Positions 1 through 64,000 of a DNA stretch of 64,000 bases are shown one piece after another (positions within the stretch are counted from its first letter, which is position 1; every line of letters starts with the position of its first letter). This stretch comes from Methanococcoides orientis. Its GTDB lineage: Archaea > Halobacteriota > Methanosarcinia > Methanosarcinales > Methanosarcinaceae. Both the position numbers and the translations under genes were made by a program. The notes beneath the pieces are model-generated. The model had not been told where the DNA came from. It did no database searches and was given only the letters and a program-made list of their open reading frames with translations. Where the stretch lies: the NCBI RefSeq assembly GCF_021184045.1, contig NZ_CP073710.1, positions 1,560,685 through 1,624,684 on the forward strand, read 5' to 3'.

Positions 1-822
1 TTTGACGATTCCGCTCAATTACTGTTACTTGCTGCATTCGCCATAGGATTCACTTTAGTCATAACGACCATAATGTTGAACAATGTCATCTATGCAAGCA
101 ATATGGCATCGGAATCTACCAGCGACATCAGCAATTATGAGATCTCTAACATTGCTCAGATGACAGATGAAGCTACAAGGGCTGCTTACAACGACAGTAA
201 AAGTTATAGTGATGAAACTGCCAGAGATGCCAATATTACAGCATATATAGACAGCTATGCAAATGAAATATCAACCATATATGCATTCCGTGGTCTTTCC
301 CTATCCTTCGATGACAGTAACCTTACTGAAGCATACTTTACAGAAAATGGACTTTATTCAGGGAACTCAGATTGGGACGTCGTTAAAAATGTAAATCGTA
401 CAGATATATTCACGATCGAGTTAACAAATACATCAAAACTTGTGGATGAGTCAAATGCATATGAAGTATACCTCATAAACCAATCCAACGGAACAGTATG
501 GTCCATGAAAGTCTACAACGATAGTACGCATATAAACATAAGTGTTAATAATCAGATTGTTGATTCAAAAACACCAACTACATACATGATGCTTAATATC
601 ACAGGCGTATCATCTTTTAATTTTAATAAATCTACAACAAAAGACCCCTATATGATAAAATTTGTAAACTCAAGCAATGCCATGGGATATTACTCAATCT
701 CTGGCGGACTTGCCGATGGAAGTTCTTTTGTTGAAGAGAGATACAAAGTCACAAATACAACAATCAGTGTTGCATCCAGCAATAACAAGATCAACGTATC
801 AATACCTTTTACAATACCATGA
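1..822 (+). CDS. Pilin-like membrane-anchored protein, 5' partial
   Basis: The frame is open from base 1, so the true start lies outside the window; the first ATG inside it is at 73. The first ~25 residues form one hydrophobic helix (LLLLAAFAIGFTLV) followed by a polar, Asn/Ser/Thr-rich exported domain of about 240 residues with many N-x-S/T sites. This is the plan of archaeal type IV pilin-like proteins and resembles the haloarchaeal DUF7261 group. It lies 9 bp before a second protein of the same plan and heads a same-strand run of five. A role as a minor pilin or pseudopilin of the cell surface is inferred; no pilus ATPase or platform gene is in the window. Confidence 0.6.
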   Translation, partial: FDDSAQLLLLAAFAIGFTLVITTIMLNNVIYASNMASESTSDISNYEISNIAQMTDEATRAAYNDSKSYSDETARDANITAYIDSYANEISTIYAFRGLSLSFDDSNLTEAYFTENGLYSGNSDWDVVKNVNRTDIFTIELTNTSKLVDESNAYEVYLINQSNGTVWSMKVYNDSTHINISVNNQIVDSKTPTTYMMLNITGVSSFNFNKSTTKDPYMIKFVNSSNAMGYYSISGGLADGSSFVEERYKVTNTTISVASSNNKINVSIPFTIP

Positions 823-831
823 GGATCGAAC

Positions 832-1299
832 ATGAAACAAATATTCCATGAAAACGAAGCCGTAGCTACCTCTGTTGGATTCATACTTACATTTTCAATA
901 ACAGTTATCACTTTTTTGCTTGTTATGAATGCATCCTATGGTATGATGAACCAGGCAGAGCATACAGTTATGAGGGAAGAATTCGAGATCCATGGAAGTA
1001 ACATTGCACTCCAACTTACAGAGATGGAAACCATCGTAAACATTAGCAACAATGCAGGTGGAGAAGTTGGAGAAATCAAATATGAAATGTTGTTACCTTT
1101 GAAAGTAGCAAATGACTATTATTCTGTTAATTTTTCAACTGGCGAAATGACATTTGAGTCCCATGGTCGTGACGAAACAAGGGTTAAAATACCTTATGAA
1201 GCGAGAAATGTTCATGTAATGCCCACTACCATAAGCAGTGCAAGTGAGAAGCATTTTATGACCTATAATAGCAGTTCGAAAATGATAGAGATATACTGA
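832..1299 (+). CDS. Pilin-like protein (DUF7266-like)
   Basis: This 155-residue protein has a short charged N-terminus, the pilin-type junction ENEAVATSVGFILTF and a single hydrophobic helix at about residues 10-35. A beta-rich extracytoplasmic domain follows. The small/charged segment before an AVxxxVG helix is typical of archaeal class III (type IV pilin) signal peptides cut by a prepilin peptidase. The ATG follows a GAGGATCG ribosome site, 9 bp after the preceding pilin-like gene, so co-transcription is likely. The exact function is unknown. Confidence 0.6.
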   Translation: MKQIFHENEAVATSVGFILTFSITVITFLLVMNASYGMMNQAEHTVMREEFEIHGSNIALQLTEMETIVNISNNAGGEVGEIKYEMLLPLKVANDYYSVNFSTGEMTFESHGRDETRVKIPYEARNVHVMPTTISSASEKHFMTYNSSSKMIEIY

Positions 1300-1322
1300 T
1301 CAACTCAAAGGTTCTGATATAT

Positions 1323-2099
1323 ATGAGAAGAAAAAATATAATCAACTCGGAAAATGCAGTATCAGAAGTAGTTGATGTAGTGCTCATACTTGGTATAATG
1401 CTTATTGCAATAACTGTGATAACAGTTGCAGGATTTCCTGCTCTTCAAAACATGCAGGAAAGTGGACATAAAGAGAATATCAGACAAAGTTTCATAGTTC
1501 TTGGAGAGAATGTAAATAAGGTCGTCTTTGACAATGCTCCATCCCAGTCCATAGAATTGAAAATGTACGGAGGAGGAATATGGGTCACTGGAAATTCTTC
1601 AATTAATGTTGAATTGGAAACATGGAATGCTACGAACTCCACACCTGAAATTCAAACAAGATATACGCAACTTAGAGAATTGCAGAATCAATATGAAGAT
1701 ACAACAATCTCTTATGAGAACACAGGAGTTTGGGCAAAGTATGGGACTGGTGAAGCTGTGATTGTTCGGGAACCTCAGTTTATCAATTCAGATGAACTCC
1801 TCGTAATTCCTTTTACTCTTGTTACAGGTGTTGATGGTATTGCAGGAGAAGGCCTAGTAAGAGTAATTGCAGAAAAGGATTCAGTCCCTCAGGTCTATAA
1901 ATACCAAAATGTATCAGCAGTTAATATAACAATACAAAGTCCATATTATACCGCTTGGGAAGACTATCTGAACGAAACTCTGGGAATGCAAATCGTGGAC
2001 ATGGATCATATGAATTCAACAGTTAATGCATCCAGAAGTTATGCAAAGAATACCGACGTATACATACTTCAATCATCAATCGAAATGACAATTGAATAA
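1323..2099 (+). CDS. Pilin-like surface protein (DUF7289-like)
   Basis: The 258-residue protein has the N-terminal junction ENAVSEVVDVVLILG and one hydrophobic helix at about residues 14-37, then an ectodomain. It shares with the next two genes a block reading YE(N/G)xGVWxxYG and a PEF/PQF segment, so all three belong to one family. It is shorter than the two downstream copies because it lacks their long C-terminal part. It sits third in the five-gene run, 23 bp after the previous gene. A role in a type IV pilus-like surface structure is inferred from the signal and the gene cluster. Confidence 0.6.
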   Translation: MRRKNIINSENAVSEVVDVVLILGIMLIAITVITVAGFPALQNMQESGHKENIRQSFIVLGENVNKVVFDNAPSQSIELKMYGGGIWVTGNSSINVELETWNATNSTPEIQTRYTQLRELQNQYEDTTISYENTGVWAKYGTGEAVIVREPQFINSDELLVIPFTLVTGVDGIAGEGLVRVIAEKDSVPQVYKYQNVSAVNITIQSPYYTAWEDYLNETLGMQIVDMDHMNSTVNASRSYAKNTDVYILQSSIEMTIE

Positions 2100-2113
2100 G
2101 GTGGATATAGCAG

Positions 2114-3538
2114 ATGGAACGTGGAAAAAACATACTCAATGAATGTAATGCCGTTTCATCTGTTGTTGGATCATTATTAATTTTTTCAATGACAATCATT
2201 TGCATCACTGCAATGTTTCTCTACAGTGTCCCTATGATTGCTGAAATGCAAGATGAAGCCGAAGCGCAGAAAGTAGAACAGGCATTCACAATACTGGATT
2301 CACGTATAAGTAAAGTAGCACTTGGAGAATCTCCCCTACAAACAACATCTATCACAATGGAAGGAGGTACTTTAAACGTAAACGCCCCGGCGGAATCTGA
2401 AAAAGGAAGAATGACTATTCAGATCATCAACCAAACGGATAATACAAAGGAAGACTTCAATTGTTCACTCGGAACCATAGAATATGTCACAGATGATCGA
2501 AAAATAGCATACGAAGGTGGCGGCGTGTGGTCCAACTATGGTTCAAGAGGAGGAACGGTTATGATATCACCACCGGAGTTCCATTACAACGGAGTAACTC
2601 TAACTTTGCCAATAATGACCATTAATGGAAAATCTTCATCCAGCGGAGATGGTGACTTCGATATTGCAGTTACTTCCGACAACAAGCCACAAATATTATA
2701 TCCAAATGTATCAGCATCTGTCCAGAGAAAGAATCCAGTTATACATGACAAGGTCATTGTATACATTGAAAGTGAATACTACGATGCCTGGGCCGATTAT
2801 GCAAACACATTAATCTACACGACTGCAACAGTTGATGATACGAACGAAACAGCCATCATTGAATTCTATACTACCCCGCCAATGGGAACATTTAGCCTTA
2901 CTAATAATATAAAATTTGGTCAGGTCAATAAATCAAACTCACAACCGATCCACGACTTTAAGTTCCATTTTGAAGCCGCGAAGTCCCAGGGATTGAATCC
3001 AAAAAAGTATGAAATTAAAGCTATTTTCGATACAAAGACATTAATTTATAGTTTACAAAAAAAGAGCGGTGCTGATCAGCTTGAACTTTATGTAACCTAT
3101 ATGGATACATCTGTAGGTCCAGACTATATCGAACATTGGGAGGGAATTGAAACATTTTCAGTAGAAGGAGCACAAGCAGATGAGATCTCGAATGTGGATC
3201 TGCTTAATGAATCTTTCATGATGAAATATAGTCCACCCAATCTGGATGGTGCAGACACCGATTTCTCATGGGGACCATCCAATACTACAAGTGAATTACC
3301 GAACGTTGAAATCAATACAACATCAGGATATGATCAATATTCACTGGAAAATGTAACTCAACATTACATTAAACTAATGACAAATGAAGAACAAATCGAA
3401 TTCAATCTGGATGGCGGTTCGCAGGATCCAATGGATTATGGAAGCTCAAAGATAACTCTAAATTATGATTCAATTGGAAATCTTATTACTTATCTACATG
3501 TAACTCAAAACGAGCTGGATGTACAAATTGTAAATTGA
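2114..3538 (+). CDS. Pilin-like surface protein (DUF7289-like), paralog A
   Basis: The 474-residue protein begins with a charged leader, the junction CNAVSSVVGSLL and one hydrophobic helix at about residues 12-37. A large ectodomain follows. The motifs KVEQAFTILDSRISK, YEGGGVWSNYG and SPPEFHYN are nearly identical in the next gene, making the two clear tandem paralogs over their full lengths. The start has a GGTGG site in the 14-bp gap after the preceding gene. There is no C-terminal anchor; the N-terminal helix would hold it in the membrane or in a filament. Function is inferred only from architecture. Confidence 0.62.
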   Translation: MERGKNILNECNAVSSVVGSLLIFSMTIICITAMFLYSVPMIAEMQDEAEAQKVEQAFTILDSRISKVALGESPLQTTSITMEGGTLNVNAPAESEKGRMTIQIINQTDNTKEDFNCSLGTIEYVTDDRKIAYEGGGVWSNYGSRGGTVMISPPEFHYNGVTLTLPIMTINGKSSSSGDGDFDIAVTSDNKPQILYPNVSASVQRKNPVIHDKVIVYIESEYYDAWADYANTLIYTTATVDDTNETAIIEFYTTPPMGTFSLTNNIKFGQVNKSNSQPIHDFKFHFEAAKSQGLNPKKYEIKAIFDTKTLIYSLQKKSGADQLELYVTYMDTSVGPDYIEHWEGIETFSVEGAQADEISNVDLLNESFMMKYSPPNLDGADTDFSWGPSNTTSELPNVEINTTSGYDQYSLENVTQHYIKLMTNEEQIEFNLDGGSQDPMDYGSSKITLNYDSIGNLITYLHVTQNELDVQIVN

Positions 3539-3675
3539 GATCTATAATACCAATACGCGGTCTTATAATATTAAAAATCCAATTGACATGCACAAAAAGA
3601 TAAGTATGCTAAACTCAATAAATAATATCATAAAACGTTTTATCATAATGAATATATAATTCGGATTTGGTGGAT

Positions 3676-5076
3676 ATGGGGACTCGAAATAAAACATTAG
3701 ACTCATGTAAAGCGGTTTCATCAGTTGTTGGATTGTTGCTGATGTACTCACTTGCAATAATTGCTATTGGAATTATATTGGTTTATAATGTCCCTGTGCT
3801 TAATGATATGCAGGAAAATGCAAAAGCACAAAAAGTTGAACAGGCTTTTACGGTTCTTGACTCTCGAATAAGTAAAGCAGCACTGGGAGAATCACCATAC
3901 CAAACAACGGCTATATCCCTTATGGGTGGAAGTGTAAGTGTAAATAGTCCTGGTGAAAATGAAAAGGGACTCATGACAATACAAATCATAAATTATACTA
4001 CCAATAATTCAGAAGAATTTAACTGCTCATTGGGTACTATAGAATATATAAAAGATGATCGAACAGTAGCCTATGAAGGTGGAGGAGTATGGTCTGATTA
4101 TGGATCAAACGGTGGAATTGTTATGGTATCACCACCAGAATTTCATTATAATACTGTAACATTAACTTTGCCATTAACAACCATCAATGGAAATTCAACG
4201 GTCGCTGGCAATGGTAATATCGATATTGCTGTTACTTCCGATAACAAACCATACGTACTGTTCCCTAATGAATCTACCAACCGATCAAATCCTGTTACAG
4301 ACTATGATGAGATTCTGATCTATATAAAAAGTGACTACTACAAAGGCTGGGCAAGCTACATTAATTCAATGCCTAACACAGTCACAGTACTTGATGACGA
4401 AAATAAAACAGTGATAACTCAATTCACTACAGAACCACCAATGGGAACATATCCCCTCAAAAGGAAGTTGAAAGTTGGTCGAATTGATCCAGAACCAGCA
4501 GAACCAGTGTATGATTTCTATTATTACTTGGATGGTGATGGCAGTCAAGGATTACAGTCAATGAAATCGAACTTGATTGCAACATCTGGAACAAGAACAC
4601 TCACATATAATTTCCAAAAGAAGAATGGACATTATCCAATAAAAATCACTTCTGTGACCTATGAAGATACCAACTCAGGGATTGATTATATGGAAGAATG
4701 GGAAGGGATAGGTGAATACACCATAAATGGGAAAAATGATGGTGAGAATGCAACTGTGGATTTGCTAAATGAATCATTCATGATGAGATATATTAGTGAT
4801 TATCAAGACTTTTCTTGGGGACCATCCGGACCCATCAAAGAACTACCTGATGTTGAAATATATAATAACGATGAAAACTATTCGATTAATGATATTACAC
4901 AACATTACATGAAATTAATAACAGAAGAAGGTCCAGTTTTCTTCTATTTAGATAATGGAAACCAAGACAATATAGACTATGACGCTTCTACAGTTACTAT
5001 CAATTATAAGGGACTAGGTAACTTTATTACCTACCTACACATCACTCAAAATGAACTGGATGTAACCGTAGAATAA
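3676..5076 (+). CDS. Pilin-like surface protein (DUF7289-like), paralog B
   Basis: I chose the ATG at 3676 (466 residues) over an in-frame TTG at 3667, because the TTG lies inside the TTTGGTGG ribosome site. The architecture matches the preceding gene: junction CKAVSSVVGLLL, one N-terminal helix, the shared motifs KVEQAFTVLDSRISK, YEGGGVWSDYG and SPPEFHYN, and the same ending with ITQNELDVTVE. The gene has its own ~135-bp AT-rich upstream region with TATA-like runs, unlike the closely packed genes before it, so it may be transcribed separately. It ends at a hairpin shared with the convergent neighbour. Confidence 0.62.
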   Translation: MGTRNKTLDSCKAVSSVVGLLLMYSLAIIAIGIILVYNVPVLNDMQENAKAQKVEQAFTVLDSRISKAALGESPYQTTAISLMGGSVSVNSPGENEKGLMTIQIINYTTNNSEEFNCSLGTIEYIKDDRTVAYEGGGVWSDYGSNGGIVMVSPPEFHYNTVTLTLPLTTINGNSTVAGNGNIDIAVTSDNKPYVLFPNESTNRSNPVTDYDEILIYIKSDYYKGWASYINSMPNTVTVLDDENKTVITQFTTEPPMGTYPLKRKLKVGRIDPEPAEPVYDFYYYLDGDGSQGLQSMKSNLIATSGTRTLTYNFQKKNGHYPIKITSVTYEDTNSGIDYMEEWEGIGEYTINGKNDGENATVDLLNESFMMRYISDYQDFSWGPSGPIKELPDVEIYNNDENYSINDITQHYMKLITEEGPVFFYLDNGNQDNIDYDASTVTINYKGLGNFITYLHITQNELDVTVE

Positions 5077-5095
5077 CCAAATAAAAAATCAACTC

Positions 5096-5123
5096 GGGTC
5101 ATATAGCACATAACCTATGACCC
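5096..5123. terminator. Bidirectional hairpin between convergent genes
   Basis: A perfect 8-bp inverted repeat, GGGTCATA / TATGACCC with a 12-base loop, lies in the 70-bp gap between two genes that converge. A-rich sequence precedes it and T-rich sequence follows, so it can serve both strands. This is a sequence-based call; archaeal termination depends mainly on the T-tract. Confidence 0.5.
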
Positions 5124-5146
5124 AAAATTACTATTTTTAAAATCCT

Positions 5147-5722
5147 TCACTCAACGTCCGAGACTTCCGTATACTCAGCAGTATAGCTCTCTCCTGCACC
5201 GATCTGTGCTTCGAGGGCTGCCACCAATGCAAGGAAGTAGAATGGTGTTGTCAGTAAAGAACCAACATAGACCATGCCGCCTATTGCGCTGATCACCCAC
5301 AGGATGATAGCCAGAACAAGAGTGTCGACAAAGTTGTTCTTTGATATCTCGATACTTTCTTTTATGGAATCCATTACGCCGTATCCCCTTATAATAAGGA
5401 GAGGAAGTGCATAGATCATAAGGATTGAAAGCACGATTCCCGGAAGTACCAGGAACATAAATCCTATTCCCACTATAATGGCGAATATGATAAAGAACAC
5501 CCAGCTCTTTATGAAATTGTTGAAACCTTCGAAAAGGTCATTGATCTCAACCTTTTCACCACCCATTCCTTTTACGGCCATGTAAGCAAGACCATAGAAG
5601 AGCGGTGCAATGGTTACAATGAATATGGAACCTATAAATGCTATCAATGTAGCTACTACATAAGCTGCAATGTTCTCTTTGAAAACATCCCATGCTCGCC
5701 TAAATATTTCTTCATAATCCAT
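5147..5722 (-). CDS. Multi-pass membrane protein of unknown function
   Basis: The likely start is the ATG at 5722 (191 residues), 6 bases after a GAGGTGAT ribosome site; a longer frame to 5758 has no such site. The protein has four to six hydrophobic segments, with a conserved-looking core (VLPGIVLSILMIYALPLLI followed by GVMDSIKESIEISKNNF). That core recurs in small archaeal and bacterial membrane proteins resembling the DUF975/DUF4013 group. The neighbour upstream on the same strand is an MscS channel 100 bp away. No enzymatic residues are apparent and I do not assign a function. Confidence 0.6.
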   Translation of the reverse strand: MDYEEIFRRAWDVFKENIAAYVVATLIAFIGSIFIVTIAPLFYGLAYMAVKGMGGEKVEINDLFEGFNNFIKSWVFFIIFAIIVGIGFMFLVLPGIVLSILMIYALPLLIIRGYGVMDSIKESIEISKNNFVDTLVLAIILWVISAIGGMVYVGSLLTTPFYFLALVAALEAQIGAGESYTAEYTEVSDVE

Positions 5723-5823
5723 AAGATCACCTCTAAAATAAAATAGATTTATAGGCATAAATACTTTTGTACCGGACTATATATGGAAAGGCTTGCGGAT
5801 AATTCAAGCTTGCGCTTCCACAT

Positions 5824-6909
5824 TCATTGTTGGTTAAGTATTGTATACGTAGGGAAGGGTATGTCAATTCCCTCCTTCCTGAACTCGGAATCTATCAGCG
5901 TGTTAACTTCATTTATGACACTGAACTTTTCTGAAGGATACCTTACCCACAGGATCAATGCAAAATCAAGGCTGAAATCCCCATGGTTGTCAAATCTTAC
6001 TGAAGGCTCAGGGTAATCCAGAACAAGATCAATGCTCTTTGCGATGTTCAGAAGGACCCTTTTTACCTTTGCAACATCGGAACCATACGCAACACCGATG
6101 GTTATTTTCACCATCATTTTAGGCTGGGGTGATGTATAATTTATGACCTTGTTGTTTGCTATTATGCTGTTCGGGATAATGATCATATTGTTGTAGAAAT
6201 CAAGGATCCGGGTGCTTCTTATACCAACTTCTTCCACAATCCCGATCTGGCCATCGGCGATCTCGATGCGGTCACCGTTCTTGAAAGGCTTGTCATAATA
6301 GATAGAAAGACCACCGAAGAACTGTGAGATAGCATCCTTGGCAGCAAATGCTATTGCAATACCCACGATACCTGCAGATGCGAACAAAGGAACAACGTTC
6401 ACTCCCCAGACACCTTCGAGTATCAGACCGATACCGACCAGACCGATCACAATATCGGAGAGACCTTTCATGAGTGGGAGCATTTCGTCATCGATCTTTG
6501 TCTCTGTCTTCTTTACTAACGATGGAAGGACATTGTCAAACAGTATCTTGTTAAGGCTGATCAAGGTAAATATCCAGACCAGTGCCAGAATGGTCAGCAA
6601 TATGTCATTGAAGATCCACAGATAACTTTTTGCACCACCAACTATGGAAAGTGCAAGGAATGCGCCCATGAGTATAACCGTGTAGTATATAGGCCTCTTT
6701 ACAGCGTGTATTACAAGGTCATCGATCTCAAATCTCGTCTTAGAGGTAAAATGCAGAAGAACTTTCTTGAAAACGAGATCTACCAGATAAGCAAGTATCA
6801 CAGATAATACCATTATAGAGGCTGCCAGGGCTAATTTGTATTCAATTGTACCAAAAAGCGACCCTAATATTTGCTGGGCATACATGGATACTGTTTCATT
6901 GAATGACAT
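5824..6909 (-). CDS. Small-conductance mechanosensitive channel, MscS family
   Basis: The 361-residue protein has about four N-terminal membrane helices, then the MscS pore helix and beta domain. The signature AFAAKDAISQFFGGLSIYY leads into the KPFKNGDRIEI segment of the OB-like middle domain, and an alpha/beta C-terminal vestibule region follows. MscS channels open under membrane tension and release small solutes during hypo-osmotic shock. The length is normal for archaeal members. It is transcribed in the same direction as the large histidine kinase upstream, with a 29-bp gap, so the two may be co-transcribed. Confidence 0.9.
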   Translation of the reverse strand: MSFNETVSMYAQQILGSLFGTIEYKLALAASIMVLSVILAYLVDLVFKKVLLHFTSKTRFEIDDLVIHAVKRPIYYTVILMGAFLALSIVGGAKSYLWIFNDILLTILALVWIFTLISLNKILFDNVLPSLVKKTETKIDDEMLPLMKGLSDIVIGLVGIGLILEGVWGVNVVPLFASAGIVGIAIAFAAKDAISQFFGGLSIYYDKPFKNGDRIEIADGQIGIVEEVGIRSTRILDFYNNMIIIPNSIIANNKVINYTSPQPKMMVKITIGVAYGSDVAKVKRVLLNIAKSIDLVLDYPEPSVRFDNHGDFSLDFALILWVRYPSEKFSVINEVNTLIDSEFRKEGIDIPFPTYTILNQQ

Positions 6910-6938
6910 AGATATAGAATTGGTAAGTAAATATATAT

Positions 6939-9900
6939 TTATTTGGACACGACATCGGAAATTACACGATGAATAGTATCAAGCAGATCCTTTTTGCTGA
7001 AAACTCCTTTTTTAATAATCGAATTTACTTTCCTGTCCATGAATACACGGTCCCTGGCTGTAATATCACTCCCGGTGCATGCTACGATAGGAATATTACT
7101 AGTTTCAGGGTTTGATCTTAATACGGAGATCACATCTAATCCGGAGACATGTGGCATCATGAGGTCAAGTAATACAATATCTGGCTGTTGTTCCGTGCAT
7201 ATATCAATTGCATCCGTCCCGGAATATGCACGCAATACGGTGAAGCCTTCCGGTTCCAGCATAGATGACAGAAGCTCAACAGCATAAGGCTCATCATCAC
7301 TTATCAGGATCACCGGGTTCTTTCGTTCAAGTTTCTCTTTGTACCTGTCCATCAGTTTCAAAAGATAATCACGATCGAATGGTTTTGTCAGGTGACCCAC
7401 TGCACCAAGTTCCAGAGCAGTTTCTTTCTGATCCATCATAGAGATCATTACTACAGGGATATCAGAGGTCGAAACGTCCTCTTTCAAATGGCGAAGTACA
7501 CTCCACCCATCCATCTCCGGCAACACTACACCAAGAATAACAGCAAAAGGTTTCAATTTTCTGGCAATCGCCACAGCTTCTATACCATTTTCAGCAGAAA
7601 CGACACGATAGCCACCATCAATAAAAGTTAACATCAAAAGCTCACGCGACCTTTCATCTTCCTCAATAACAAGTATCAGAGGATCGTTGTCCGTGCATTT
7701 GTCAGGAACTATGATCTCAGGAGCTACCTTTTTAGCTAGTGCATCAATAGCATCACTACCAATATGTCCGGAATTGTCCTGGACTGTTTGCTGAGCGACC
7801 TTCGGAATAGAGGGCTGAGTTATAGACTTACCTTTACAAGGCGATACTCCTGAAATCGGTATGTCAAAGAAGAAGGTGCTTCCCAAGTTGGGTTTGCTTT
7901 TGACCCAGACGTTTCCACCATGCATCTCCACAAAGTGCTTGACAATTGCAAGGCCAAGACCGGTACCACCGTAACCCCGACGGTGGGAAGCATCCGCCTG
8001 ACTAAAGGGCTTGAAAAGGGACTGACGGTCCTCTTCAGAAATACCAATACCAGTATCTTTTACCTGAACCACTAAACGTTCTTCAACAAATCTTGCACTG
8101 ACATCAACAGAACCGCCTGCAGGAGTAAACTTTATTGCATTGCTCACCAGATTTTGCAGGATCTGTTCGAACTTCTGCTTATCAGCGTTAATAACGATAC
8201 CCCGTGGATCTAATTCAGAATGCAGATCAACATCTTTCTTCTCAGCCATTGGAGCAAGCAGAGAACAAACCACATCAAACGATTCCAAAACAAGGAAATG
8301 TTCGTAGTTCAATTCCACATTCCCGGATTCCACCCTTGAAATATCCAGAATATCATTGATAATGTCCAGTAGCTTCTTACCACTATCCGAGATATTATGC
8401 AGGTATTTCGCCTGTTTTTCATTAATGTCTCCCGATCCAAGCATAACATCGGAAAAGCCAATTATAGCATTCAAGGGAGTTCTGAGCTCATGCGTCATAT
8501 TGGAAAGGAATTCACTTTTTGCAATAATAACAGTTTCAGCGTTAGCCTTTGCAGCTAAGAGATTTTCCTCTTTGTTCCTGCGTTCAATGACATCATTCGA
8601 AATGAGCAGAAACGCATTTTTGCCCCTGTATTCTATAAGACTGGCATTCATTTCCACAGGTAAGCTCATCCCATTTTTTTTCAGAAGGACCGTCTCAAAG
8701 ATCGAATGTCCATTATCGAGCACTTCACCCATATGAACTTTAAATTCCTCTACACAGTCAGAGAGGATAACTGACCCTGAACTCAGAGAAAGAAGTTCTT
8801 CATACGTGTAACCTAAAAATTCAAGTCCGGCCTTATTGGCCTTAAGGAAAGTCCCATTAAGATCCTGGACATAAACACCATAACTAAATCTATCAAACAG
8901 TGCCCTGTACTCTGCTTCTGTTTCTGCTTCCTTCAATTCGGCCTCAGCAATTTTCTTATCAGTGATATCCAGGATAATACCATGATAGCGGTCAGTAATA
9001 CCATCTTCCACAATTTCCAGCTGAGAATGTTCAGATATCCAATGGACATTTCCATTTCGATCCAGAATACGGTACTCTTTGGAGAAATCTCTTTTATTTT
9101 GTTTTAAGCATTCAAGAAGATCAGAATAATAGCCTTCAACATCATCCGGATGAATAATATCAGCATAAACGATCTCACCAGACATCAGGGTCGCTGCATC
9201 ATACCCAAATTGGCTCACATTATCCGACACGAACTCAACCGGGAATCCTTTTTCAGCCTTCCACAGGAAGGCAATAGCAGGACTGCTGCGATAGATGCAA
9301 CTGAGCTCTTCATCTTTTCTTGTTGGTTTAGGAGACACTTGTATTTCCGGCTCAATAGCCGGTGTTTCCTCCTCAAGTGAAAGGTTCTTTTCATCCACTT
9401 CTATGATGATGTTGCCATTCCTGTGCATCAGATCGATGACCTCAGAGCGGGAGAAAACATCGATCGGAAAAGTACACAACGATCTCATCCCAAGCTCCCT
9501 GACAGTATCTTTTACAATATCGGCGTAAGATGTAAGATATTCCAGTCCGGAACCTTCAACATCCTGCAGATCCACGTTAAAGCGAAGCCCATCGAAACCA
9601 TCCAGTATAACCTGGTCCTGCATGAGTTTCCAGTGATCAAGCAGAAGAGAAGGCAATAATTTCAGGTCATTTCCGGGTAATTCCGGCATAGGAACGATCT
9701 CAAGCTGGGATGTGCGAAGATAAGGATCAATATAGATGCCCCTTTCTTTGAGCATATCTTTTGCCTTTGTAGCACTTTCCACATCAGGGGTCATCCATAC
9801 ACATAATTCGTTGCCATCGAGACCTGACATGATGTAATCCTGCAGAAATTCGGCCAGCTGTGCCTTATCCTTATATACAAAGCAAAAATGACAGCCATTA

Positions 9901-9947
9901 GAAATGACAGACGCGTCTTTGTCCGTTTTTCTTACTTGATCATCCAT
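6939..9947 (-). CDS. Hybrid sensor histidine kinase: MEDS-PAS-PAS-HisKA-HATPase-REC-REC
   Basis: The 1002-residue protein is predicted to be cytoplasmic. Residues ~15-185 form a MEDS (DcmR-type) sensory domain found in methylotrophs and methanogens. PAS domains lie at ~213-335 and ~345-455. The HisKA box SNMTHELRTPLN carries His486, and the ATPase has N603, DTGIGIS and GTGLGLAI. Two receiver domains follow. The second (~877-1000) has its phosphorylatable Asp928 in LLDLMMP. The first (~756-870) reads VILGVVLPEMDGW, with Gly806 where Asp is expected, so it is probably a pseudo-receiver. Start ATG follows a GGAAAG site. The signal and output are unknown; no separate DNA-binding partner is adjacent. 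Confidence 0.9.
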   Translation of the reverse strand: MDDQVRKTDKDASVISNGCHFCFVYKDKAQLAEFLQDYIMSGLDGNELCVWMTPDVESATKAKDMLKERGIYIDPYLRTSQLEIVPMPELPGNDLKLLPSLLLDHWKLMQDQVILDGFDGLRFNVDLQDVEGSGLEYLTSYADIVKDTVRELGMRSLCTFPIDVFSRSEVIDLMHRNGNIIIEVDEKNLSLEEETPAIEPEIQVSPKPTRKDEELSCIYRSSPAIAFLWKAEKGFPVEFVSDNVSQFGYDAATLMSGEIVYADIIHPDDVEGYYSDLLECLKQNKRDFSKEYRILDRNGNVHWISEHSQLEIVEDGITDRYHGIILDITDKKIAEAELKEAETEAEYRALFDRFSYGVYVQDLNGTFLKANKAGLEFLGYTYEELLSLSSGSVILSDCVEEFKVHMGEVLDNGHSIFETVLLKKNGMSLPVEMNASLIEYRGKNAFLLISNDVIERRNKEENLLAAKANAETVIIAKSEFLSNMTHELRTPLNAIIGFSDVMLGSGDINEKQAKYLHNISDSGKKLLDIINDILDISRVESGNVELNYEHFLVLESFDVVCSLLAPMAEKKDVDLHSELDPRGIVINADKQKFEQILQNLVSNAIKFTPAGGSVDVSARFVEERLVVQVKDTGIGISEEDRQSLFKPFSQADASHRRGYGGTGLGLAIVKHFVEMHGGNVWVKSKPNLGSTFFFDIPISGVSPCKGKSITQPSIPKVAQQTVQDNSGHIGSDAIDALAKKVAPEIIVPDKCTDNDPLILVIEEDERSRELLMLTFIDGGYRVVSAENGIEAVAIARKLKPFAVILGVVLPEMDGWSVLRHLKEDVSTSDIPVVMISMMDQKETALELGAVGHLTKPFDRDYLLKLMDRYKEKLERKNPVILISDDEPYAVELLSSMLEPEGFTVLRAYSGTDAIDICTEQQPDIVLLDLMMPHVSGLDVISVLRSNPETSNIPIVACTGSDITARDRVFMDRKVNSIIKKGVFSKKDLLDTIHRVISDVVSK

Positions 9948-10248
9948 TGTTTCTTTCCAGGATCTCAGATATTGATGTTATAGCAGTAATAATTGAAATA
10001 ATGTAGTTCAACTTCCAGAAGTGTAGAACTGCATCGAATAATGCAACTTTGTTACATCACAGAGAGATTGTTTTTGCTATTATATATATTATAACCCATA
10101 GAAAAGAGATAGATGCTACTTATTGTGATTTTGATGAAATGTCATTAAAGTATAAGATGCATTCAGAATAGATCACAGGAAATATTAGGAAAAATGAAAT
10201 GAAAAAATACCACGGAAACTGATTAAAGAAAAGTAAATAAGTGGAAGA
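9948..10248. other. Intergenic region upstream of the hybrid kinase
   Basis: About 300 bp of AT-rich sequence without a credible coding frame. It contains a run TATTATATATATTATAA around 10078-10094 that would serve as a TATA box for the kinase gene on the minus strand. The right end holds a short GTGGA/TCCAC hairpin at 10241-10259 overlapping the stop of the next minus-strand gene. I see nothing else. Confidence 0.4.
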
Positions 10249-10602
10249 TTATTGTCCACCTATAATATTATCCAATACTGCATCAATATTATACAGCTTT
10301 TCTTTTACGATCTGATACAATTCCACAAAATTATCTCCACTCTTATCGGACCTGTAATCCTTTGAGCTGTATGAGATATATGGCCCAGGATCATTTGGCA
10401 TGTACTTGATAGCATCAATGACATTTTTTACTTCATTGTGCTTTACATAGTAAATAAGATAATAGTCACCTAATTCCTTTTGTATTGACCACACATACTT
10501 TTGGTTATACATAAAGAACAAAGACTCTTGCAATGCTTTTACATCAGTGATCAATTCCTCAGAATTAACCATGGCATCTACAGCTTTCAGTATTTTACTC
10601 AT
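10249..10602 (-). CDS. Hypothetical protein, 117 residues
   Basis: I start the gene at the ATG at 10602 rather than 10626 because GTGGTG, a fair ribosome site, lies just upstream. The product is soluble, with no signal peptide or membrane helix, and contains aromatic-rich stretches (YYLIYYVKHNEV and YISYSSKDYRSD). It probably forms an alpha/beta fold. I do not recognise the family. It stands alone on the minus strand, about 300 bp from the kinase gene and divergent from the ferritin-like gene. Confidence 0.55.
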   Translation of the reverse strand: MSKILKAVDAMVNSEELITDVKALQESLFFMYNQKYVWSIQKELGDYYLIYYVKHNEVKNVIDAIKYMPNDPGPYISYSSKDYRSDKSGDNFVELYQIVKEKLYNIDAVLDNIIGGQ

Positions 10603-10850
10603 TTCGCACACCACGCACAAAAACAAAATATTTAACCAACAAACTTGTGCCTACTAATTGAATAAGTATTCTTTGGTCTACTTTAAGCTTTAATTAAAGA
10701 AATCATTACAACTGAGAAATAAATTAAAGGATTTGTTTGAAATAGAAGATCTCGAAGCATTATAGCTATCATCCAATGAATTTTCCCCGTAGGATTATAT
10801 ATAATATAAAAAAAGATATTCACGAAATCAGCTATTTTGGAGAGATCCGG

Positions 10851-11333
10851 TTGGAAAAAATCAATCAAAAAGAAATTTTAGTCCTGCAGCTTCAAAGAAT
10901 GTACTGGATTGAAACTGAAATGGAGCAGCTTGCAGCATGGGAAGCAAGGATCGAACTTGAAGGACAACATCTGGAAGCACTGGAAACCCTGTCCCATGAT
11001 TCAGACAAGCACGCATTGATCCTTGAAAAATGGCTCAAAATGGCAAATACTGAACTCCCAGGAAGTGCACCCAGAGGAATTCCCCACAGGATTTTTGACT
11101 TTAACCGGACAAATGTTTACGAGATGTTCAGTGAGATAAGAAAATATGAAGTGCTCGCAAGGGACACGTATCACGCCATAACTAAGGCGGAAACTAATGT
11201 TCTGGAAGATGTTTTCCCTGATGAAGAGAACAGGACAGAATTCATAAAAGATATGAAGCACCTTGTCGCAGAAGAAGAAAGACACAAAAAGATATGCGAT
11301 GATAAGATCGGCGGATTTACCAGAGTGCTCTGA
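10851..11333 (+). CDS. Ferritin/rubrerythrin-like four-helix protein
   Basis: I prefer a TTG start at 10851 (160 residues) after the GGAGAG site at 10839-10844. The longer ATG at 10776 would translate a TATA-rich stretch that looks like promoter. The product is almost wholly helical, with Glu and His residues spaced as in ferritin-like proteins (ETEMEQLAAWEAR, EARIELEGQH, EIRKYEVLARDTYH, VAEEERHKK). The pattern suggests a di-iron or degenerate ferritin-like four-helix bundle of the rubrerythrin superfamily, perhaps for oxidative stress. No rubredoxin domain is present. The exact reaction is not known. Confidence 0.6.
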   Translation: MEKINQKEILVLQLQRMYWIETEMEQLAAWEARIELEGQHLEALETLSHDSDKHALILEKWLKMANTELPGSAPRGIPHRIFDFNRTNVYEMFSEIRKYEVLARDTYHAITKAETNVLEDVFPDEENRTEFIKDMKHLVAEEERHKKICDDKIGGFTRVL

Positions 11334-11617
11334 ATTATATATCGTTTTGCTGAGAAATATTGTTGGGTCCCTCAAGACCCGCAAATCTTTTTTACAATTT
11401 TACTGACAGGATCTCACGACATGCTTTGTGAAGATCAAACCAGAAGTTACCGTACTTGGGTATCCTTAAGGTTGTACTCCCCGGCACCTTTTACTATCAT
11501 AGTGATCAAATACATTGCACATATTTATAATGTGTAAGTCCAGTATAGGTTTACGTTAAGATACATTTATGAATACGATGTCGAATATATTTTATGTGAA
11601 GATAAGGGGTTATCAAT

Positions 11618-12502
11618 TTGAAATGGAAACATGACAGGGGACTTGAGGGCAGGATGCTGTTGACACTATTCCTTCTGGCAGCAGTGTACCTATTATTTCT
11701 GGCGTTCCTGTTCTATTCGGGTGCTCCCCAGATGTTTATGCTGTTGTTTATAGGCGTATTCATGGGAGCACAATATTACTACTCGGACCGTCTGGTACTC
11801 TGGACAATGCATGCAACCATCGTTTCTGAATATGAGGAGCCTGAACTTCACCAAACCATCACCAGGTTATGTGCCATCGCGGACCTGCCAATACCCAGGA
11901 TCGCAGTGGTGAACACATCGATCCCGAATGCCTTTGCAACTGGCAGGGGTCCAAAGAATGCAGTGGTTGCTGTGACCACGGGTTTGATGGACCAGTTAAA
12001 TCAGGGAGAGCTGGAAGCTGTGCTTGCACATGAGCTGAGCCATGTGAAGAACAGAGATATGGCGATACTGACCATAGCCAGCTTCATATCGACCCTTGCG
12101 TTCTACATCGTCAGGTACAGTTTCTACTTCGGCGGTATGGGAGGCATGGGCGGCAGACGAAAGGAATCCGGTGGCATTATTGCGATCTGGATCGTTTCAT
12201 TGCTTGTATGGGTCATAAGTTTCCTGCTGATACGCGCTCTTTCAAGATACAGGGAATTTGCGGCGGACAGGGGTTCAGCGGTCATCACAGGCCAGCCCTC
12301 CAACCTGGCATCGGCACTTACGAAGATTAGCGGCATCATGCCCCGCATCCCCCAGGATGACCTGAGATCAGTGGAGGGCATGAATGCGTTTTTCATAATC
12401 CCTGCGGTCTCAGGTTCTTTCATGAACCTGCTCTCGACCCACCCATCCACAGAGAAAAGACTCGCAGCACTTGAAAAATTACAACAGGAGCTTGAGTTCT
12501 GA
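11618..12502 (+). CDS. htpX: HtpX-type membrane zinc metalloprotease (M48)
   Basis: This 294-residue protein begins at a TTG after an AAGGGG site. Two N-terminal membrane helices (about 12-35 and 38-55) are followed by the zinc site HELSH (His138, Glu139, His142), two more hydrophobic segments and the third zinc ligand Glu213 in YREFAAD. HtpX degrades damaged membrane proteins under envelope stress. The gene overlaps the next one, pspAB, by one base. It faces convergently toward pspA-pspAA, so the four genes form a membrane-stress neighbourhood. Confidence 0.93.
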   Translation: MKWKHDRGLEGRMLLTLFLLAAVYLLFLAFLFYSGAPQMFMLLFIGVFMGAQYYYSDRLVLWTMHATIVSEYEEPELHQTITRLCAIADLPIPRIAVVNTSIPNAFATGRGPKNAVVAVTTGLMDQLNQGELEAVLAHELSHVKNRDMAILTIASFISTLAFYIVRYSFYFGGMGGMGGRRKESGGIIAIWIVSLLVWVISFLLIRALSRYREFAADRGSAVITGQPSNLASALTKISGIMPRIPQDDLRSVEGMNAFFIIPAVSGSFMNLLSTHPSTEKRLAALEKLQQELEF

Positions 12503-13074
12503 TGGGACTTAAAGGCATGTTCGATTCCCTGCTCGGAAGGAGCAAGTTGCCGCCATCAAATACGGAACGGCTGTTCGCGATCTCAACTGCAGTGGTCACC
12601 ATGGAGGTGAACCTGAACCTGCACTCGTCCGGTCAGGCAGGCATCTGTTTTAAGTCCATGTCCCTTTCCCAGTATGAGAATACCAGAAAGGAAATAGAGG
12701 AACTGTTAAGTTACAGCACACAGGAAACAGGGACAAATTTTCGCATCGAGAAGGATAAGTACAACTTCCTCTGGGCGATCCTGGACGATAACGACTTCGA
12801 GGACCTTGTCACGAACATACATATGATCAGCCAGACCCTGATCGAGCAGGGTTTCTCAGAGCAGATCCTGTGCGCAGTGTACCGTTTTGAAAGCGAAGGG
12901 CCGGTCTACTGGATCTATAATTTCAAGCAGGGCAGCTACTATCCTTTCGTACCCCGGAGTAAGCAGGAAAGGGATAATTCCATGGAGCTCAGGCTCAAGG
13001 CCCTTATTGAGAACGAACTTCCGGTCGAAAAAAATGTGGAGAAATGGTATCCTCTCTGGGGAATGCCATTCTAA
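12502..13074 (+). CDS. pspAB: PspA-associated protein PspAB
   Basis: The 190-residue protein matches the PspAB family: N-terminal GLKGMFDSLLGRSKL, a central alpha/beta region, and the ending VEKWYPLWGMPF. PspAB is encoded with htpX and the PspA system in archaea and actinobacteria. Its biochemical activity is not established. The ATG overlaps the htpX stop codon (TGATG), so translation is probably coupled. Assignment rests on recognition of the sequence pattern and on its neighbours. Confidence 0.8.
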   Translation: MGLKGMFDSLLGRSKLPPSNTERLFAISTAVVTMEVNLNLHSSGQAGICFKSMSLSQYENTRKEIEELLSYSTQETGTNFRIEKDKYNFLWAILDDNDFEDLVTNIHMISQTLIEQGFSEQILCAVYRFESEGPVYWIYNFKQGSYYPFVPRSKQERDNSMELRLKALIENELPVEKNVEKWYPLWGMPF

Positions 13075-13092
13075 AAAGTAAAGATGAAGATT

Positions 13093-13371
13093 TCAGTCTT
13101 CGAGAAGACCGCTACCGGTAAAGATCTCCTTTGCTTCCTGTAAGCTCAGGTCTTCAGGCGGGACGATGATGTTGGATTCCACAATGCTTGCATCATCAAG
13201 CTGTTTTCCGTTCGATTTGATCACGTTGATGAGCCTTGAAAGCTCAGTCCTGTAATCTGCTTCGTTTTCCTTGGCTACAAGGTCCACTATCCTGTTATCA
13301 ATGATGTTGAGCTCGTCGAACAGACTTCCAGGGACCTCAAACTGCCCTTCACCCATTATCCTGATTATCAT
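13093..13371 (-). CDS. pspAA: PspA-associated protein PspAA
   Basis: The 92-residue protein matches the PspAA family in length and start (MIIRIMGEGQFEVP, then LNIIDNRIVDLV). PspAA is a small soluble partner of PspA in archaeal and actinobacterial phage-shock systems and is thought to modulate its assembly. Its ATG overlaps the end of pspA by four bases (ATGA) and uses a GGAGG site inside the pspA 3' end. A weak GAAGA/TCTTC hairpin lies at its stop codon. The partnership is family knowledge; the details here are inference. Confidence 0.85.
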   Translation of the reverse strand: MIIRIMGEGQFEVPGSLFDELNIIDNRIVDLVAKENEADYRTELSRLINVIKSNGKQLDDASIVESNIIVPPEDLSLQEAKEIFTGSGLLED

Positions 13372-14066
13372 TTACCTTCCTCCATCCTGAGTTTTGCCAG
13401 CTCCGTCTCTACATTCGATTCCGCACTGATCTTTGCAAGTTCCCTGTCAATATCATCGCCACTGCTTGTGACATCATCAAGAGTGCCTGTCTCGATGAGC
13501 TCATCAAGGGCAGAGGCCCTTGCCTTCATGTCCTGTGTCTTGTTCTCAGCTCTCTCAACGGCAAGACCAACATCCGCCATCTCCTCACTGATCCCTGATA
13601 CGGATTCATTGATCTTCACCTGGGATTCAGCAGCCGTATACTGTGCCTTGATGGTCTCCTTCTTCGTCCTGAATATCTCCACCTTGGTAGATAGACGCTT
13701 CTCAGCAGCCACCAGTTTGTCCTGCTCCTTTTCAAGGTCAGCTATCTGCTGGTCAAGCCCCTGCACCTGAAGTTCCAGTGCACCCTTGCGCTCAAGTGCA
13801 AGCCTTGCAAGGTCTTCCCTGTCACTCTTAATGGCATCCCTTGCCTGCCCGGAAAGCTTGTCAATGCTCTGCATCAACTTTGAGCGCTGTAACTGCAATC
13901 TCTTCTTGGACGTCGCTACCTCAGCCACCCCTCTTTTCACACCCTGTAACATTTCCAGTTGTTTCTCATAGGAATAGTCAAGTGTCTCTCTGGGGTCCTC
14001 CATGCGATTGACGATCTTGTTCATCTTCGCTTTGAGGACGGTTTCCATTCTGTTAAATAGACTCAT
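13368..14066 (-). CDS. pspA: Phage-shock protein A / IM30 (ESCRT-III-like membrane stabiliser)
   Basis: This 232-residue protein is nearly all coiled coil, with the PspA/IM30 start MSLFNRMETVLKAKMNKIV and the motif EDPRETLDYSYEKQ. PspA polymerises on damaged or stressed membranes and limits proton leak. The length is typical. A strong GGAGGGAG site precedes the ATG. The gene is in an operon with pspAA and converges with htpX-pspAB. There is no PspF-type regulator nearby, as expected for an archaeon. Confidence 0.93.
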   Translation of the reverse strand: MSLFNRMETVLKAKMNKIVNRMEDPRETLDYSYEKQLEMLQGVKRGVAEVATSKKRLQLQRSKLMQSIDKLSGQARDAIKSDREDLARLALERKGALELQVQGLDQQIADLEKEQDKLVAAEKRLSTKVEIFRTKKETIKAQYTAAESQVKINESVSGISEEMADVGLAVERAENKTQDMKARASALDELIETGTLDDVTSSGDDIDRELAKISAESNVETELAKLRMEEGK

Positions 14067-14220
14067 TTACTCCCTCCCGTTATTATGTGCATGTTAGTCA
14101 TTGGGACTAACTATCATATGTTATTTAGGCGATTTACTATTTCTAATTTTAGTTCCAGTGGGGGGTTGGGGTGATTGGTGAGAAGGTGGTTGAGGTTTTT
14201 TATGGAGGAAGAAGAAGGGA

Positions 14221-14370
14221 TTGAAGACTTTAGAGTTTGAGAAGGTAGTCGTTGAAGTTGTTCAAGAAGTTGATAGACTAAACAAGGAATTCAAGGAACT
14301 TGAAGTTAACAAGCGTGCTTCTGTTCTGTCTACTCATAACACTATGAGGTATAGTTGGGTTGTTGGTTGA
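14221..14370 (+). CDS. Possible small protein, 49 residues (TTG start)
   Basis: This short frame opens with TTG directly after a purine-rich GGAGG site (about 14204-14220). It encodes a helical, charged peptide (KTLEFEKVVVEVVQEVDRLN) ending RYSWVVG. The amphipathic heptad-like pattern looks coding. The TTG start, short length and position at the edge of an accessory region leave open that it is a remnant of a longer gene. No function is assigned. Confidence 0.35.
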   Translation: MKTLEFEKVVVEVVQEVDRLNKEFKELEVNKRASVLSTHNTMRYSWVVG

Positions 14371-14393
14371 GCGATAGCTATGGAAGTGAAACC

Positions 14394-14576
14394 ATGAATG
14401 ATCTAGCACCATTTGAAACAGAATTTGTACGGACTGTGGAATATCTGCCTATAAAAAGTGATCTACTCATAGTCATTTGTGGATCTATGCTTTTGATAGG
14501 AATGGCTCTAGGTTATGGAATTTGTGTTGCCAGACTCAAAAGAGGGTTGCCTGTTTTTAAATTTGGAGTGGATTAA
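14394..14576 (+). CDS. Small single-helix membrane protein, 60 residues
   Basis: I chose the ATG at 14394, which follows GGAAGTGAAACC. The peptide starts MNDLAPFETEF and has one hydrophobic segment (LLIVICGSMLLIGMALGYG) and a basic C-terminal tail, which predicts a single-pass membrane protein. Its stop codon overlaps the ASCH gene start (TTAAATGA), separated by zero to one base. This suggests an operon with the ASCH protein. The function is unknown. Confidence 0.5.
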   Translation: MNDLAPFETEFVRTVEYLPIKSDLLIVICGSMLLIGMALGYGICVARLKRGLPVFKFGVD

Positions 14577-14975
14577 ATGAAAGTATTAGCAATTCGTCAA
14601 CCTTGGGCATCCCTAATTGCAGAAGGATATAAAACGATTGAAGTTCGCACTCAAAATACTAGAATTCGAGAAGAGATTCTGATTTATGCTAGTCGGACCA
14701 ATCCAAAGGAATGTGATTTAGAAACTGCAAAGAAGTACATCTCTTGTGTTTCTTTACCAAAAGGAGTACTTTTAGCAACCGCCAGATTAGCTGATTCAAT
14801 TATCCTAAAAGACGAAGATTTTCAGAACTATTTTGAAAAACACAAACTTTCAAATCAAACTAACAAGTTTGGCCATTATGGATGGATCCTTGAAGATGTA
14901 AAGAAAATAGAACCACTCCCTTTTAAAATGCCTCGAGGAGCAGTTATTTGGTCGAAAATCGAGACGGGGAATTGA
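14577..14975 (+). CDS. Stand-alone ASCH-domain protein
   Basis: The 132-residue protein is a complete ASCH domain. The RQPWASLIAEGYKTIEVR signature opens the chain, followed by the strand GVLLATARLADS and the final FGHYGWILEDVKKIEP...PRGAVIW. ASCH is a PUA-like fold that binds RNA or modified nucleosides; one well-known member, YqfB, hydrolyses N4-acetylcytidine. Here the gene converges on the 565-residue ASCH-GNAT-endonuclease gene with only three bases between stop codons. An antidote, reader or nucleoside-processing role in that locus is inference. Confidence 0.85.
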   Translation: MKVLAIRQPWASLIAEGYKTIEVRTQNTRIREEILIYASRTNPKECDLETAKKYISCVSLPKGVLLATARLADSIILKDEDFQNYFEKHKLSNQTNKFGHYGWILEDVKKIEPLPFKMPRGAVIWSKIETGN

Positions 14976-14978
14976 TAA

Positions 14979-16676
14979 TTATATCAATTTATCTAAAGTC
15001 TCTTTATCAATATAAGCACCACTCAATAGTTTTGCAGGGATTCTTTGAATAATGTCTTTATGCCCAATAGGTTTTATTTCCGTGAAGCTTTTGATTTCAA
15101 TTGCCAAAATTTCCCTCTTTGAATTTGCAAATCTAAAGAAGTCTTTTTCATCGAATACACTTCTTTTTCCATAAGATTCCCATTGAATTTCTGGCTTATC
15201 AATTGAAGTCGATTTTATGATACCATAGGCTGAAATCTCTTTTCTGGGACTTTCCACATAGAAAACAATGGAATCCCCTTGTTTGAGAGATTTTCCAAAT
15301 GGCGCACCTTTAAAGTATACAAAATTTTTCAATCCTTGAAGAACAATCTTTTGGTAAAATTCAGGTTTAATTGGAAGCAAAATGCCTCTGATATCTTTTT
15401 TAGTTACTTCTGGAGGTTTATGTCCGGATATCTCCGTAATACCTTTTTCATCAATTAGTATTACACCTTTACTTTTTGCAAAATCGGTTGCTCGGGATTT
15501 GAATTTTCTACCAATAAAAATTGGAACATGATAGCCACCATCTATTGTTTTTTGATAAAGCATCGAAACTGGATCTTGATCAACTAGAGTATCCTTTACT
15601 TCAATCAGACCTTTGATTTCGAATTTTGAATTTATTTTCTTTTTTATGCTGAAGTCAAGTGCTCTTTTGTCAATAATCGGGTGATTTTCTTCAATTTCAA
15701 ATCCAAAGTGATTTTCAATTAACCATTCCGTTATTGCTTCCCAGTCATAAGGATCACCTACATATTGAGGCTTTAATGTTTTTGAAAAAAGATAGGATTC
15801 GTTTCCATTACCATATAAATCCTCTTTGCCATATATTTTGTAACCGCTCGAAATTAAAAAATGAACAATATCATTATCTTGACAAAATGTATCTACTACT
15901 ATCTTTTTAAAATTCATTTTTAAGCATTGTTTTTCAGCAATCTCATAAATTTGAGGACCACGTCCAGCTCCTTGAAAATCAGGGTCAACAAATAAACTTT
16001 TTAATTCTACATTCCCACTAACAGTTGGTTTTAATATGATTGTAGAAATTAGTTTCCCATATGCCCATTCTCCAAAAGCAATTCTGCTTCCTTCTTTGAT
16101 ACCATCCTTTGCTTTTTGGAGCCATGATTCAAAATTCGGATATTTTTTGCTCAGGTGAGGTAATAGTAATCGATCCAATTCATCAATTTCAGATTCTGAT
16201 AAAAGTCTAGATATTTGCTTATCACTCGATAAAGATGCTGTATGATAGTCACTAATTTTTGGACTGATTGAATCGTTCTGTATTTTAGATGTTTCTTCAT
16301 CGTTTAAATAACGATAATTTTGAGGAGCTACAAATTTTTCAAAGATTTCCTTTGGATCAATTTGATTTTCAAAAACCTCTAAATCTTTTATCTTAAAAGC
16401 ACATCCCATTTCTTTTTGTTTATAATATTCAAAAAAGTCTTTTTTTTCAATCGAACCAAATTCGTTAAATCTATCCCATAGGTTTGAAGGGGTGTCTTCA
16501 AATACTTTTTCTATTCGAAAACTCCCAACAATTTTCTTAACTGGGCTGCTTGAATAAATAAATATTTTATTAACATTCTTTTTAGGATTTATTTTTGATT
16601 TCCTAAACTCATATTTTTTTTCCCCCACAAGTATTTTATTTGCAAACTTCGGTTTAATTGATAGTAAAACGTTCAT
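14979..16676 (-). CDS. ASCH-GNAT-(Mrr-like endonuclease)-ASCH multidomain protein
   Basis: The 565-residue protein has four parts. Residues 1-130 are an ASCH domain (KPKFANKILVGEKKYEFRK). Residues ~155-300 are a GNAT acetyltransferase with the acetyl-CoA loop VDPDFQGAGRG at 231-240. Residues ~310-415 look like a PD-(D/E)XK/Mrr nuclease: Asp341, then LIEVKD with Glu359 and Lys361, then ATDFAKSKGVILIDEKGI. Residues ~430-565 are a second ASCH/EVE-like domain. The ATG lies inside the end of the PIN-GNAT-ASCH gene (23-bp overlap), so the two are probably translated together. Base composition is AT-richer than in the core genes. I infer a nucleic-acid conflict protein; no such system is known to me. 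Confidence 0.7.
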   Translation of the reverse strand: MNVLLSIKPKFANKILVGEKKYEFRKSKINPKKNVNKIFIYSSSPVKKIVGSFRIEKVFEDTPSNLWDRFNEFGSIEKKDFFEYYKQKEMGCAFKIKDLEVFENQIDPKEIFEKFVAPQNYRYLNDEETSKIQNDSISPKISDYHTASLSSDKQISRLLSESEIDELDRLLLPHLSKKYPNFESWLQKAKDGIKEGSRIAFGEWAYGKLISTIILKPTVSGNVELKSLFVDPDFQGAGRGPQIYEIAEKQCLKMNFKKIVVDTFCQDNDIVHFLISSGYKIYGKEDLYGNGNESYLFSKTLKPQYVGDPYDWEAITEWLIENHFGFEIEENHPIIDKRALDFSIKKKINSKFEIKGLIEVKDTLVDQDPVSMLYQKTIDGGYHVPIFIGRKFKSRATDFAKSKGVILIDEKGITEISGHKPPEVTKKDIRGILLPIKPEFYQKIVLQGLKNFVYFKGAPFGKSLKQGDSIVFYVESPRKEISAYGIIKSTSIDKPEIQWESYGKRSVFDEKDFFRFANSKREILAIEIKSFTEIKPIGHKDIIQRIPAKLLSGAYIDKETLDKLI

Positions 16677-18180
16677 TTATAGCACCCTTATTTTTTACCG
16701 TTAAATACTGTTCATGGGAAATACTCATGATTGTTTGTGGTGCTGCTCTTAGTACCTTTTCATTTATTAAATCATCTAAATCCAAAGGATTTGCTAAATG
16801 GCAATGCCAAGTGAATATAATCACAGTTAGCGGTTTATGTAACATTGTTCTTATATCTTCAATCAAGTACACAGTTCTCTTACCAACAATGCGAATAATT
16901 TCTTCTTCATCTGTTAACCGGGAATAAATTTCTTTAACAACTCCAATGGAAGTTATTTTTTGCTCATCCTGAGATCGATAAAACAATACTAAATCTCCCG
17001 GTGAAATCATCGTTATCCGAGAATGGGATAAATACGCTTTTTTTATAGTATTTCCTTCTACAATAAAGTCACCACAATACTCAAATAAAGTCGGTTGACG
17101 AGATTGAGTTATTTCACTTTTATAGTCTGTGAACAATTTTTTATGCCATACTGGTTGAATCGGCACAACAAATTTAGTCACATTTTCTCCATCATAGAAT
17201 GTTGGATATAATTTTTTAGAGATTTCAATTGGACTTAATAAACTTGCTTCATTTGAGGTTGAAACCAAGTTTTTCATAAAAATTATTTCACCCGTTTTGT
17301 TCATATAACCTTTATCTTCAAACCCATATTCCTTAATCAATTCAATTAAATAATCATAATCAACTTCTTTTTTGATGTAGGTTAGGTACATTTGATCAAT
17401 TTCATTTTCAATACAAAAATTAGTAGCCAGTTTGAGGAATAGTTCTCCAATTTTATTTCCAACATAAGATACTTTAAAAGTGCATAATTTTAATCGTCTT
17501 GCTTTTGAAAATATTGGAGTTGAATCTAGAGGTTCATCTTCATCTTTATAAACTAACAATGCCCCTATTGAACCATCTGGTTTGTGATGAACAAAACATT
17601 TCCTTCCTTCTTCACATTTTTGTTTAAACCACTTATTGAACTCAGTTTCTCCATAATCATTTTTCAGAGAGTCGAAAAAAGAATCATTGATGTCTAAAGA
17701 GTGTAAGAAGTCATCTTTTAATGCTGGAAGATAACTGATTATCTTTTCCTTTTCATCAAATATATCAAGTGCTTCATCAATTGACAATATTTGATCTTTA
17801 ATTCCCAAAGCAATTGCTTTTCGATGAATGCCTTTGTCTTCTGTAACCAAAAAGGAAACTGCATTGCGATAAACCGAATAAAGAATAGCATTGTCTATTT
17901 CATCATTAATCTTCGATGAAGGTCCAACAATATTCAAAAATGTAGAGTCTTTTTTGTAATTTGGAGGAGATTCGAGTTTTAGGTATGTTCCAAGTTTTGA
18001 AATTGAAACATCACGTCGAGACTCATCCTTATCCCTTTTTAAGTCAACGGCCGATTCCGGATGAACCAGTATTTTTGCATCCTTTTTTTTCAAAGCTACA
18101 ATTAATTGTTGTAAATTGTCAGAGACAACAGCATAATCTTCTCTATAAACGACTATATTTGTATCAATTAATATCCGCAT
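16654..18180 (-). CDS. PIN nuclease-GNAT-ASCH fusion protein
   Basis: The 508-residue protein opens with a PIN domain (~1-145). Its acidic residues are in place: Asp6 in LIDTNIV, Glu42 in HPESAVDL, Asp93/Asp96 in INDEIDNAIL and Asp115 in VTEDKG. PIN domains are metal-dependent RNases, common as toxins. A GNAT-like region (~155-305) follows with a degenerate acetyl-CoA loop (YVGNKIGELFLK) and then a C-terminal ASCH/EVE-like domain (~335-500, FVVPIQPVWHKKLF ... ISPGDLVLFYRS). It is the first gene of a two-gene minus-strand operon and overlaps the next by 23 bp. Target RNA and regulation are unknown. Confidence 0.75.
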   Translation of the reverse strand: MRILIDTNIVVYREDYAVVSDNLQQLIVALKKKDAKILVHPESAVDLKRDKDESRRDVSISKLGTYLKLESPPNYKKDSTFLNIVGPSSKINDEIDNAILYSVYRNAVSFLVTEDKGIHRKAIALGIKDQILSIDEALDIFDEKEKIISYLPALKDDFLHSLDINDSFFDSLKNDYGETEFNKWFKQKCEEGRKCFVHHKPDGSIGALLVYKDEDEPLDSTPIFSKARRLKLCTFKVSYVGNKIGELFLKLATNFCIENEIDQMYLTYIKKEVDYDYLIELIKEYGFEDKGYMNKTGEIIFMKNLVSTSNEASLLSPIEISKKLYPTFYDGENVTKFVVPIQPVWHKKLFTDYKSEITQSRQPTLFEYCGDFIVEGNTIKKAYLSHSRITMISPGDLVLFYRSQDEQKITSIGVVKEIYSRLTDEEEIIRIVGKRTVYLIEDIRTMLHKPLTVIIFTWHCHLANPLDLDDLINEKVLRAAPQTIMSISHEQYLTVKNKGAINERFTIN

Positions 18181-18699
18181 AAAACCACATTCTATAAAAT
18201 AAAACTATACAAATAAACTCTTTTAGTGATATATATTTATTCTTGATGCTCTAAAAGATTTGGAGATTACTTTTAGCTTGAATAACCCCATTTATTCCAG
18301 TCCAGCACACAGAAATAGAATAGCTCAGTGGTACTATCAATCAAAATAACGGTTAGTTCTACTGTTATCGATTTGTAAAAAATATCAAATTTTTCGGCGC
18401 TCGCCTTCGGCAATGTTTGCGGCACGTAGTGTCGCCGGTGGCTTTTTTACCCGTCTCCTTAGGTACACTCTTAAGGACTACGTTCCACTATTGAGACATT
18501 CATTTTTAAATTGCTCAAAATTACCTTTCAAAATCTCCATGTGAAATTGAGATTGAACTTTATTTCGAACACTTAGCTAAATGCAGTCAAATTAAAGCGC
18601 CTTGACACCAACTGATAGATCCACCAAGGATATCACCCACATTTGAAATCACTTTATATGCAATAATGCATTTTATAGCCCATCGGAGGACGAAAAATA
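18181..18699. other. 519-bp divergent intergenic region
   Basis: The left part carries the minus-strand promoter of the PIN gene: an ATATATATCAC TATA-like box around 18226-18236 and a weak GTGGTTTT site. The centre (about 18385-18450) is a GC-rich island with a hairpin and T-run, listed separately. The right part (about 18640-18699) holds the promoter of the next plus-strand gene, with TTTATATG near 18650 and a GGAGGA ribosome site at 18685-18690. No convincing coding frame is present. Confidence 0.5.
18390..18448 (+). ncRNA. Possible structured RNA: GC-rich island with hairpin and T-run
   Basis: In an AT-rich spacer this segment is unusually GC-rich. It contains the inverted repeat GCGGCAC-GTA-GTGTCGC (18419-18435; seven pairs including one G-T), a short GCC/GGC hairpin at 18436-18442-region and then TTTTTT at 18442-18447. 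A GC-rich stem followed by a T-run suggests a terminated small RNA or an intrinsic terminator. No promoter is clear, and homology to a known RNA class is not recognised. Confidence 0.3.
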
Positions 18700-19023
18700 A
18701 TGCACACAGTATATATAAAAGCAGTTAAAGATGAAAATATCTTCACCCCTTGCAATGTCAATGTTGATGCCATTAAATACATACATTGCATAGAGAACAA
18801 AGTGTTCCTATCTTTAAATCCTGAGGATGTTGGAGCCATGATTTGCATATATGCTGGAAAGGCCATCAATGGAGAAGAGCAAGTCGATAACATCGTTTCT
18901 CTTATTGCATCAGCAAAAGTGAATTCTGAAAAACACGGCATGCCTATTTTACTCGATTTTTCAGAACAGATCGATCGACCAAAAGCTACAATGATGCGAG
19001 GTCCTGTTGTTATTGTACATTGA
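18700..19023 (+). CDS. Hypothetical protein, 107 residues
   Basis: A well-supported gene: GGAGGA ribosome site 9 bases before the ATG, a TATA box about 50 bp upstream, and a strong hairpin just after the stop. The protein is soluble and probably alpha/beta, with the N-terminus MHTVYIKAVKDENIFTPCN and a central EDVGAMICIYAGKAINGEE. I recognise no family, metal site or membrane segment. It lies between the ASCH/PIN locus and a predicted exonuclease. Confidence 0.6.
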   Translation: MHTVYIKAVKDENIFTPCNVNVDAIKYIHCIENKVFLSLNPEDVGAMICIYAGKAINGEEQVDNIVSLIASAKVNSEKHGMPILLDFSEQIDRPKATMMRGPVVIVH

Positions 19024-19036
19024 AATACTAATTTTA

Positions 19037-19057
19037 AGTTGTGCCATTGGCACAACT
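19037..19057 (+). terminator. Hairpin downstream of the 107-residue gene
   Basis: A perfect 9-bp inverted repeat, AGTTGTGCC / GGCACAACT with an ATT loop, begins 13 bases after the stop codon. The following sequence is only mildly T-rich, so it may stabilise a transcript end rather than terminate on its own. Confidence 0.45.
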
Positions 19058-19113
19058 ATTCATTATCAATTTAGCTATGATCTTATCAAACAATCGATTG
19101 ATCAAAGATTTAA

Positions 19114-19773
19114 TTATGATTTATACTTTTTACTCACAATTTTATATTGGAGTTTACGATAAATATCTAGTATAGCTTCTAATTCTTGTGTTGTTCTATT
19201 TTCAATTGAATTAAAGTCCCTATTATCATACATTTCCCAAACATTTTTGCTTGAATCTTTTTCGCCTTGAATGTTCATCCTGTTCATAATTTCTTTAGCT
19301 GTTTTGGGGTAAATGTATTTTTCTTCAGGGAAAAGGAATGAGGTAACATTTGATAATTCAATATGTTTGCATTTGAAATACATGTCGTAAAGTTGATCAG
19401 GCTTGTCTATATTATAGCGAGAACTTCGGCAATATAAAGCTTGTAAATCAAACCAAGAAACCCCTATTCCACAAACTAGTAATTCTGAGGCTGGTTTTCC
19501 TAATATCCATTTTTTATCATTTTGTGATTTTTTCCACTCATTTTTAAAAAGAGTGTAAATATCTTCTAAAAGTTTCATTTCGTTGTTGTCATAGTTCCAT
19601 AACCAAAGTTGTTTGAAATTTGGCTTCTTTGAAATCTTTGAATCGTATGTTTTTGAAAAAAAAGTACCTCCAAGTAATTTATGTTTCTTTTTATTGGGAT
19701 TCACAATCAAAGACCTTCCTTCCCGTATTCTTTCTTCTTTTGGAACATAAAATTCAAGGTCAAAATATAACAT
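19114..19773 (-). CDS. Predicted DEDD-type 3'-5' exonuclease-like protein
   Basis: The 219-residue protein opens with MLYFDLEFYVP, where Asp5 and Glu7 match the DxE Exo I motif of DnaQ-like (RNase H-fold) exonucleases. A later segment, CGIGVSWFDLQAL, fits Exo II. The C-terminal RTTQELEAILDIYRKLQ resembles the last motif of RNase_H_2/Cas4-independent archaeal DEDD proteins. GAGGTG precedes the ATG by five bases. This is motif reading, not a family match, so the substrate is unknown. It lies in the AT-rich accessory region with other RNA-acting genes. Confidence 0.5.
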   Translation of the reverse strand: MLYFDLEFYVPKEERIREGRSLIVNPNKKKHKLLGGTFFSKTYDSKISKKPNFKQLWLWNYDNNEMKLLEDIYTLFKNEWKKSQNDKKWILGKPASELLVCGIGVSWFDLQALYCRSSRYNIDKPDQLYDMYFKCKHIELSNVTSFLFPEEKYIYPKTAKEIMNRMNIQGEKDSSKNVWEMYDNRDFNSIENRTTQELEAILDIYRKLQYKIVSKKYKS

Positions 19774-19906
19774 AGGACACCTCTACGATAAATAACATTA
19801 AATTTATATTTTAATTCTAAGTTGACATTATATAAAAAAATGTCGTCGTGATAAAATTTTCTCACTCAATTTAGACAGATTATGTCTCCTTTTTAAAATA
19901 TACTCA

Positions 19907-20374
19907 TTAAATATGCATAACAATCCTCTTCACATTTCTTGATTCAAAATTCAACTCCATTTCCTTTGCTTTTTTCTTCAAATAAGCTAAAGCACTCCTA
20001 TGCTTGATTCCAATCTCTCTTGCTTTTTCAAGAGTCAAATCAAGAATAAAATCATAAACTAATCTTTCATCAACAAATACCTGAGCCTGCTTCACATCTA
20101 ATTCCTGTTCATCAATGCTGTTTGCTTCCTTGCCAATGTAAACGACACTATCAGCATGAACATGTTTCCTTTCAAGAACCCCAGTACCTCCATCGAATTT
20201 ATGTTCTGGGTGTTCCACATACTGTCCAATTGTCCTCCTCAATGGTTTGAAATAATGAAATCCTTCCTTTATCCTCCCAGTTTCATAATCAATAAATGGT
20301 TCATAAACAGCCTTTTGAGGATCACTTGAAAAAGGTATGAGAGGCTTGAGGCTATCAGATGGATGATAAAGCAC
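19907..20374 (-). CDS. Hypothetical protein, possibly 5'-truncated
   Basis: The GTG at 20374 gives 155 residues (ending NFESRNVKRIVMHI). Its upstream AGTGATC is a fair ribosome site. However the same frame stays open for about 35 codons further upstream and reads like protein (GTFRSEHCCQQLTVPV) with no ATG, GTG or TTG before a TAA. That suggests a gene that has lost its start, or a non-standard start codon. The body has charged, mixed alpha/beta sequence (EHPEHKFDGGTGVLERKH). I do not recognise the family. Confidence 0.45.
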   Translation of the reverse strand: MLYHPSDSLKPLIPFSSDPQKAVYEPFIDYETGRIKEGFHYFKPLRRTIGQYVEHPEHKFDGGTGVLERKHVHADSVVYIGKEANSIDEQELDVKQAQVFVDERLVYDFILDLTLEKAREIGIKHRSALAYLKKKAKEMELNFESRNVKRIVMHI

Positions 20375-20560
20375 AATGTACAGATCACTATGTTGGACTG
20401 GAACGGTAAGTTGCTGACAACAATGCTCGCTTCTGAAAGTACCAATCTTAAGACAAAGTTATTACTAATAACATAGCAAAATTGCCCAAACACTAAAAAA
20501 ATCAATTATCAAAAAAGAAATAGACCCCCATTACAGAGGGTTTATCAATTAGTTCAGACT

Positions 20561-21346
20561 TTAGAAAGTTAGCCAATCTAAATTTGAAAAAGCTCGAGAT
20601 GCAGCATCTTTCTCAGCGCCCTTTATCTTTTTTCCAGATCCAGTGAAAATATATTTATCGCCAATACACACCTCACATATGTACGTTTTGTCATGAGCAG
20701 GACCTTCCTCCTGAACAAGTTCATAGTCTAACGAAAGTTCATTATCTTCACAGTACTTCTGCAACTTTCCCTTAGGATCTAAATACTCTATTTTATTCAA
20801 CAGGTCATCAAGATCATCATCAAGACCATTAAGACCAAAAAGATCGAGTACAAAGCTTTGTGCTGCATCAAGCCCCTTATCCTCAACTATAGCACCAATG
20901 ATAGCTTCGACAACATCTCCATATTTGCTACTAAGATCATTCCGACTATTTCCATGAATAATGAATTGATCCAAATATAATTGGTTTTCAAGTGTTTTCA
21001 AATTGTCATTCTTGACTAAGAGAGTTTTAAAATCAGTCAAAACACTCTCAATCGACTTACCAGTTTTAATTGCATGGTCATCGAATTTTGTATGCTGACA
21101 AGAATACCATGCAATTACTGCACCTAAGATTGAATCACCTAAATATTCCAATTTTTCATAATTTTCATATTTCAGACCACCATTATTTTGCATGTACAAA
21201 GCAGGAGTTATACGAACATCATCATACAATGAAGAATGTGTAAGAGCTGATATCAATAGCCTTTCATCATTGAAGTGAACTCCGAGAATGGTCTGATATT
21301 CTTCCAAAAGCGATTCAGGTACTGTGAAGTCATCATTTAGTTTCAT
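20561..21346 (-). CDS. rnc: Ribonuclease III (bacterial type)
   Basis: The 261-residue protein contains a RNase III catalytic domain (~15-180) with the signature YEKLEYLGDSILGAVI, the second acidic motif GDVVEAIIGAIVED, and a C-terminal double-stranded RNA-binding domain (~190-258, DPKGKLQKYCED ... GAEKDAASRAFSNL). All four catalytic acids appear present. RNase III cuts double-stranded RNA during rRNA and mRNA processing. It is uncommon in archaea, which suggests lateral transfer. Start ATG follows GAGGAAATAAT. It is a single-gene unit in the accessory region. Confidence 0.9.
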   Translation of the reverse strand: MKLNDDFTVPESLLEEYQTILGVHFNDERLLISALTHSSLYDDVRITPALYMQNNGGLKYENYEKLEYLGDSILGAVIAWYSCQHTKFDDHAIKTGKSIESVLTDFKTLLVKNDNLKTLENQLYLDQFIIHGNSRNDLSSKYGDVVEAIIGAIVEDKGLDAAQSFVLDLFGLNGLDDDLDDLLNKIEYLDPKGKLQKYCEDNELSLDYELVQEEGPAHDKTYICEVCIGDKYIFTGSGKKIKGAEKDAASRAFSNLDWLTF

Positions 21347-21615
21347 ATTATTTCCTCTTATATCTAAAAAATTCTTTATTCATAGATATAAAAGGACATA
21401 TGTCTGCAAAAATAAGTTATTAAAACATCTTAAGATAGAATATTGCAATTACCCCATTTTAAGATGACCTAATAGCTTACATTTAAAGCCATAGATCCTT
21501 CTAACAAAAAGAGATACTAAAAAATAATACCAATGATAGATTAAATCTGAAGTAATGTGATGTTATCATTGAATATCTCTTTCGGCAGTTTAATGTTAGA
21601 GGACATAATATAAAA

Positions 21616-21771
21616 ATGAATGCATATCTAATAGAGCTTGAAAGAGTAATCAAGCATATTATATTGGGAGATTCGACTCAAGACACAGTTGAATCTACAG
21701 AAGACATCATTAAAACCGTGAAAAGGTTTTCATCCAGCAAAGTAAATCTACAAATTAATCTAAATTGTTAA
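21616..21771 (+). CDS. Possible small protein, 51 residues
   Basis: The ATG frame encodes a hydrophilic peptide, MNAYLIELERVIKHIILGD, ending KVNLQINLNC. The only ribosome-site candidate, AGAGGA at about 21595-21600, is rather far upstream. Codon pattern and even charge distribution favour coding, but it is short and unrecognised. It lies alone in an AT-rich spacer downstream of the divergent rnc promoter. Confidence 0.35.
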   Translation: MNAYLIELERVIKHIILGDSTQDTVESTEDIIKTVKRFSSSKVNLQINLNC

Positions 21772-21803
21772 TTTCCATTTTTGAATTGCTATTTACTGCA
21801 TCA

Positions 21804-22013
21804 TTAATTCTCTATAATACACTCAGCATGATCATTCAAGGTAAATGATTTGTTAATCATTATTGTGACATAATTCAACATATTCAAATCAAATTGGATA
21901 TATATTGCTCCAGTAGCCGACAGATCAATTTTGTTAAAGGCTGAGGTTTGAATCATATCCCTCGTATCATTTTTCGGGGAGATATACAACGTACAAAAAG
22001 TGTACGCCATCAA
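21804..22013 (-). CDS. Doubtful small hypothetical protein, 69 residues
   Basis: An ATG frame encoding MAYTFCTLYISPKNDTRDMI and ending DHAECIIEN. No ribosome site is visible before the two successive ATG codons, and I recognise no family. The composition is protein-like (beta-rich, no low-complexity bias), and no better frame occupies this stretch. I list it as a weak candidate only. Confidence 0.3.
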   Translation of the reverse strand: MMAYTFCTLYISPKNDTRDMIQTSAFNKIDLSATGAIYIQFDLNMLNYVTIMINKSFTLNDHAECIIEN

Positions 22014-22131
22014 AAAGCACTTCGATTATTTATCACCCATTACTTCAAAAATTCCAAAGTCCCATAATAGAGGAAGTGTTCTTAGTTAAAGAGGATGTGA
22101 ATTAAATATTTCCAGATCATTCAGTATCAAT

Positions 22132-22410
22132 ATGGCAAAAGGAAAGAAAGATACGAGTGAATACGAATTACCCGATATTCAAAAAAGCGCTCTGGATAAT
22201 TGGATAACCTTAAACATACTCCCACAACAAATATCAAATAAAAATTACACCAGTTATGCGCTTAAACTTCTTTTTGAACAAACACCAGATGGTTTCTTCA
22301 TCACAAATAAGCAGTTTAAAGAAGCGATGGTCAGATGTGATTTCTCACCTGTAAATAAAAATAAATTAAATTGGGATTTTCGAGTTTCTATAAGATCTCC
22401 AGAGAAATGA
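22132..22410 (+). CDS. Small hypothetical protein, 92 residues
   Basis: This soluble basic protein starts MAKGKKDTSEYELPDIQ and contains NILPQQISNKNYTSYALKL and FFITNKQFKEAMV. The pattern (helical, Lys-rich N-terminus, no membrane segment) resembles small proteins from prophages and plasmids, suggesting DNA or RNA binding. I cannot name a family. It is the last gene of the AT-rich accessory region before the conserved rnhC gene. Confidence 0.5.
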   Translation: MAKGKKDTSEYELPDIQKSALDNWITLNILPQQISNKNYTSYALKLLFEQTPDGFFITNKQFKEAMVRCDFSPVNKNKLNWDFRVSIRSPEK

Positions 22411-22504
22411 TCAAAATGAGGTTATAAACCTAACATATTCTGTTCCACCATTTCAATTATCTCCAATTTGATCTTATTTGCCGTTTGGGATCTTCTTTTT
22501 TGAC

Positions 22505-23452
22505 TTAGCATCCCCATATCTCGGATGCTGTCTTGAAGTGCATTTTTGCAACTTCGTGTAACCTATCCCTGCCATACTTTTCAATGAACTTTGCACCAAC
22601 CTTCTTAACCTTATCCGATGCACCCTTTGGGAATGTTCCAATATACTTCTCGTTCATTTCCTGTATAGTCTCAAGGAAAGCTGCACGTGCAAGGATCGAT
22701 GCTGCAGCCACTGCAATTGACTGGGTTTCTGCTCTGGGTATCTGAACAGGCTTCACATCGATGTTCCATTGGCAAAGTTCATCCTCTACCATGCTGTCGT
22801 GGTATGCAAATTTGTCAATTATGATGCTATCGCCCTGCTGGTACAGGTCTCTGATCGCACTCACATGGTTTACGGTAAGCATAATGTTCAGGTTCTGAAG
22901 TTTTTCATAATATTTATTGTATGCAACTGGTTCAAGGATCTTCACGGAGAACATATCACCTGAAATTGAGCTTTTTATCTGCTTTGCAATAGAAATGTTC
23001 TGATAATCGGTCAACTGTTTGCAATCCCTAACACCGATCCCCTCAAGAATTGATTCAATTTCCGGAGTGGTCTTTACTGCAGCTACCACAAGAGGACCAA
23101 AGAAATCACCCTTACCTGATTCATCAGAGCCAATTACACCGTGTCCATTTGTAACAGGCAAGTCTATAGATGATGTTAACTTTTCTTCGGGAATTGAAAT
23201 GTTCTTATTATTAGGTGAAGGTACTACACCTTCTATTAGTGCAATACGTATTTCTTCTGCTTCAGGTGATGTGCCTAACTGGGATAGATCAACTTTAATT
23301 CCCTTCTTTCCATCGTATATTCTTATTACGCGGGAAAACTGTTTCTTTGATACGCTGAACTGAATACCGAAATTGATTTCCTTTGGCGTGTCCACTTCAA
23401 ACCCTGGAATCAGGATAGATCTTATCTCATTGTACTTGTCAGTTATTTTCAT
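22505..23452 (-). CDS. rnhC: Ribonuclease HIII
   Basis: I start at the ATG at 23452 (315 residues, MKITDKYNEIRS) because AAGGGG lies 6 bases upstream; the longer frame adds a hydrophobic leader with no ribosome site. An N-terminal substrate-binding domain (DUF3378-like, ~1-95) precedes the RNase H core with the HIII signature GSDESGKGDFFGPLVVAA, then IDKFAYHD and AVAAASILARAAFL. The enzyme removes RNA from RNA-DNA hybrids. Archaea usually use RNase HII, so an HIII enzyme is less common and probably acquired. It may be the organism's accessory RNase H. Confidence 0.9.
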   Translation of the reverse strand: MKITDKYNEIRSILIPGFEVDTPKEINFGIQFSVSKKQFSRVIRIYDGKKGIKVDLSQLGTSPEAEEIRIALIEGVVPSPNNKNISIPEEKLTSSIDLPVTNGHGVIGSDESGKGDFFGPLVVAAVKTTPEIESILEGIGVRDCKQLTDYQNISIAKQIKSSISGDMFSVKILEPVAYNKYYEKLQNLNIMLTVNHVSAIRDLYQQGDSIIIDKFAYHDSMVEDELCQWNIDVKPVQIPRAETQSIAVAAASILARAAFLETIQEMNEKYIGTFPKGASDKVKKVGAKFIEKYGRDRLHEVAKMHFKTASEIWGC

Positions 23453-23691
23453 CTGATTCCCCTTATTACCCTTATCATTATTTCGGTTCTGTAGAAAATC
23501 TATCAAAATCACCATCAACAGGTGAATATAGGAAATAAGCATCAATATCTGCCATACATTTTGAATTATTGTTAACTTAAATTCTCATCCAAATTTTGAG
23601 GAATTCTACAAAACCAAAATTAGACCCGATTTTAATTAACTACATTATGGTAAAAATAGAAACCAATGACTGGTTAGTCTTGTAATAATAA

Positions 23692-23766
23692 TGGAGCCTC
23701 GGGTGGGATTTGAACCCACGACCTCGTCCTTACCAAGGACGCACTATACCCCTAAGCCACCGAGGC
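23692..23766 (-). tRNA. tRNA-Thr (anticodon GGT)
   Basis: The minus strand folds into a normal cloverleaf. The acceptor stem is GCCTCGG/CCGAGGC, the anticodon stem CGTCC/GGACG encloses the loop TTGGTAA (anticodon GGT), the T-arm loop reads GGTTCAAATCC, and the 3' CCA is encoded. The discriminator is T, as usual for archaeal tRNA-Thr. No intron is seen. Confidence 0.95.
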
Positions 23767-23837
23767 ACCTTCGTAAAATGGGGGTTGTGATGTGGTTCCC
23801 AGATACACAGAATCAATTATGAACCTTTCGGTCGGGT

Positions 23838-24359
23838 TTATAAATTCCAGCGCTCATCCACCGGGAACTTCTCATTTATCCACATGAGAGTACTATTATC
23901 GTGTACTATGCGATATGACCTTGAAAGTGCTTTACTGCTGTCGAAAAGCGGCTCATCTTCGGTTATTTCGATGTTGTCGAAGTCACGGCGGGTCTCGATG
24001 CCGCTGTTTCTGAGGATCTTGCCGATGGGGATATCCGCGCGCATGAGGTCCTGACGGATGTCATCGGGCATACGCTCGATGGGGGACAGGGATAGTGCCC
24101 TGACGAAGGGCTGGTCGCCTGCTAAGAGTGTCACAAGGCGGTAGTTAACGTCAGACCCTACGGCAATGTCGAGCAGAGATGCTGTTTCCTCGTCTGCCTG
24201 TACGAGATGCTGTGCTTCAGTGACCACAGAGACGTCCTTACGGGTCATTATCTCGAGTAGGAATGTTACAGACCCATCGGTACCTGCACATACCCTCAGG
24301 CACGTCGGTATGTCGAAGGACTTCAGTGCCTTAAGGAATTCCTTATTAACGAATGTCAC
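23838..24359 (-). CDS. Chorismate pyruvate-lyase-like protein (DUF98)
   Basis: The 173-residue protein fits the DUF98/UbiC-like fold: GSVTFLLEIMT, then YRLVTLLAGDQPFVRALSLS (lyase core with Arg) and PIGKILRNSGIETRRDF. Relatives in mycobacteria and cyanobacteria convert chorismate to 4-hydroxybenzoate and pyruvate. In methanogens the product's use is uncertain; a link to aromatic cofactors such as methanopterin or methanophenazine is possible but inferred. The gene lies 30 bp downstream of a DUF5611-like gene on the same strand, and the two may be co-transcribed. Confidence 0.75.
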   Translation of the reverse strand: MTFVNKEFLKALKSFDIPTCLRVCAGTDGSVTFLLEIMTRKDVSVVTEAQHLVQADEETASLLDIAVGSDVNYRLVTLLAGDQPFVRALSLSPIERMPDDIRQDLMRADIPIGKILRNSGIETRRDFDNIEITEDEPLFDSSKALSRSYRIVHDNSTLMWINEKFPVDERWNL

Positions 24360-24389
24360 AGATGATCAATATCCCCTGGATTAAAAGTC

Positions 24390-24701
24390 TTACTTGGATA
24401 CTGCCTTCTTGGCCTGCTTAAGACGTTCCTTGGCGGTGTAGCCTGTTGCCAGCTGAAGGAAGTCCCTGAAGCGCTTGTTGGTGTCAAGGATCATCTCGTC
24501 ATCGCCGAGAGTAGCATCTGTTACAGTATCTACTACCAGCTTCTTGCCGTCCATCCAGACTGACAGTTCTGTCATCACGCCATAAGAAACTAAAAGCTTG
24601 TCACCCTCGCGTTTGATCTCGCTTGGGAAGCATTTTCCAATTTCTTCATAGATTCTTTCGATGTCCGGGGAAAAACCACGTTTTAATTTGTATTCCTGCA
24701 T
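24390..24701 (-). CDS. Conserved methanogen protein, DUF5611-like
   Basis: I start at the ATG at 24701 (103 residues, MQEYKLKRGFSPD). The 113-residue alternative at 24731 also lacks a ribosome site; the mRNA may be leaderless. The protein is soluble, with one alpha/beta region and the motif LVVDTVTDATLGDDEMILDTN, then a basic C-terminal helix (AKERLKQAKKAVSK). It matches a short family conserved in Methanosarcinales, with unknown function. It precedes the DUF98 gene. Confidence 0.6.
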   Translation of the reverse strand: MQEYKLKRGFSPDIERIYEEIGKCFPSEIKREGDKLLVSYGVMTELSVWMDGKKLVVDTVTDATLGDDEMILDTNKRFRDFLQLATGYTAKERLKQAKKAVSK

Positions 24702-24795
24702 TGCTATCGTATTACAGATAGCTATTAACACGAATAAATATTCCGGTATAGCAGGTCATTTGAGAAGCTTTTGTTTTTGGGCTACATTGAGAAGT

Positions 24796-25494
24796 TCAGT
24801 TATTCTCAAGAACCAGTTTTCCACCATCTCCTACAAGCCTGACCTTTTGCACCTTTTCAAGTAACATCTCACCAAGCTTTCTGACCTCATCCCATTGCGG
24901 AGTTGGCATATCATGCCCCTTGAAAGGCAGGTCGAAATCAGGATTGCTCATGAACTGGTATAGCATGACCTCTGATGCTTCCTCTATATCCGGCAGGATA
25001 CGAGCCACTGTATCGGCATTGATGAACTCCGGTATTACCCTTATCCAGACCCTCAGCCATTTTTGCTTTGCAATATCCAGAGATTCACGCAGCAAAGCGA
25101 CATATTTGGTACTGCGCTCCTCTGACATACCTGTAAGCTCCATGACAGCAGGAATATCATCAAGAGGTGCCTTTATCTCAATAACAAAACCTTTGACGAA
25201 CGGAAGAGCCTTCTCAAGGACATCCGGCTTCATGCCATTGGATTTGAGCAGTATGCTTTTGCCAGCAGCATGGAGTTCTTCCATCAGGGGAAGCAGGTCC
25301 TTCTGGAGGGTTGGTTCCGCACCCCCCAGATAAACATCTTTACTTTCAGATCTCTTTGCAAGGTCCACAACATCCTCAATGGAATATTCCTCCTTGGGCT
25401 GTCGTATGTGCACACAATACGGGCATTTCATGTTGCATCCGGCAAATTCCACACGTATCTGCCCCGTATTATCAGATAGGTTTATCAGTCTCAT
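24796..25494 (-). CDS. Radical SAM protein (PflA-like)
   Basis: The 232-residue protein has the CxxxCxxC cluster motif CNMKCPYC at about residues 20-27, followed by the SAM-binding GGAEPTLQ segment and a TIM-barrel. It resembles pyruvate formate-lyase activating enzymes and other short radical SAM proteins of methanogens. There is no obvious partner gene next to it. The substrate cannot be inferred; it lies within a stretch rich in radical SAM genes (NifB, QueE). Start ATG is clear and opens the core fold directly. Confidence 0.85.
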   Translation of the reverse strand: MRLINLSDNTGQIRVEFAGCNMKCPYCVHIRQPKEEYSIEDVVDLAKRSESKDVYLGGAEPTLQKDLLPLMEELHAAGKSILLKSNGMKPDVLEKALPFVKGFVIEIKAPLDDIPAVMELTGMSEERSTKYVALLRESLDIAKQKWLRVWIRVIPEFINADTVARILPDIEEASEVMLYQFMSNPDFDLPFKGHDMPTPQWDEVRKLGEMLLEKVQKVRLVGDGGKLVLENN

Positions 25495-25691
25495 AATGAT
25501 TCATCCTGAATAATTCTATAAAGACATCGTCATCCAGACATATAATACTTTTCTGCAATACGGAACAGGAAAGACATATTGTAACTTTTCACCCACAAGT
25601 CCCCCAATTTCAAAAAAAAAGGCTGATAGGAAGCAGCGATTACTATATATGTAGAACGTACCATCAGTTCTGTCATACAAAGGTGATCACA

Positions 25692-25988
25692 ATGCCAAAA
25701 ATGCTGACAATTGAAGACCTCGAAAAAAGGAAAGAGAATAAAGAACTCGAAGAGGAATTTGGAGAAGATATCGAGGAGCTTTTCGACCTTGTAATGCCTC
25801 CAGGAACACCATCATACATCATCTATGATATTGTAGAAGAATTTGGCCTTCAGCCAGTTGAAAGAAAGATCAACGTTAATGTTGTAGAATCTGACAAAAG
25901 AGAAGTTATTGCTCTTAGAGGCAAGCTTGATGTCGTTAAAGAGGCAGAAGAGTACTTCTTCAAAGAAATGCAAGCATTCGTTGAATAA
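25692..25988 (+). CDS. Small conserved methanogen protein, 98 residues
   Basis: I place the start at the ATG at 25692, after the textbook AGGTGATCAC site; the GTG at 25683 is part of that site. The protein is acidic (LEEEFGEDIEELFDLVMPP) and has a beta-alpha C-terminal half (INVNVVESDKREVIALRGK). No catalytic motif is apparent. It stands alone, with a TATA-like sequence CTATATATG at 25643-25651 and a strong hairpin after the stop. I know of no function. Confidence 0.7.
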   Translation: MPKMLTIEDLEKRKENKELEEEFGEDIEELFDLVMPPGTPSYIIYDIVEEFGLQPVERKINVNVVESDKREVIALRGKLDVVKEAEEYFFKEMQAFVE

Positions 25989-26009
25989 TACAGATATTTT
26001 AAAAAAAGA

Positions 26010-26035
26010 GAACCTGTTGAATTGATAACAGGTTC
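26010..26035. terminator. Bidirectional hairpin between convergent genes
   Basis: A perfect 9-bp inverted repeat, GAACCTGTT / AACAGGTTC with an 8-base loop, sits in the 74-bp gap between convergent genes. A run of A precedes it and T-rich sequence follows, so it can end transcripts from both sides. Confidence 0.6.
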
Positions 26036-26062
26036 ATTTCACATTTTCTGACCATATTCTGG

Positions 26063-27064
26063 TCAGATCTCTTCTGATTCCATATCGATACCTGTAATGG
26101 TATCAGTGTTAAGATCAAAAACAACTGCCTTCTGACCATCTGAATAAATATCTATTTTTTGGGAAGCGTTGATCTTACCGATCACAGCCGCAGTAATTCC
26201 AACATCCTCAAATATCCGGATGCATTCATCACAGTTCTCCGGCTTTGCAGTTAAAATATAACCGGTTGCAGGATAGATCTTAAGCCACTGTTCCAGCTCA
26301 AGGCCTTCCGGCATGGGTATCTTTGTAACATCCACAGATGCACCGACCTTGCTGGTCTCACACAGCATGCCAAGCGTTCCCACAGTTCCCGGATTACTGA
26401 TATCCTTCCCTGCTGTAAGCAGCTTCTTCTCAGCAAGGGTCTGCATCACAAGGAAACGGTCGCGAACGGTCTGGTCATCCTTAAAGGAAGTGGTATCCCA
26501 GCTGTAAGGGGAATTCTTGCCTACACGGCCGTCCATATCATAGGCAGCTATTACTGCATCTCCCGGCCTTGCCATGTCACTTCTTACAATGCAGTCCTTC
26601 TTTGCAACACCAATGATAGCAACACCAAGTGAATTGTATGGAGTGTCAGGATGAACATGCCCCCCAACCATGGGGACACCGAACTTCTTTACTCCGTCCT
26701 TGATACCACGCATCATCTCTTTGCATGCTTCCGTATCGCAGGACGACATCACGTTGACCATTGCAACAGGCCTACCACCCATTGCTGATATGTCATTGAC
26801 ATTCACAACTACGGATGTGTATCCTGTCCACCAGGGGCTCTCAAGCGCTATCCTTCCCCATATCGCATCAGCAGCGAACAGTATGACCTCATCCCCGCCA
26901 GTATCGAGTACCGCGGCATCATCTCCGAAATCCACGATGGTCTCGCCATATTCGCTGCGCACTTCATCGAACATATTGACAATATCAGCTATTGGTTTCT
27001 TGCGGGTCACACCTTCAAAGTTTCGAAGGTTTGCAGCCAGTTGTTCAATATCCAAGTATATCAT
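26063..27064 (-). CDS. Methanogenesis marker protein 2 (AIR synthase-like)
   Basis: The 333-residue protein is of the PurM/ThiL/SelD ATP-binding fold: VDFGDDAAVLDTGGDEV near the N-terminus, VVVNVNDISAMGGRPVAM and VPMVGGHVHPDTPY. It matches methanogenesis marker 2, present in essentially all methanogens and of unknown reaction. It probably activates a small substrate with ATP for methanogen cofactor or enzyme maturation (inference). It lies 33 bp downstream of nifB on the same strand and the pair may form an operon. The length is normal. Confidence 0.88.
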   Translation of the reverse strand: MIYLDIEQLAANLRNFEGVTRKKPIADIVNMFDEVRSEYGETIVDFGDDAAVLDTGGDEVILFAADAIWGRIALESPWWTGYTSVVVNVNDISAMGGRPVAMVNVMSSCDTEACKEMMRGIKDGVKKFGVPMVGGHVHPDTPYNSLGVAIIGVAKKDCIVRSDMARPGDAVIAAYDMDGRVGKNSPYSWDTTSFKDDQTVRDRFLVMQTLAEKKLLTAGKDISNPGTVGTLGMLCETSKVGASVDVTKIPMPEGLELEQWLKIYPATGYILTAKPENCDECIRIFEDVGITAAVIGKINASQKIDIYSDGQKAVVFDLNTDTITGIDMESEEI

Positions 27065-27097
27065 TCCCTTGTGTAGTTCAGGCAGAACAGAAGAAGA

Positions 27098-28036
27098 TCA
27101 TTCTTCATGTTCCTTCTTTTTGATAGACTCCATCTTGATAACGTTCCTGCGCTCCTCGCTCATCTGAGAGAGGTCCTTTCCAATAAGACCATATGCATCA
27201 GACCTGCACTGGCGGCAGTGGCGCATCTGCTGCACATAAGGCTCACAGATAGCCTGTACTTCCTTGCGCTCTTTCTCAGAAGGTGGCTCCATGCCTGCAA
27301 ACTTTGCCTGACAGATAAGAGGCATGATGTTCATAATAAAGACACCAAGCTCACGTACTTTCTTTGCAACCTCTAAAATGTGGTCCTTATTGATCTCAGG
27401 TATAAGCACAGTATTGATCTTAACAACAAGTCCGGCATCAACTGCCATCTTGATGCCTTCAAGTTGATTATGTATCAGGATCTCTGCAGCCTCAACACCT
27501 GTGTAAGACTTGCCTTTGTAAGCTATATGGTCCACGATCTTTGCCTGGATCTCAGGATCGATAGCATTAAGGGTCACAGTCAGTGTACTCACACCAACCC
27601 TCAGAATATCTTCCATCTTGTCCGGAAGCGCCAAACCATTGGTACTAAGGCAAAGGGTAACATCCGGGAATTCGTTCTTGATAAGTTCAAGGGCCTCAAA
27701 GGTCTCATCGTTAGCAAGAGGATCGCCAGGACCTGCTACTGCAACTACCTTGATGAAAGGATAATCCTTGAGAACGTTCCTTGTCTTTTCAAGCGCTTCC
27801 TGAGGAGTCAGAACTTCACTAGTCACTCCCGGACGGCTTTCATTGACACAATCGAACTTACGGTCACAATAATTGCACTGGATGTTGCACTTCGGGGCCA
27901 CAGCCAGGTGGATACGACCATATTTGTGCTGTGCATCCTTATTGTAGCATGGGTGTTCTGAGATCTTTCTCATAACATCAAGATCAACACCATTCTCATC
28001 GTGACATTCCTCAGGAATTTTATCAGTATCAGGCAA
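27098..28036 (-). CDS. nifB: Radical SAM protein NifB (minimal form)
   Basis: I choose the TTG at 28036 (312 residues, starting LPDTDKIPEECHD) because GGAGGAG lies 6 bases upstream. The longer ATG at 28078 has no ribosome site. NifB features are visible: ISEHPCYNKDAQHKYGRIHL, the cluster motif CNIQCNYC, and the C-terminal CRQCRSDAYGLIG. It lacks the NifX-like C-terminal domain, as in most methanogens. NifB builds the 8Fe-9S-C NifB-co core of nitrogenase cofactor. No nitrogenase genes are in this window, so the role may be nitrogen fixation elsewhere or another cofactor. Confidence 0.88.
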   Translation of the reverse strand: MPDTDKIPEECHDENGVDLDVMRKISEHPCYNKDAQHKYGRIHLAVAPKCNIQCNYCDRKFDCVNESRPGVTSEVLTPQEALEKTRNVLKDYPFIKVVAVAGPGDPLANDETFEALELIKNEFPDVTLCLSTNGLALPDKMEDILRVGVSTLTVTLNAIDPEIQAKIVDHIAYKGKSYTGVEAAEILIHNQLEGIKMAVDAGLVVKINTVLIPEINKDHILEVAKKVRELGVFIMNIMPLICQAKFAGMEPPSEKERKEVQAICEPYVQQMRHCRQCRSDAYGLIGKDLSQMSEERRNVIKMESIKKKEHEE

Positions 28037-28111
28037 AGTTTCTCCTCCAGAATAAATAATATGAAGTCTGCAATTCAATTAGAACCGTTATAGATATAGG
28101 TTGTGGAGAGA

Positions 28112-28462
28112 TCACTCCAAACCATTCAGTTCACACCACTTACCATGGCCTTCCCATACCTTCACAGAAAGGGGATAGCCAAGATTTTCTGAGAGGTCAG
28201 CATGAATTTGCTCACACATGTTCTCTGCACTCGGGAAAGGAAGAATATCATTAAGGAGTTTGTGGTCATACTTCTTCAGGATCTCACGTACGGTCTTCTT
28301 GATCTCATAGAAATCCATGACCATCCCATTTTCCTTTTTCTCACCTTCAAGAACGATCTCGATCTTGTAGGTATGCCCGTGGACGATACCACATGTCTCA
28401 TGTTCAGGCAAATAGTGTGCACTATCAATGTGTTCTATTATTCCAAGTCTCATTTTTGTCAT
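28112..28462 (-). CDS. queD: 6-carboxytetrahydropterin synthase (QueD)
   Basis: The 116-residue protein has the QueD/PTPS fold: zinc-binding His residues in IDSAHYLPEHETCGIVHGHTY (Cys28-like catalytic Cys within ETCG), then VMDFYEIKK and DHKLLND. It makes 6-carboxy-5,6,7,8-tetrahydropterin in the preQ0 pathway. The ATG at 28462 overlaps the queE stop (TAATG), so it is the last gene of the queC-DUF366-queE-queD operon. In archaea preQ0 serves archaeosine in tRNA. Confidence 0.92.
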   Translation of the reverse strand: MTKMRLGIIEHIDSAHYLPEHETCGIVHGHTYKIEIVLEGEKKENGMVMDFYEIKKTVREILKKYDHKLLNDILPFPSAENMCEQIHADLSENLGYPLSVKVWEGHGKWCELNGLE

Positions 28463-29181
28463 TATAAACAACCCCACATCTTATGTGTTTGAGGAATTAT
28501 CAACGTATCTATCGAATCAAGCAGATCGTTCTGTAGCTTGAGCATAACATCAATTTCAGGAGCAAGATGCTTCTGAGTCACCGGTTGTAGTACCACACAG
28601 GACACATATCCTGAAATTGAATCAACAATGTTCAATATGTCATCGGATACTGTGTTCTTTGTAATGACCAGTTTACAGAAACACTCCCGATCCTTTGTGT
28701 TCCGTAGAGTACGGAAGCATTCGAATGTCCTTTCGAGATGGGATTCAAAATCCTCACCTTCGAACTCATCAATAAGCTTTACGTCCCCTGAAACATAGGA
28801 GACCTTGTCACTGATCTTCTTTGCCATATCCGGAAGGGTCATATTGGACTCCAGGTAAAGTGGCCTTGAAACATCCATCTCTGCAATGAAATCTGCCTCG
28901 AGAAGAGGCTCTCCGCCTGTAAGTGATATCGAATGGACGTTCTCATAACTGTTCAGCAGCTCACTGACAGTTTCCACATCAAGAGGATTTGGCAATTCCT
29001 GGAAGTCGTTCGTCCCAGGGACCTTTTCAAAGTTACAGAAAGCCGGCCTCTCAACATTCGTGTCACAATAAGAACAGTTGAGATTGCATCCAACGAACCT
29101 TACGAAAGCCTGCCTCACGCCCACATGAGGACCTTCACCCTGAACAGAGCAGAATATCTCACTGATCGGCACCTGCATCAT
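28462..29181 (-). CDS. queE: 7-carboxy-7-deazaguanine synthase (QueE)
   Basis: The 239-residue radical SAM enzyme starts ISEIFCSVQGEGPHVGVRQA and has the cluster motif CNLNCSYCD, followed by the SAM-binding SLTGGEPLL. It rearranges 6-carboxytetrahydropterin to 7-carboxy-7-deazaguanine. It overlaps the DUF366 gene by four bases (ATGA) and queD by one. Two adjacent ATG codons (29181 and 29178) are both usable, after GGATGTGG. The length is in the normal range. Confidence 0.93.
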   Translation of the reverse strand: MMQVPISEIFCSVQGEGPHVGVRQAFVRFVGCNLNCSYCDTNVERPAFCNFEKVPGTNDFQELPNPLDVETVSELLNSYENVHSISLTGGEPLLEADFIAEMDVSRPLYLESNMTLPDMAKKISDKVSYVSGDVKLIDEFEGEDFESHLERTFECFRTLRNTKDRECFCKLVITKNTVSDDILNIVDSISGYVSCVVLQPVTQKHLAPEIDVMLKLQNDLLDSIDTLIIPQTHKMWGCL

Positions 29182-29735
29182 ACCACATCCAGTGGTCGAG
29201 ACTTGCGAAGGTCCTTTTCGATATCTTCGAACTCGGCCACATATCTGTTCGCTATGTCCTCGAGAAGTCCGACTGCCTTTACCTCATCGAGCCCGTTATC
29301 TGTAAGATTACCATAAAAATAATGGAAAACATTGATCCCGAAGTGGATCTTCTGGGATACCGCAGAAGTGCTTGCAATGGAGATGGTCAGCTTTTTTCCA
29401 TTCACGAAAAGATCATCACCCTGCCTTGTTGTCATGATACCGCTATCCAGAAGTGCCTCTGCAACGATCGCAGTGAACAACCTCTGCCTTGCATAGACGA
29501 GCTTAAGATCAGTAGAGTCAAAGTGTTCTATGAGGAAATGGAGCATGTCAGTAGAGTAAATGGAATCGCCCATCCTCTTGTCCTCAAGGTCGATCATATG
29601 CTCGAGCTTAACATCACAGCCGCCTCTGAAAGCAACGATGGAGTCATGCTGGATACCTTTCAGGTTGTATGCCCACAAAGAAGATATCTGGCTTCCATCA
29701 TAATCCGTTTTTTCATCAAGAATAATACTTTCCAT
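29178..29735 (-). CDS. DUF366 family protein of the preQ0 operon
   Basis: I start at the ATG at 29735 (185 residues, MESIILDEKTDYDG) after AAAGGTG. The protein shows the DUF366 pattern YDGSQISSLWAYNLKG and the lysine/arginine-bearing FRGGCDVKLEHMIDLEDK, and is soluble. DUF366 genes are found with que genes in archaea, pointing to a role in deazaguanine or tRNA modification. Its reaction is unknown to me. It sits between queC and queE, with 19 bases after queC. Confidence 0.8.
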   Translation of the reverse strand: MESIILDEKTDYDGSQISSLWAYNLKGIQHDSIVAFRGGCDVKLEHMIDLEDKRMGDSIYSTDMLHFLIEHFDSTDLKLVYARQRLFTAIVAEALLDSGIMTTRQGDDLFVNGKKLTISIASTSAVSQKIHFGINVFHYFYGNLTDNGLDEVKAVGLLEDIANRYVAEFEDIEKDLRKSRPLDVV

Positions 29736-29754
29736 ATAAGCACCTTTATTATCT

Positions 29755-30447
29755 TTAAACATCCAGCCTTACCATAAGGGGGTCCTTCAGACCAGCTTCA
29801 TGGAAAGCACGCGCACGCCTTACGCAGCTTTCACATACACCGCATGGCTTATCTTCACCGTGGTAACAGCTCCAGCTCCACTCCAGTGGTGCCTTTGCCT
29901 CAATTGCTTCATGAACTATGCTTTTTTTGTCCATATCGATAAGAGGTGCAAGAACCTCCACACCATTTGCAGTCGAATAGGAAAAACACCTGTCAGAAGC
30001 ATCAACGAACTCTTTGGAGTTGTCAGGGAATGTTTTTGCTTCCTCCCCGTTGAATCCCGCAATAACAGTATCGCAATCATAGCTTTCAGCAAAGCTTGCT
30101 GCAATATTCAGGAAAACACCGTTCCTGTTAGGAACCCATACACTCTTTGCGGAATCTTCAGTAACACTTTCATTTTTCCCGGAAAGATCATCGACCGATA
30201 GCTCAGGAACATCCACTTCCTCGTTCACAAGGGATGTGTTCGTAATATCCTTTAACCAGTCTAAAAGGATGATCCTGTGCTCTATACCATAATGATCACA
30301 AATTGCTTTTGAATAATCGATCTCCCTCCTGACAGAGCGCTGACCATAATCGAATGTTAGGGCAAGGACCACATCGGAGGACTTTTGTGCAATTGCAAGA
30401 GCAGCCACAGAATCAAGACCACTGCTCATTAATGTTACAGCTCTCAT
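29755..30447 (-). CDS. queC: 7-cyano-7-deazaguanine (preQ0) synthase (QueC)
   Basis: I start at the ATG at 30447 (230 residues) after a GGAG site; the longer frame has a hydrophobic tail that does not fit. The ATP-pyrophosphatase P-loop reads [16 protein letters not shown]. The zinc cysteines appear in [20 protein letters not shown]. QueC converts 7-carboxy-7-deazaguanine to preQ0 with ammonia and ATP. It is the first gene of the que operon and is followed by DUF366, queE and queD. The archaeal end product is probably archaeosine at tRNA position 15. Confidence 0.93.
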
Positions 30448-30589
30448 GAGGAATCTCCAAAGAAATAATAAGATATTACCCAAGTAATACCCCAGTATTA
30501 TTTAAAGGTGGCGAAAAAAAGGCTGATAAATAGATAAAACTAAAAATAAACAATCACAAAAATAATTTTTAAAAAAAAATAGAAGATCC

Positions 30590-30742
30590 TCAGGCCGATG
30601 CACTTTGGTTACTGCCGCCTGAAGAACCTCCACCCGCAGATTCAAGACAGTGTATAGTACAATACATATGCTTTTTCACATGAGTGTCATATACAATGAT
30701 CTCGCTTCCACAATGTTCACAATATACTTTTACAAGTTCCAT
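30590..30742 (-). CDS. Small zinc-ribbon-like protein, 50 residues
   Basis: A short but well-supported gene: GGTGGT lies five bases before the ATG. The peptide starts MELVKVYCEHCGSEIIVYD and contains CTIHC further on, giving CxxC and CxxxC pairs that would bind one zinc ion. It ends in a Gly/Ser-rich tail. This is too short for most automatic calls. The function is unknown; a nucleic-acid or protein-binding role is a guess. A long T-run on the minus strand just beyond the stop (30562-30580 region) probably ends the transcript. Confidence 0.65.
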   Translation of the reverse strand: MELVKVYCEHCGSEIIVYDTHVKKHMYCTIHCLESAGGGSSGGSNQSASA

Positions 30743-30931
30743 TTGTACCACCACGGTTTATTTTTTTCTTTGTAAAAGGAACAGAGCATTAGTCCCGAAA
30801 AACTAATACTGGAATGCAATTGTCGGGAATTCAAGGATCTCCAACATCCCATTTGATACGGTCAGAAATACAGTATAAACTCCCGTTCTTTGTTAAACAT
30901 ATCTAAACTCGGAAATGCTTGATTCCTCGTT

Positions 30932-31015
30932 ACCACCACCATTTGTACCCAATTAAGATATTGGCGATATTTGTATATAAATATATCTATAGAGAACTGT
31001 ATGCTCATAATTATG
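30932..31015 (-). promoter_or_regulatory. Orphan copy of the surface-gene promoter/leader
   Basis: On the minus strand this segment aligns with the region just upstream of the 382-residue surface gene. Shared parts are the ATAGATATATTTATATA TATA region, GCCAAT-TCTTAATTGGGTA, and the GGTGGTGGT ribosome site. The expected surface-protein start codon and coding sequence are missing here; the frame after GGTGGTGGT soon stops. It probably marks a lost third surface-protein gene or now drives the small zinc protein gene. Confidence 0.55.
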
Positions 31016-31055
31016 AGGAGGTAGCTATATGAAATTGCTTAAAAAAGAAACGGTT

Positions 31056-31082
31056 GAACAGGAAATAAAATGAAACCTGTTC
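31056..31082 (-). terminator. Hairpin after the 382-residue surface gene
   Basis: A 7-bp inverted repeat GAACAGG / CCTGTTC, read on the minus strand, is followed by a T-rich tract (TTTCTTTTTT). It begins about 20 bases after the stop codon. A similar ACAGG/CCTGT hairpin follows the neighbouring surface gene at 32381-32403, suggesting both gene ends were duplicated together. Confidence 0.5.
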
Positions 31083-31102
31083 TCAATTGTATTTACTAAA
31101 GC

Positions 31103-32251
31103 TTACAACCATACATAATGGATCAGGTCCTCATCATAGACACTCTTATCATTATAGAAAGCAGTGACGTTGGCAAGGATCACCTCAGGCTGATTACGTT
31201 CAGTCTTACCATTTGCAGTGTAGGACCACCTTTCATTGGGCTCGAGGATATTATCAGCATCAACTGTGATACGATCAATGGAAATTGAAGAACTATTATC
31301 CTGCACCTTAACATCTGTGAGATTCACATTACCGGTGTTGGTTACATTATAGGTCCATTCAAATTCCAAACAATGTATCTGTAGATCAGAACCAGAATCA
31401 CTAATATATGATTCAATATCGATTGATGCATTCACACCGAAGTAGTAGCTGACATCTGAAGCATTAACATAGGCTCCAGTATAAGTTGTAGAAGCCGTTA
31501 CATTGTTAACACGAGGACCTTCCAGAGAGGCATGGATAGCACTAAAGCTGTCATTATACTCGCCGACACCAAGTGAAGCGATAATGTAGATATCATCTAC
31601 CCCATCATCAATAATCGAAACATTGGTTAGTGGAACATCACCGGTGTTGCTGACATTATAAGACCAGACAATAGGCGATCCAACTTCAACTTCATAGGAA
31701 GAAGGATCGGCAAGTTTGACAATACTCAAAGAAGGATTAGCAGTTACATTGATGCAATCCTCAACTATTTTAGTATCATTGCCATCTTTGTTCGTTACAG
31801 TCAAAGATACGTTGTAAATGCCTTCTTTAGTGTAAACATGAACAAACGTGGAAGCATTTGAATCCTCATCACCATCACCATCCACATCCCACGAATATTC
31901 ATCAGCATTGCTGGACAGATCCGTGAAGTTTACAGTTAATGGTACAACGCCTGACCGGCGATCAACGGTGAAATTCGCTACTGGAAATACTGGTTCTTCA
32001 ACAACTTCCTCGGACTTATGATGACCAGGGGATACCCAGATACCAGGCTCTTCTTTGTCACCTTCTTTCACTGAAATGTTTAACTCGCTCGATTCAGGAG
32101 CAGGGTCATCCCATTCCGAGTAATTCGTCTCAGGAGTGTTATTTGTCACCTCAGGAGGAAGCTCCGGAGAATTTGTTGAAATGCTAGTCAGCCCACTCAG
32201 GAGCAAGACAATCAATGCTAAGAAACCCATAGGTTTGATTATAGAGTTCAT
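31103..32251 (-). CDS. Secreted surface protein with PKD domain and DUF11-like repeats
   Basis: The 382-residue protein has a Sec signal peptide (~1-27, GFLALIVLLLSGLTSISTN). A PKD domain lies at ~92-170 (VPLTVNFTDLSSNADEYSWDV), then two DUF11/DUF7507-type immunoglobulin-like repeats (VWSYNVSNTGDVPLTNVS and FEWTYNVTNTGNVNLTDVK). It is rich in N-x-S/T sites, consistent with glycosylated cell-envelope proteins. No C-terminal membrane anchor is seen. It shares signal peptide, promoter and repeat type with the 902-residue neighbour, so the pair arose by duplication. GGTGGTGG precedes the ATG. Adhesion or S-layer association is inference. Confidence 0.75.
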   Translation of the reverse strand: MNSIIKPMGFLALIVLLLSGLTSISTNSPELPPEVTNNTPETNYSEWDDPAPESSELNISVKEGDKEEPGIWVSPGHHKSEEVVEEPVFPVANFTVDRRSGVVPLTVNFTDLSSNADEYSWDVDGDGDEDSNASTFVHVYTKEGIYNVSLTVTNKDGNDTKIVEDCINVTANPSLSIVKLADPSSYEVEVGSPIVWSYNVSNTGDVPLTNVSIIDDGVDDIYIIASLGVGEYNDSFSAIHASLEGPRVNNVTASTTYTGAYVNASDVSYYFGVNASIDIESYISDSGSDLQIHCLEFEWTYNVTNTGNVNLTDVKVQDNSSSISIDRITVDADNILEPNERWSYTANGKTERNQPEVILANVTAFYNDKSVYDEDLIHYVWL

Positions 32252-32345
32252 ACTAAACCACCACCTTTTATACCCAATTAAGAGATTGGCGGGATTTATA
32301 TATAAATATATCTATAGATCATTGCATACTTATGATGATAATAAT
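32252..32345 (-). promoter_or_regulatory. Promoter/leader of the 382-residue surface gene
   Basis: The minus strand reads ATAGATATATTTATATATAAA (TATA region near 32300-32316), then a segment shared with the copies at 30932 and 35139, then GGTGGTGG and the ATG. The spacing of TATA box to start fits a leader of about 40 bases. Confidence 0.6.
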
Positions 32346-32380
32346 GACTTTTGAGTTATAAATCAAAAAAGAAGAGAGGA

Positions 32381-32403
32381 ACAGGCCACTAAATTAAACC
32401 TGT
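32381..32403 (-). terminator. Hairpin after the 902-residue surface gene
   Basis: ACAGG / CCTGT form a five-pair stem, read on the minus strand 27 bases after the stop codon, followed by a T-rich tract (CTTCTTTTTTG). It resembles the hairpin after the neighbouring surface gene. Confidence 0.4.
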
Positions 32404-32429
32404 CCTGCAAACATCGTTAAAAATCAAGA

Positions 32430-35138
32430 TTAATCAATGTACAATTCTCCTTCATTATACATCTCCAACCAATTCTTGAGTTGGTTTCCAGAAATTTGAC
32501 TACTGGTGTTATGATCCCATGCACCCCCTACTACAGAATTATTCGTATCTAGTGGATAAAGAACCATCCATTCATCTGCTTCTTCGATGAAATATACTGG
32601 CGTACCGTTGTCGTCATAAGGATAATATGGCACGCCAATCAGGACATTCAATTTAGCTGTCACCAAGTGTCGGAACATGGTATAAGTGTGCGGCTCATTT
32701 TTATCCCCATTACCACTCATATTAACAATTGCAGCAGATTTACTGTAAGTTACATCACCTACAGTTACTTCTTCAATTGACCAATTATCCCAATTCGTTT
32801 CCTTTTTCCAATAACCCAGACCTTCAACCATAACATCATATTCTGAATGATCGATACCGAAGTAATAGCTTAGGTCCTCATCCATCGCTATGAACTCTCC
32901 GTAAGATGCAGTTACATTTCCAATATTGCAATACTGGCCTAAGATAACCTCTCCGCTGGCATTATAAACCCAAACTTCACCTGGTTCGAATATGCCATTG
33001 TCATCCACATTAATCGGATATTCACTAACAGACGTTCTGTTGTCTAAAACTTCCTGAATAGTAAGATTCACATTTCCTGTGTTTGTCACATTATAGGTCC
33101 ATTCAACCGGATAACCAAACAATAGATATGGACCTATTGGTTCATCAACGTCATGACCATCAGTGAACTTCTCGATATCAATTGATGCATTCACACCGAA
33201 GTAGTAACTGATATCGGTGGCATTAACCTCCACATCAGCATAGGTTGTGGAAGCGTTCACATTGTTCTGGTAAGCACCTGCCACAGAAATACCGGTAAGG
33301 CTGAGACTGTCGTTATACTCCCCAACACCAAGGAAAGCAATGGTTCCAACAGGACCCTCAACAGAATCATTGACTAAGATATTAGTGAGTGCAACATCAC
33401 CAGTGTTACTGACATTGTAAGACCAGATGACAGGATCTCCAACAGGGATCTCAAGATCATGAGGAGAAGAAACATCCGCACCATTGGTAAGTTTAACAAT
33501 ACTAAGACCAGCAGAAGACTCTAAAGGTTCAGAAACACCGAAGTAGTAACTGATATCGGTGGCATTAACCTCCACATCAGCATAGGTTGTGGAAGCGGTC
33601 ACATTGTTCTGGTAAGCACCTGCCACAGAAGTACCGGTAAGGCTGAGACTGTCGTTATACTCCCCAACATCAAGGAAAGCAATGGTTCCAACAGGACCTT
33701 CAACAGAATCATTGACTAAGATATTAGTGAGTGAAACATCACCAGTATTACTCACATTGTAAGACCAGGTTACAGGATCTCCAACAGGAATCTCAAGATC
33801 ATGAGGAGAAGAAACATCCGCACCATTGGTAAGTTTAACAATGCTAAGACCAGCAGAAGACCCTAAAGGTTCAGAAACACCGAAGTAGTAACTGATATCG
33901 GTGGCATTAACCTCCACATCAGCATAGGTTGTGGAAGCGGTCACATTGTTCTGGTAAGCACCTGCCACAGAAGTACCGGTAAGGCTGAGACTGTCGTTAT
34001 ACTCCCCAACATCAAGGAAAGCAATGGTTCCAACAGGACCTTCAACAGAATCATTGACTAAGATATTAGTGAGTGAAACATCACCAGTGTTACTGACATT
34101 GTAAGACCAGGTTACAGGATCTCCAACAGGAATCTCAAGATCATGAGGAGAAGAAACATCCGCACCATTGGTAAGTTTAACAATGCTAAGACCAGCAGAA
34201 GACCCTAAAGGTTCAGAAACACCGAAGTAGTAACTGATATCGGTGGCATTAACCTCCACATCAGCAAAGGTTGTGGAAGCGGTCACATTGTTCTGGTAAG
34301 CACCTGCCACAGAAGTACCGGTAAGGCTGAGACTGTCGTTATACTCCCCAACATCAAGGAAAGCAATGGTTCCAACAGGACCTTCAACAGAATCATTGAC
34401 TAAGATATTAGTGAGTGAAACATCACCAGTGTTACTGACATTGTAAGACCAGATGACAGGATCTCCAACAGGAATCTCAAGATCATGAGGAGAAGAAACA
34501 TCCGCACCATTGGTAAGTTTAACAATACTAAGACCAGCAGAAGACTCTAAAGGTTCAGAAACACCGAAGTAGTAACTGATATCGGTGGCATTAACCTCCA
34601 CATCAGCAAAGGTTGTGGAAGCGTTCACATTGTTCTGGTAAGCACCTGCCACAGAAGTACCGGTAAGGCTGAGACTGTCGTTATACTCCCCAACACCAAG
34701 GAAAGCAATGATTCCAACAGGACCTTCAACAGAATCATTGACTAAGATATTAGTGAGTGAAACATCACCAGTGTTACTGACATTGTAAGACCAGGTTACA
34801 GGATCTCCAACAGGAATCTCAAGGTCATGAGGAGAAGAAACATCCGCACCATTGGTAAGTTTAACAATACTAAGGCTAGCCGATTCAGTCAATATGGGAT
34901 TGTTTTTAGGACCAGTACCCACAGTGGAGCCACCACTACCGCCACTGGACCTTTTCATACTAATTCCCCCATCCTTAGAGACGACAAAAGCACCCTCCCA
35001 TTCAGAGTATTTACTCTCATGTCGATCATCTGTTGGATCGGGAGCAAGCCCCGGTGAATTCGTTGAAATACTTGTGAGACCACTCATTAGCAAAGTGATC
35101 ATTAGTAGGATACCTAATGGTTTGATTATTGGATGCAT
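32430..35138 (-). CDS. Secreted surface protein with five tandem 114-residue repeats
   Basis: The 902-residue protein starts with a Sec signal peptide (GILLMITLLMSGLTSISTN). After a Ser/Gly linker (~62-80) it carries five nearly identical 114-residue DUF11/DUF7507-type repeats, each opening LSIVKLTNGADVSSPHDLEI and ending DISYYFGV. A sixth, diverged copy (WTYNVTNTGNVNLTIQEV) follows, then a unique C-terminal domain with Trp-rich sequence (GLGYWKKETNWDNWSIEE) of about 140 residues. Many N-x-S/T sites are present; no membrane anchor is seen. The repeats would form a rod of Ig-like domains at the cell surface. Function as adhesin or envelope protein is inferred. Confidence 0.75.
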   Translation of the reverse strand: MHPIIKPLGILLMITLLMSGLTSISTNSPGLAPDPTDDRHESKYSEWEGAFVVSKDGGISMKRSSGGSGGSTVGTGPKNNPILTESASLSIVKLTNGADVSSPHDLEIPVGDPVTWSYNVSNTGDVSLTNILVNDSVEGPVGIIAFLGVGEYNDSLSLTGTSVAGAYQNNVNASTTFADVEVNATDISYYFGVSEPLESSAGLSIVKLTNGADVSSPHDLEIPVGDPVIWSYNVSNTGDVSLTNILVNDSVEGPVGTIAFLDVGEYNDSLSLTGTSVAGAYQNNVTASTTFADVEVNATDISYYFGVSEPLGSSAGLSIVKLTNGADVSSPHDLEIPVGDPVTWSYNVSNTGDVSLTNILVNDSVEGPVGTIAFLDVGEYNDSLSLTGTSVAGAYQNNVTASTTYADVEVNATDISYYFGVSEPLGSSAGLSIVKLTNGADVSSPHDLEIPVGDPVTWSYNVSNTGDVSLTNILVNDSVEGPVGTIAFLDVGEYNDSLSLTGTSVAGAYQNNVTASTTYADVEVNATDISYYFGVSEPLESSAGLSIVKLTNGADVSSPHDLEIPVGDPVIWSYNVSNTGDVALTNILVNDSVEGPVGTIAFLGVGEYNDSLSLTGISVAGAYQNNVNASTTYADVEVNATDISYYFGVNASIDIEKFTDGHDVDEPIGPYLLFGYPVEWTYNVTNTGNVNLTIQEVLDNRTSVSEYPINVDDNGIFEPGEVWVYNASGEVILGQYCNIGNVTASYGEFIAMDEDLSYYFGIDHSEYDVMVEGLGYWKKETNWDNWSIEEVTVGDVTYSKSAAIVNMSGNGDKNEPHTYTMFRHLVTAKLNVLIGVPYYPYDDNGTPVYFIEEADEWMVLYPLDTNNSVVGGAWDHNTSSQISGNQLKNWLEMYNEGELYID
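33192..34874 (-). repeat. Tandem 342-bp coding repeats (5 units)
   Basis: The anchor AAGTAGTAACTGATATCGG recurs at 33199, 33541, 33883, 34225 and 34567, exactly 342 bp apart, inside the 902-residue surface gene. Units differ at only a few positions (for example GCGTTC/GCGGTC and CAAAGG/CATAGG). This points to recent unequal crossing-over or gene conversion. Copy number may vary between strains or be miscounted in short-read assemblies. Confidence 0.95.
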
Positions 35139-35458
35139 ACCGAACCGCCACTTTTTGTATTATTGTATATAACCTGAGGTATAAAATACATCTATATATA
35201 AATATATCTATGCATTGATGTATAATTATCATTATTATGAGGACTATTGTGGTTTCAAAATAATGATCAGAACAAAGCAAACCACATGCATTAAGACTGA
35301 AATCTAATTAAGAAAAAATAAAGGAAGATTAATTCACAAGATCAAGATTTGAACAAATATTAAAAAAATAAAAAAGATAAAAGAGTCAACAAGTAAATTC
35401 CTTATATTTTGAACTCTGAAAGGCTTTATCAAATGAGATGCGGCACGTCCTCCTGCCA
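35139..35458. other. 320-bp region with the promoter of the 902-residue surface gene
   Basis: The first ~100 bp (35139-35240) contain the minus-strand promoter and leader of the large surface gene: a TATATATTTATATATAGATG TATA region at 35190-35208, a diverged copy of the surface-gene leader, and a GGCGGTTCGGT ribosome site. The rest, up to the stop of the alanine dehydrogenase gene, is AT-rich with no credible frame. I see no other element there. Confidence 0.45.
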
Positions 35459-36439
35459 TTAGAACATAGGCAACTTTTTGCCTACAAGTTTCCCCTTTGC
35501 TGCATTGTAGACAAGAAGTGCAGTTGCAACATCTTGTATCGCAAGACCTGTAGAATCAAATATCGTTATATCTGAATCACCCATCCTTCCGGTTTTTATC
35601 CCTGCGATAACTTCACCAAGCTCACAGCAGATATTATCAACCTTAATGACCCCATTTGACAAAGGAACATTAACCTCCCCGGAATGCGATGCCTGAGCAA
35701 TATCATCCACAACTACCCGAGAGTGTACTAATATAGAAGCCTCAAGTTCTTCCTTACCTGCAGCATCAGCACCAATTGCATTTATATGAGTACCAGGTTT
35801 GATCCACTCTCGTTTCACTATGGGTTCCCTCACAGGAGTTACAGTGACAAGAATGTCACAATCGCACACATCCTCTATTGATGAACAGACAGTAATACCA
35901 CAGCCTGCTTTACTCTCCATATCCTGTTCGAACTGCTCAGCACGGGCTCTATTTACATCATAAACTTTGACTACTTCAAGATCGAAAACATTCGCTATAG
36001 CAAGTAATTGTGTTCTTGCCTGATTACCTGATCCCACAATTCCTAAGACACGGGATTCCGGACGTGCAAGATGTTTTGCTGCAATGCCACCTGCTGCACC
36101 CGTCCTTATGTCTGTCAAATAAGTACCATCCATAACAGCAAGCGGAGCACCTGTTTCAGTGGAATTCAGGACGAAAAGTGCCATAACCGTAGGCAGCCCT
36201 TTCTGACGATTATCCGGATGAACATTCACGATCTTCACACCTGCCACGTCCTGCTCTTCAAGATATGCAGGCATCGTACGCAGATCACCATTATGACGTT
36301 CAAAATACAAATAGGATTTAGGAGGCATCTGAACTTTCTTCCTACCATGCTGTTCAAATGCTTTCTCAACAGCATCCATTGCATCAGGAATATTAAGTAA
36401 AGACCTGACATCGTTCTGGTCCAGCCATAGAACATCCAA
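35459..36439 (-). CDS. ala: Alanine dehydrogenase (ornithine cyclodeaminase/mu-crystallin family)
   Basis: The 326-residue protein belongs to the OCD/mu-crystallin family. The substrate segment reads QMPPKSYLYF and KIVNVHPDNRQKGLPTV, followed by the catalytic-loop Asp region TYLTDIRTGAAGG. The NAD-binding Rossmann motif is VLGIVGSGNQARTQL, and GADAAGKEEL follows. Archaeal members of this group make L-alanine from pyruvate, ammonia and NADH, or the reverse. The ornithine cyclodeaminase activity is an alternative. It has a GGTGAT site ten bases before the ATG. It is divergent from mptN. Confidence 0.75.
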   Translation of the reverse strand: MDVLWLDQNDVRSLLNIPDAMDAVEKAFEQHGRKKVQMPPKSYLYFERHNGDLRTMPAYLEEQDVAGVKIVNVHPDNRQKGLPTVMALFVLNSTETGAPLAVMDGTYLTDIRTGAAGGIAAKHLARPESRVLGIVGSGNQARTQLLAIANVFDLEVVKVYDVNRARAEQFEQDMESKAGCGITVCSSIEDVCDCDILVTVTPVREPIVKREWIKPGTHINAIGADAAGKEELEASILVHSRVVVDDIAQASHSGEVNVPLSNGVIKVDNICCELGEVIAGIKTGRMGDSDITIFDSTGLAIQDVATALLVYNAAKGKLVGKKLPMF

Positions 36440-36554
36440 GATTTATCACCCATTAATAGATGGATAATTGGCCGTATAAACTTTCTGGATTAGTTTAGTG
36501 CATCCAACTATATTTTGCGATATCTTGATGTACTTTTAATATTAGTTATTTATA

Positions 36555-37484
36555 ATGAAAAAGATAGGGATCATTGTAACAGATCCTGAAGATCCGACAG
36601 CTATTGCCTTTGGAAAAGCTTGCCAAAAGAACAAGATCGGGCATCAGATCATGGACCTTCAGAAAGCAGAAGTATCAACCGGAGGTCGAACTGAGTGGCA
36701 TATCGGAAAGACAGATCCGCTGCAATTCGATGCCATCGTTGTGAGAGATGTTGGTGCAGGAGCATTCGAAGGAGTGTCTTTCCGCTTCGACATACTCAGA
36801 CAGCTCGAAGAAAAAGGAGTACTTGTTGTCAATTCACCTTCTGCAATCCAAAATGCTGCTAACAAATATTATGCATCCTGCCTGCTGTCCAACAAAGGAC
36901 TTCCCATCCCAAGAACAAAGGTTGTCCAGGATACTGAAAGTGCAATGGAAGTACTCGAAGAAATGAAGGATGCCGTTATAAAGCCTGTTTTTGGATACAA
37001 AGGCATGGGAATCCACAGAATAAAGAACGGCATGGACATCCCCACCAATGGAACAAAGCAGAAAAAACTTGTTCCGGAACAGATCGATCAGCTTCTGGAA
37101 CAGAGAGGAATGTTATACATACAGGAATTTATCGAGAATCCGGGCAGGGATATCCGGGCATTTGTTGTTAATGGAAAACTCATCGGTGCAATATACAGGA
37201 CTGCACCGAAAGGATCATGGATAAACAATCTAAGCCAGGGTGGATCTGTATCACAATGCAAATTATCCACGGAGCAGGAAGAGATCTGCATAAAAGCTGC
37301 CGGAGCTATCGGGGCTTTCTTTGCAGGAGTTGACCTTGTAGAAAAGAGAGATACAAGTAACAATAAAGTAGACAAGAGCCTTATATTAGAAGTCAATGGC
37401 ACACCCTCGGTGGCAGGGATATATAAGGCATGGGGAATTAATGCTGCTGATGATATCATAAGGGATATTATCAAAGAGATATAA
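36555..37484 (+). CDS. mptN: Tetrahydromethanopterin:glutamate ligase (RimK-like ATP-grasp)
   Basis: The 309-residue protein is an ATP-grasp ligase. The N-terminal domain is followed by the ATP-binding lysine segment DAVIKPVFGYKGMGIHRI, then YIQEFIENPGRDIRAFV, FAGVDLVEKR and the metal-binding LILEVNGTPSVAGI. Methanosarcinales use such a ligase (MptN) to add L-glutamate to tetrahydromethanopterin, giving tetrahydrosarcinapterin. Other members of the family (CofF, RimK) modify F420 or proteins, so substrate assignment is a family-level inference. It leads a plus-strand run with pth2, a transglutaminase-like gene and truD. Confidence 0.7.
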   Translation: MKKIGIIVTDPEDPTAIAFGKACQKNKIGHQIMDLQKAEVSTGGRTEWHIGKTDPLQFDAIVVRDVGAGAFEGVSFRFDILRQLEEKGVLVVNSPSAIQNAANKYYASCLLSNKGLPIPRTKVVQDTESAMEVLEEMKDAVIKPVFGYKGMGIHRIKNGMDIPTNGTKQKKLVPEQIDQLLEQRGMLYIQEFIENPGRDIRAFVVNGKLIGAIYRTAPKGSWINNLSQGGSVSQCKLSTEQEEICIKAAGAIGAFFAGVDLVEKRDTSNNKVDKSLILEVNGTPSVAGIYKAWGINAADDIIRDIIKEI

Positions 37485-37517
37485 CATAATAATTCATATT
37501 TATCGGGGAACTTTCAA

Positions 37518-37865
37518 ATGGCAGAATATAAACAGTGTATCGTGATCAGGGATGACCTTAAGCTCTCAAAAGGGAAACTTGCAGTACAGGTAGCCCACGC
37601 TGCCGTATCAGCTGCGGAATGGGCTGGACGTTCCGACCTTGAAAAATGGAAAGAGGGAGGACAAAAGAAAGTTGTATTAAGGGCAGAGAAACTTCAGGAC
37701 CTCTTTGAGCTTAAGGAAAAAGCAAGACGTGAAGGATTGGCTACAGCATTGATCACAGATGCAGGCCTTACCGAGATAGCACCTGGAACGGTCACTGTCC
37801 TTGGGATCGGACCGGCAAAAGCAGAAGCTATTGACAAGATCACAGGTTCCTTGAAATTGTTATAA
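37518..37865 (+). CDS. pth2: Peptidyl-tRNA hydrolase 2 (archaeal/eukaryotic type)
   Basis: The 115-residue protein is a full Pth2: [27 protein letters not shown] (the KGKxAxQxAHA core), then [17 protein letters not shown] and [19 protein letters not shown]. It frees tRNA from peptidyl-tRNA dropped during translation. The size is normal for archaea. A GGGG-type site lies 10 bases before the ATG. It is 33 bp downstream of mptN and 18 bp upstream of the transglutaminase-like gene, so all are probably one transcript. Confidence 0.95.
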
Positions 37866-37883
37866 CCTTTATGAGGCAAAGCA

Positions 37884-39053
37884 ATGGTATGTCGTCACTG
37901 CCTGTTAATAACCATAGCATGTTTCTTGATAGTGGTTTCAATAGGTGCATTTGCTATATCCAACATCCCAACTGATTCCCAGGACATTCAAGAGCTGGCT
38001 CTATACAACTATTTTACAGGCGACAGGAACAAAATTGTTGTCGATGCCGAAGAACTGACAATTCCAAAGGTAATTTATGAGAAAAATGACCGTGTTGAGG
38101 ACAAACCTCATGCCACCTCGACCAGTTCTCCTGCATTGGGGATCGCTACTTCATACTACTACACTAATTTCTATGAGAATAGTCCCGCAACAATAGAGCT
38201 CTTTGTTGAGAACAGGGAAGACACACCTATTTTCGTTTATAGCTATGGGATCGAATTAGCCGATAAAAAGTATAAGGGACAGGAAACAGGACATACTATA
38301 GAGCCCGGCGAAAAAGAAAAGATAGGATTTATCTGCATTGATATTCCAGCAAATGCCGAATCAATAGACATGAAACTTGGATTTGGCATCCTTGCCAGAA
38401 CGAACTCTGGCCAATGGTATGATTATGGATTACAATTTTTGGAAGAGATCAGTCTTGAAGTAATGCCCACAGTGAATGAAACTACTATAGAATACATATC
38501 TAACGAAGAACCGTTATTCACCATCACAAATGACAAGGTAGATCCAAGAAGTGAAGAAGTCCGTGCGCTTGCCTCCTCTGGTGCAATGGCATATCCGGGA
38601 GAGTACAACATATACCAGGTATGTTCACTTTTCGACCACGTGAAGAGCGAGATCAAATACATGAGCGACCCCAGGGGAAAGGATTATTGGGCTACGCCTG
38701 ATGAAACACTGAAAGTCCGTGCCGGTGACTGTGACGATTCGGCCATTCTGCTTTCTTCCCTTATAGAAGCCATTGGTGGAAGTACCAGAATGTACTTTAC
38801 CGACACTCATGCTTTTACAACTGTATATATAGGAAAAGATGATGAAGCAAGGAATAACATTGATGCAGTGAAAAAATACTATGAATGTGTTCCCGTGTAT
38901 TATACAACCGATGAATATGGATCATGGCTGATACTGGACACAACATCCGGCCTTTATGCAGGAGACCTACCGGCCGGAGGAATGCCAACAGATGATGCCT
39001 GGATCTTTACGAATACAGAAACAGTTAATATAATAGATATTATTCCTGACTGA
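37884..39053 (+). CDS. Membrane-anchored transglutaminase-like protein
   Basis: The 389-residue protein has an N-terminal signal anchor (~7-28, LITIACFLIVVSIGAFAI). An extracytoplasmic beta-sandwich (~85-190) comes next, then a transglutaminase-like domain (~240-385). The catalytic triad is visible as Cys in RAGDCDDSA, His in TDTHAFTTVY and Asp in LILDTTSG. Such archaeal proteins may act as cysteine proteases or peptide-crosslinking enzymes at the cell surface; the substrate is unknown. The middle domain resembles the ectodomain of the DUF1616-like protein upstream of pyrG. It sits between pth2 and truD on the same strand. Confidence 0.7.
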   Translation: MVCRHCLLITIACFLIVVSIGAFAISNIPTDSQDIQELALYNYFTGDRNKIVVDAEELTIPKVIYEKNDRVEDKPHATSTSSPALGIATSYYYTNFYENSPATIELFVENREDTPIFVYSYGIELADKKYKGQETGHTIEPGEKEKIGFICIDIPANAESIDMKLGFGILARTNSGQWYDYGLQFLEEISLEVMPTVNETTIEYISNEEPLFTITNDKVDPRSEEVRALASSGAMAYPGEYNIYQVCSLFDHVKSEIKYMSDPRGKDYWATPDETLKVRAGDCDDSAILLSSLIEAIGGSTRMYFTDTHAFTTVYIGKDDEARNNIDAVKKYYECVPVYYTTDEYGSWLILDTTSGLYAGDLPAGGMPTDDAWIFTNTETVNIIDIIPD

Positions 39054-39064
39054 AGGAGAAAAAC

Positions 39065-40384
39065 ATGTACAAAGTCCCACCTGTAGAAGAACAGATAGGA
39101 ATTGAACTTTACACCACCAATACCTCCGGCATAGGAGGAGCACTTCGAAGACAGATAGAGGATTTCGGAGTCATTGAGATCACAAATCGGGAAGAAGGAG
39201 ATGAAGGAAAATACCTCATTGTTGAGCTTACCAAACATAATTGGGAAACACACCATCTGATAAGGGATATCTCAAGAATACTGGGGATCAGCCAAAAAAG
39301 GATCGGTTTTGCAGGTACCAAGGACAAAAGAGCCGTTACAACGCAAAAGATAAGCATTTACGATGTCCCGGAGGAAAAGATCGAAAAGATAAATCTCAAG
39401 GATGTTGAACTAAAGGTCCTGGGAAGATCCAACAGGAGTGTGGAACTTGGGGACCTTACAGGAAACGAGTTCGTGATCACCGTAAGAGAGATCGATCTTG
39501 AGAAGGATGAGCTGGAAAGCAGAATGCAACAGACCACGGAATCCATAAAGGAGCAGGGAGGAGTCCCTAACTTCTTTGGGATACAGCGTTTCGGTGCATT
39601 CCGCCCCATCACCCATGTTGTCGGGGAATCCATCGTAAGAGGAGATATCGAAAAAGCAGCTATCGACTATATAGCAGCTGCCTATCCCGATGAGCCGGAA
39701 GAAACAAGAGAAGTACGGGAAATGGTCTATAAAGAACGGAATTATGTTGAAGGATTGAAAGGCTACCCATTACAATTGAGGTATGAGCGTGCTATGATGC
39801 ATCATCTGGTCTCTAATCCGGAGGATTTTGCCGGAGCTATTGAAACCTTACCAATGAACATCAGGAAAATGTTCGTCCACGCATACCAGTCATACATCTA
39901 CAATACCATTATTTGCCAGCGCATAAAGAAAGGTTTGCCACTTAACAAGGCTGTGGTGGGAGATATTGTCTGCTTCAAGAATAAGGCAGGACTACCCGAC
40001 AATTCCCGTATTGAAAGAGTTACCGAGGATAACATCGAGGGCATGAACAATCTTGTCAAAAGGAAAAGGGCATTTGTAACAGCTCCACTTATCGGTTATG
40101 ACACGAAGATCGCATCCGGGGTTCCGGGAGAGATCGAAAGAGATGTGCTGGAAAGAATGGACGTGGATCTTGAAGGATTTAAAGTGCCTTCCATGGAGAA
40201 GATGGGATCAAAAGGCCTTCGACGCGAGATCTTACTTGGAGTGGAACCGCAATATATTATCAGTGAAGATGAACTGAACGCTGGAAAATACAGTGTTAAA
40301 CTTGATTTTAGTCTTCCAAAGGGAAGCTACGCTACAACTGTTCTGAGAGAATACATGAAAGTAGAACCTTCAAGAATGAGCTGA
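39065..40384 (+). CDS. truD: tRNA pseudouridine synthase TruD/Pus7
   Basis: The 439-residue protein has the TruD motif GFAGTKDKRAVTTQKIS, with the catalytic Asp in TKDKRA. It also has GGVPNFFGIQRFGAFRPITH and the YATTVLREYMK ending. Its length includes the archaeal insertion domain. It modifies uridine 13 of tRNAs (and other sites in archaea). GAAGGAG precedes the ATG, 12 bases after the transglutaminase-like gene. It converges with pyrG; the 82-bp gap is A-rich on the plus strand. Confidence 0.94.
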   Translation: MYKVPPVEEQIGIELYTTNTSGIGGALRRQIEDFGVIEITNREEGDEGKYLIVELTKHNWETHHLIRDISRILGISQKRIGFAGTKDKRAVTTQKISIYDVPEEKIEKINLKDVELKVLGRSNRSVELGDLTGNEFVITVREIDLEKDELESRMQQTTESIKEQGGVPNFFGIQRFGAFRPITHVVGESIVRGDIEKAAIDYIAAAYPDEPEETREVREMVYKERNYVEGLKGYPLQLRYERAMMHHLVSNPEDFAGAIETLPMNIRKMFVHAYQSYIYNTIICQRIKKGLPLNKAVVGDIVCFKNKAGLPDNSRIERVTEDNIEGMNNLVKRKRAFVTAPLIGYDTKIASGVPGEIERDVLERMDVDLEGFKVPSMEKMGSKGLRREILLGVEPQYIISEDELNAGKYSVKLDFSLPKGSYATTVLREYMKVEPSRMS

Positions 40385-40466
40385 CCGGATAAAGATAGAA
40401 AAATCAGATCAAAAATAAGTATAAGTCTAAAAATAAGAATAAAAAAGGAAAGGAATGAGTTTTCGA

Positions 40467-42068
40467 TCAGTCCTTTCTTTCCTTGCTCTTTTTAAGCATT
40501 GCATCCATAAATGCCTTGAACGGCGGGGATGGTCTTCCAGGTCTGGACCTGAATTCCGGATGGAACTGGGATGCAAAATAGAAATCATTTGCAGGCACTT
40601 CTGCGATCTCCATCCTGTTCTTGTTCTTTCCTGAGAAGATCATACCAGCTTCCTCAATCCGATCAACATAGTTCGGATTTACCTCATATCTGTGCCTGTG
40701 ACGCTCGATAATTATGTTTTCACCATAGATGTTCTCTGCAAGTGAACCTTCCTTGAGAGTGGCTTCATAGTCACCAAGACGCATTGTTGCACCCATATCC
40801 ACCACATTTTCCTGCTCAGGAAGCAGATCTATAACCGGATAAGGTGTATCTTCATCGAATTCGCTGCTGTTTGCACCTTCCAGTCCAACTACATTCCTTG
40901 CAAACTCGATCACTGCAAGCTGCATACCAAGACAGAGTCCAAGGTAAGGTATGTTGTTCTCCCTTGCAAATTTGATAGAGAGGATCTTGCCCTCAGTACC
41001 ACGTTCCCCGAATCCGCCTGGAACAAGTATTCCATCAAAACCAGCCAGATCCTCAACACCTTTTGGATCATCATCAAAGGCTTCTGCGTCAAACCAGGTT
41101 ATATCGAACTTGCAACCAGACCCAATAGCACCGTGTTTAAGAGATTCCACAATGCTGATGTAGGAATCTTCAAGATGGGTATATTTTCCGACAATTGCAA
41201 CCTTAACATTACCTGTTGGGTTGTTCATCCTCTGAACCATCTCTTCCCACTTTCTATCTTCCAGAGTGAACTTCAGATCAAGTTTCTTTAGAAGGAATTC
41301 ACTGAGACCCTCTTTTTCCAGCTGGAGTGGAACTTCATAGATGTCCGCGGAATCATGGGCACTGATGACAGCTTCGACCGGAACATCACAGAAAAGAGCG
41401 ATCTTGGAACGGGTGCTTTCCATAAGAGCACTTTTGCACCTTGCAACTATCACATGCGGAGTGAGACCCAATTCCCTTAGCTCTTTAACAGAATGCTGTG
41501 TGGGTTTTGTTTTCTGGTCGCCCTGTGAATCCATAGGAACCAGGGTCACATGAAGGAACGCAATGTTCTCAGGAGATTCTTCCCGATACATCTGCCTCAA
41601 TGCTTCAAGGAATGGCATGCTCTCAATATCACCAACAGTACCTCCTACCTCAATGAGACAGACATCAGCACCGCTCTTTGCTGCTATCCTGCGTATGCGG
41701 TCCTTGATCTCATTGGTTATATGAGGAATGATCTGTACGGTCTTGCCAAGATACTCTCCTCTGCGCTCTTTGTTTATGACTGCCTCATAGATCTTACCGG
41801 TGGTCAGATTGTGATCCCTTGTAAGTTCAGTATCAAGGAAACGTTCATAATTTCCAAGATCAAGATCAACTTCTCCACCGTCCTTCAGGACATAGACCTC
41901 ACCATGCTGATAAGGACTCATGGTACCTGCATCAATATTGATGTAAGGGTCGATCTTTATGGCGGTAACATTGTAACCTTTATTTTTTAGATTTCTGCCG
42001 ACAGATGCTGTGGTGATCCCTTTCCCCAGACCACTCATAACTCCACCGGTGACGATGATATATTTCAT
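40467..42068 (-). CDS. pyrG: CTP synthase
   Basis: The 533-residue protein has both CTP synthase halves. The N-terminal amidoligase has the P-loop-like [17 protein letters not shown] and the metal site [19 protein letters not shown]. The C-terminal glutaminase has [15 protein letters not shown] (nucleophile Cys) and [15 protein letters not shown]. It makes CTP from UTP, ATP and glutamine. Length and motifs are standard. It is followed on the minus strand by a spacer to truD and preceded by the DUF1616-like gene, 15 bp upstream. Confidence 0.97.
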
Positions 42069-42083
42069 GTGAATTCAACTACC

Positions 42084-42761
42084 TCATTTATTTTTAAATA
42101 TTGGAAGCCGCGTTAACAGGTAAGCGATTAAAGATGTGAATACTATGGTAAAAGCTAATGCTGTATAAAAGCCGACCTCAAATCCAATTTCCATATTATT
42201 GCCTGATACCAGGCGTACAGCTATGTAGATCAGAGCTAAAATAATAATTAATGCTGAGAACAGTACAAGATTCCGTGCGTCAAACATTTGAATAAAAGAC
42301 TCGGAGATGCCCGAAAATATATCTGATAAATGACTTCCGGATTTGGTCTTTTTATTTGTGGCCATAACCGGAGCAGGGGACGACAACCTTTCATCTATAT
42401 CGATCAGAGCAGGAACATTGTTAGTATCCGACATTCCGATATTTATAGTGAAACTTTCTGTTTTTGAACCATACCCCACCGTTACAAAGATCATACCTTT
42501 GTTCAAAAGGCGCCCATCAAAAGGAATGCGTGCAATGACAGGTATATATTCCTCATGTGAAACATAGGGATTATCCTCCAGGAATGTAAGGTTATCCTGA
42601 AGTTCATCGCTGGCAGATAAATGTACATGGGTCGGTGAACCGTAATTTATGATCACGATCTCAAAACTGTGTTCTCCACCGGGAGATAAGGGTATATCCA
42701 CTATATTGGACTCAAACTCAATGGAATTTACACCAAGACGGTTTATGTGTACCTGTTGCAA
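42084..42761 (-). CDS. Membrane protein with exported domain (DUF7524-like)
   Basis: The 225-residue protein has no obvious N-terminal signal, a ~110-residue beta-sandwich (PGGEHSFEIVIINYGSPTHVH), a linker, and two C-terminal membrane helices (ARNLVLFSALIIILALIYIAV and FYTALAFTIVFTSLIAYLL). It matches a conserved hypothetical family of Methanosarcinales. The sandwich is similar in style to the transglutaminase-like protein's middle domain. It is located 15 bp upstream of pyrG on the same strand. No function is known. Confidence 0.55.
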   Translation of the reverse strand: MQQVHINRLGVNSIEFESNIVDIPLSPGGEHSFEIVIINYGSPTHVHLSASDELQDNLTFLEDNPYVSHEEYIPVIARIPFDGRLLNKGMIFVTVGYGSKTESFTINIGMSDTNNVPALIDIDERLSSPAPVMATNKKTKSGSHLSDIFSGISESFIQMFDARNLVLFSALIIILALIYIAVRLVSGNNMEIGFEVGFYTALAFTIVFTSLIAYLLTRLPIFKNK

Positions 42762-42799
42762 GTTTGCTCAGCCTCGTTTATAGATCATTCCTTTTTATA

Positions 42800-42982
42800 T
42801 CATTCCCTCAGCTCAGGAGGGAGCATGTTAGGAATGCCATCCTCAATAGGGAAATACTCGTTACATTTTGAGCAATAGAGTGTTCCAGAGATAATTTCCT
42901 TTTCATCTTCTTTTGAAATATTCAGGACAAGATCACCTTTACAGATAGGACATGCCAGAATATCCATGAGATCTTTCTTCAT
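42800..42982 (-). CDS. Trm112-like zinc protein
   Basis: The 60-residue protein matches the Trm112/UPF0434 fold: DILACPICKGDLVL, then LYCSKCNEYFPIEDGIPNMLP, giving two CxxC pairs for one zinc. Trm112 proteins bind and stabilise methyltransferases that modify tRNA, rRNA or release factors. The partner enzyme is not in the window. It is separated from the previous minus-strand gene by 38 bp. Confidence 0.82.
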   Translation of the reverse strand: MKKDLMDILACPICKGDLVLNISKEDEKEIISGTLYCSKCNEYFPIEDGIPNMLPPELRE

Positions 42983-43096
42983 TTACGATCACCAGACAAA
43001 AAAGCATTACAATTCATATCAAGGTTTTGGTTTTCATAAAAATATAATAACTTCAATCAAATAGATTAATCTATCAGTTATTCTCATTATAAGATT

Positions 43097-44038
43097 ATGT
43101 TCGACCTGCTTTTAAGGGTGCTTGATTTTGCATTCCCCATAATAATCACCATATTTATAGGACTTTTTGGAACAGGCTTCCTTATTGAGATGGGGCTTAT
43201 GCAAAAGTTCTCAAGGTTCACAGAACCTCTTTTCAAGCATACTCACCTCCCACAATCCTGTGCATCTGCGTTCCTTGTATCACTTGGATCAACCGTCGCA
43301 GCGAACAGCATGGTTGTGAAAATTAAGGACGAAGGATGTCTGGATGATCGTGAAACAATGCTTTGTGCGATCCTGAACAGCACGCCTGCATACATAAGAG
43401 AGATATTGACCTACCAGATCCCTATCATACTGCCTGCACTGGGACCTGTTGTAGGTGGATTCTATGTGATGGTATTCATACTCAGTGCCTTTGTGAAGGT
43501 ATCTGTTGTCATCATCCTGAGCAGGATCTGGTTCAAAGAACACACGTGTTCAGTACCTAAGCCTGAAAAAGCAGAACGTCCGCATGTAAAAGATGCTATT
43601 GGAAAAGCATTCAGAAGGCAGAAGCGTCTATTCACAAAGATAGCTATTATTTACCTGACAATGACAACTTTGGTCTTTGCTTTAAGGGACAGAGGAGTCT
43701 TTGAGATGTTCAACGTCCTCCCACTTGCAGACATTTTCGGCATACCACCAGAGAGTATAATCCCCCTTACAACATATGTCGCAAGTCCTATCCTTGGAGT
43801 ATCACTGCTTGGACCTATGATCAGTGATGGAGGAATATCACACCTGCAGGCAATGATAGTACTGATGCTTGGAAGCATGTTCATGCTACCAATCTTCAGT
43901 GTCAGGGCAATAATTCCACGTTACGTCTCTATTTTTGGACCAAAGATCGGATTGAGGATCGTAGCATTTTCGACTGGAATGAGCATGCTTGTAAGATTCA
44001 TACTTTTGATCGTATTGTTATCCATAGCAAGGATCTGA
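43097..44038 (+). CDS. Membrane protein with nucleoside-recognition (Gate) domains
   Basis: The 313-residue protein has about eight hydrophobic helices arranged as two Gate (nucleoside-recognition) halves. The first half contains GLFGTGFLIEMGLMQKFS and the conserved SLGSTVAANSMV; the second has VASPILGVSLLGPMISDGG. Relatives include SpmA/B-like and nucleoside-transporter-like proteins, but substrate is not established for the archaeal members. It stands alone on the plus strand between the Trm112 gene and the fpo operon. Confidence 0.75.
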   Translation: MFDLLLRVLDFAFPIIITIFIGLFGTGFLIEMGLMQKFSRFTEPLFKHTHLPQSCASAFLVSLGSTVAANSMVVKIKDEGCLDDRETMLCAILNSTPAYIREILTYQIPIILPALGPVVGGFYVMVFILSAFVKVSVVIILSRIWFKEHTCSVPKPEKAERPHVKDAIGKAFRRQKRLFTKIAIIYLTMTTLVFALRDRGVFEMFNVLPLADIFGIPPESIIPLTTYVASPILGVSLLGPMISDGGISHLQAMIVLMLGSMFMLPIFSVRAIIPRYVSIFGPKIGLRIVAFSTGMSMLVRFILLIVLLSIARI

Positions 44039-44127
44039 GCTATAGGGTAGAAAGTTGAACCAGAAAGGTCGATCAAAAGAAAGAACGAACACAAAAATAA
44101 TCAAGATAATATCAAAAAATAAGAAAA

Positions 44128-44150
44128 AAAGGTCAGTCGGACTGACCTTT
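44128..44150 (-). terminator. Terminator of the fpo operon
   Basis: A perfect 10-bp inverted repeat, AAAGGTCAGT / ACTGACCTTT with a CGG loop (minus strand: CCG), overlaps the fpoO stop codon. On the minus strand it is followed by a T-run (TTTTTTTCTTATTTTTT). This is the strongest terminator in the window and fits the end of the thirteen-gene fpo transcript. Confidence 0.75.
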
Positions 44151-44499
44151 AGTGATGTTCACCTAACAGTTCATCCTTATTTTCATAGGCTTCACTGCTC
44201 TGCTCAAGGCATTTCATGCAGATCTTTTTCCTCTCGATCTCATAACCTTTTGAGAAGGAGGGGATGTCTACCTCAACATCCTGCAACTGCGCTTTTGTTC
44301 CGCAAAGATCACATTTACCAAATGTACCTGCAGCTTTGCTTTCGGTAGCCTCGTCATAAGCCTGTTTAGCTTTCTCAAGACAACCGCCACAGAGACCTTT
44401 CCATACGCCTTCAGGATAGGAGTTCTCGAACTTTGGCGAGAACACCTTTACCGGGCATACTGTGGGAATTGCTACTCCGCAAAGATCACAATCTGCCAT
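44149..44499 (-). CDS. fpoO: F420H2 dehydrogenase subunit FpoO
   Basis: The 116-residue protein has several Cys pairs (CDLCGVAIPTVC, GLCGGCLEK, CDLCGTKAQ, KICMKCLEQ), matching FpoO of Methanosarcina. It is the last gene of the fpo operon and specific to methanogens; it may bind a zinc or iron-sulfur centre. Its role in the complex is not established. It begins right after fpoN (1-base gap) and is followed by the strong terminator. Confidence 0.88.
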   Translation of the reverse strand: MADCDLCGVAIPTVCPVKVFSPKFENSYPEGVWKGLCGGCLEKAKQAYDEATESKAAGTFGKCDLCGTKAQLQDVEVDIPSFSKGYEIERKKICMKCLEQSSEAYENKDELLGEHH

Positions 44500-44500
44500 T

Positions 44501-45955
44501 TTAAATTCCTCCTGGGATCAAAACTTTTGCAGCTTCCATTGCCATGTTCACAAATGGTTCCGGCCAGAAGCCAATTGCCAGTACACCTACAACAGCAAGG
44601 AGAAGTGCAACGACATATGGCGCTGGTTCTGATACCCTCTCACCCTCTGCTGGCATAGCATACATGTACCTGACAACTCTTGCGTAGTAATACAGTGAAA
44701 GTGCGCTGTTAAGGATAGCGATCACTGCAAGCCAGACAAGTCCTGATTCAATTGTTGATGAGAACAGGACAAATTTGCTCATGAAACCTGCTGTTGGCGG
44801 GATACCGGCCAATGCCATTACAAAGATGGTCAGACAGAGTGCGGTTATAGGCATTCTCTTACCAAGACCTTTGAAGCTGTCAAGATGATCAGCTTTCAGT
44901 ATATCCTTGTTCTCTGATGTTGCCATGTAGACCACAGCAGCTGTTGCAATGAAAGCTCCTGCCTTCATAAAGCCGTGTGAGAGTGCATAGAGTATACCAC
45001 CAGTCAATGCCATTGGGGTCATGACCACAAATGCAATTGAAATGTATCCTGCCTGAGCAAGGGATGAGTATGCAAGCATGCGCTTTACACTGGTCTGGGA
45101 CAGAGCCACGATGTTACCGTATGTCATTGTGATAACTGCGAGGATAGCAAATGCCATCTGCCAGTCTGCCTGAAGGGCGATAAGACCTGTGATAAAGACC
45201 TTGAAAGCTGCAACAAAACCCATCTTCTTGGAGCCGGCTGCCAGAAGTGCAGATACCACGGAAGGTGCACCCTGATATGTGTCAGGTGCCCACATGTGGA
45301 ATGGAACAAGAGCGATCTTGAAACCAAATCCTGCAATGAGCAGTACGAGGGAAAGAATTCCCATTGGACTACTTGCCAGCAGACCGATGTTCTGGGCAAC
45401 TTCAGGAATGTTAGTTGTCCCTGTTGCACCGTAAACATATCCGATACCGAGCAGCAGTAGAGCAGCTGAAAGGGATCCGATCATGAAGTACTTCATTGCA
45501 GCTTCTGTGGATGCAGGGTTCTTCTTCTCGAAACCTGCAAGACCATATGTTGCAAGACTTGCAAGCTCGAATGCAACGAAGAGCACCATGAGATCATTTG
45601 CTGATGCTACCATCATCATACCGATGGTTGCGAAGAGCACGAGTACATAGTACTCATCAGCATGATCGTTGCCATCAGTGTATTTGATGGATGCTATGGA
45701 CACAAGTGTCGCAACTGTAAGGAACACGAGCTTGAAGAACTGTGATAGTGCATCAATGCTCAGTGAGTTCGAGAACATGACTGCAGTGGTGCCAAAGCTG
45801 TTGAGTGTCAGAGCAAAGGCAACAAGACAACCAAGTGTTGCTATGTATCCGAGTATTTTCTTAGATTGAGCTGAAAGGAATAATCCTAACAGCAATACAG
45901 TAAGTCCTGTTACCAGGAGCGTTATTTCAGGTGCGAGTAACATTAGATCTACCAT
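44501..45955 (-). CDS. fpoN: F420H2 dehydrogenase subunit FpoN (NuoN-like)
   Basis: The 484-residue protein has about 14 membrane helices and the antiporter-like segments VAFELASLATYGLAGFEKKNP and FHMWAPDTYQGAP. In the complex it is one of three proton-pumping subunits. Length and motifs match NuoN/FpoN. It follows fpoM with a 3-base gap and uses an ATG. Confidence 0.95.
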   Translation of the reverse strand: MVDLMLLAPEITLLVTGLTVLLLGLFLSAQSKKILGYIATLGCLVAFALTLNSFGTTAVMFSNSLSIDALSQFFKLVFLTVATLVSIASIKYTDGNDHADEYYVLVLFATIGMMMVASANDLMVLFVAFELASLATYGLAGFEKKNPASTEAAMKYFMIGSLSAALLLLGIGYVYGATGTTNIPEVAQNIGLLASSPMGILSLVLLIAGFGFKIALVPFHMWAPDTYQGAPSVVSALLAAGSKKMGFVAAFKVFITGLIALQADWQMAFAILAVITMTYGNIVALSQTSVKRMLAYSSLAQAGYISIAFVVMTPMALTGGILYALSHGFMKAGAFIATAAVVYMATSENKDILKADHLDSFKGLGKRMPITALCLTIFVMALAGIPPTAGFMSKFVLFSSTIESGLVWLAVIAILNSALSLYYYARVVRYMYAMPAEGERVSEPAPYVVALLLAVVGVLAIGFWPEPFVNMAMEAAKVLIPGGI

Positions 45956-45958
45956 TTC

Positions 45959-47446
45959 TCACACCCCCATTACAGCCATAAGGCTGACGATCTTTTCTGA
46001 ATTCGTTATCATCATATCCAGCACCGGACTTGGGTTCAGTCCAAAGTACAGTACAAGCAGGGCGATTATTCCCATGGACAGTGTCTGGTAGGACGAGATG
46101 TCCACGATCTCACCAAGCTTCTCATTGAAAGTACCGAACATTGCCCTTTGCAATGCCCACAGGTGATATGCAGCTGTAATCACGATAGCCAGCAGTGCAA
46201 TGATCACATAGATTGGCACATTAATGAAACTGAATGTCAGCACAAGGAACTCTGCAATGAAACCGGTCAGTCCTGGCAAACCAAGTGATGCCATGAAACC
46301 GAGTACCATTATCACTGTGAGCTTTGGCATCTTCTGTGCCAGACCACCAAGGTCATTGATGATCCTTGTACCTGTTGAAGTCTGGATCACTCCGCATGAC
46401 ATGAACAGAATGCTCATGATCAACCCGTGTGAGAACTGCTGGAACATTGCACCGGATACTGAAAGACTCACAAGACCAGCGCAACCAAGGGTAACGTATC
46501 CCATGTGACTGATACTGGAGTATGCGATCATTCTCTTCAGGTCCTTCTGTGCAAGTGCAAGGAATGCACCGTAAAGGATGCTCACTGCACCAAGAGCTCC
46601 CATGATAGTTATCATAAGGCTTGGGGTTGCTGTGAATGGCAACATTGGAAGCATTACCCTGAACAGACCATATCCACCGATCTTAAGCAGGATGAATAGT
46701 ACACTGCCTGCTGTTGGTGCCTCGGAATATGCATCCGGTAACCAGGAGTGGAATGGAACTACAGGAAGCTTTACAATGAATCCAAAGAGCAATGCAAGGA
46801 ATATTGCATCCCTGAGAATTCCGGATTCAAAGAACTGGAACTGGCTGATCAGGTGAGCCATGTCCATGTTCGGGGAACCGGTAAGTGACCATGCGTTGAA
46901 GTACAGTCCAAAGATACCCAGAAGCATCACAAGAGATGCAACGTGAGTGTAGATGAAGAACTTGATAGCTGCATGCTTCTTGTTGGAGCCACCCCAGATA
47001 TTGACCATGAAGAACAATGGTACAAGGGTAAGTTCCCAGAAGATGTAGAATATGAAGAAGTCAAGTGATACGAAAACACCAATGACTGCTCCCTGCATTG
47101 CAAGTATCAGACCATAGAATCTGTTAGGAGCTGATCTGACATCATCCCATGTATATACGATCAACAGCGGGATGACGATAGCATTGAGCAGTATGAGAGG
47201 CATTGAAACGCCATCAACACCAAGGTGATAGCTGATTCCCAGGGATGGGATCCAGTTTGCCATTTCCTCGAACTGCATAGCTGCGGTCGTACTGTCGAAT
47301 GAGAAATACATGTAGAGGGTCAGGACCAGCGTGATGAGAGTACCCACTAAAGCGGATATCCTTGCCTGTTCCTTTGTTTTTGTTAAGAATGTTACTGCTG
47401 AAAATAAAATTGGTATCAGCACGATCAAAGATAATATTGGTAACAT
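45959..47446 (-). CDS. fpoM: F420H2 dehydrogenase subunit FpoM (NuoM-like)
   Basis: The 495-residue membrane protein has the NuoM-type antiporter motifs FWELTLVPLFFMVNIWGG, VPFHSWLPDAYSEAPTAGS and MIAYSSISHMGYV. About 14 helices are predicted. It pumps protons within the Fpo complex. It abuts fpoL with a one-base overlap at 47446. Confidence 0.95.
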   Translation of the reverse strand: MLPILSLIVLIPILFSAVTFLTKTKEQARISALVGTLITLVLTLYMYFSFDSTTAAMQFEEMANWIPSLGISYHLGVDGVSMPLILLNAIVIPLLIVYTWDDVRSAPNRFYGLILAMQGAVIGVFVSLDFFIFYIFWELTLVPLFFMVNIWGGSNKKHAAIKFFIYTHVASLVMLLGIFGLYFNAWSLTGSPNMDMAHLISQFQFFESGILRDAIFLALLFGFIVKLPVVPFHSWLPDAYSEAPTAGSVLFILLKIGGYGLFRVMLPMLPFTATPSLMITIMGALGAVSILYGAFLALAQKDLKRMIAYSSISHMGYVTLGCAGLVSLSVSGAMFQQFSHGLIMSILFMSCGVIQTSTGTRIINDLGGLAQKMPKLTVIMVLGFMASLGLPGLTGFIAEFLVLTFSFINVPIYVIIALLAIVITAAYHLWALQRAMFGTFNEKLGEIVDISSYQTLSMGIIALLVLYFGLNPSPVLDMMITNSEKIVSLMAVMGV

Positions 47447-49443
47447 TAGAAGACCTCCATGACCAACTTGATCAGAACGACCAGTAGTCCTACACCTGCA
47501 ACAACTGCTGCTGCATAGTGCTGTATGACACCTGTCTGGAATTTCCTCAGGGAGTCACCTGCCTCGATAAGCAAAGTACTGGTACCATTGACAAGCCAAT
47601 CCAGCATCTTGTCTGAGTAGAAACCTGCGAGTGCTAAGCCCTCATAGATTATCTTTATAGAGAAGATCTCAACAAAGATCTGGTGTTGATAGTACCTGTT
47701 GTAGAGCAACTTGTAAACAGGGTTGTTCCTTGAAACGATACTGCTCATGTCAACTACTCTCCTGTTATAGATCAGGTAAGCAATTACAAGACCTGCGACT
47801 GCAACGATCAGAGGCATCCAGAGAACAAGAAGTGGTTCGTGTCCGTGGTGTGCGAGATGGTATCCGCCAAGCTCTGCAAGTGCTTCGATATCCATGTGAG
47901 CAAAGTTCTCTTCAATGAAATGATAGAACGAAGTTCTGGTCAGTGCACCGAAAACGACTGCAAACACTGCAAGAATAGCCAGAGGCACTGTCATTGATGA
48001 AGGGGACTCATGCCCGCCATAATCTGTCCTTGGTTTTCCTGTAAAGGTCATGAAAATTAACCTGAAGATATACAGGGATGTAAGGAATGCTGCTGTAATA
48101 GCAAAGAGGTAGGGCATCCAGCTACCGGTTTCTGTTGCATACAGATATGCAGACTCGATTATTGGATCCTTACTGAGGAAACCACTGAATCCGAGGCTTG
48201 TACCTGGAATACCGAAACCTGCAAGCGCAAGTGCTGCAGCGGTCATTGTAGCGAATGTGATCGGCATGACCTTGCCTACGCCACCAAGCTGTCTCATATC
48301 ATGTGTACCAACAGCGTGGATAACGCTTCCTGCACAGAGGAAGAGCAATGCCTTGAAGAATGCATGGTTGATGAGGTGGAACATTGAAATTCCAACAGCT
48401 TCTGCACCAACTACTGCACCAAGACCAAGACCAAGAACCATATATCCAAGCTGACTGACAGTTGAATAAGCAAGCACTCTCTTAAGATCGTTCATTACGA
48501 TACCCATTGTTGCTGCGAACAGTGCAGTGAAAGCACCAACGATAGCAACGATGATCAATGAATGAGGTGCTGCAAGGAACATTGGGAAGGTACGTGCTAC
48601 AAGATAGACACCAGCTGTAACCATTGTTGCTGCGTGGATAAGAGCTGAAACGGTCGTTGGACCTTCCATTGCATCAGGCAGCCACACATGAAGCGGGAAC
48701 TGACCTGACTTACCAACTGCACCACCGAAGAACAACAGTGTAACAAGTGTCAGGTGACTTACTTCCATACCCAGTATCGTTGAATTAATAGCAACAAGAT
48801 CCGGGATCAAATGGAACATTTCACTGAACTGAAGGACGTATACGCCTTCCGGAAGTATTCCATTGTATACTGTAAATATGTCTGAGAATAGCAGGACAAT
48901 ACCTGCAAGGAACATAACATCTCCAATCCTGGTTGTCAGGAATGCTTTCTTTGCAGCAGATGCTGCTCCAGGTTTATGGAACCAGAATCCGATAAGCAGG
49001 TATGAGCTAAGACCCACAAGCTCCCAGCAAATGAACAGCTGAAGGATGTTGTCTGAAAGGATCAGACCAAGCATAGCTGCTGTGAAGAGAGCGGTCTCTG
49101 CAAAGTACCTTGGCTTAGCAGGGTCGTGTGACATGTAACCCACAGCATAGATGTGGATAAGCAGGCTCACAAAAGTGACCATTGAAAGCATTACCGCTGC
49201 AAGCGGGTCGATCAGTATTCCGAGATTGAGTATTGCGAACCAGTGAACTGACTGAGTAACAACATTCTCAGGGTTCTGCAACAGACCCACAGTGATAGCC
49301 AGTGATATCACACATGAAATGGCGATTGCCACGATCGGAATAATTGCACCGCCAGATGGCAATTTCTTCCCAAGGAAGAATGTAAGCACAAAGGCAAGTG
49401 CGGGAAGTAGTGGTATTAAAAATGCAAGGTTTTCCATTGCCAT
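47446..49443 (-). CDS. fpoL: F420H2 dehydrogenase subunit FpoL (NuoL-like)
   Basis: I start at the ATG at 49443 (665 residues, MAMENLAFL) because GAGGTGG lies four bases before it; the GTG at 49452 is part of that site. The protein has the NuoL motifs FICWELVGLSSYLLIGFWF, FPLHVWLPDAMEGPTTVSA and the long C-terminal lateral helix region. It is the largest antiporter-like subunit and bridges the membrane arm. The 3' end of fpoK overlaps the ribosome site. Confidence 0.95.
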   Translation of the reverse strand: MAMENLAFLIPLLPALAFVLTFFLGKKLPSGGAIIPIVAIAISCVISLAITVGLLQNPENVVTQSVHWFAILNLGILIDPLAAVMLSMVTFVSLLIHIYAVGYMSHDPAKPRYFAETALFTAAMLGLILSDNILQLFICWELVGLSSYLLIGFWFHKPGAASAAKKAFLTTRIGDVMFLAGIVLLFSDIFTVYNGILPEGVYVLQFSEMFHLIPDLVAINSTILGMEVSHLTLVTLLFFGGAVGKSGQFPLHVWLPDAMEGPTTVSALIHAATMVTAGVYLVARTFPMFLAAPHSLIIVAIVGAFTALFAATMGIVMNDLKRVLAYSTVSQLGYMVLGLGLGAVVGAEAVGISMFHLINHAFFKALLFLCAGSVIHAVGTHDMRQLGGVGKVMPITFATMTAAALALAGFGIPGTSLGFSGFLSKDPIIESAYLYATETGSWMPYLFAITAAFLTSLYIFRLIFMTFTGKPRTDYGGHESPSSMTVPLAILAVFAVVFGALTRTSFYHFIEENFAHMDIEALAELGGYHLAHHGHEPLLVLWMPLIVAVAGLVIAYLIYNRRVVDMSSIVSRNNPVYKLLYNRYYQHQIFVEIFSIKIIYEGLALAGFYSDKMLDWLVNGTSTLLIEAGDSLRKFQTGVIQHYAAAVVAGVGLLVVLIKLVMEVF

Positions 49444-49445
49444 TT

Positions 49446-49748
49446 TTACCACCTCAGTATGTTAAGTTTATCAACATTGATCATATCTCGCATCCTGTAA
49501 ATTGACATGAGTATTGCAAATCCGACAGCTGCTTCTGCTGCAGCCAGTGCAATAGAGAACAGTGCAAATACCTGCCCTGTCATGTCATCGTTGTAACTTG
49601 AGAAGGCGACCAGGTTTATGTTTGCGGAATTTAACATAAGTTCCACACACATAAGCATCCTGATACCGCTCTTATGTGACATAAATCCATAGAGACCTAT
49701 GGAGAACACGATAGCTGAAAGACCAAGATACCAGTTTAACGGAATCAT
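49446..49748 (-). CDS. fpoK: F420H2 dehydrogenase subunit FpoK (NuoK-like)
   Basis: The 100-residue protein has three membrane helices and the NuoK signature [19 protein letters not shown] with the conserved Glu in helix 2. It forms part of the proton-translocating core. It overlaps fpoJ's second part by one base at its start. Confidence 0.95.
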
Positions 49749-50098
49749 CAGTTATCATCTCCTTTTGCCAGATAGATGGCACCTATCAGTGAGGAAAGTA
49801 ACACTACAGAAAGGATCTCGAATGGTATCACAAAGTCTGTAAAGATAAGGACACCCAATCCTTTGATGTTACTTGGATCAGCGATATTCTGGGGAAGCTG
49901 TTCAACAGTTGTCCATCCTGTACCATAAAGTGAAACAAGTACCACTGCAAGGAACAAGCCTGCAATGATCATCCTTGTAAATGACTTAAGGATGGTCTCG
50001 ACTGAAGGAACCTCCATATCCAACAACCTCAAGATCTGCCTCTTTGGGTTGAATTGATGGACAATTGAATCCATAATAGTTGGACGTTCGTTAGTCAT
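49748..50098 (-). CDS. fpoJ: F420H2 dehydrogenase subunit J, C-terminal part
   Basis: This 116-residue frame encodes a soluble N-terminal stretch ([16 protein letters not shown]) and two membrane helices at ~43-65 and ~83-108. These correspond to the last helices of NuoJ. It overlaps the upstream half of J by eight bases, so the subunit is encoded as two adjacent polypeptides, as in Methanosarcina. I chose the ATG at 50098 rather than 50107. The split is real in frame terms; a single-base sequencing error is a less likely alternative because both parts have their own start region. Confidence 0.8.
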
Positions 50099-50360
50099 TG
50101 TTCTCACTTCCCATATTCTTCTTAGTCAACATAACTGCGAAGAGTATCAGAACTCCAATTGCTCCTACATACACAAGGATCTGGACAACACCCAGGAACT
50201 GTGCATTGAGCATAATGTATACGATAGCCACTGTGAACATTGAGAGAACGAGAGCAAGTGCTGCACGTACTATGTCCCTTGAAACTATTGTCAGTATCGC
50301 TAAAGAGATCAATACAAGAGCGACAATAGCAAAGATGGCACCTTCGATTATACCTGTCAT
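50091..50360 (-). CDS. fpoJ: F420H2 dehydrogenase subunit J, N-terminal part
   Basis: The 89-residue protein holds three membrane helices (FAIVALVLISLAILTIV, then LALVLSMFTVAIVYIML and GVVQILVYVGAIGVLILFAVM), the first helices of NuoJ. The QILVYVGAIGVLILFAVM motif, with its pi-bulge helix, is typical. I start at the ATG at 50360 after GGTGA; the GTG at 50372 lies in that site. It overlaps the I subunit end by a few bases. Confidence 0.88.
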   Translation of the reverse strand: MTGIIEGAIFAIVALVLISLAILTIVSRDIVRAALALVLSMFTVAIVYIMLNAQFLGVVQILVYVGAIGVLILFAVMLTKKNMGSENND

Positions 50361-50361
50361 T

Positions 50362-50769
50362 TCACTCACCATTCTCCCCTACCGGAACCTCACGTGCCAG
50401 CATGTCCGGGGTATACAGTAATTCCTCATGAGTCCACCTGATCACACCTGTGGTGTAGACCTTTGTGCTTGAAAGAGCACCATGTGGACATTGATCAATA
50501 CAAAGACCGCAGAACAGGCAGTGACCAATATCGATGGCAGGGAACCACCTTGTCTTATCACTGTCCGGACTAACCCTCGCCCTTACGATCTTTATCGCAC
50601 TGTTAGGGCAGGTATTAGCACAAATTCCACAGCCTATACATTTACTTTTATCAAGTTTTTGAAGCCCTCTGAACCTGTCAGGCAACTCAGAGGGGACCTC
50701 AGGATACCTTCTGGTAATAGGGGGCTTGTAGATGTTCTTAACAGCTCTAGCAATATTTTTCAATACCAT
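50362..50769 (-). CDS. fpoI: F420H2 dehydrogenase subunit FpoI (NuoI-like ferredoxin)
   Basis: The 135-residue protein has two 4Fe-4S motifs, CIGCGICANTCPNSAI and CLFCGLCIDQCPHGAL, the electron path from the F420H2-oxidising module to FpoB. The ATG at 50769 is four bases after fpoH. Sequence and length match NuoI/FpoI. No F420-binding FpoF is in this window; in Methanosarcina it is encoded elsewhere. Confidence 0.95.
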   Translation of the reverse strand: MVLKNIARAVKNIYKPPITRRYPEVPSELPDRFRGLQKLDKSKCIGCGICANTCPNSAIKIVRARVSPDSDKTRWFPAIDIGHCLFCGLCIDQCPHGALSSTKVYTTGVIRWTHEELLYTPDMLAREVPVGENGE

Positions 50770-50773
50770 GGTA

Positions 50774-51808
50774 TCACGCTCCCAGGTAAATACCCAACAT
50801 TATTGCCCATCCAAGGTTCAATAATGATAATGGGAGAAGTCTTTTCCAGCTAAGGTCAACAACCTGATCGATCCTGAACCTTGGAACTGCCCATCTTAGC
50901 ATGATGATCGTCAAAATGACAAGAGCAACCTTCAACAAGAAGTATATTGTTGGAAGGAAAATTCCCAGGATAGTGATGTTGGTCAGGAATGCAGGTAAAT
51001 TCCATCCGCCGAGGAACAATAGTACAACAAGCATTGAACCAAGGATCAGGTGAATATATTCTGCAAAGAAACCAAGACCGAATCTCATACCACTGTATTC
51101 AGTGATCCAACCTGCTACCAGTTCTTCTTCAGACTCGTTCTGGTCGAATGGAAGACGCCCCATATCGGCCATCAAAGCAACGAAGAAGACAAGGAAACCA
51201 AGAGGTTGAAGGAATATGAACCAGATCGGGCTCTGTGCCTGTGCTATCTCAACAATGTTCAGTGAACCTACCATGATAGCTATACTTACCATAGTGATAC
51301 CGAGTGGAACCTCGTATCCGATCATCCTTGCAAAGTTCCTGAAAGCACCCAGAAGTGAGTACTTGTTGTTTGAACTGTATGCATACATGAACGCACCGAT
51401 AATAGAGATAGAAGATACCGCTTCAATGTAAAGAAGACTGATATCCATCTCAGTTGCCACGATCGGGTACTCTACGCCATTAATGACAACAGCACCGAAT
51501 GGTATTGCGACAAGCATCATGAATACGGATCCCATAAGAGCGATAGGTGCAGAAACGAAAAGCAACTTATCAGCTTTTGAAGGGATCAGATCTTCTTTGG
51601 TCATCAGTTTGATAGCATCAGCAACAAGCTGGAAAATACCAAAAGGACCTACATATTTAGGACCAAGCCTGAACTGGATATCACCTGATAGTTTACGCTC
51701 GAACCATACAACTAACATTGCACCGCCGAAAACCGCGCCGATCAAACAGAGGCCAAGTAAAGTACGGAGCCAGGGGTTGAATATAATATCAATACTTTCT
51801 GCTGACAT
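50774..51808 (-). CDS. fpoH: F420H2 dehydrogenase subunit FpoH (NuoH-like)
   Basis: I start at the ATG at 51808 (344 residues) after GGTGATTACA; the GTG at 51817 is part of that site. About eight membrane helices and the NuoH motifs FWFERKLSGDIQFRLGPKYVGPFG-type region and NESEEELVAGWITEYSGMRF are present. It forms the quinone-type (here methanophenazine) binding channel with FpoB and FpoD. It follows fpoD directly. Confidence 0.95.
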   Translation of the reverse strand: MSAESIDIIFNPWLRTLLGLCLIGAVFGGAMLVVWFERKLSGDIQFRLGPKYVGPFGIFQLVADAIKLMTKEDLIPSKADKLLFVSAPIALMGSVFMMLVAIPFGAVVINGVEYPIVATEMDISLLYIEAVSSISIIGAFMYAYSSNNKYSLLGAFRNFARMIGYEVPLGITMVSIAIMVGSLNIVEIAQAQSPIWFIFLQPLGFLVFFVALMADMGRLPFDQNESEEELVAGWITEYSGMRFGLGFFAEYIHLILGSMLVVLLFLGGWNLPAFLTNITILGIFLPTIYFLLKVALVILTIIMLRWAVPRFRIDQVVDLSWKRLLPLSLLNLGWAIMLGIYLGA

Positions 51809-51813
51809 TGTAA

Positions 51814-52938
51814 TCACCTGTCCGCCTCACTGGTACAACCGTCCATACTACCTGCAATAGCTGCCACATCAGCAACAGTGGTTCCTTTTATGAGTGGAGG
51901 CAATGCCTGCATGGTCGGATAGACCGGTCCCCTTATCTTTACACGATGAGGTTTATCTGAGCCATCTGAAACGACATAGAAGCCCATCTCTCCACGTGGA
52001 TCTTCTACCCTGTGGAAAACATCGCCTTCAGGAACCCTCATTGTAGGAGTCCTAACACCATAAAGGGAATCCTCATAGAAGAGAGGTCCGCTTGGCATCT
52101 GGTCCAGGCACTGTTCTATAATGTACATAGCCTCTAACATCTCATCGAGCCTTACTTCGATACGGGCTGCAATGTCACCATCTGTAGCTGTGCACACCTT
52201 GAAATCAAGGTCCTTGTAAACAAGATATGGTTCATCTTTCCTTATATCAAAAGCAACACCTGTTGCACGAAGTGCTGGTCCGGATACACCCAGATCCCTT
52301 GCGGTCTTTGCCTCAAGGGTACCGACACCGAAACAACGCTGCTTGTAGATCTCATCGCCATTGAACAGTCTTCGGTATTCAGCGATCTGTTCCTTAAGAC
52401 CAGCAAAGATGGTAGCAGATTTTTCCCTGAATCCTTCAGGAAGATCGCCACGTACACCGCCGTACTTGAGGAATGTGTGTGTAACACGTGCTCCTGTTAC
52501 CATGTCCATCAAAGTCAGAATATCTTCCCTTTCCTTGATGGTGTACATGAACATTGATACAAAGCCAATGAACTCACCGAACTCACCCATACCAAGCAGG
52601 TGGCTCTGAAGTCTTGAGAGCTCCTCGAGGATGACCCTTATATATTGGGACCTTTCCGGAACTTCGATATCTGCAAGTTTCTCTACAGCACCAACGTATG
52701 CTTCTTCGTTGGTCATTGCTGTCAGGTAGCAGATCCTATCAACGATAGGAATACCCTGGAGATACGTCTTGCTCTCTAAAATCTTTTCAATACCCTTGTG
52801 AATGAAGCCTAACTCGATCTCAGCATCAACGACAGTTTCTCCCCTAAGCCTCAGGTTCAACCTGAAAGGTCCGGGCTGCATTGGGTGCTGTGGTCCGAGG
52901 TGGACTATCATTTCTGATGGGCCTACATTTTCATCCAT
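51814..52938 (-). CDS. fpoD: F420H2 dehydrogenase subunit FpoD (NuoD-like)
   Basis: The 374-residue protein matches the 49-kDa/NuoD subunit: GPQHPMQPGPFRLNLRLRGE, IELGFIHKGIEKI and the C-terminal AKIRGP-type segment near VYPTMQALPPL. It lacks nickel ligands, as in complex I, and forms the methanophenazine site. It is nine bases after fpoC. In this operon C and D are separate genes, not a CD fusion. Confidence 0.95.
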   Translation of the reverse strand: MDENVGPSEMIVHLGPQHPMQPGPFRLNLRLRGETVVDAEIELGFIHKGIEKILESKTYLQGIPIVDRICYLTAMTNEEAYVGAVEKLADIEVPERSQYIRVILEELSRLQSHLLGMGEFGEFIGFVSMFMYTIKEREDILTLMDMVTGARVTHTFLKYGGVRGDLPEGFREKSATIFAGLKEQIAEYRRLFNGDEIYKQRCFGVGTLEAKTARDLGVSGPALRATGVAFDIRKDEPYLVYKDLDFKVCTATDGDIAARIEVRLDEMLEAMYIIEQCLDQMPSGPLFYEDSLYGVRTPTMRVPEGDVFHRVEDPRGEMGFYVVSDGSDKPHRVKIRGPVYPTMQALPPLIKGTTVADVAAIAGSMDGCTSEADR

Positions 52939-52947
52939 ATTTAAGCC

Positions 52948-53424
52948 TCACACCAAATTTCTGGCAGTCGTGTTCGGGAAGCCTTCATAATCTTTTCTCA
53001 AAGGCCAATCCCCTAACAGCTCCTCTGGAAGAACAAGCTGTCTGAGGTCCGGGTGGTTGTTGAACTTAACACCGAACAGTTCGTAAATTTCTCTTTCGTA
53101 CCAGTTAGCATTCCAATAGACAGGAACAATGGACTCGATCTCAGGAGCATCCCTTGGAAGCTTCACCTTAATGGTAAGCAATACAGGATGGTCGTATGAA
53201 GCTATGTGATAGACAACCACGATCTCGTCCTTTTTAGGATAGTCTATTGCAGTTTCGCTTGAAAGATGGTCAAATGCAAGTTCATCTTTCAGGTACTGGC
53301 AAACGTCTTTGATCTTTTCAGGTTCCAGATAAGCAGAGATCCTTATGTCAGAATCTACCTTTGCGTCCGTAAGGGAATCCTGGAACTTGTTGACCAATGA
53401 ATCAATAATGCTTTTTGCATCCAT
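52948..53424 (-). CDS. fpoC: F420H2 dehydrogenase subunit FpoC (NuoC-like)
   Basis: The 158-residue protein has the 30-kDa/NuoC core: YEREIYELFGVKFNNHPDLR, then the VLPEELLGDWPLRKDYEG ending. It supports the hydrophilic arm. It starts nine bases after fpoB. Confidence 0.94.
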   Translation of the reverse strand: MDAKSIIDSLVNKFQDSLTDAKVDSDIRISAYLEPEKIKDVCQYLKDELAFDHLSSETAIDYPKKDEIVVVYHIASYDHPVLLTIKVKLPRDAPEIESIVPVYWNANWYEREIYELFGVKFNNHPDLRQLVLPEELLGDWPLRKDYEGFPNTTARNLV

Positions 53425-53433
53425 GATATAACC

Positions 53434-53988
53434 TCAATAATCCGTTCCATGGTCCTTTTTGGCCATGATCTTCTTCTGAAGCTCAAGGAATCCCTGAAGC
53501 AGGGCTTCCGGCCTTGGTGGACATCCTGGAATAAAAACGTCTATAGGGAACAATTTGTCAATGTTCTGCACTGTGCTGTAGGATTCATAGAAAGGACCAC
53601 CACTAATAGAGCAGTCACCCATGCATATTACCCACTTTGGTGCAGCCATCTGTTCCCAGAGTTTCTGAAGTGCAGGAAGGTACTTCCTTGTCACATATCC
53701 ACTGATGATCATGACATCTGCATGCCTTGGGGAATTACGTGGAATGATACCGAACCTGTCAGTATCATAGTGAGCACAACCTGTAGCGATCATTTCCACA
53801 CCACAGCAACCCATTGGCTGAGTCATGAACCATAGGGAATTCTTCCTACCCCAGTTTATTGCATCCTGTGCTTTTGTCTTTTTCAAGAAATCAGTGATAG
53901 CCATGGAAGTGGTGGTAATGACACCTGGAATCTCTTCCACGTACTCTTCCTGATCCTCAACTGGTACATTATCGTTTAATTCATCCAT
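53434..53988 (-). CDS. fpoB: F420H2 dehydrogenase subunit FpoB (NuoB-like)
   Basis: The 184-residue protein has the N2-type 4Fe-4S cysteines in QPMGCCGVEMIATGCAHYD, GDCSISGGPF and PGCPPRPEALL. It passes electrons to methanophenazine. The start overlaps the fpoA 3' end by 13 bases. A short acidic N-terminal extension (MDELNDNVPVEDQEEY) is present, typical of Methanosarcinales. Confidence 0.96.
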   Translation of the reverse strand: MDELNDNVPVEDQEEYVEEIPGVITTTSMAITDFLKKTKAQDAINWGRKNSLWFMTQPMGCCGVEMIATGCAHYDTDRFGIIPRNSPRHADVMIISGYVTRKYLPALQKLWEQMAAPKWVICMGDCSISGGPFYESYSTVQNIDKLFPIDVFIPGCPPRPEALLQGFLELQKKIMAKKDHGTDY

Positions 53989-54371
53989 TTAAGAGCACCC
54001 TTCTTCCATAAGTAGGCATATCCAAACAACAAAACGAAAATGAAGATCAACATCTCGACGATCGCTGTTACCATATCGACACCATTGCCTATGTATACCA
54101 TAGCCCATGGGTAAAGGAAAAGAACTTCGATATCGAACAGAACGAATGCGATCGCATAAAGATAATACTCAACATTGAACTGTATTCGCGCATCTCCTAA
54201 CGGATCGGAACCACATTCATAGGTCGCATATTTATTAGGTGATTTGCTTCTGGGGCTCAACAACTTGACCATAGCCATTGTTGCAGGTGGCATCAGAAGC
54301 GAAACAACAAGAAACACAGCAACCGGAATGTAACTATTGATAATATTGCTACTATCGATTATTACTGACAT
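53976..54371 (-). CDS. fpoA: F420H2 dehydrogenase subunit FpoA (NuoA-like)
   Basis: The 131-residue protein has three membrane helices and the NuoA loop KYATYECGSDPLGDARIQF, with FALFDIEVLFLYPW-like sequence in the second half. It is the first gene of the fpo operon. A GGTGATTCATC site precedes the ATG, and the promoter lies in the 281-bp spacer upstream. Confidence 0.95.
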   Translation of the reverse strand: MSVIIDSSNIINSYIPVAVFLVVSLLMPPATMAMVKLLSPRSKSPNKYATYECGSDPLGDARIQFNVEYYLYAIAFVLFDIEVLFLYPWAMVYIGNGVDMVTAIVEMLIFIFVLLFGYAYLWKKGALKWMN

Positions 54372-54460
54372 GATGAATCACCTGATGATTACTAATCGTA
54401 GATATTACAATCGTAGATATAGTATTCTCTATATAACTATTTCCAAATACTAGTCATTCA
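54372..54460 (-). promoter_or_regulatory. fpoA: Promoter and leader of the fpo operon with direct repeats
   Basis: The minus strand carries a TATA box AGTTATATAG (about 54433-54442) preceded by a purine-rich GGAAAT. Between it and the fpoA start, the 12-bp AATCGTAGATAT (plus-strand reading) occurs twice, at 54394-54405 and 54409-54420, 15 bp apart. The repeats are near the predicted transcription start and could be an operator or RNA element. Regulation is inferred. Confidence 0.5.
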
Positions 54461-54652
54461 TGATAAAACATGACGATATATAGAATAGACAGTATACATA
54501 ATTAAAGAATAAAATAGGTAATATATATTTCTAGTTTAAGTCATAATAAATGAAATTTACAATGAATACTAGAAATGATGAAAAAGCTGATCAAAAAATA
54601 GTAATTAAAATAAGAATGCTGAGAAGCAGGTGATGCCCTGCTTTCCCAACCC

Positions 54653-55159
54653 TCAGACCAGTTTAGGTGAGAAGTATTTCTTGATCATGGCACCACAATT
54701 TGAACAGGAAATAACAAGCCATTCCCCAACTTCTTCCGATTCATACTTGTCAAAGATGGATGAGCCGCAACTGGGGCACATATAATGCTCCTTAAAGTAG
54801 TAATGATAGAACTGAGGAGTCATCTCAAGCCAGTCAAGAACTTCATGCATGCGCTCAAAATAACGCTGTTTAGAAGGGTTCTTGCTTTCCTGAATAGCAT
54901 CTTCAGCACGCTCAGTCACATCTTTTGTATATTTATGCGATTTTGTAGTTATCTTCTTATAATCGCTCACATAACGAGTAGTATTGTCCAGATAGTGCAG
55001 ATAGCCTTCATGTGCTTTTGGCTTTGAAGCATCCTGCACGGTCTTCATGAAATACTCGCCCATCACATCTTCCATAATATCTGCACATGCAGTACAGATA
55101 TTATAGCCCTCATATAGCTTATAGTCCTGATCATCTCCGCAGATCACACATTTTTCCAT
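54653..55159 (-). CDS. Zinc-finger protein of methanogens
   Basis: I start at the ATG at 55159 (168 residues, MEKCVICGDDQDYK) after GGGGGTG. Two zinc-binding regions are visible: CVICG with CTAC near the N-terminus, and CPSCGSS with CSNCGAM near the C-terminus. A helical, charged middle separates them. I do not recognise a named family. It lies upstream of fpo on the same strand, with 281 bp and a promoter between, so it is probably separate. Confidence 0.55.
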   Translation of the reverse strand: MEKCVICGDDQDYKLYEGYNICTACADIMEDVMGEYFMKTVQDASKPKAHEGYLHYLDNTTRYVSDYKKITTKSHKYTKDVTERAEDAIQESKNPSKQRYFERMHEVLDWLEMTPQFYHYYFKEHYMCPSCGSSIFDKYESEEVGEWLVISCSNCGAMIKKYFSPKLV

Positions 55160-55183
55160 ATAGGACACCCCCTGCAGTTATTC

Positions 55184-55603
55184 TTATTTGACCAGTACAG
55201 GCTTCATCGCTTCCCTTGTGAACATGATCGGGAAGATGTTAAGCACACCAAGCAGGTCCCCTGCACGAACCTTTCCGGTTTCCTGTCCGAAAACATAGAC
55301 ATATTTGATCGTTCGTGGCTTCTCAACGAGGCAGTTACCTTCCTTGGAAGCTACCTTCAGGACAGAAGCTACCGCGTGGTAAGTAAAAGCACACGGAATT
55401 GCGAGAGTATCCGCATCCAATGTGACCTCCTGAATAGCGATCTTCTTGTATTCGCCGGCACGGAGTTCTACATCCTCCTCGGAGATCATCATCCCCCACT
55501 TCGCACGGGTGGCGATAGTGAATTCATAGGGTGCGGCCTTGAACTTCTTTGAAATCAATTCACCGTCTTTACGAGCTACTACTTGTATCGTTTCCGTGGA
55601 CAT
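55184..55603 (-). CDS. DUF22 domain protein
   Basis: The 139-residue protein fits DUF22, a family of methanogens and relatives: KWGMMISEEDVELRAGEYKKI, then AIPCAFTYHAVASVLKVA. It is soluble and beta-rich, and its function is unknown. Its ATG at 55603 is clear. It lies 24 bp upstream of the zinc-finger gene, so the two may be co-transcribed. Confidence 0.75.
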   Translation of the reverse strand: MSTETIQVVARKDGELISKKFKAAPYEFTIATRAKWGMMISEEDVELRAGEYKKIAIQEVTLDADTLAIPCAFTYHAVASVLKVASKEGNCLVEKPRTIKYVYVFGQETGKVRAGDLLGVLNIFPIMFTREAMKPVLVK

Positions 55604-55892
55604 AAAATCACCATACTAGATGTTAGCATGTTTAGTATAAATAGATTGTCATTATTGTTAATGAACAATTTAGAGTTGACACTAGCAGAAGTTAAGAAAA
55701 GAAGAGAATCAAATCAAGTACCCAAGATAATAACTATAAGATAATATGGCATTTCAATATTAATAATTACTTAAAGAATACTACAAAAGAGCAGGACAAA
55801 ATATGAAGCTTCAATCGATTATTGACATATGAATTGAACAAAATCCTTTTGAGCATTGAAGGAATTAAAAGAACAAAACTCGAGGGAAATTA

Positions 55893-56054
55893 ATGAAAGT
55901 CAATGAAAACTGTGTTGGATGTGGCCAGTGCACTGCATTTTGTAAGAAAGATGCGATCATTGTTAAAAGTAAGGCATATATCACAGACAAATGCGTAGAA
56001 TGTGGGATATGTGCAGCATACTGCCCCATGAAAGCTATAGAGGTAGCTGAATGA
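55893..56054 (+). CDS. Small 2[4Fe-4S] ferredoxin
   Basis: The 53-residue protein is a dicluster ferredoxin with CVGCGQCTAFCKK and CVECGICAAYCPM. It is too short for a 60-residue cutoff. GAGGGAAATTA precedes the ATG. Its stop codon overlaps the start of the downstream flavoprotein gene (ATGA), so translation is coupled. The arrangement matches the ferredoxin/geranylgeranyl-reductase pair at 61942, and it probably feeds electrons to the flavoprotein (inference). Confidence 0.9.
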   Translation: MKVNENCVGCGQCTAFCKKDAIIVKSKAYITDKCVECGICAAYCPMKAIEVAE

Positions 56055-57322
56055 AGGTCATAGTAATAGGCGCCGGACTTGGCGGTTTGCTAAGCGCGGC
56101 AAAATTATCAGGAGCAGGGCATGAGGTAGAGGTATTCGAGCGCTTACCCATGACAGGAGGCAGGTTCACTAATATTGATATCAAAGGATACCAGTTGAGC
56201 ACAGGCGCACTCCACATGTTACCACATGGCCCAACCGGACCATTGGCACAACTCCTCGAGGAAGTGGGGGCAGATGTTACCATCAAGCGCGAGGAAGGAA
56301 TGGCCTTCATGCGCATCTTCGAAGACATTGACAACAACATTTATGAAGACGTGCCCTTTGGAAAGTTCGGAAAGGTGTTCTCACTCTGGAACAGGATAAA
56401 ACTTGCATATTTCATGATGGCCACCAGGAAAAATCCTCCAAAGGACTGCTCCTTTGCAGAATGGCTTTCAAAGCACCTCGATGAACCTCTTGCACATCAA
56501 ATGGCAGACTCATTCTGCGGCTGGGCACTTAGCCTGAAAGCAGCCGATGTTCCTGTGGAAGAAGCATTTGAGATATTCGAGAACCTGTACCGCCACGGAG
56601 GCCCCGGGGTACCCATCGGAGGTTGTAAAGCTGTTACTGATGCACTGGCAGATGTTGTCAGGAACAATGGTGGAACCATACATACTGATAAAGAGGTCGC
56701 AGAGATCATCATCGAAGATGGAAAAGCTTCAGGTATCCTTATAGATGAAAAAGAATATCCTGCAGACCTTGTCATAAGCAATATCGGACATCATTACACA
56801 AACGACCTTTGCAAAGAGGTACAATCCGATGAAGAATACAAAAAGTACCTGGACAAGATAAAAATTGTCAAACCATCTGCAGGAGTTAAGATCTGCCTTG
56901 CCGCAAACGAACCTTTGATCGGGCATGGAGGCGTTCTGTTCACACCCTCAGCCAGACGTGTGAACGGTATCAACGAGGTTACCAACATCGACCCCGGACT
57001 TGCACCAAAAGGAAAACACCTTGTCATGGCCCACCAGACGACCCAGTGGGACAGGATCCCCTACCTCGAAGAGGAGATCGATCTGGGTATCAAAGACCTT
57101 GAAGAGATCTTTGCAGGCAAAGACTTCGAAGTGCTCCTTACACAATCTTATTACAACGGCTGGCCAGTTAACAGGTCATCATCAGGTTCAGACATTGGCA
57201 ATACAACACCCATAGAAGGGCTGTACGTAGTGGGTGATGGCGCAAAAGGCAAAGGTGGAATTGAAGTTGAAGGCGTAGCCCTTGGCGTTAAGAACACCAT
57301 GAACCTCATTCTGGGCAATTAA
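56051..57322 (+). CDS. FAD-dependent oxidoreductase, phytoene desaturase-like
   Basis: The 423-residue protein has the FAD-binding GAGLGGLLSAAKLSGAGHEV, the ERLPMTGGRF segment and a C-terminal VVGDGAKGKGGIEVEGVALG. It resembles phytoene desaturase/carotenoid isomerase-type flavoproteins. In Methanosarcinales such genes lie near fpo and cof genes; a role in reducing or isomerising isoprenoid chains of lipids or methanophenazine is inferred. Translation is coupled to the ferredoxin upstream, a likely electron donor. A hairpin terminator follows. Confidence 0.75.
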   Translation: MKVIVIGAGLGGLLSAAKLSGAGHEVEVFERLPMTGGRFTNIDIKGYQLSTGALHMLPHGPTGPLAQLLEEVGADVTIKREEGMAFMRIFEDIDNNIYEDVPFGKFGKVFSLWNRIKLAYFMMATRKNPPKDCSFAEWLSKHLDEPLAHQMADSFCGWALSLKAADVPVEEAFEIFENLYRHGGPGVPIGGCKAVTDALADVVRNNGGTIHTDKEVAEIIIEDGKASGILIDEKEYPADLVISNIGHHYTNDLCKEVQSDEEYKKYLDKIKIVKPSAGVKICLAANEPLIGHGGVLFTPSARRVNGINEVTNIDPGLAPKGKHLVMAHQTTQWDRIPYLEEEIDLGIKDLEEIFAGKDFEVLLTQSYYNGWPVNRSSSGSDIGNTTPIEGLYVVGDGAKGKGGIEVEGVALGVKNTMNLILGN

Positions 57323-57341
57323 AACCTGACAAAACTTATTT

Positions 57342-57367
57342 TGATGACGGAGTATTGTCCGTCATCA
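57342..57367 (+). terminator. Hairpin after the phytoene-desaturase-like gene
   Basis: A perfect 10-bp inverted repeat, TGATGACGGA / TCCGTCATCA with a GTATTG loop, starts 20 bases after the stop codon. T-rich sequence follows. It separates this gene from cofG. Confidence 0.6.
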
Positions 57368-57566
57368 CTATTTGATCATATATATTCAGCAGGGAACCAC
57401 TAATCCCCTGCACTTTTATTTTTACCCTGACCTATGAAAAGCCGTTGTTAATTTATTAAACAAGGTTGACAGTTATGACCAAGCTTTACCCTCACAGACC
57501 TGATCTGCTTCACAAATGTACCTTCGATTAAACTTATGTACTAATTCCTTCATTCATTGACCAATT

Positions 57567-58556
57567 ATGCCCGAATTTGTGACATTCTCACGCAATGTAT
57601 TCATTCCTGTTACGAATATTTGCAGGAACCGTTGCGGATACTGCACCTTCAGGCGCGACCCGGACCATCCGGAAGCCCGCCTCATGAGTGTAGAGGAGAT
57701 AATACCGATCCTGAAAAACGGAAAAGAAGCAGGATGTACTGAAGCACTTTTTGTTTTTGGAGAATATGCAGAAGAGGTTCCCGAATACAGAAAAGAACTC
57801 AAAGAGATGGGGTATTCCAGCACCATCGAGTATGTCACTGAGCTTTGTGAACTTGCCATAGAGATAGGAATGTTGCCGCATACCAATGCAGGCATTCTTG
57901 ACCGGCATGAACTAGAGATGCTAAAACCACTTAACGTCAGCATGGGCCTTATGCTGGAAACCACTGCAGAACTGAAAGCCCACAGCGAATCTCCGGGAAA
58001 GGCCCCTTCCAAGCGGATCAATATGATACGCACTGCCGGAGAACTGCAGATACCATTCACAACAGGCATACTTGTAGGCATCGGAGAAAGTATCGAGGAC
58101 AGGAAGCATTCCCTGGAAACCATCGCATCGATCCATAAGGAGTTCGGACATATTCAGGAAGTCATCATCCAGAACTTCATGCCAAAACCGGGCACTCCAA
58201 TGGTGGATCATATCCCACCTACAAAGGAAGAGATGATACAGACAGTATCCCTAGCAAGGGAGATACTGCCGGATGATGTTTCTGTTCAGGTCGCACCAAA
58301 CCTTATCGAACCCCATATACTGATACAAAATGGAGCCACTGACCTTGGAGGAATTTCCCCCACCACCATCGACTGGATCAATCCTGAAGCTGAATGGCCA
58401 AGTGTGGTCGATCTTCAGCAGATGACAGGAAAAATACCCCTGAAAGAAAGATTACCGATCTATCCACATCATATTAAGAAAGGATGGTACAGCAGCAACC
58501 TTTCCGACCTTATACAAACACTTACCGACAAAAACGGATTCAAGAGGAAACAGTAA
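57567..58556 (+). CDS. cofG: FO synthase subunit CofG (radical SAM)
   Basis: The 329-residue radical SAM enzyme has the cluster motif CRNRCGYCTF and the CofG-specific ending AEWPSVVDLQQMTG. With CofH it makes the deazaflavin core FO of F420. No ribosome site is visible before the ATG, so the mRNA may be leaderless. It precedes two cofH copies with a one-base overlap (TAATG), and cofC follows. Confidence 0.95.
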   Translation: MPEFVTFSRNVFIPVTNICRNRCGYCTFRRDPDHPEARLMSVEEIIPILKNGKEAGCTEALFVFGEYAEEVPEYRKELKEMGYSSTIEYVTELCELAIEIGMLPHTNAGILDRHELEMLKPLNVSMGLMLETTAELKAHSESPGKAPSKRINMIRTAGELQIPFTTGILVGIGESIEDRKHSLETIASIHKEFGHIQEVIIQNFMPKPGTPMVDHIPPTKEEMIQTVSLAREILPDDVSVQVAPNLIEPHILIQNGATDLGGISPTTIDWINPEAEWPSVVDLQQMTGKIPLKERLPIYPHHIKKGWYSSNLSDLIQTLTDKNGFKRKQ

Positions 58557-59626
58557 TGATCCCCGAAGATATCGTAGAAAGAGCATACATGGGCACCACT
58601 ACCAAAGAAGATGCTCTTAAACTACTGGAAGTGAAACCCTTTGAACTATATGCACTGGCAGACCAGCTGAGAAATGAAGCAGTTGGAGATAACGTCACAT
58701 ACGTTGTTAACCGTAACATCAATTTCACAGACAAATGTGTCGGAACATGTGGATTTTGTGCATTCAAGGATAAAAAGGGATACCTGCTCTCACCTGAACA
58801 GATCAGGGAAAAAATTGATGAAGCAGTTGCATCAGGTGCCACCGAGCTGTGCATCCAGGGAGGATTGATGGAGGATGTTAAACTCGACCTCTACCTGGAT
58901 ATCCTCAGGGCAGTAAAAGAAGACCACAACCATATTCATACTCACTGTTTCTCACCAATGGAAGTTTACCATGCTGCCACATCCAATGGACTGACCATTG
59001 AAGAAACTCTTGCTGAACTTAAGAAGAACGGATTGAACACCATGCCCGGGACCGCTGCAGAGATACTGGCAGACCGGGTACGTGAGATAATATGCCCGGG
59101 AAAGATCACAAGACAGCAATGGATAGACATAGTGACCGCCGCACACCAGGCAGAGATACGTACAACTGCCACCATGATGTACGGACATGTGGAAACATGG
59201 GAAGAACGAATTGATCATATACTCACCATCCGCGAGATCCAGAAAAATACCGGTGGTTTCACAGAATTCGTGCCACTTCCATTCATGCCTTATAATAACA
59301 GTATCGGGGAAGAGATGCTTAAAAAAGGCCAGTTCATGACAACCGGAGTGGAAGACCTGAAAGTCTATTCCCTGGCACGTATTTTACTCAACACTCACAT
59401 CGAGAATATTCAGGTAAGCTGGGTAAAACTTGGAAAGAAGCTTGCACAGGTTGCCCTGCTATGCGGTGGCAATGATCTTGGAGGCACACTAATGGAAGAA
59501 AGCATATCAAGATCAGCAGGAGCGTCTAATGGGGAGGTCATCACTGTGGAAGAGCTCGAATGGATCATCAGGGCTGCAGAAAGAACACCTGTCCAGAGAG
59601 ACACACTTTACAGGAGCATATTATAA
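58556..59626 (+). CDS. cofH: FO synthase subunit CofH, copy 1 (radical SAM)
   Basis: I start at the ATG at 58556, after GAGGAAACAGTA; the protein is 356 residues (MIPEDIVERAYMGT). It has the cluster motif CVGTCGFCAF and the CofH core TMMYGHVETWEERIDHIL. CofH joins tyrosine and the ribitylaminouracil precursor. It is closely related to the next gene over its entire length, which is a tandem duplication. The stop overlaps the start of copy 2 by one base. Confidence 0.93.
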   Translation: MIPEDIVERAYMGTTTKEDALKLLEVKPFELYALADQLRNEAVGDNVTYVVNRNINFTDKCVGTCGFCAFKDKKGYLLSPEQIREKIDEAVASGATELCIQGGLMEDVKLDLYLDILRAVKEDHNHIHTHCFSPMEVYHAATSNGLTIEETLAELKKNGLNTMPGTAAEILADRVREIICPGKITRQQWIDIVTAAHQAEIRTTATMMYGHVETWEERIDHILTIREIQKNTGGFTEFVPLPFMPYNNSIGEEMLKKGQFMTTGVEDLKVYSLARILLNTHIENIQVSWVKLGKKLAQVALLCGGNDLGGTLMEESISRSAGASNGEVITVEELEWIIRAAERTPVQRDTLYRSIL

Positions 59627-60696
59627 TGACCATTCCCGAAGATATAATTGAACGGGCATACAAAGGAAACGCAACAAAAGAAGATGCACTTGCACTTCTG
59701 AATGTTAACCCCTTCGAACTTTACACATTCGCAGATGAACTGCGCAAAGAGGCAGTTGGCGATACAGTGACCTATGTAACCAACCGGAACATATACATCA
59801 CCAATATGTGCAAAGGAAACTGCGGATTCTGTGCTTTCCGGGAAGGAGACGGATACATACTTACCATTGAAGAGATACTCGAGCAGGTAGGTCAGGCAGA
59901 AAAGGCCGGTGCTGTTGAGATCTGCATCCAGGGCGGCTATCTCCCACAGCTTGATCTTGAATTTTACAATGAGATCGTAAAAAGCATACACACCACTTAT
60001 CCAAATATGACCATACATGGATTTTCACCCATGGAGATCCACTATGCATCATCCCTTTCAAAAACACCCCTTGAAGATGCTTTTGGCGAACTCAAGAAGA
60101 ACGGACTGGGCACACTTACAGGAACATCTGCAGAGATACTTTCAGACCGTGTACGAAAGATCATCTGCGAGGATAAGATAACAACAGACCAGTGGGTAGA
60201 GACCATAAAAGCATCCCACAGGGTCGGCCTGCGTACCAATGCCACCATAATGTACGGACATGTGGAGACATGGGAAGAACGTTTCGACCACATACTTACA
60301 GTGCGAAATATCCAGCAAGAGACCGGAGCGTTCACCGAACTGATAACAATGCCTTTCATGCCTTACAACAACCGTGTTGGCGAGGAAATGCTGAGTTCAG
60401 GAAAGTTCATGACCACCGGCATGGATGACCTCAAACTAATAGCAATTGCAAGAATACTGCTAAACAAGCATGTCGATAACCTTCAGGCATGCTGGGTCAA
60501 GCTCGGCAAGAAGCTTGCACAGGTAGCTTTATCCTGCGGGGCAAATGACATGGGAGGAACTCTTATGGAAGATCAGATCACCCTGGCATCCGGAGGAGCG
60601 AACGGGGAATACCTATCACCGGAAGAACTGGAATGGATCATCACAAGTGAAGGCCGCAAACCAATGAGAAGGAATGCATTATACGAGGAAATATAA
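59626..60696 (+). CDS. cofH: FO synthase subunit CofH, copy 2 (radical SAM)
   Basis: The ATG at 59626 gives a 356-residue protein, exactly the length of copy 1, starting MTIPEDIIERAYKGN. The cluster motif is CKGNCGFCAF, and the MYGHVETWEERFDHIL and SGKFMTTGMDDLK segments are shared with copy 1. Both copies keep all three cluster cysteines, so both are probably active. AGGAG lies upstream. Whether they divide the work or differ in regulation is unknown. Confidence 0.93.
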   Translation: MTIPEDIIERAYKGNATKEDALALLNVNPFELYTFADELRKEAVGDTVTYVTNRNIYITNMCKGNCGFCAFREGDGYILTIEEILEQVGQAEKAGAVEICIQGGYLPQLDLEFYNEIVKSIHTTYPNMTIHGFSPMEIHYASSLSKTPLEDAFGELKKNGLGTLTGTSAEILSDRVRKIICEDKITTDQWVETIKASHRVGLRTNATIMYGHVETWEERFDHILTVRNIQQETGAFTELITMPFMPYNNRVGEEMLSSGKFMTTGMDDLKLIAIARILLNKHVDNLQACWVKLGKKLAQVALSCGANDMGGTLMEDQITLASGGANGEYLSPEELEWIITSEGRKPMRRNALYEEI

Positions 60697-60697
60697 T

Positions 60698-61345
60698 ATG
60701 CGGGCAGTGATCCCATATAAGAAAGAGAATGCCAAATCAAGGCTATCTCCGGTACTTTCACAGAACGAACGCGAGGAGTTCGTGGAGCTCATGTTAAGGG
60801 ATGTAGTCAGCTCATTGAGCTCTGCGGGGATCACAGAAATAGATATACTGACCACATCCAGCGAAGGAGTACCTGAGGACCTGGATGTGAACCTTATCGT
60901 AGCCGATCCCGGACTTAATGTATCCATCAACTCATACCTACAAAATGTTGATGAACCAACCATGATCATCATGGCAGATCTGCCCCTTGTGAGAAGCAGT
61001 CACATCAAAAAGATAGTATCGTATCCCGAAGATATTGTCATCGTTCCCGGAAAAGGCGGCGGTACGAATATATTGTTCATACGGCAACCAAAAGATTTTA
61101 CTGTTAAATATCATGGATGCAGCTTTATAAGCCATTACGAGATCACAGAAGACCTTGGGAAGAGCATAAGGGTTTTTGACTCATTCCTTGCAAGTATCGA
61201 TATCGATGAACCCCATGATATTGTAGAGTTACTCCTATACGGAAATGGCCTTTCAAAAGAATATGCTGAAAAAAGATTTTGTGCCGAGACCGGAAAAGGG
61301 CGTGTGAAGATATCACCTCTTTCAAAACTGTCCGGTTTCATCTGA
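60698..61345 (+). CDS. cofC: 2-phospho-L-lactate guanylyltransferase CofC
   Basis: I start at the ATG at 60698 (215 residues, MRAVIPYKKENAKSRLSP) after GAGGAAATATA, one base past the second cofH. The N-terminal nucleotidyltransferase motif (PYKKENAKSRLS) and the MADLPLVRSSHI metal site fit CofC. It activates 2-phospho-L-lactate with GTP for F420 assembly. It completes the cofG-cofH-cofH-cofC operon. Confidence 0.92.
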   Translation: MRAVIPYKKENAKSRLSPVLSQNEREEFVELMLRDVVSSLSSAGITEIDILTTSSEGVPEDLDVNLIVADPGLNVSINSYLQNVDEPTMIIMADLPLVRSSHIKKIVSYPEDIVIVPGKGGGTNILFIRQPKDFTVKYHGCSFISHYEITEDLGKSIRVFDSFLASIDIDEPHDIVELLLYGNGLSKEYAEKRFCAETGKGRVKISPLSKLSGFI

Positions 61346-61636
61346 GACCCACTGGAGATACTTATTTTCACCAGCGATCTCCCATGAGAGTATGCATGGG
61401 ATATCATAGCTGTGAAGCGATACAATGGTTTCTTTTAGTTCATCGAATCTTTCAGAGGTCGTTTTCAATATAACTACAACCTCATTGTCCTCCACCATTT
61501 CACCATCCCACCTATAAATGGAATTTATAGGATGGATATTTGCACAGGCAGCAAGCCTCCTTGACACAAGCTCTTTTCCAAGCATGCGCGCTTCTTCCAT
61601 ACTTCCGGCTGTAATGTAAACTATAATATGTTGCAT
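61322..61636 (-). CDS. cutA: Divalent-cation tolerance protein CutA
   Basis: The 104-residue protein has the CutA pattern: VYITAGSMEEARMLGKELVSRRLAACANI, then SIYRWDGEM and YDIPCILSW. It forms a ferredoxin-like trimer and is linked with metal tolerance in some bacteria, though the role is not settled. Its 3' end overlaps the cofC 3' end by 24 bases (convergent). Confidence 0.9.
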   Translation of the reverse strand: MQHIIVYITAGSMEEARMLGKELVSRRLAACANIHPINSIYRWDGEMVEDNEVVVILKTTSERFDELKETIVSLHSYDIPCILSWEIAGENKYLQWVSDETGQF

Positions 61637-61941
61637 AATACAAAATATTGGCAGAGAACATATTTAGATATCGTCTGCTCATCTGGAGATCCCATATGGT
61701 ATCGGGCACGAGGATCTATAATCGCTAAATTTTAATAAAAATATGATTTAAGTTGAATATATTAGCCTCACAGATCACAAATGTTTATAACCGTGTCCAA
61801 AAATGACGTGTTTTTTCTTACTATTGGCTTCCCAGAAATAATCACATATAAGAATTTCTATAAGCCAGTGAGCAACTCACGAAACCTATATTATTGTCGA
61901 AGTAATAATGGTACATCACATCTGACTATCGGTGATAATGA
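61637..61941. other. 305-bp divergent intergenic region
   Basis: This spacer holds the promoters of cutA (minus) and the ferredoxin-ggr pair (plus). The plus strand has a TATA-like TTGAATATATTAG at about 61752-61764, and the GGTGATAAT site sits just before the ferredoxin ATG. A short inverted motif CCATATGG lies at 61692-61699. I see no coding frame of interest and no RNA gene. Confidence 0.4.
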
Positions 61942-62115
61942 ATGAGCATCATTGTAAATAAATATAAATGTGGGTACTGCGGTGCATGTGTGGGCGTCTG
62001 CCCAGCTGGAGCATTAGAGCTCATCGAAACATGGATAGAAGTAGACAATAAATGTACAAGCTGTGGTATCTGCCAGAAGATATGCCCGCTTGGAGCCATC
62101 GAGGTGGACAGATGA
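61942..62115 (+). CDS. Small 2[4Fe-4S] ferredoxin coupled to geranylgeranyl reductase
   Basis: The 57-residue protein has [16 protein letters not shown] and [16 protein letters not shown], a dicluster ferredoxin. GGTGATAATGA lies upstream. Its stop overlaps the ggr start (ATGA). In Methanosarcina acetivorans the ferredoxin next to geranylgeranyl reductase supports the full reduction of archaeal lipid side chains, so it is very likely the electron donor here. Confidence 0.92.
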
Positions 62116-63332
62116 AAAAGGAGTATGACCTGATTGTGGTCGGCGCAGGTCCCGGAGGATCCATTGCTGCCAAAACCGCTGCAAAGGAAGGACTTGACGT
62201 ACTTTTAATAGAGAAGAGACAGGAGATCGGAGATCCGATCAGATGTGCTGAAGGTGTGGGCAAATACAATCTGAAGCAACATATCGAACCCGACCCCAGA
62301 TGGATATGTGCTGATCTGAAAGGTTCACGCATCTTTTCACCAGATGGAACTGAGATCGAAATGGCAGAGGAGATCGCCGGCGGAGAGGTTGGATATGTAC
62401 TTGAAAGAAAGATATTCGACCGGGCACTTGCTAATGAAAGTGCTATTGCCGGAGCAGAAGTGATGGTCAAGACCAGAGCTACTGACCTCATAATTGAGAA
62501 TGATACAGTCTGTGGTATCAAGCTCATGCACATGGGTGAAGAATATGAAGTTCGCTCAAAGATAGTCATCGGTGCAGATGGAATGGAATCAAAGATAGGG
62601 CGCTGGGCAGGTATCGACACATCAGTAAAGCCTGCAGACATGGAAACATGTGCGCAATACCTGGTGTCCAATGCAAATATTGACCAGGAATTCTGTTATT
62701 TCTACCTTGGAAATGAGATCGCACCTGCAGGATATATCTGGTTGTTCCCAAAAGGTGGCAACAAAGCCAATGTTGGAATTGGAATACTTGGCAGTAAATC
62801 CAGAAAAAAAATGCCCATTGATCTTTTGAATGAGTTCATGGAAAAGAACATGCCTGACGCAAAGATCATCGAAATGGTCGTCGGAGGAGTACCAGTATCA
62901 GGTTCCATTGACAGGACCATTGCCAATGGCCTTATGCTCGTCGGTGATGCTGCCAGGCAGTCCGACCCTATCACCGGCGGAGGAATCATTAACGCCATGG
63001 ATGCAGGAAAGATAGCCGGAGAGATTGCTGTAAAAGCAATAAGGAAAGGAGATTGTTCCACAGCGACATTGCAGGAATATGAAGACCTCTGGAGAGAGAC
63101 AATTGGCAAAGAGATCGATAATAGTCTGCTAGTCAAGGAGACATTTGTCAATTTCACAGACGAGGATCTGAACTCACTTGCTAACTCACTCAAGAACGTT
63201 AACTTCACAAGCATGAGCCTTCTGGACCTCTTACTTGCTCTTTTCAAGGCAAATAAGAAACTTCTCTGGAACCTCAGAGGACTCTTTAAGGACATTGTTA
63301 AGAACGATATTGACTTTAAATACAGGACCTAA
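62112..63332 (+). CDS. Digeranylgeranylglycerophospholipid reductase (geranylgeranyl reductase)
   Basis: The ATG at 62112 gives 406 residues. FAD binding is shown by [18 protein letters not shown], and the family segments [14 protein letters not shown] and [18 protein letters not shown] follow. It saturates the isoprenoid chains of archaeal membrane lipids with FAD and ferredoxin. The longer frame from 62052 overlaps the ferredoxin and is not used. It is coupled to the ferredoxin gene and followed by a T-rich pentamer repeat. Confidence 0.92.
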
Positions 63333-63383
63333 TCCGATATTTTGTTGTTCCGTCCAAAAATGGATGGAGCAAGCTTCGTTTTA

Positions 63384-63408
63384 TTTTGTTTTGTTTTGTT
63401 TTGTTTTG
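63384..63408. repeat. (TTTTG)x5 microsatellite
   Basis: Five perfect TTTTG units (25 bp), preceded by one TTTTA unit, lie between the convergent ggr and trkH genes. On the plus strand the T-rich tract may also help end the ggr transcript. The repeat could vary in copy number. Confidence 0.9.
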
Positions 63409-63413
63409 TATAT

Positions 63414-64000
63414 TCACCTTCTCCAGAACTCCGGAGTAAGCATTACTATAACAGTGAACACTTCAAGCCTGCCTATCCACATATTAGCGATGAGCACAAG
63501 CTTTCCAATTGCAGGAACAGTACTGAAATTTGCCATTGGGCCGACCACATTGAAACCGGGCCCTATATTACCAAGAGTTGCTATGGATGCTGTGACAGAA
63601 CTGGTAAGGTCCATTCCAAATATGGAAAGGATAGCCGAACTTATCAGAAAGATAAGGAAATAGATCACAACAAAAGAGATGATCGCATGCATGATATCCC
63701 CGGGCACACTTTTCCCATTAAATTTGATAGGTCTCACAGCTTTAGGGTGGACCACTTTGAAAAGTTCACTTCGTGCATATTTTAACAAAAGAAGAAGACG
63801 TACGACCTTTATGCCACCTGCAGTAGAACCAGCACATCCACCAATGAACATCATCGCCAATAAGACGACCTTCCCTGAATCCGTCCACAGGTTGAAGTCA
63901 GTGGTCGCATACCCTGTTGTCGTCAGTATCGAGACAACCTGGAAAACAGCATACCTGAAAGAGGTAGGAATAGAATCAGGCGTGTCCCTCCAGAGGAGCA
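63414..64000 (-). CDS. trkH: TrkH-type potassium uptake protein, 5' partial
   Basis: The C-terminal part of TrkH/KtrB: the frame is open to the window end. The selectivity-filter segment ILTTTGYATTDFNLW, the FIGGCAGSTAGGIKVVR motif, and a fourth filter region SIATLGNIGPGF are present, with the last membrane helices near the C-terminus. It imports K+ with a TrkA partner, probably encoded outside. The N-terminal half lies beyond position 64000. Confidence 0.9.
   Translation of the reverse strand, partial: LLWRDTPDSIPTSFRYAVFQVVSILTTTGYATTDFNLWTDSGKVVLLAMMFIGGCAGSTAGGIKVVRLLLLLKYARSELFKVVHPKAVRPIKFNGKSVPGDIMHAIISFVVIYFLIFLISSAILSIFGMDLTSSVTASIATLGNIGPGFNVVGPMANFSTVPAIGKLVLIANMWIGRLEVFTVIVMLTPEFWRR

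Follow-up and report, generated by a model that had tools for sequence, protein, structure and literature searches.

An RNase III Gene in Methanococcoides

The window, by which we mean the whole stretch of 64,000 nucleotides of Methanococcoides orientis that was analyzed, contains a ribonuclease III (RNase III) gene at 20561–21346 on the minus strand. This open reading frame (ORF) begins with ATG, encodes 261 aa and carries the catalytic signature YEKLEYLGDSILGAVI. Its catalytic domain spans residues ~27–168 and its double-stranded RNA-binding domain (dsRBD) residues 191–256. Three Pfam families matched above their curated cut-offs: Ribonucleas_3_3 (E 3.9e-16), Ribonuclease_3 (E 9.7e-11, 102 of 102 profile positions), and, at the C terminus, dsrm (E 5.9e-14, 66 of 66 positions). 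When solved structures were searched with phmmer, the RNase III of Thermotoga maritima was matched over residues 12–255 (E 1.2e-13), and E64, E67, D71, D144, and E147, which we take to be the catalytic positions, aligned with acidic residues in the bacterial enzymes. For the AlphaFold2 model (mean pLDDT 85.7), the best Foldseek matches were bacterial RNase III, including the enzymes of Aquifex aeolicus (1rc7, E 1.6e-12) and Escherichia coli (7r97, E 9.5e-12); whole-chain TM scores against these two were only 0.46–0.59 because of the domain arrangement. Pfam, phmmer, and Foldseek thus agree with the earlier note, which had described a full-length RNase III with a complete catalytic signature and dsRBD. 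Judging from the predicted fold and the intact acidic signature, the gene most likely encodes a catalytically competent class-I RNase III.

Like the bacterial class-I enzymes of A. aeolicus, E. coli, and T. maritima, the protein has one catalytic domain, one C-terminal dsRBD, the conserved acidic motif, and, as predicted, the same fold. Unlike them, it has a catalytic-domain insertion (about residues 44–60 and 84–98), resides in an archaeal host, is patchy and mobile, and shares only ~25–27% identity with the solved enzymes. No other RNase III domain was found in the source genome (2.49 Mb, single contig). The only close relative found, L095, comes from a metagenome-assembled Methanococcoides genome of the same genus (G008) and is 90% identical, which fits the methanogen host named in the earlier note. 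Between the two genes, dN/dS was ~0.48 overall, 0.22 in the catalytic domain, and 0.84 in the C-terminal part, a weak estimate from 46 differences.

An Insertion with Casposon Fragments

Compared with G010, a genome without RNase III, the gene lies in an insertion of ~2.8 kb (19100–21921), whose flanks are 22 bp apart in G010. Compared with G004, the common flank resumes at 21711, and a different 862-bp filler is found there. Inside the insertion are a 219-aa ORF, two gene fragments, and the RNase III gene together with its leader. The 219-aa ORF (19114–19773, minus) is unassigned to any family, with no Pfam match up to E 1 and no PADLOC match. The first fragment (19907–20374, minus) is the C-terminal 155 aa of a ~890-aa family-B DNA polymerase (PolB) of Cas1-PolB elements, or casposons; we had considered it as a conserved partner gene and rejected this, as it is a polymerase remnant. 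Adjoining it in the opposite orientation is a fragment of casposon Cas1 (residues 59–97; 20345–20461, plus). The DNA common to the window and L095 (20548–21623, minus, 92.7% identity) covers the RNase III gene and its leader only, not the flanks.

Casposons are described as carrying Cas1 and a family-B DNA polymerase (PMC9939771), and fragments of both adjoin the window gene at distances of 0.1–0.7 kb. Fragments of casposon Cas1 or PolB occurred in 8 of the 63 sequences examined, and intact Cas1-PolB elements exist in relatives (Cas1 E 2.3e-70). Unlike casposons, the window locus holds no intact element, and its RNase III gene is putative cargo; no element ends were identified there, and a comparison of the DNA beside the PolB stop codons revealed no common end in 14 copies. 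Elsewhere, three tandem Cas1-PolB elements ~9.5 kb apart end near an RNase III gene (L112–L113, G060:C1:936500-976200), and a C-terminal fragment of casposon Cas1 reaches slightly into another RNase III ORF, an arrangement suggestive of cargo (L041:7932-8988).

Other features of the neighborhood were also recorded. A block at 14536–18361, absent from G010, contains two genes (14979–18180, minus) of the PADLOC candidate families PDC-M11B and PDC-M11A, with ASCH/GNAT/EVE and PIN/EVE-like regions. Beside the insertion, 22505–23545 (minus) encodes an N-terminally extended member of the RNase HII family that looks RNase HIII-like by eye; 5 of the 11 genus genomes have close copies, and all 11 have a distant relative of ~220 aa. 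Farther away, 32430–35138 (minus) encodes a 902-aa protein with several near-identical repeats of ~115 residues.

Taxonomic Distribution and Phylogeny of RNase III

The earlier note had implied that RNase III is rare in methanogens, and our counts do not bear this out. At E ≤ 0.001, a PF00636 domain match was present in 7 of the 11 genus genomes, in 50 of 111 family genomes (47 of them above the cut-off), in 94 of 237 class genomes, and in 144 of 392 genomes from a sample of the phylum. These numbers rule out an orphan or rare gene and correct the picture of RNase III as an oddity in methanogens. In published reviews, archaeal RNase III is described as sporadic (PMC7827160) and as acquired by some mesophilic Euryarchaeota (PMC4571572). 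In our tree of 113 proteins (one of 114 matches, scoring under 90 bits, was left out), the archaeal proteins fell into several separate, unrelated clades. Phylogenetic placement, which the earlier note had suggested, put the window gene in a clade of 31 rows with support of 100/95, on a long branch (1.02) common to L095 only.

Within this clade, 17 copies occupy one fixed site in a single genus, g10 (16 flagged, and L072 added by inspection), so the gene looks resident there; the neighbors are cysteine-desulfurase-, IscU-, and gamma-carbonic-anhydrase-like genes, named by reading the sequences rather than from a database. Outside g10, RNase III of this clade is patchy. The same type I restriction-modification neighbor clusters accompany RNase III genes from two different clades at L059, L061, and L083. 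A viral origin of the gene was rejected: in viral contigs, none of 56 pattern matches was confirmed as a relative and the exact motif did not occur, and the phage and plasmid matches (10 and 58 records) were all under 60% identity.

A Conserved Hairpin in the Leader

Upstream of the gene lies a long hairpin, here called R1, at about 21393–21500 (minus), with 43 predicted base pairs and a z-score of -4.97; the match to the model described below (21400–21491) ends 53 nt before the start codon. The 294 bases upstream of the window gene folded with z -4.23 and the leader of L095 with z -4.91, and in each case 0 of 200 shuffles were as stable. Among 250-base leaders of the 31 clade members, six (L062, L059, the window, L063, L069, and L095) had z-scores from -9.25 to -3.62, and the remaining 25 were at -2.02 or higher. 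Control leaders (n = 120) had a mean of -0.45 and a minimum of -3.61, with one at or below -3 and none at or below -4. Folding the hairpin alone gave a lower z-score in two further cases. That of L052, whose leader is unremarkable over 250 nt (z -1.45), reached z -3.09 (1 of 200 shuffles as stable), and that of L198 reached z -7.76, the leader value of -0.87 having come from a start chosen 81 nt too early.

The stems of the strongly folding clade leaders have a base motif in common. A covariance model was built from eight hairpins of six loci, aligned without regard to structure. Of its 31 consensus pairs, 13 had changes on both sides; 90.3% of cells were paired, against 38.9–47.7% in slid versions, and 25 cells showed double changes, against 8.6 ± 2.2 in shuffled and 2–8 in slid versions.

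We then considered known RNA families and repeats. A search of Rfam up to E 1 with the window leader returned four matches, all to miRNA or snoRNA models and far below gathering scores, and in four relatives only a tRNA passed; one other weak leader match (L20) lay elsewhere in L182. The rncO leader of E. coli presumably has an Rfam entry. As the window leader gave no cis-regulatory match up to E 1, no relation to rncO was detected. The idea that the hairpin is a repeated DNA element was discarded, since a 261-base leader query matched only G000 and G008 at length; G008 gave an additional match of 75 bases, and three more genomes gave short ones.

The distribution of R1 was exclusive. Among 61 sources, seven matched the model, all previously known to have the hairpin. 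The model matched 10 distinct places in 8 of 111 family genomes and 11 places in 9 of 236 class genomes, and each of the 11 lies shortly before an RNase III gene of the clade to which the window gene belongs. Eight were the training hairpins and three lay outside the model (G016, whose leader fold had been seen previously but left out, and G019 and G127, which the searches found). The G127 match belongs to another family and precedes a full clade member. The G019 match precedes an RNase III gene (L197:4188-4625) with an internal deletion of ~100 catalytic-domain residues, which has kept its reading frame, dsRBD, and leader hairpin. These searches, which scored 17–37 candidates per genome under strict filters, may have overlooked weak copies. 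Between the end of the gene-proximal hairpin and the start codon there are 42–60 nt in 9 of 9 leaders; one or two copies are present depending on the genome, with two in tandem in G044 and G084. The hairpin is kept before genes whose proteins share only 34–41% identity with the window RNase III. R1 is thus almost certainly a real conserved element tied to the RNase III genes of one clade.

Most clade members lack R1: none was found in the 17 copies at the g10 site, in the g14 copies, or in L096/L097. The trait needs 3 changes on the tree, and an ancestral R1 with later losses is only the simplest reading; most resident copies lost it or never had it. Some hairpin-bearing relatives have Q at the position of E64 (L069 and L052) or N at that of D144 (L063, L062, and L198), and therefore not all of them are certainly active.

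RNA-Level Signals

A TATA-like site lies at 21537–21544 (minus), 53 nt upstream of the window hairpin, with 6 of 8 matches to the consensus TTTATATA. In seven leaders such a match preceded the hairpin, or the outer hairpin of a tandem pair, by 44–54 nt, and the mRNA would therefore start shortly before the hairpin. The summed score was 44 against a shuffle mean of 34 and maximum of 41, so that it was not reached at this place in 400 shuffles; at any place it was reached in 0.5% of shuffles. Opposite bases were also counted in nine non-redundant hairpins, including the second hairpins of two tandem pairs (L059b and L069b). G.U pairs outnumbered A.C pairs by 39 to 17 (one-sided p 0.002, the counts not being independent), as expected of a sense RNA rather than a DNA palindrome; L069a, with five A.C and no G.U, went against the trend.

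Between the hairpin and the gene, a second helix (21349–21400, minus; arms 21349–21366 and 21383–21400) holds the Shine-Dalgarno (SD) sequence in its 3' arm, and the predicted mean probability that the SD is unpaired was 0.03 in the window. The SD was predicted to be paired in most of the hairpin leaders, where this value was 0.01–0.43, compared with a mean of 0.46 in 147 control genes (seven non-redundant leaders, Mann-Whitney p 0.0006); L052, at 0.43, is the exception in which the SD is not occluded. The near-duplicates L095 and L197 were left out of all three non-redundant counts (G.U/A.C, TATA, and SD). A two-state switch, with an anti-SD strand freed by the cut, was not supported, as the SD is predicted to be paired whether or not the hairpin is present.

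A Different Hairpin in a Second Clade

An unrelated RNase III clade (L086, L088/L089, and L093) has a different long hairpin, R2, at the same place in the leader (L086:7712-7853, L088:1082-1223, and L093:2058-2186), with z-scores of -6.76 and -3.73. Only two distinct sequences of it exist. Covariation was unfavorable (term +3.1; double changes in 3 of 56 pairs), so the case for R2 comes from position and stability only. Its model matched five places in 111 genomes: four at RNase III leaders (the training loci and an identical copy), and a weak one in AT-rich DNA without RNase III (G026). Strong folds (z ≤ -3) were present in 9 of 94 other RNase III leaders, L197 included; L090, L100, L125, and L152 were among those viewed. 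In yet another clade, the leader of the L090 gene (7818–8210, plus; G025) folds with z -6.0, a fold not seen in its clade mates.

Probable Autoregulation and Alternative Explanations

The protein family, the hairpin with its covariation, clade-exclusive place and fixed spacing, the positioned TATA-like box, and the SD occlusion were all computed. This leader anatomy is as expected for an RNase III feedback loop, and therefore autoregulation by self-cleavage is favored. By analogy with the rnc leader of E. coli, R1 is probably targeted by RNase III at the start of the mRNA, and through it the gene would regulate itself negatively. The mRNA would begin with a long, nearly continuous double-stranded hairpin, followed by the helix that covers the ribosome-binding site. 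RNase III would bind and cut the hairpin in its own leader, and the cut would expose the message to decay, so that the enzyme level would fall when free enzyme is plentiful and rise when other double-stranded RNA occupies it. The earlier note had proposed that the enzyme may process structured RNAs; the conserved hairpin in its own leader now supplies a candidate substrate, and we infer its cleavage by the window RNase III, as well as transcription from the TATA-like box and the sign of the control.

One alternative, in our estimation unlikely, is that the hairpin acts in cis as RNA without serving as a target of RNase III. It would then stabilize the 5' end or, together with the SD helix, keep translation low or temperature-dependent, RNase III being harmful in excess. 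The significant SD occlusion and the closeness of the hairpin to the predicted mRNA start would suit such a role; however, it leaves unexplained why a double-stranded stem of such length, and nothing else across 236 genomes, accompanies RNase III genes, and why an analogous but different hairpin precedes the genes of a second RNase III clade. We consider it highly improbable that the hairpin acts as a DNA palindrome, either as the terminus of a mobile element or as a cruciform to which a regulator binds. The palindrome is readable on both strands, and the RNase III copies are patchy, with several abutting casposon fragments. However, it occurs only upstream, singly or in tandem pairs, at fixed spacing, and the far end of the gene has none. 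The excess of G.U over A.C and the retention of the hairpin before such divergent genes likewise argue against it.

The earlier note had also raised defence against double-stranded RNA. In such a scenario, RNase III would be an accessory anti-virus or anti-plasmid nuclease of casposons and defence islands, and the leader would only keep its level low in peacetime. The casposon fragments beside the gene and in other sequences and the nearby PDC-M11A/B genes are circumstantial evidence for this, and RNase III copies elsewhere have as neighbors a type I restriction-modification operon (L059, with the same neighbor clusters in L061 and L083), MoxR-VWA genes (L053, also L078), and an MkoA-like helicase (L087). 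Nevertheless, these last neighbors mostly belong to other RNase III clades, PADLOC has no model that matches the window protein itself (P0001), viral contigs yielded no relative, and no virus or mobile-element substrate is known, which makes this scenario very unlikely. Quite unlikely, too, is a version that includes the hairpins, in which a mobile archaeal RNase III with a private RNA sensor would form a self-contained immune nuclease inducible by double-stranded RNA, one that arose two or more times in methanogens with hairpins unrelated to each other. An idle enzyme would cut the leader hairpin; once the enzyme is titrated by viral or plasmid double-stranded RNA, the leader would survive, and synthesis would rise.

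Negative autoregulation, the reading that we favor, has bacterial counterparts. The RNase III of E. coli is reported to regulate itself by cutting a structure in its own 5' UTR (PMC5371410), and that of Staphylococcus aureus to be autoregulated by a cut in its own coding region (PMC3386247). Like rncO, the window leader is structured, belongs to the RNase III gene itself, and has a long, potentially cleavable stem; unlike rncO, it has the extra helix over the SD and candidate rather than established cleavage, and it shows no cis-regulatory Rfam match at the threshold given above. With S. aureus it would share the logic of self-cleavage, the site being in the coding region there and in the leader here. 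No RNase III feedback loop in archaea was found in the literature searched; if our reading is true, this would be the first one known within that literature, and 21393–21500 offers a short, exact target for testing. In Methanolobus psychrophilus, the enzyme of 5'-UTR processing has been reported as unidentified (PMC10667835), and we suggest that archaeal RNase III may be a candidate enzyme class for this processing.
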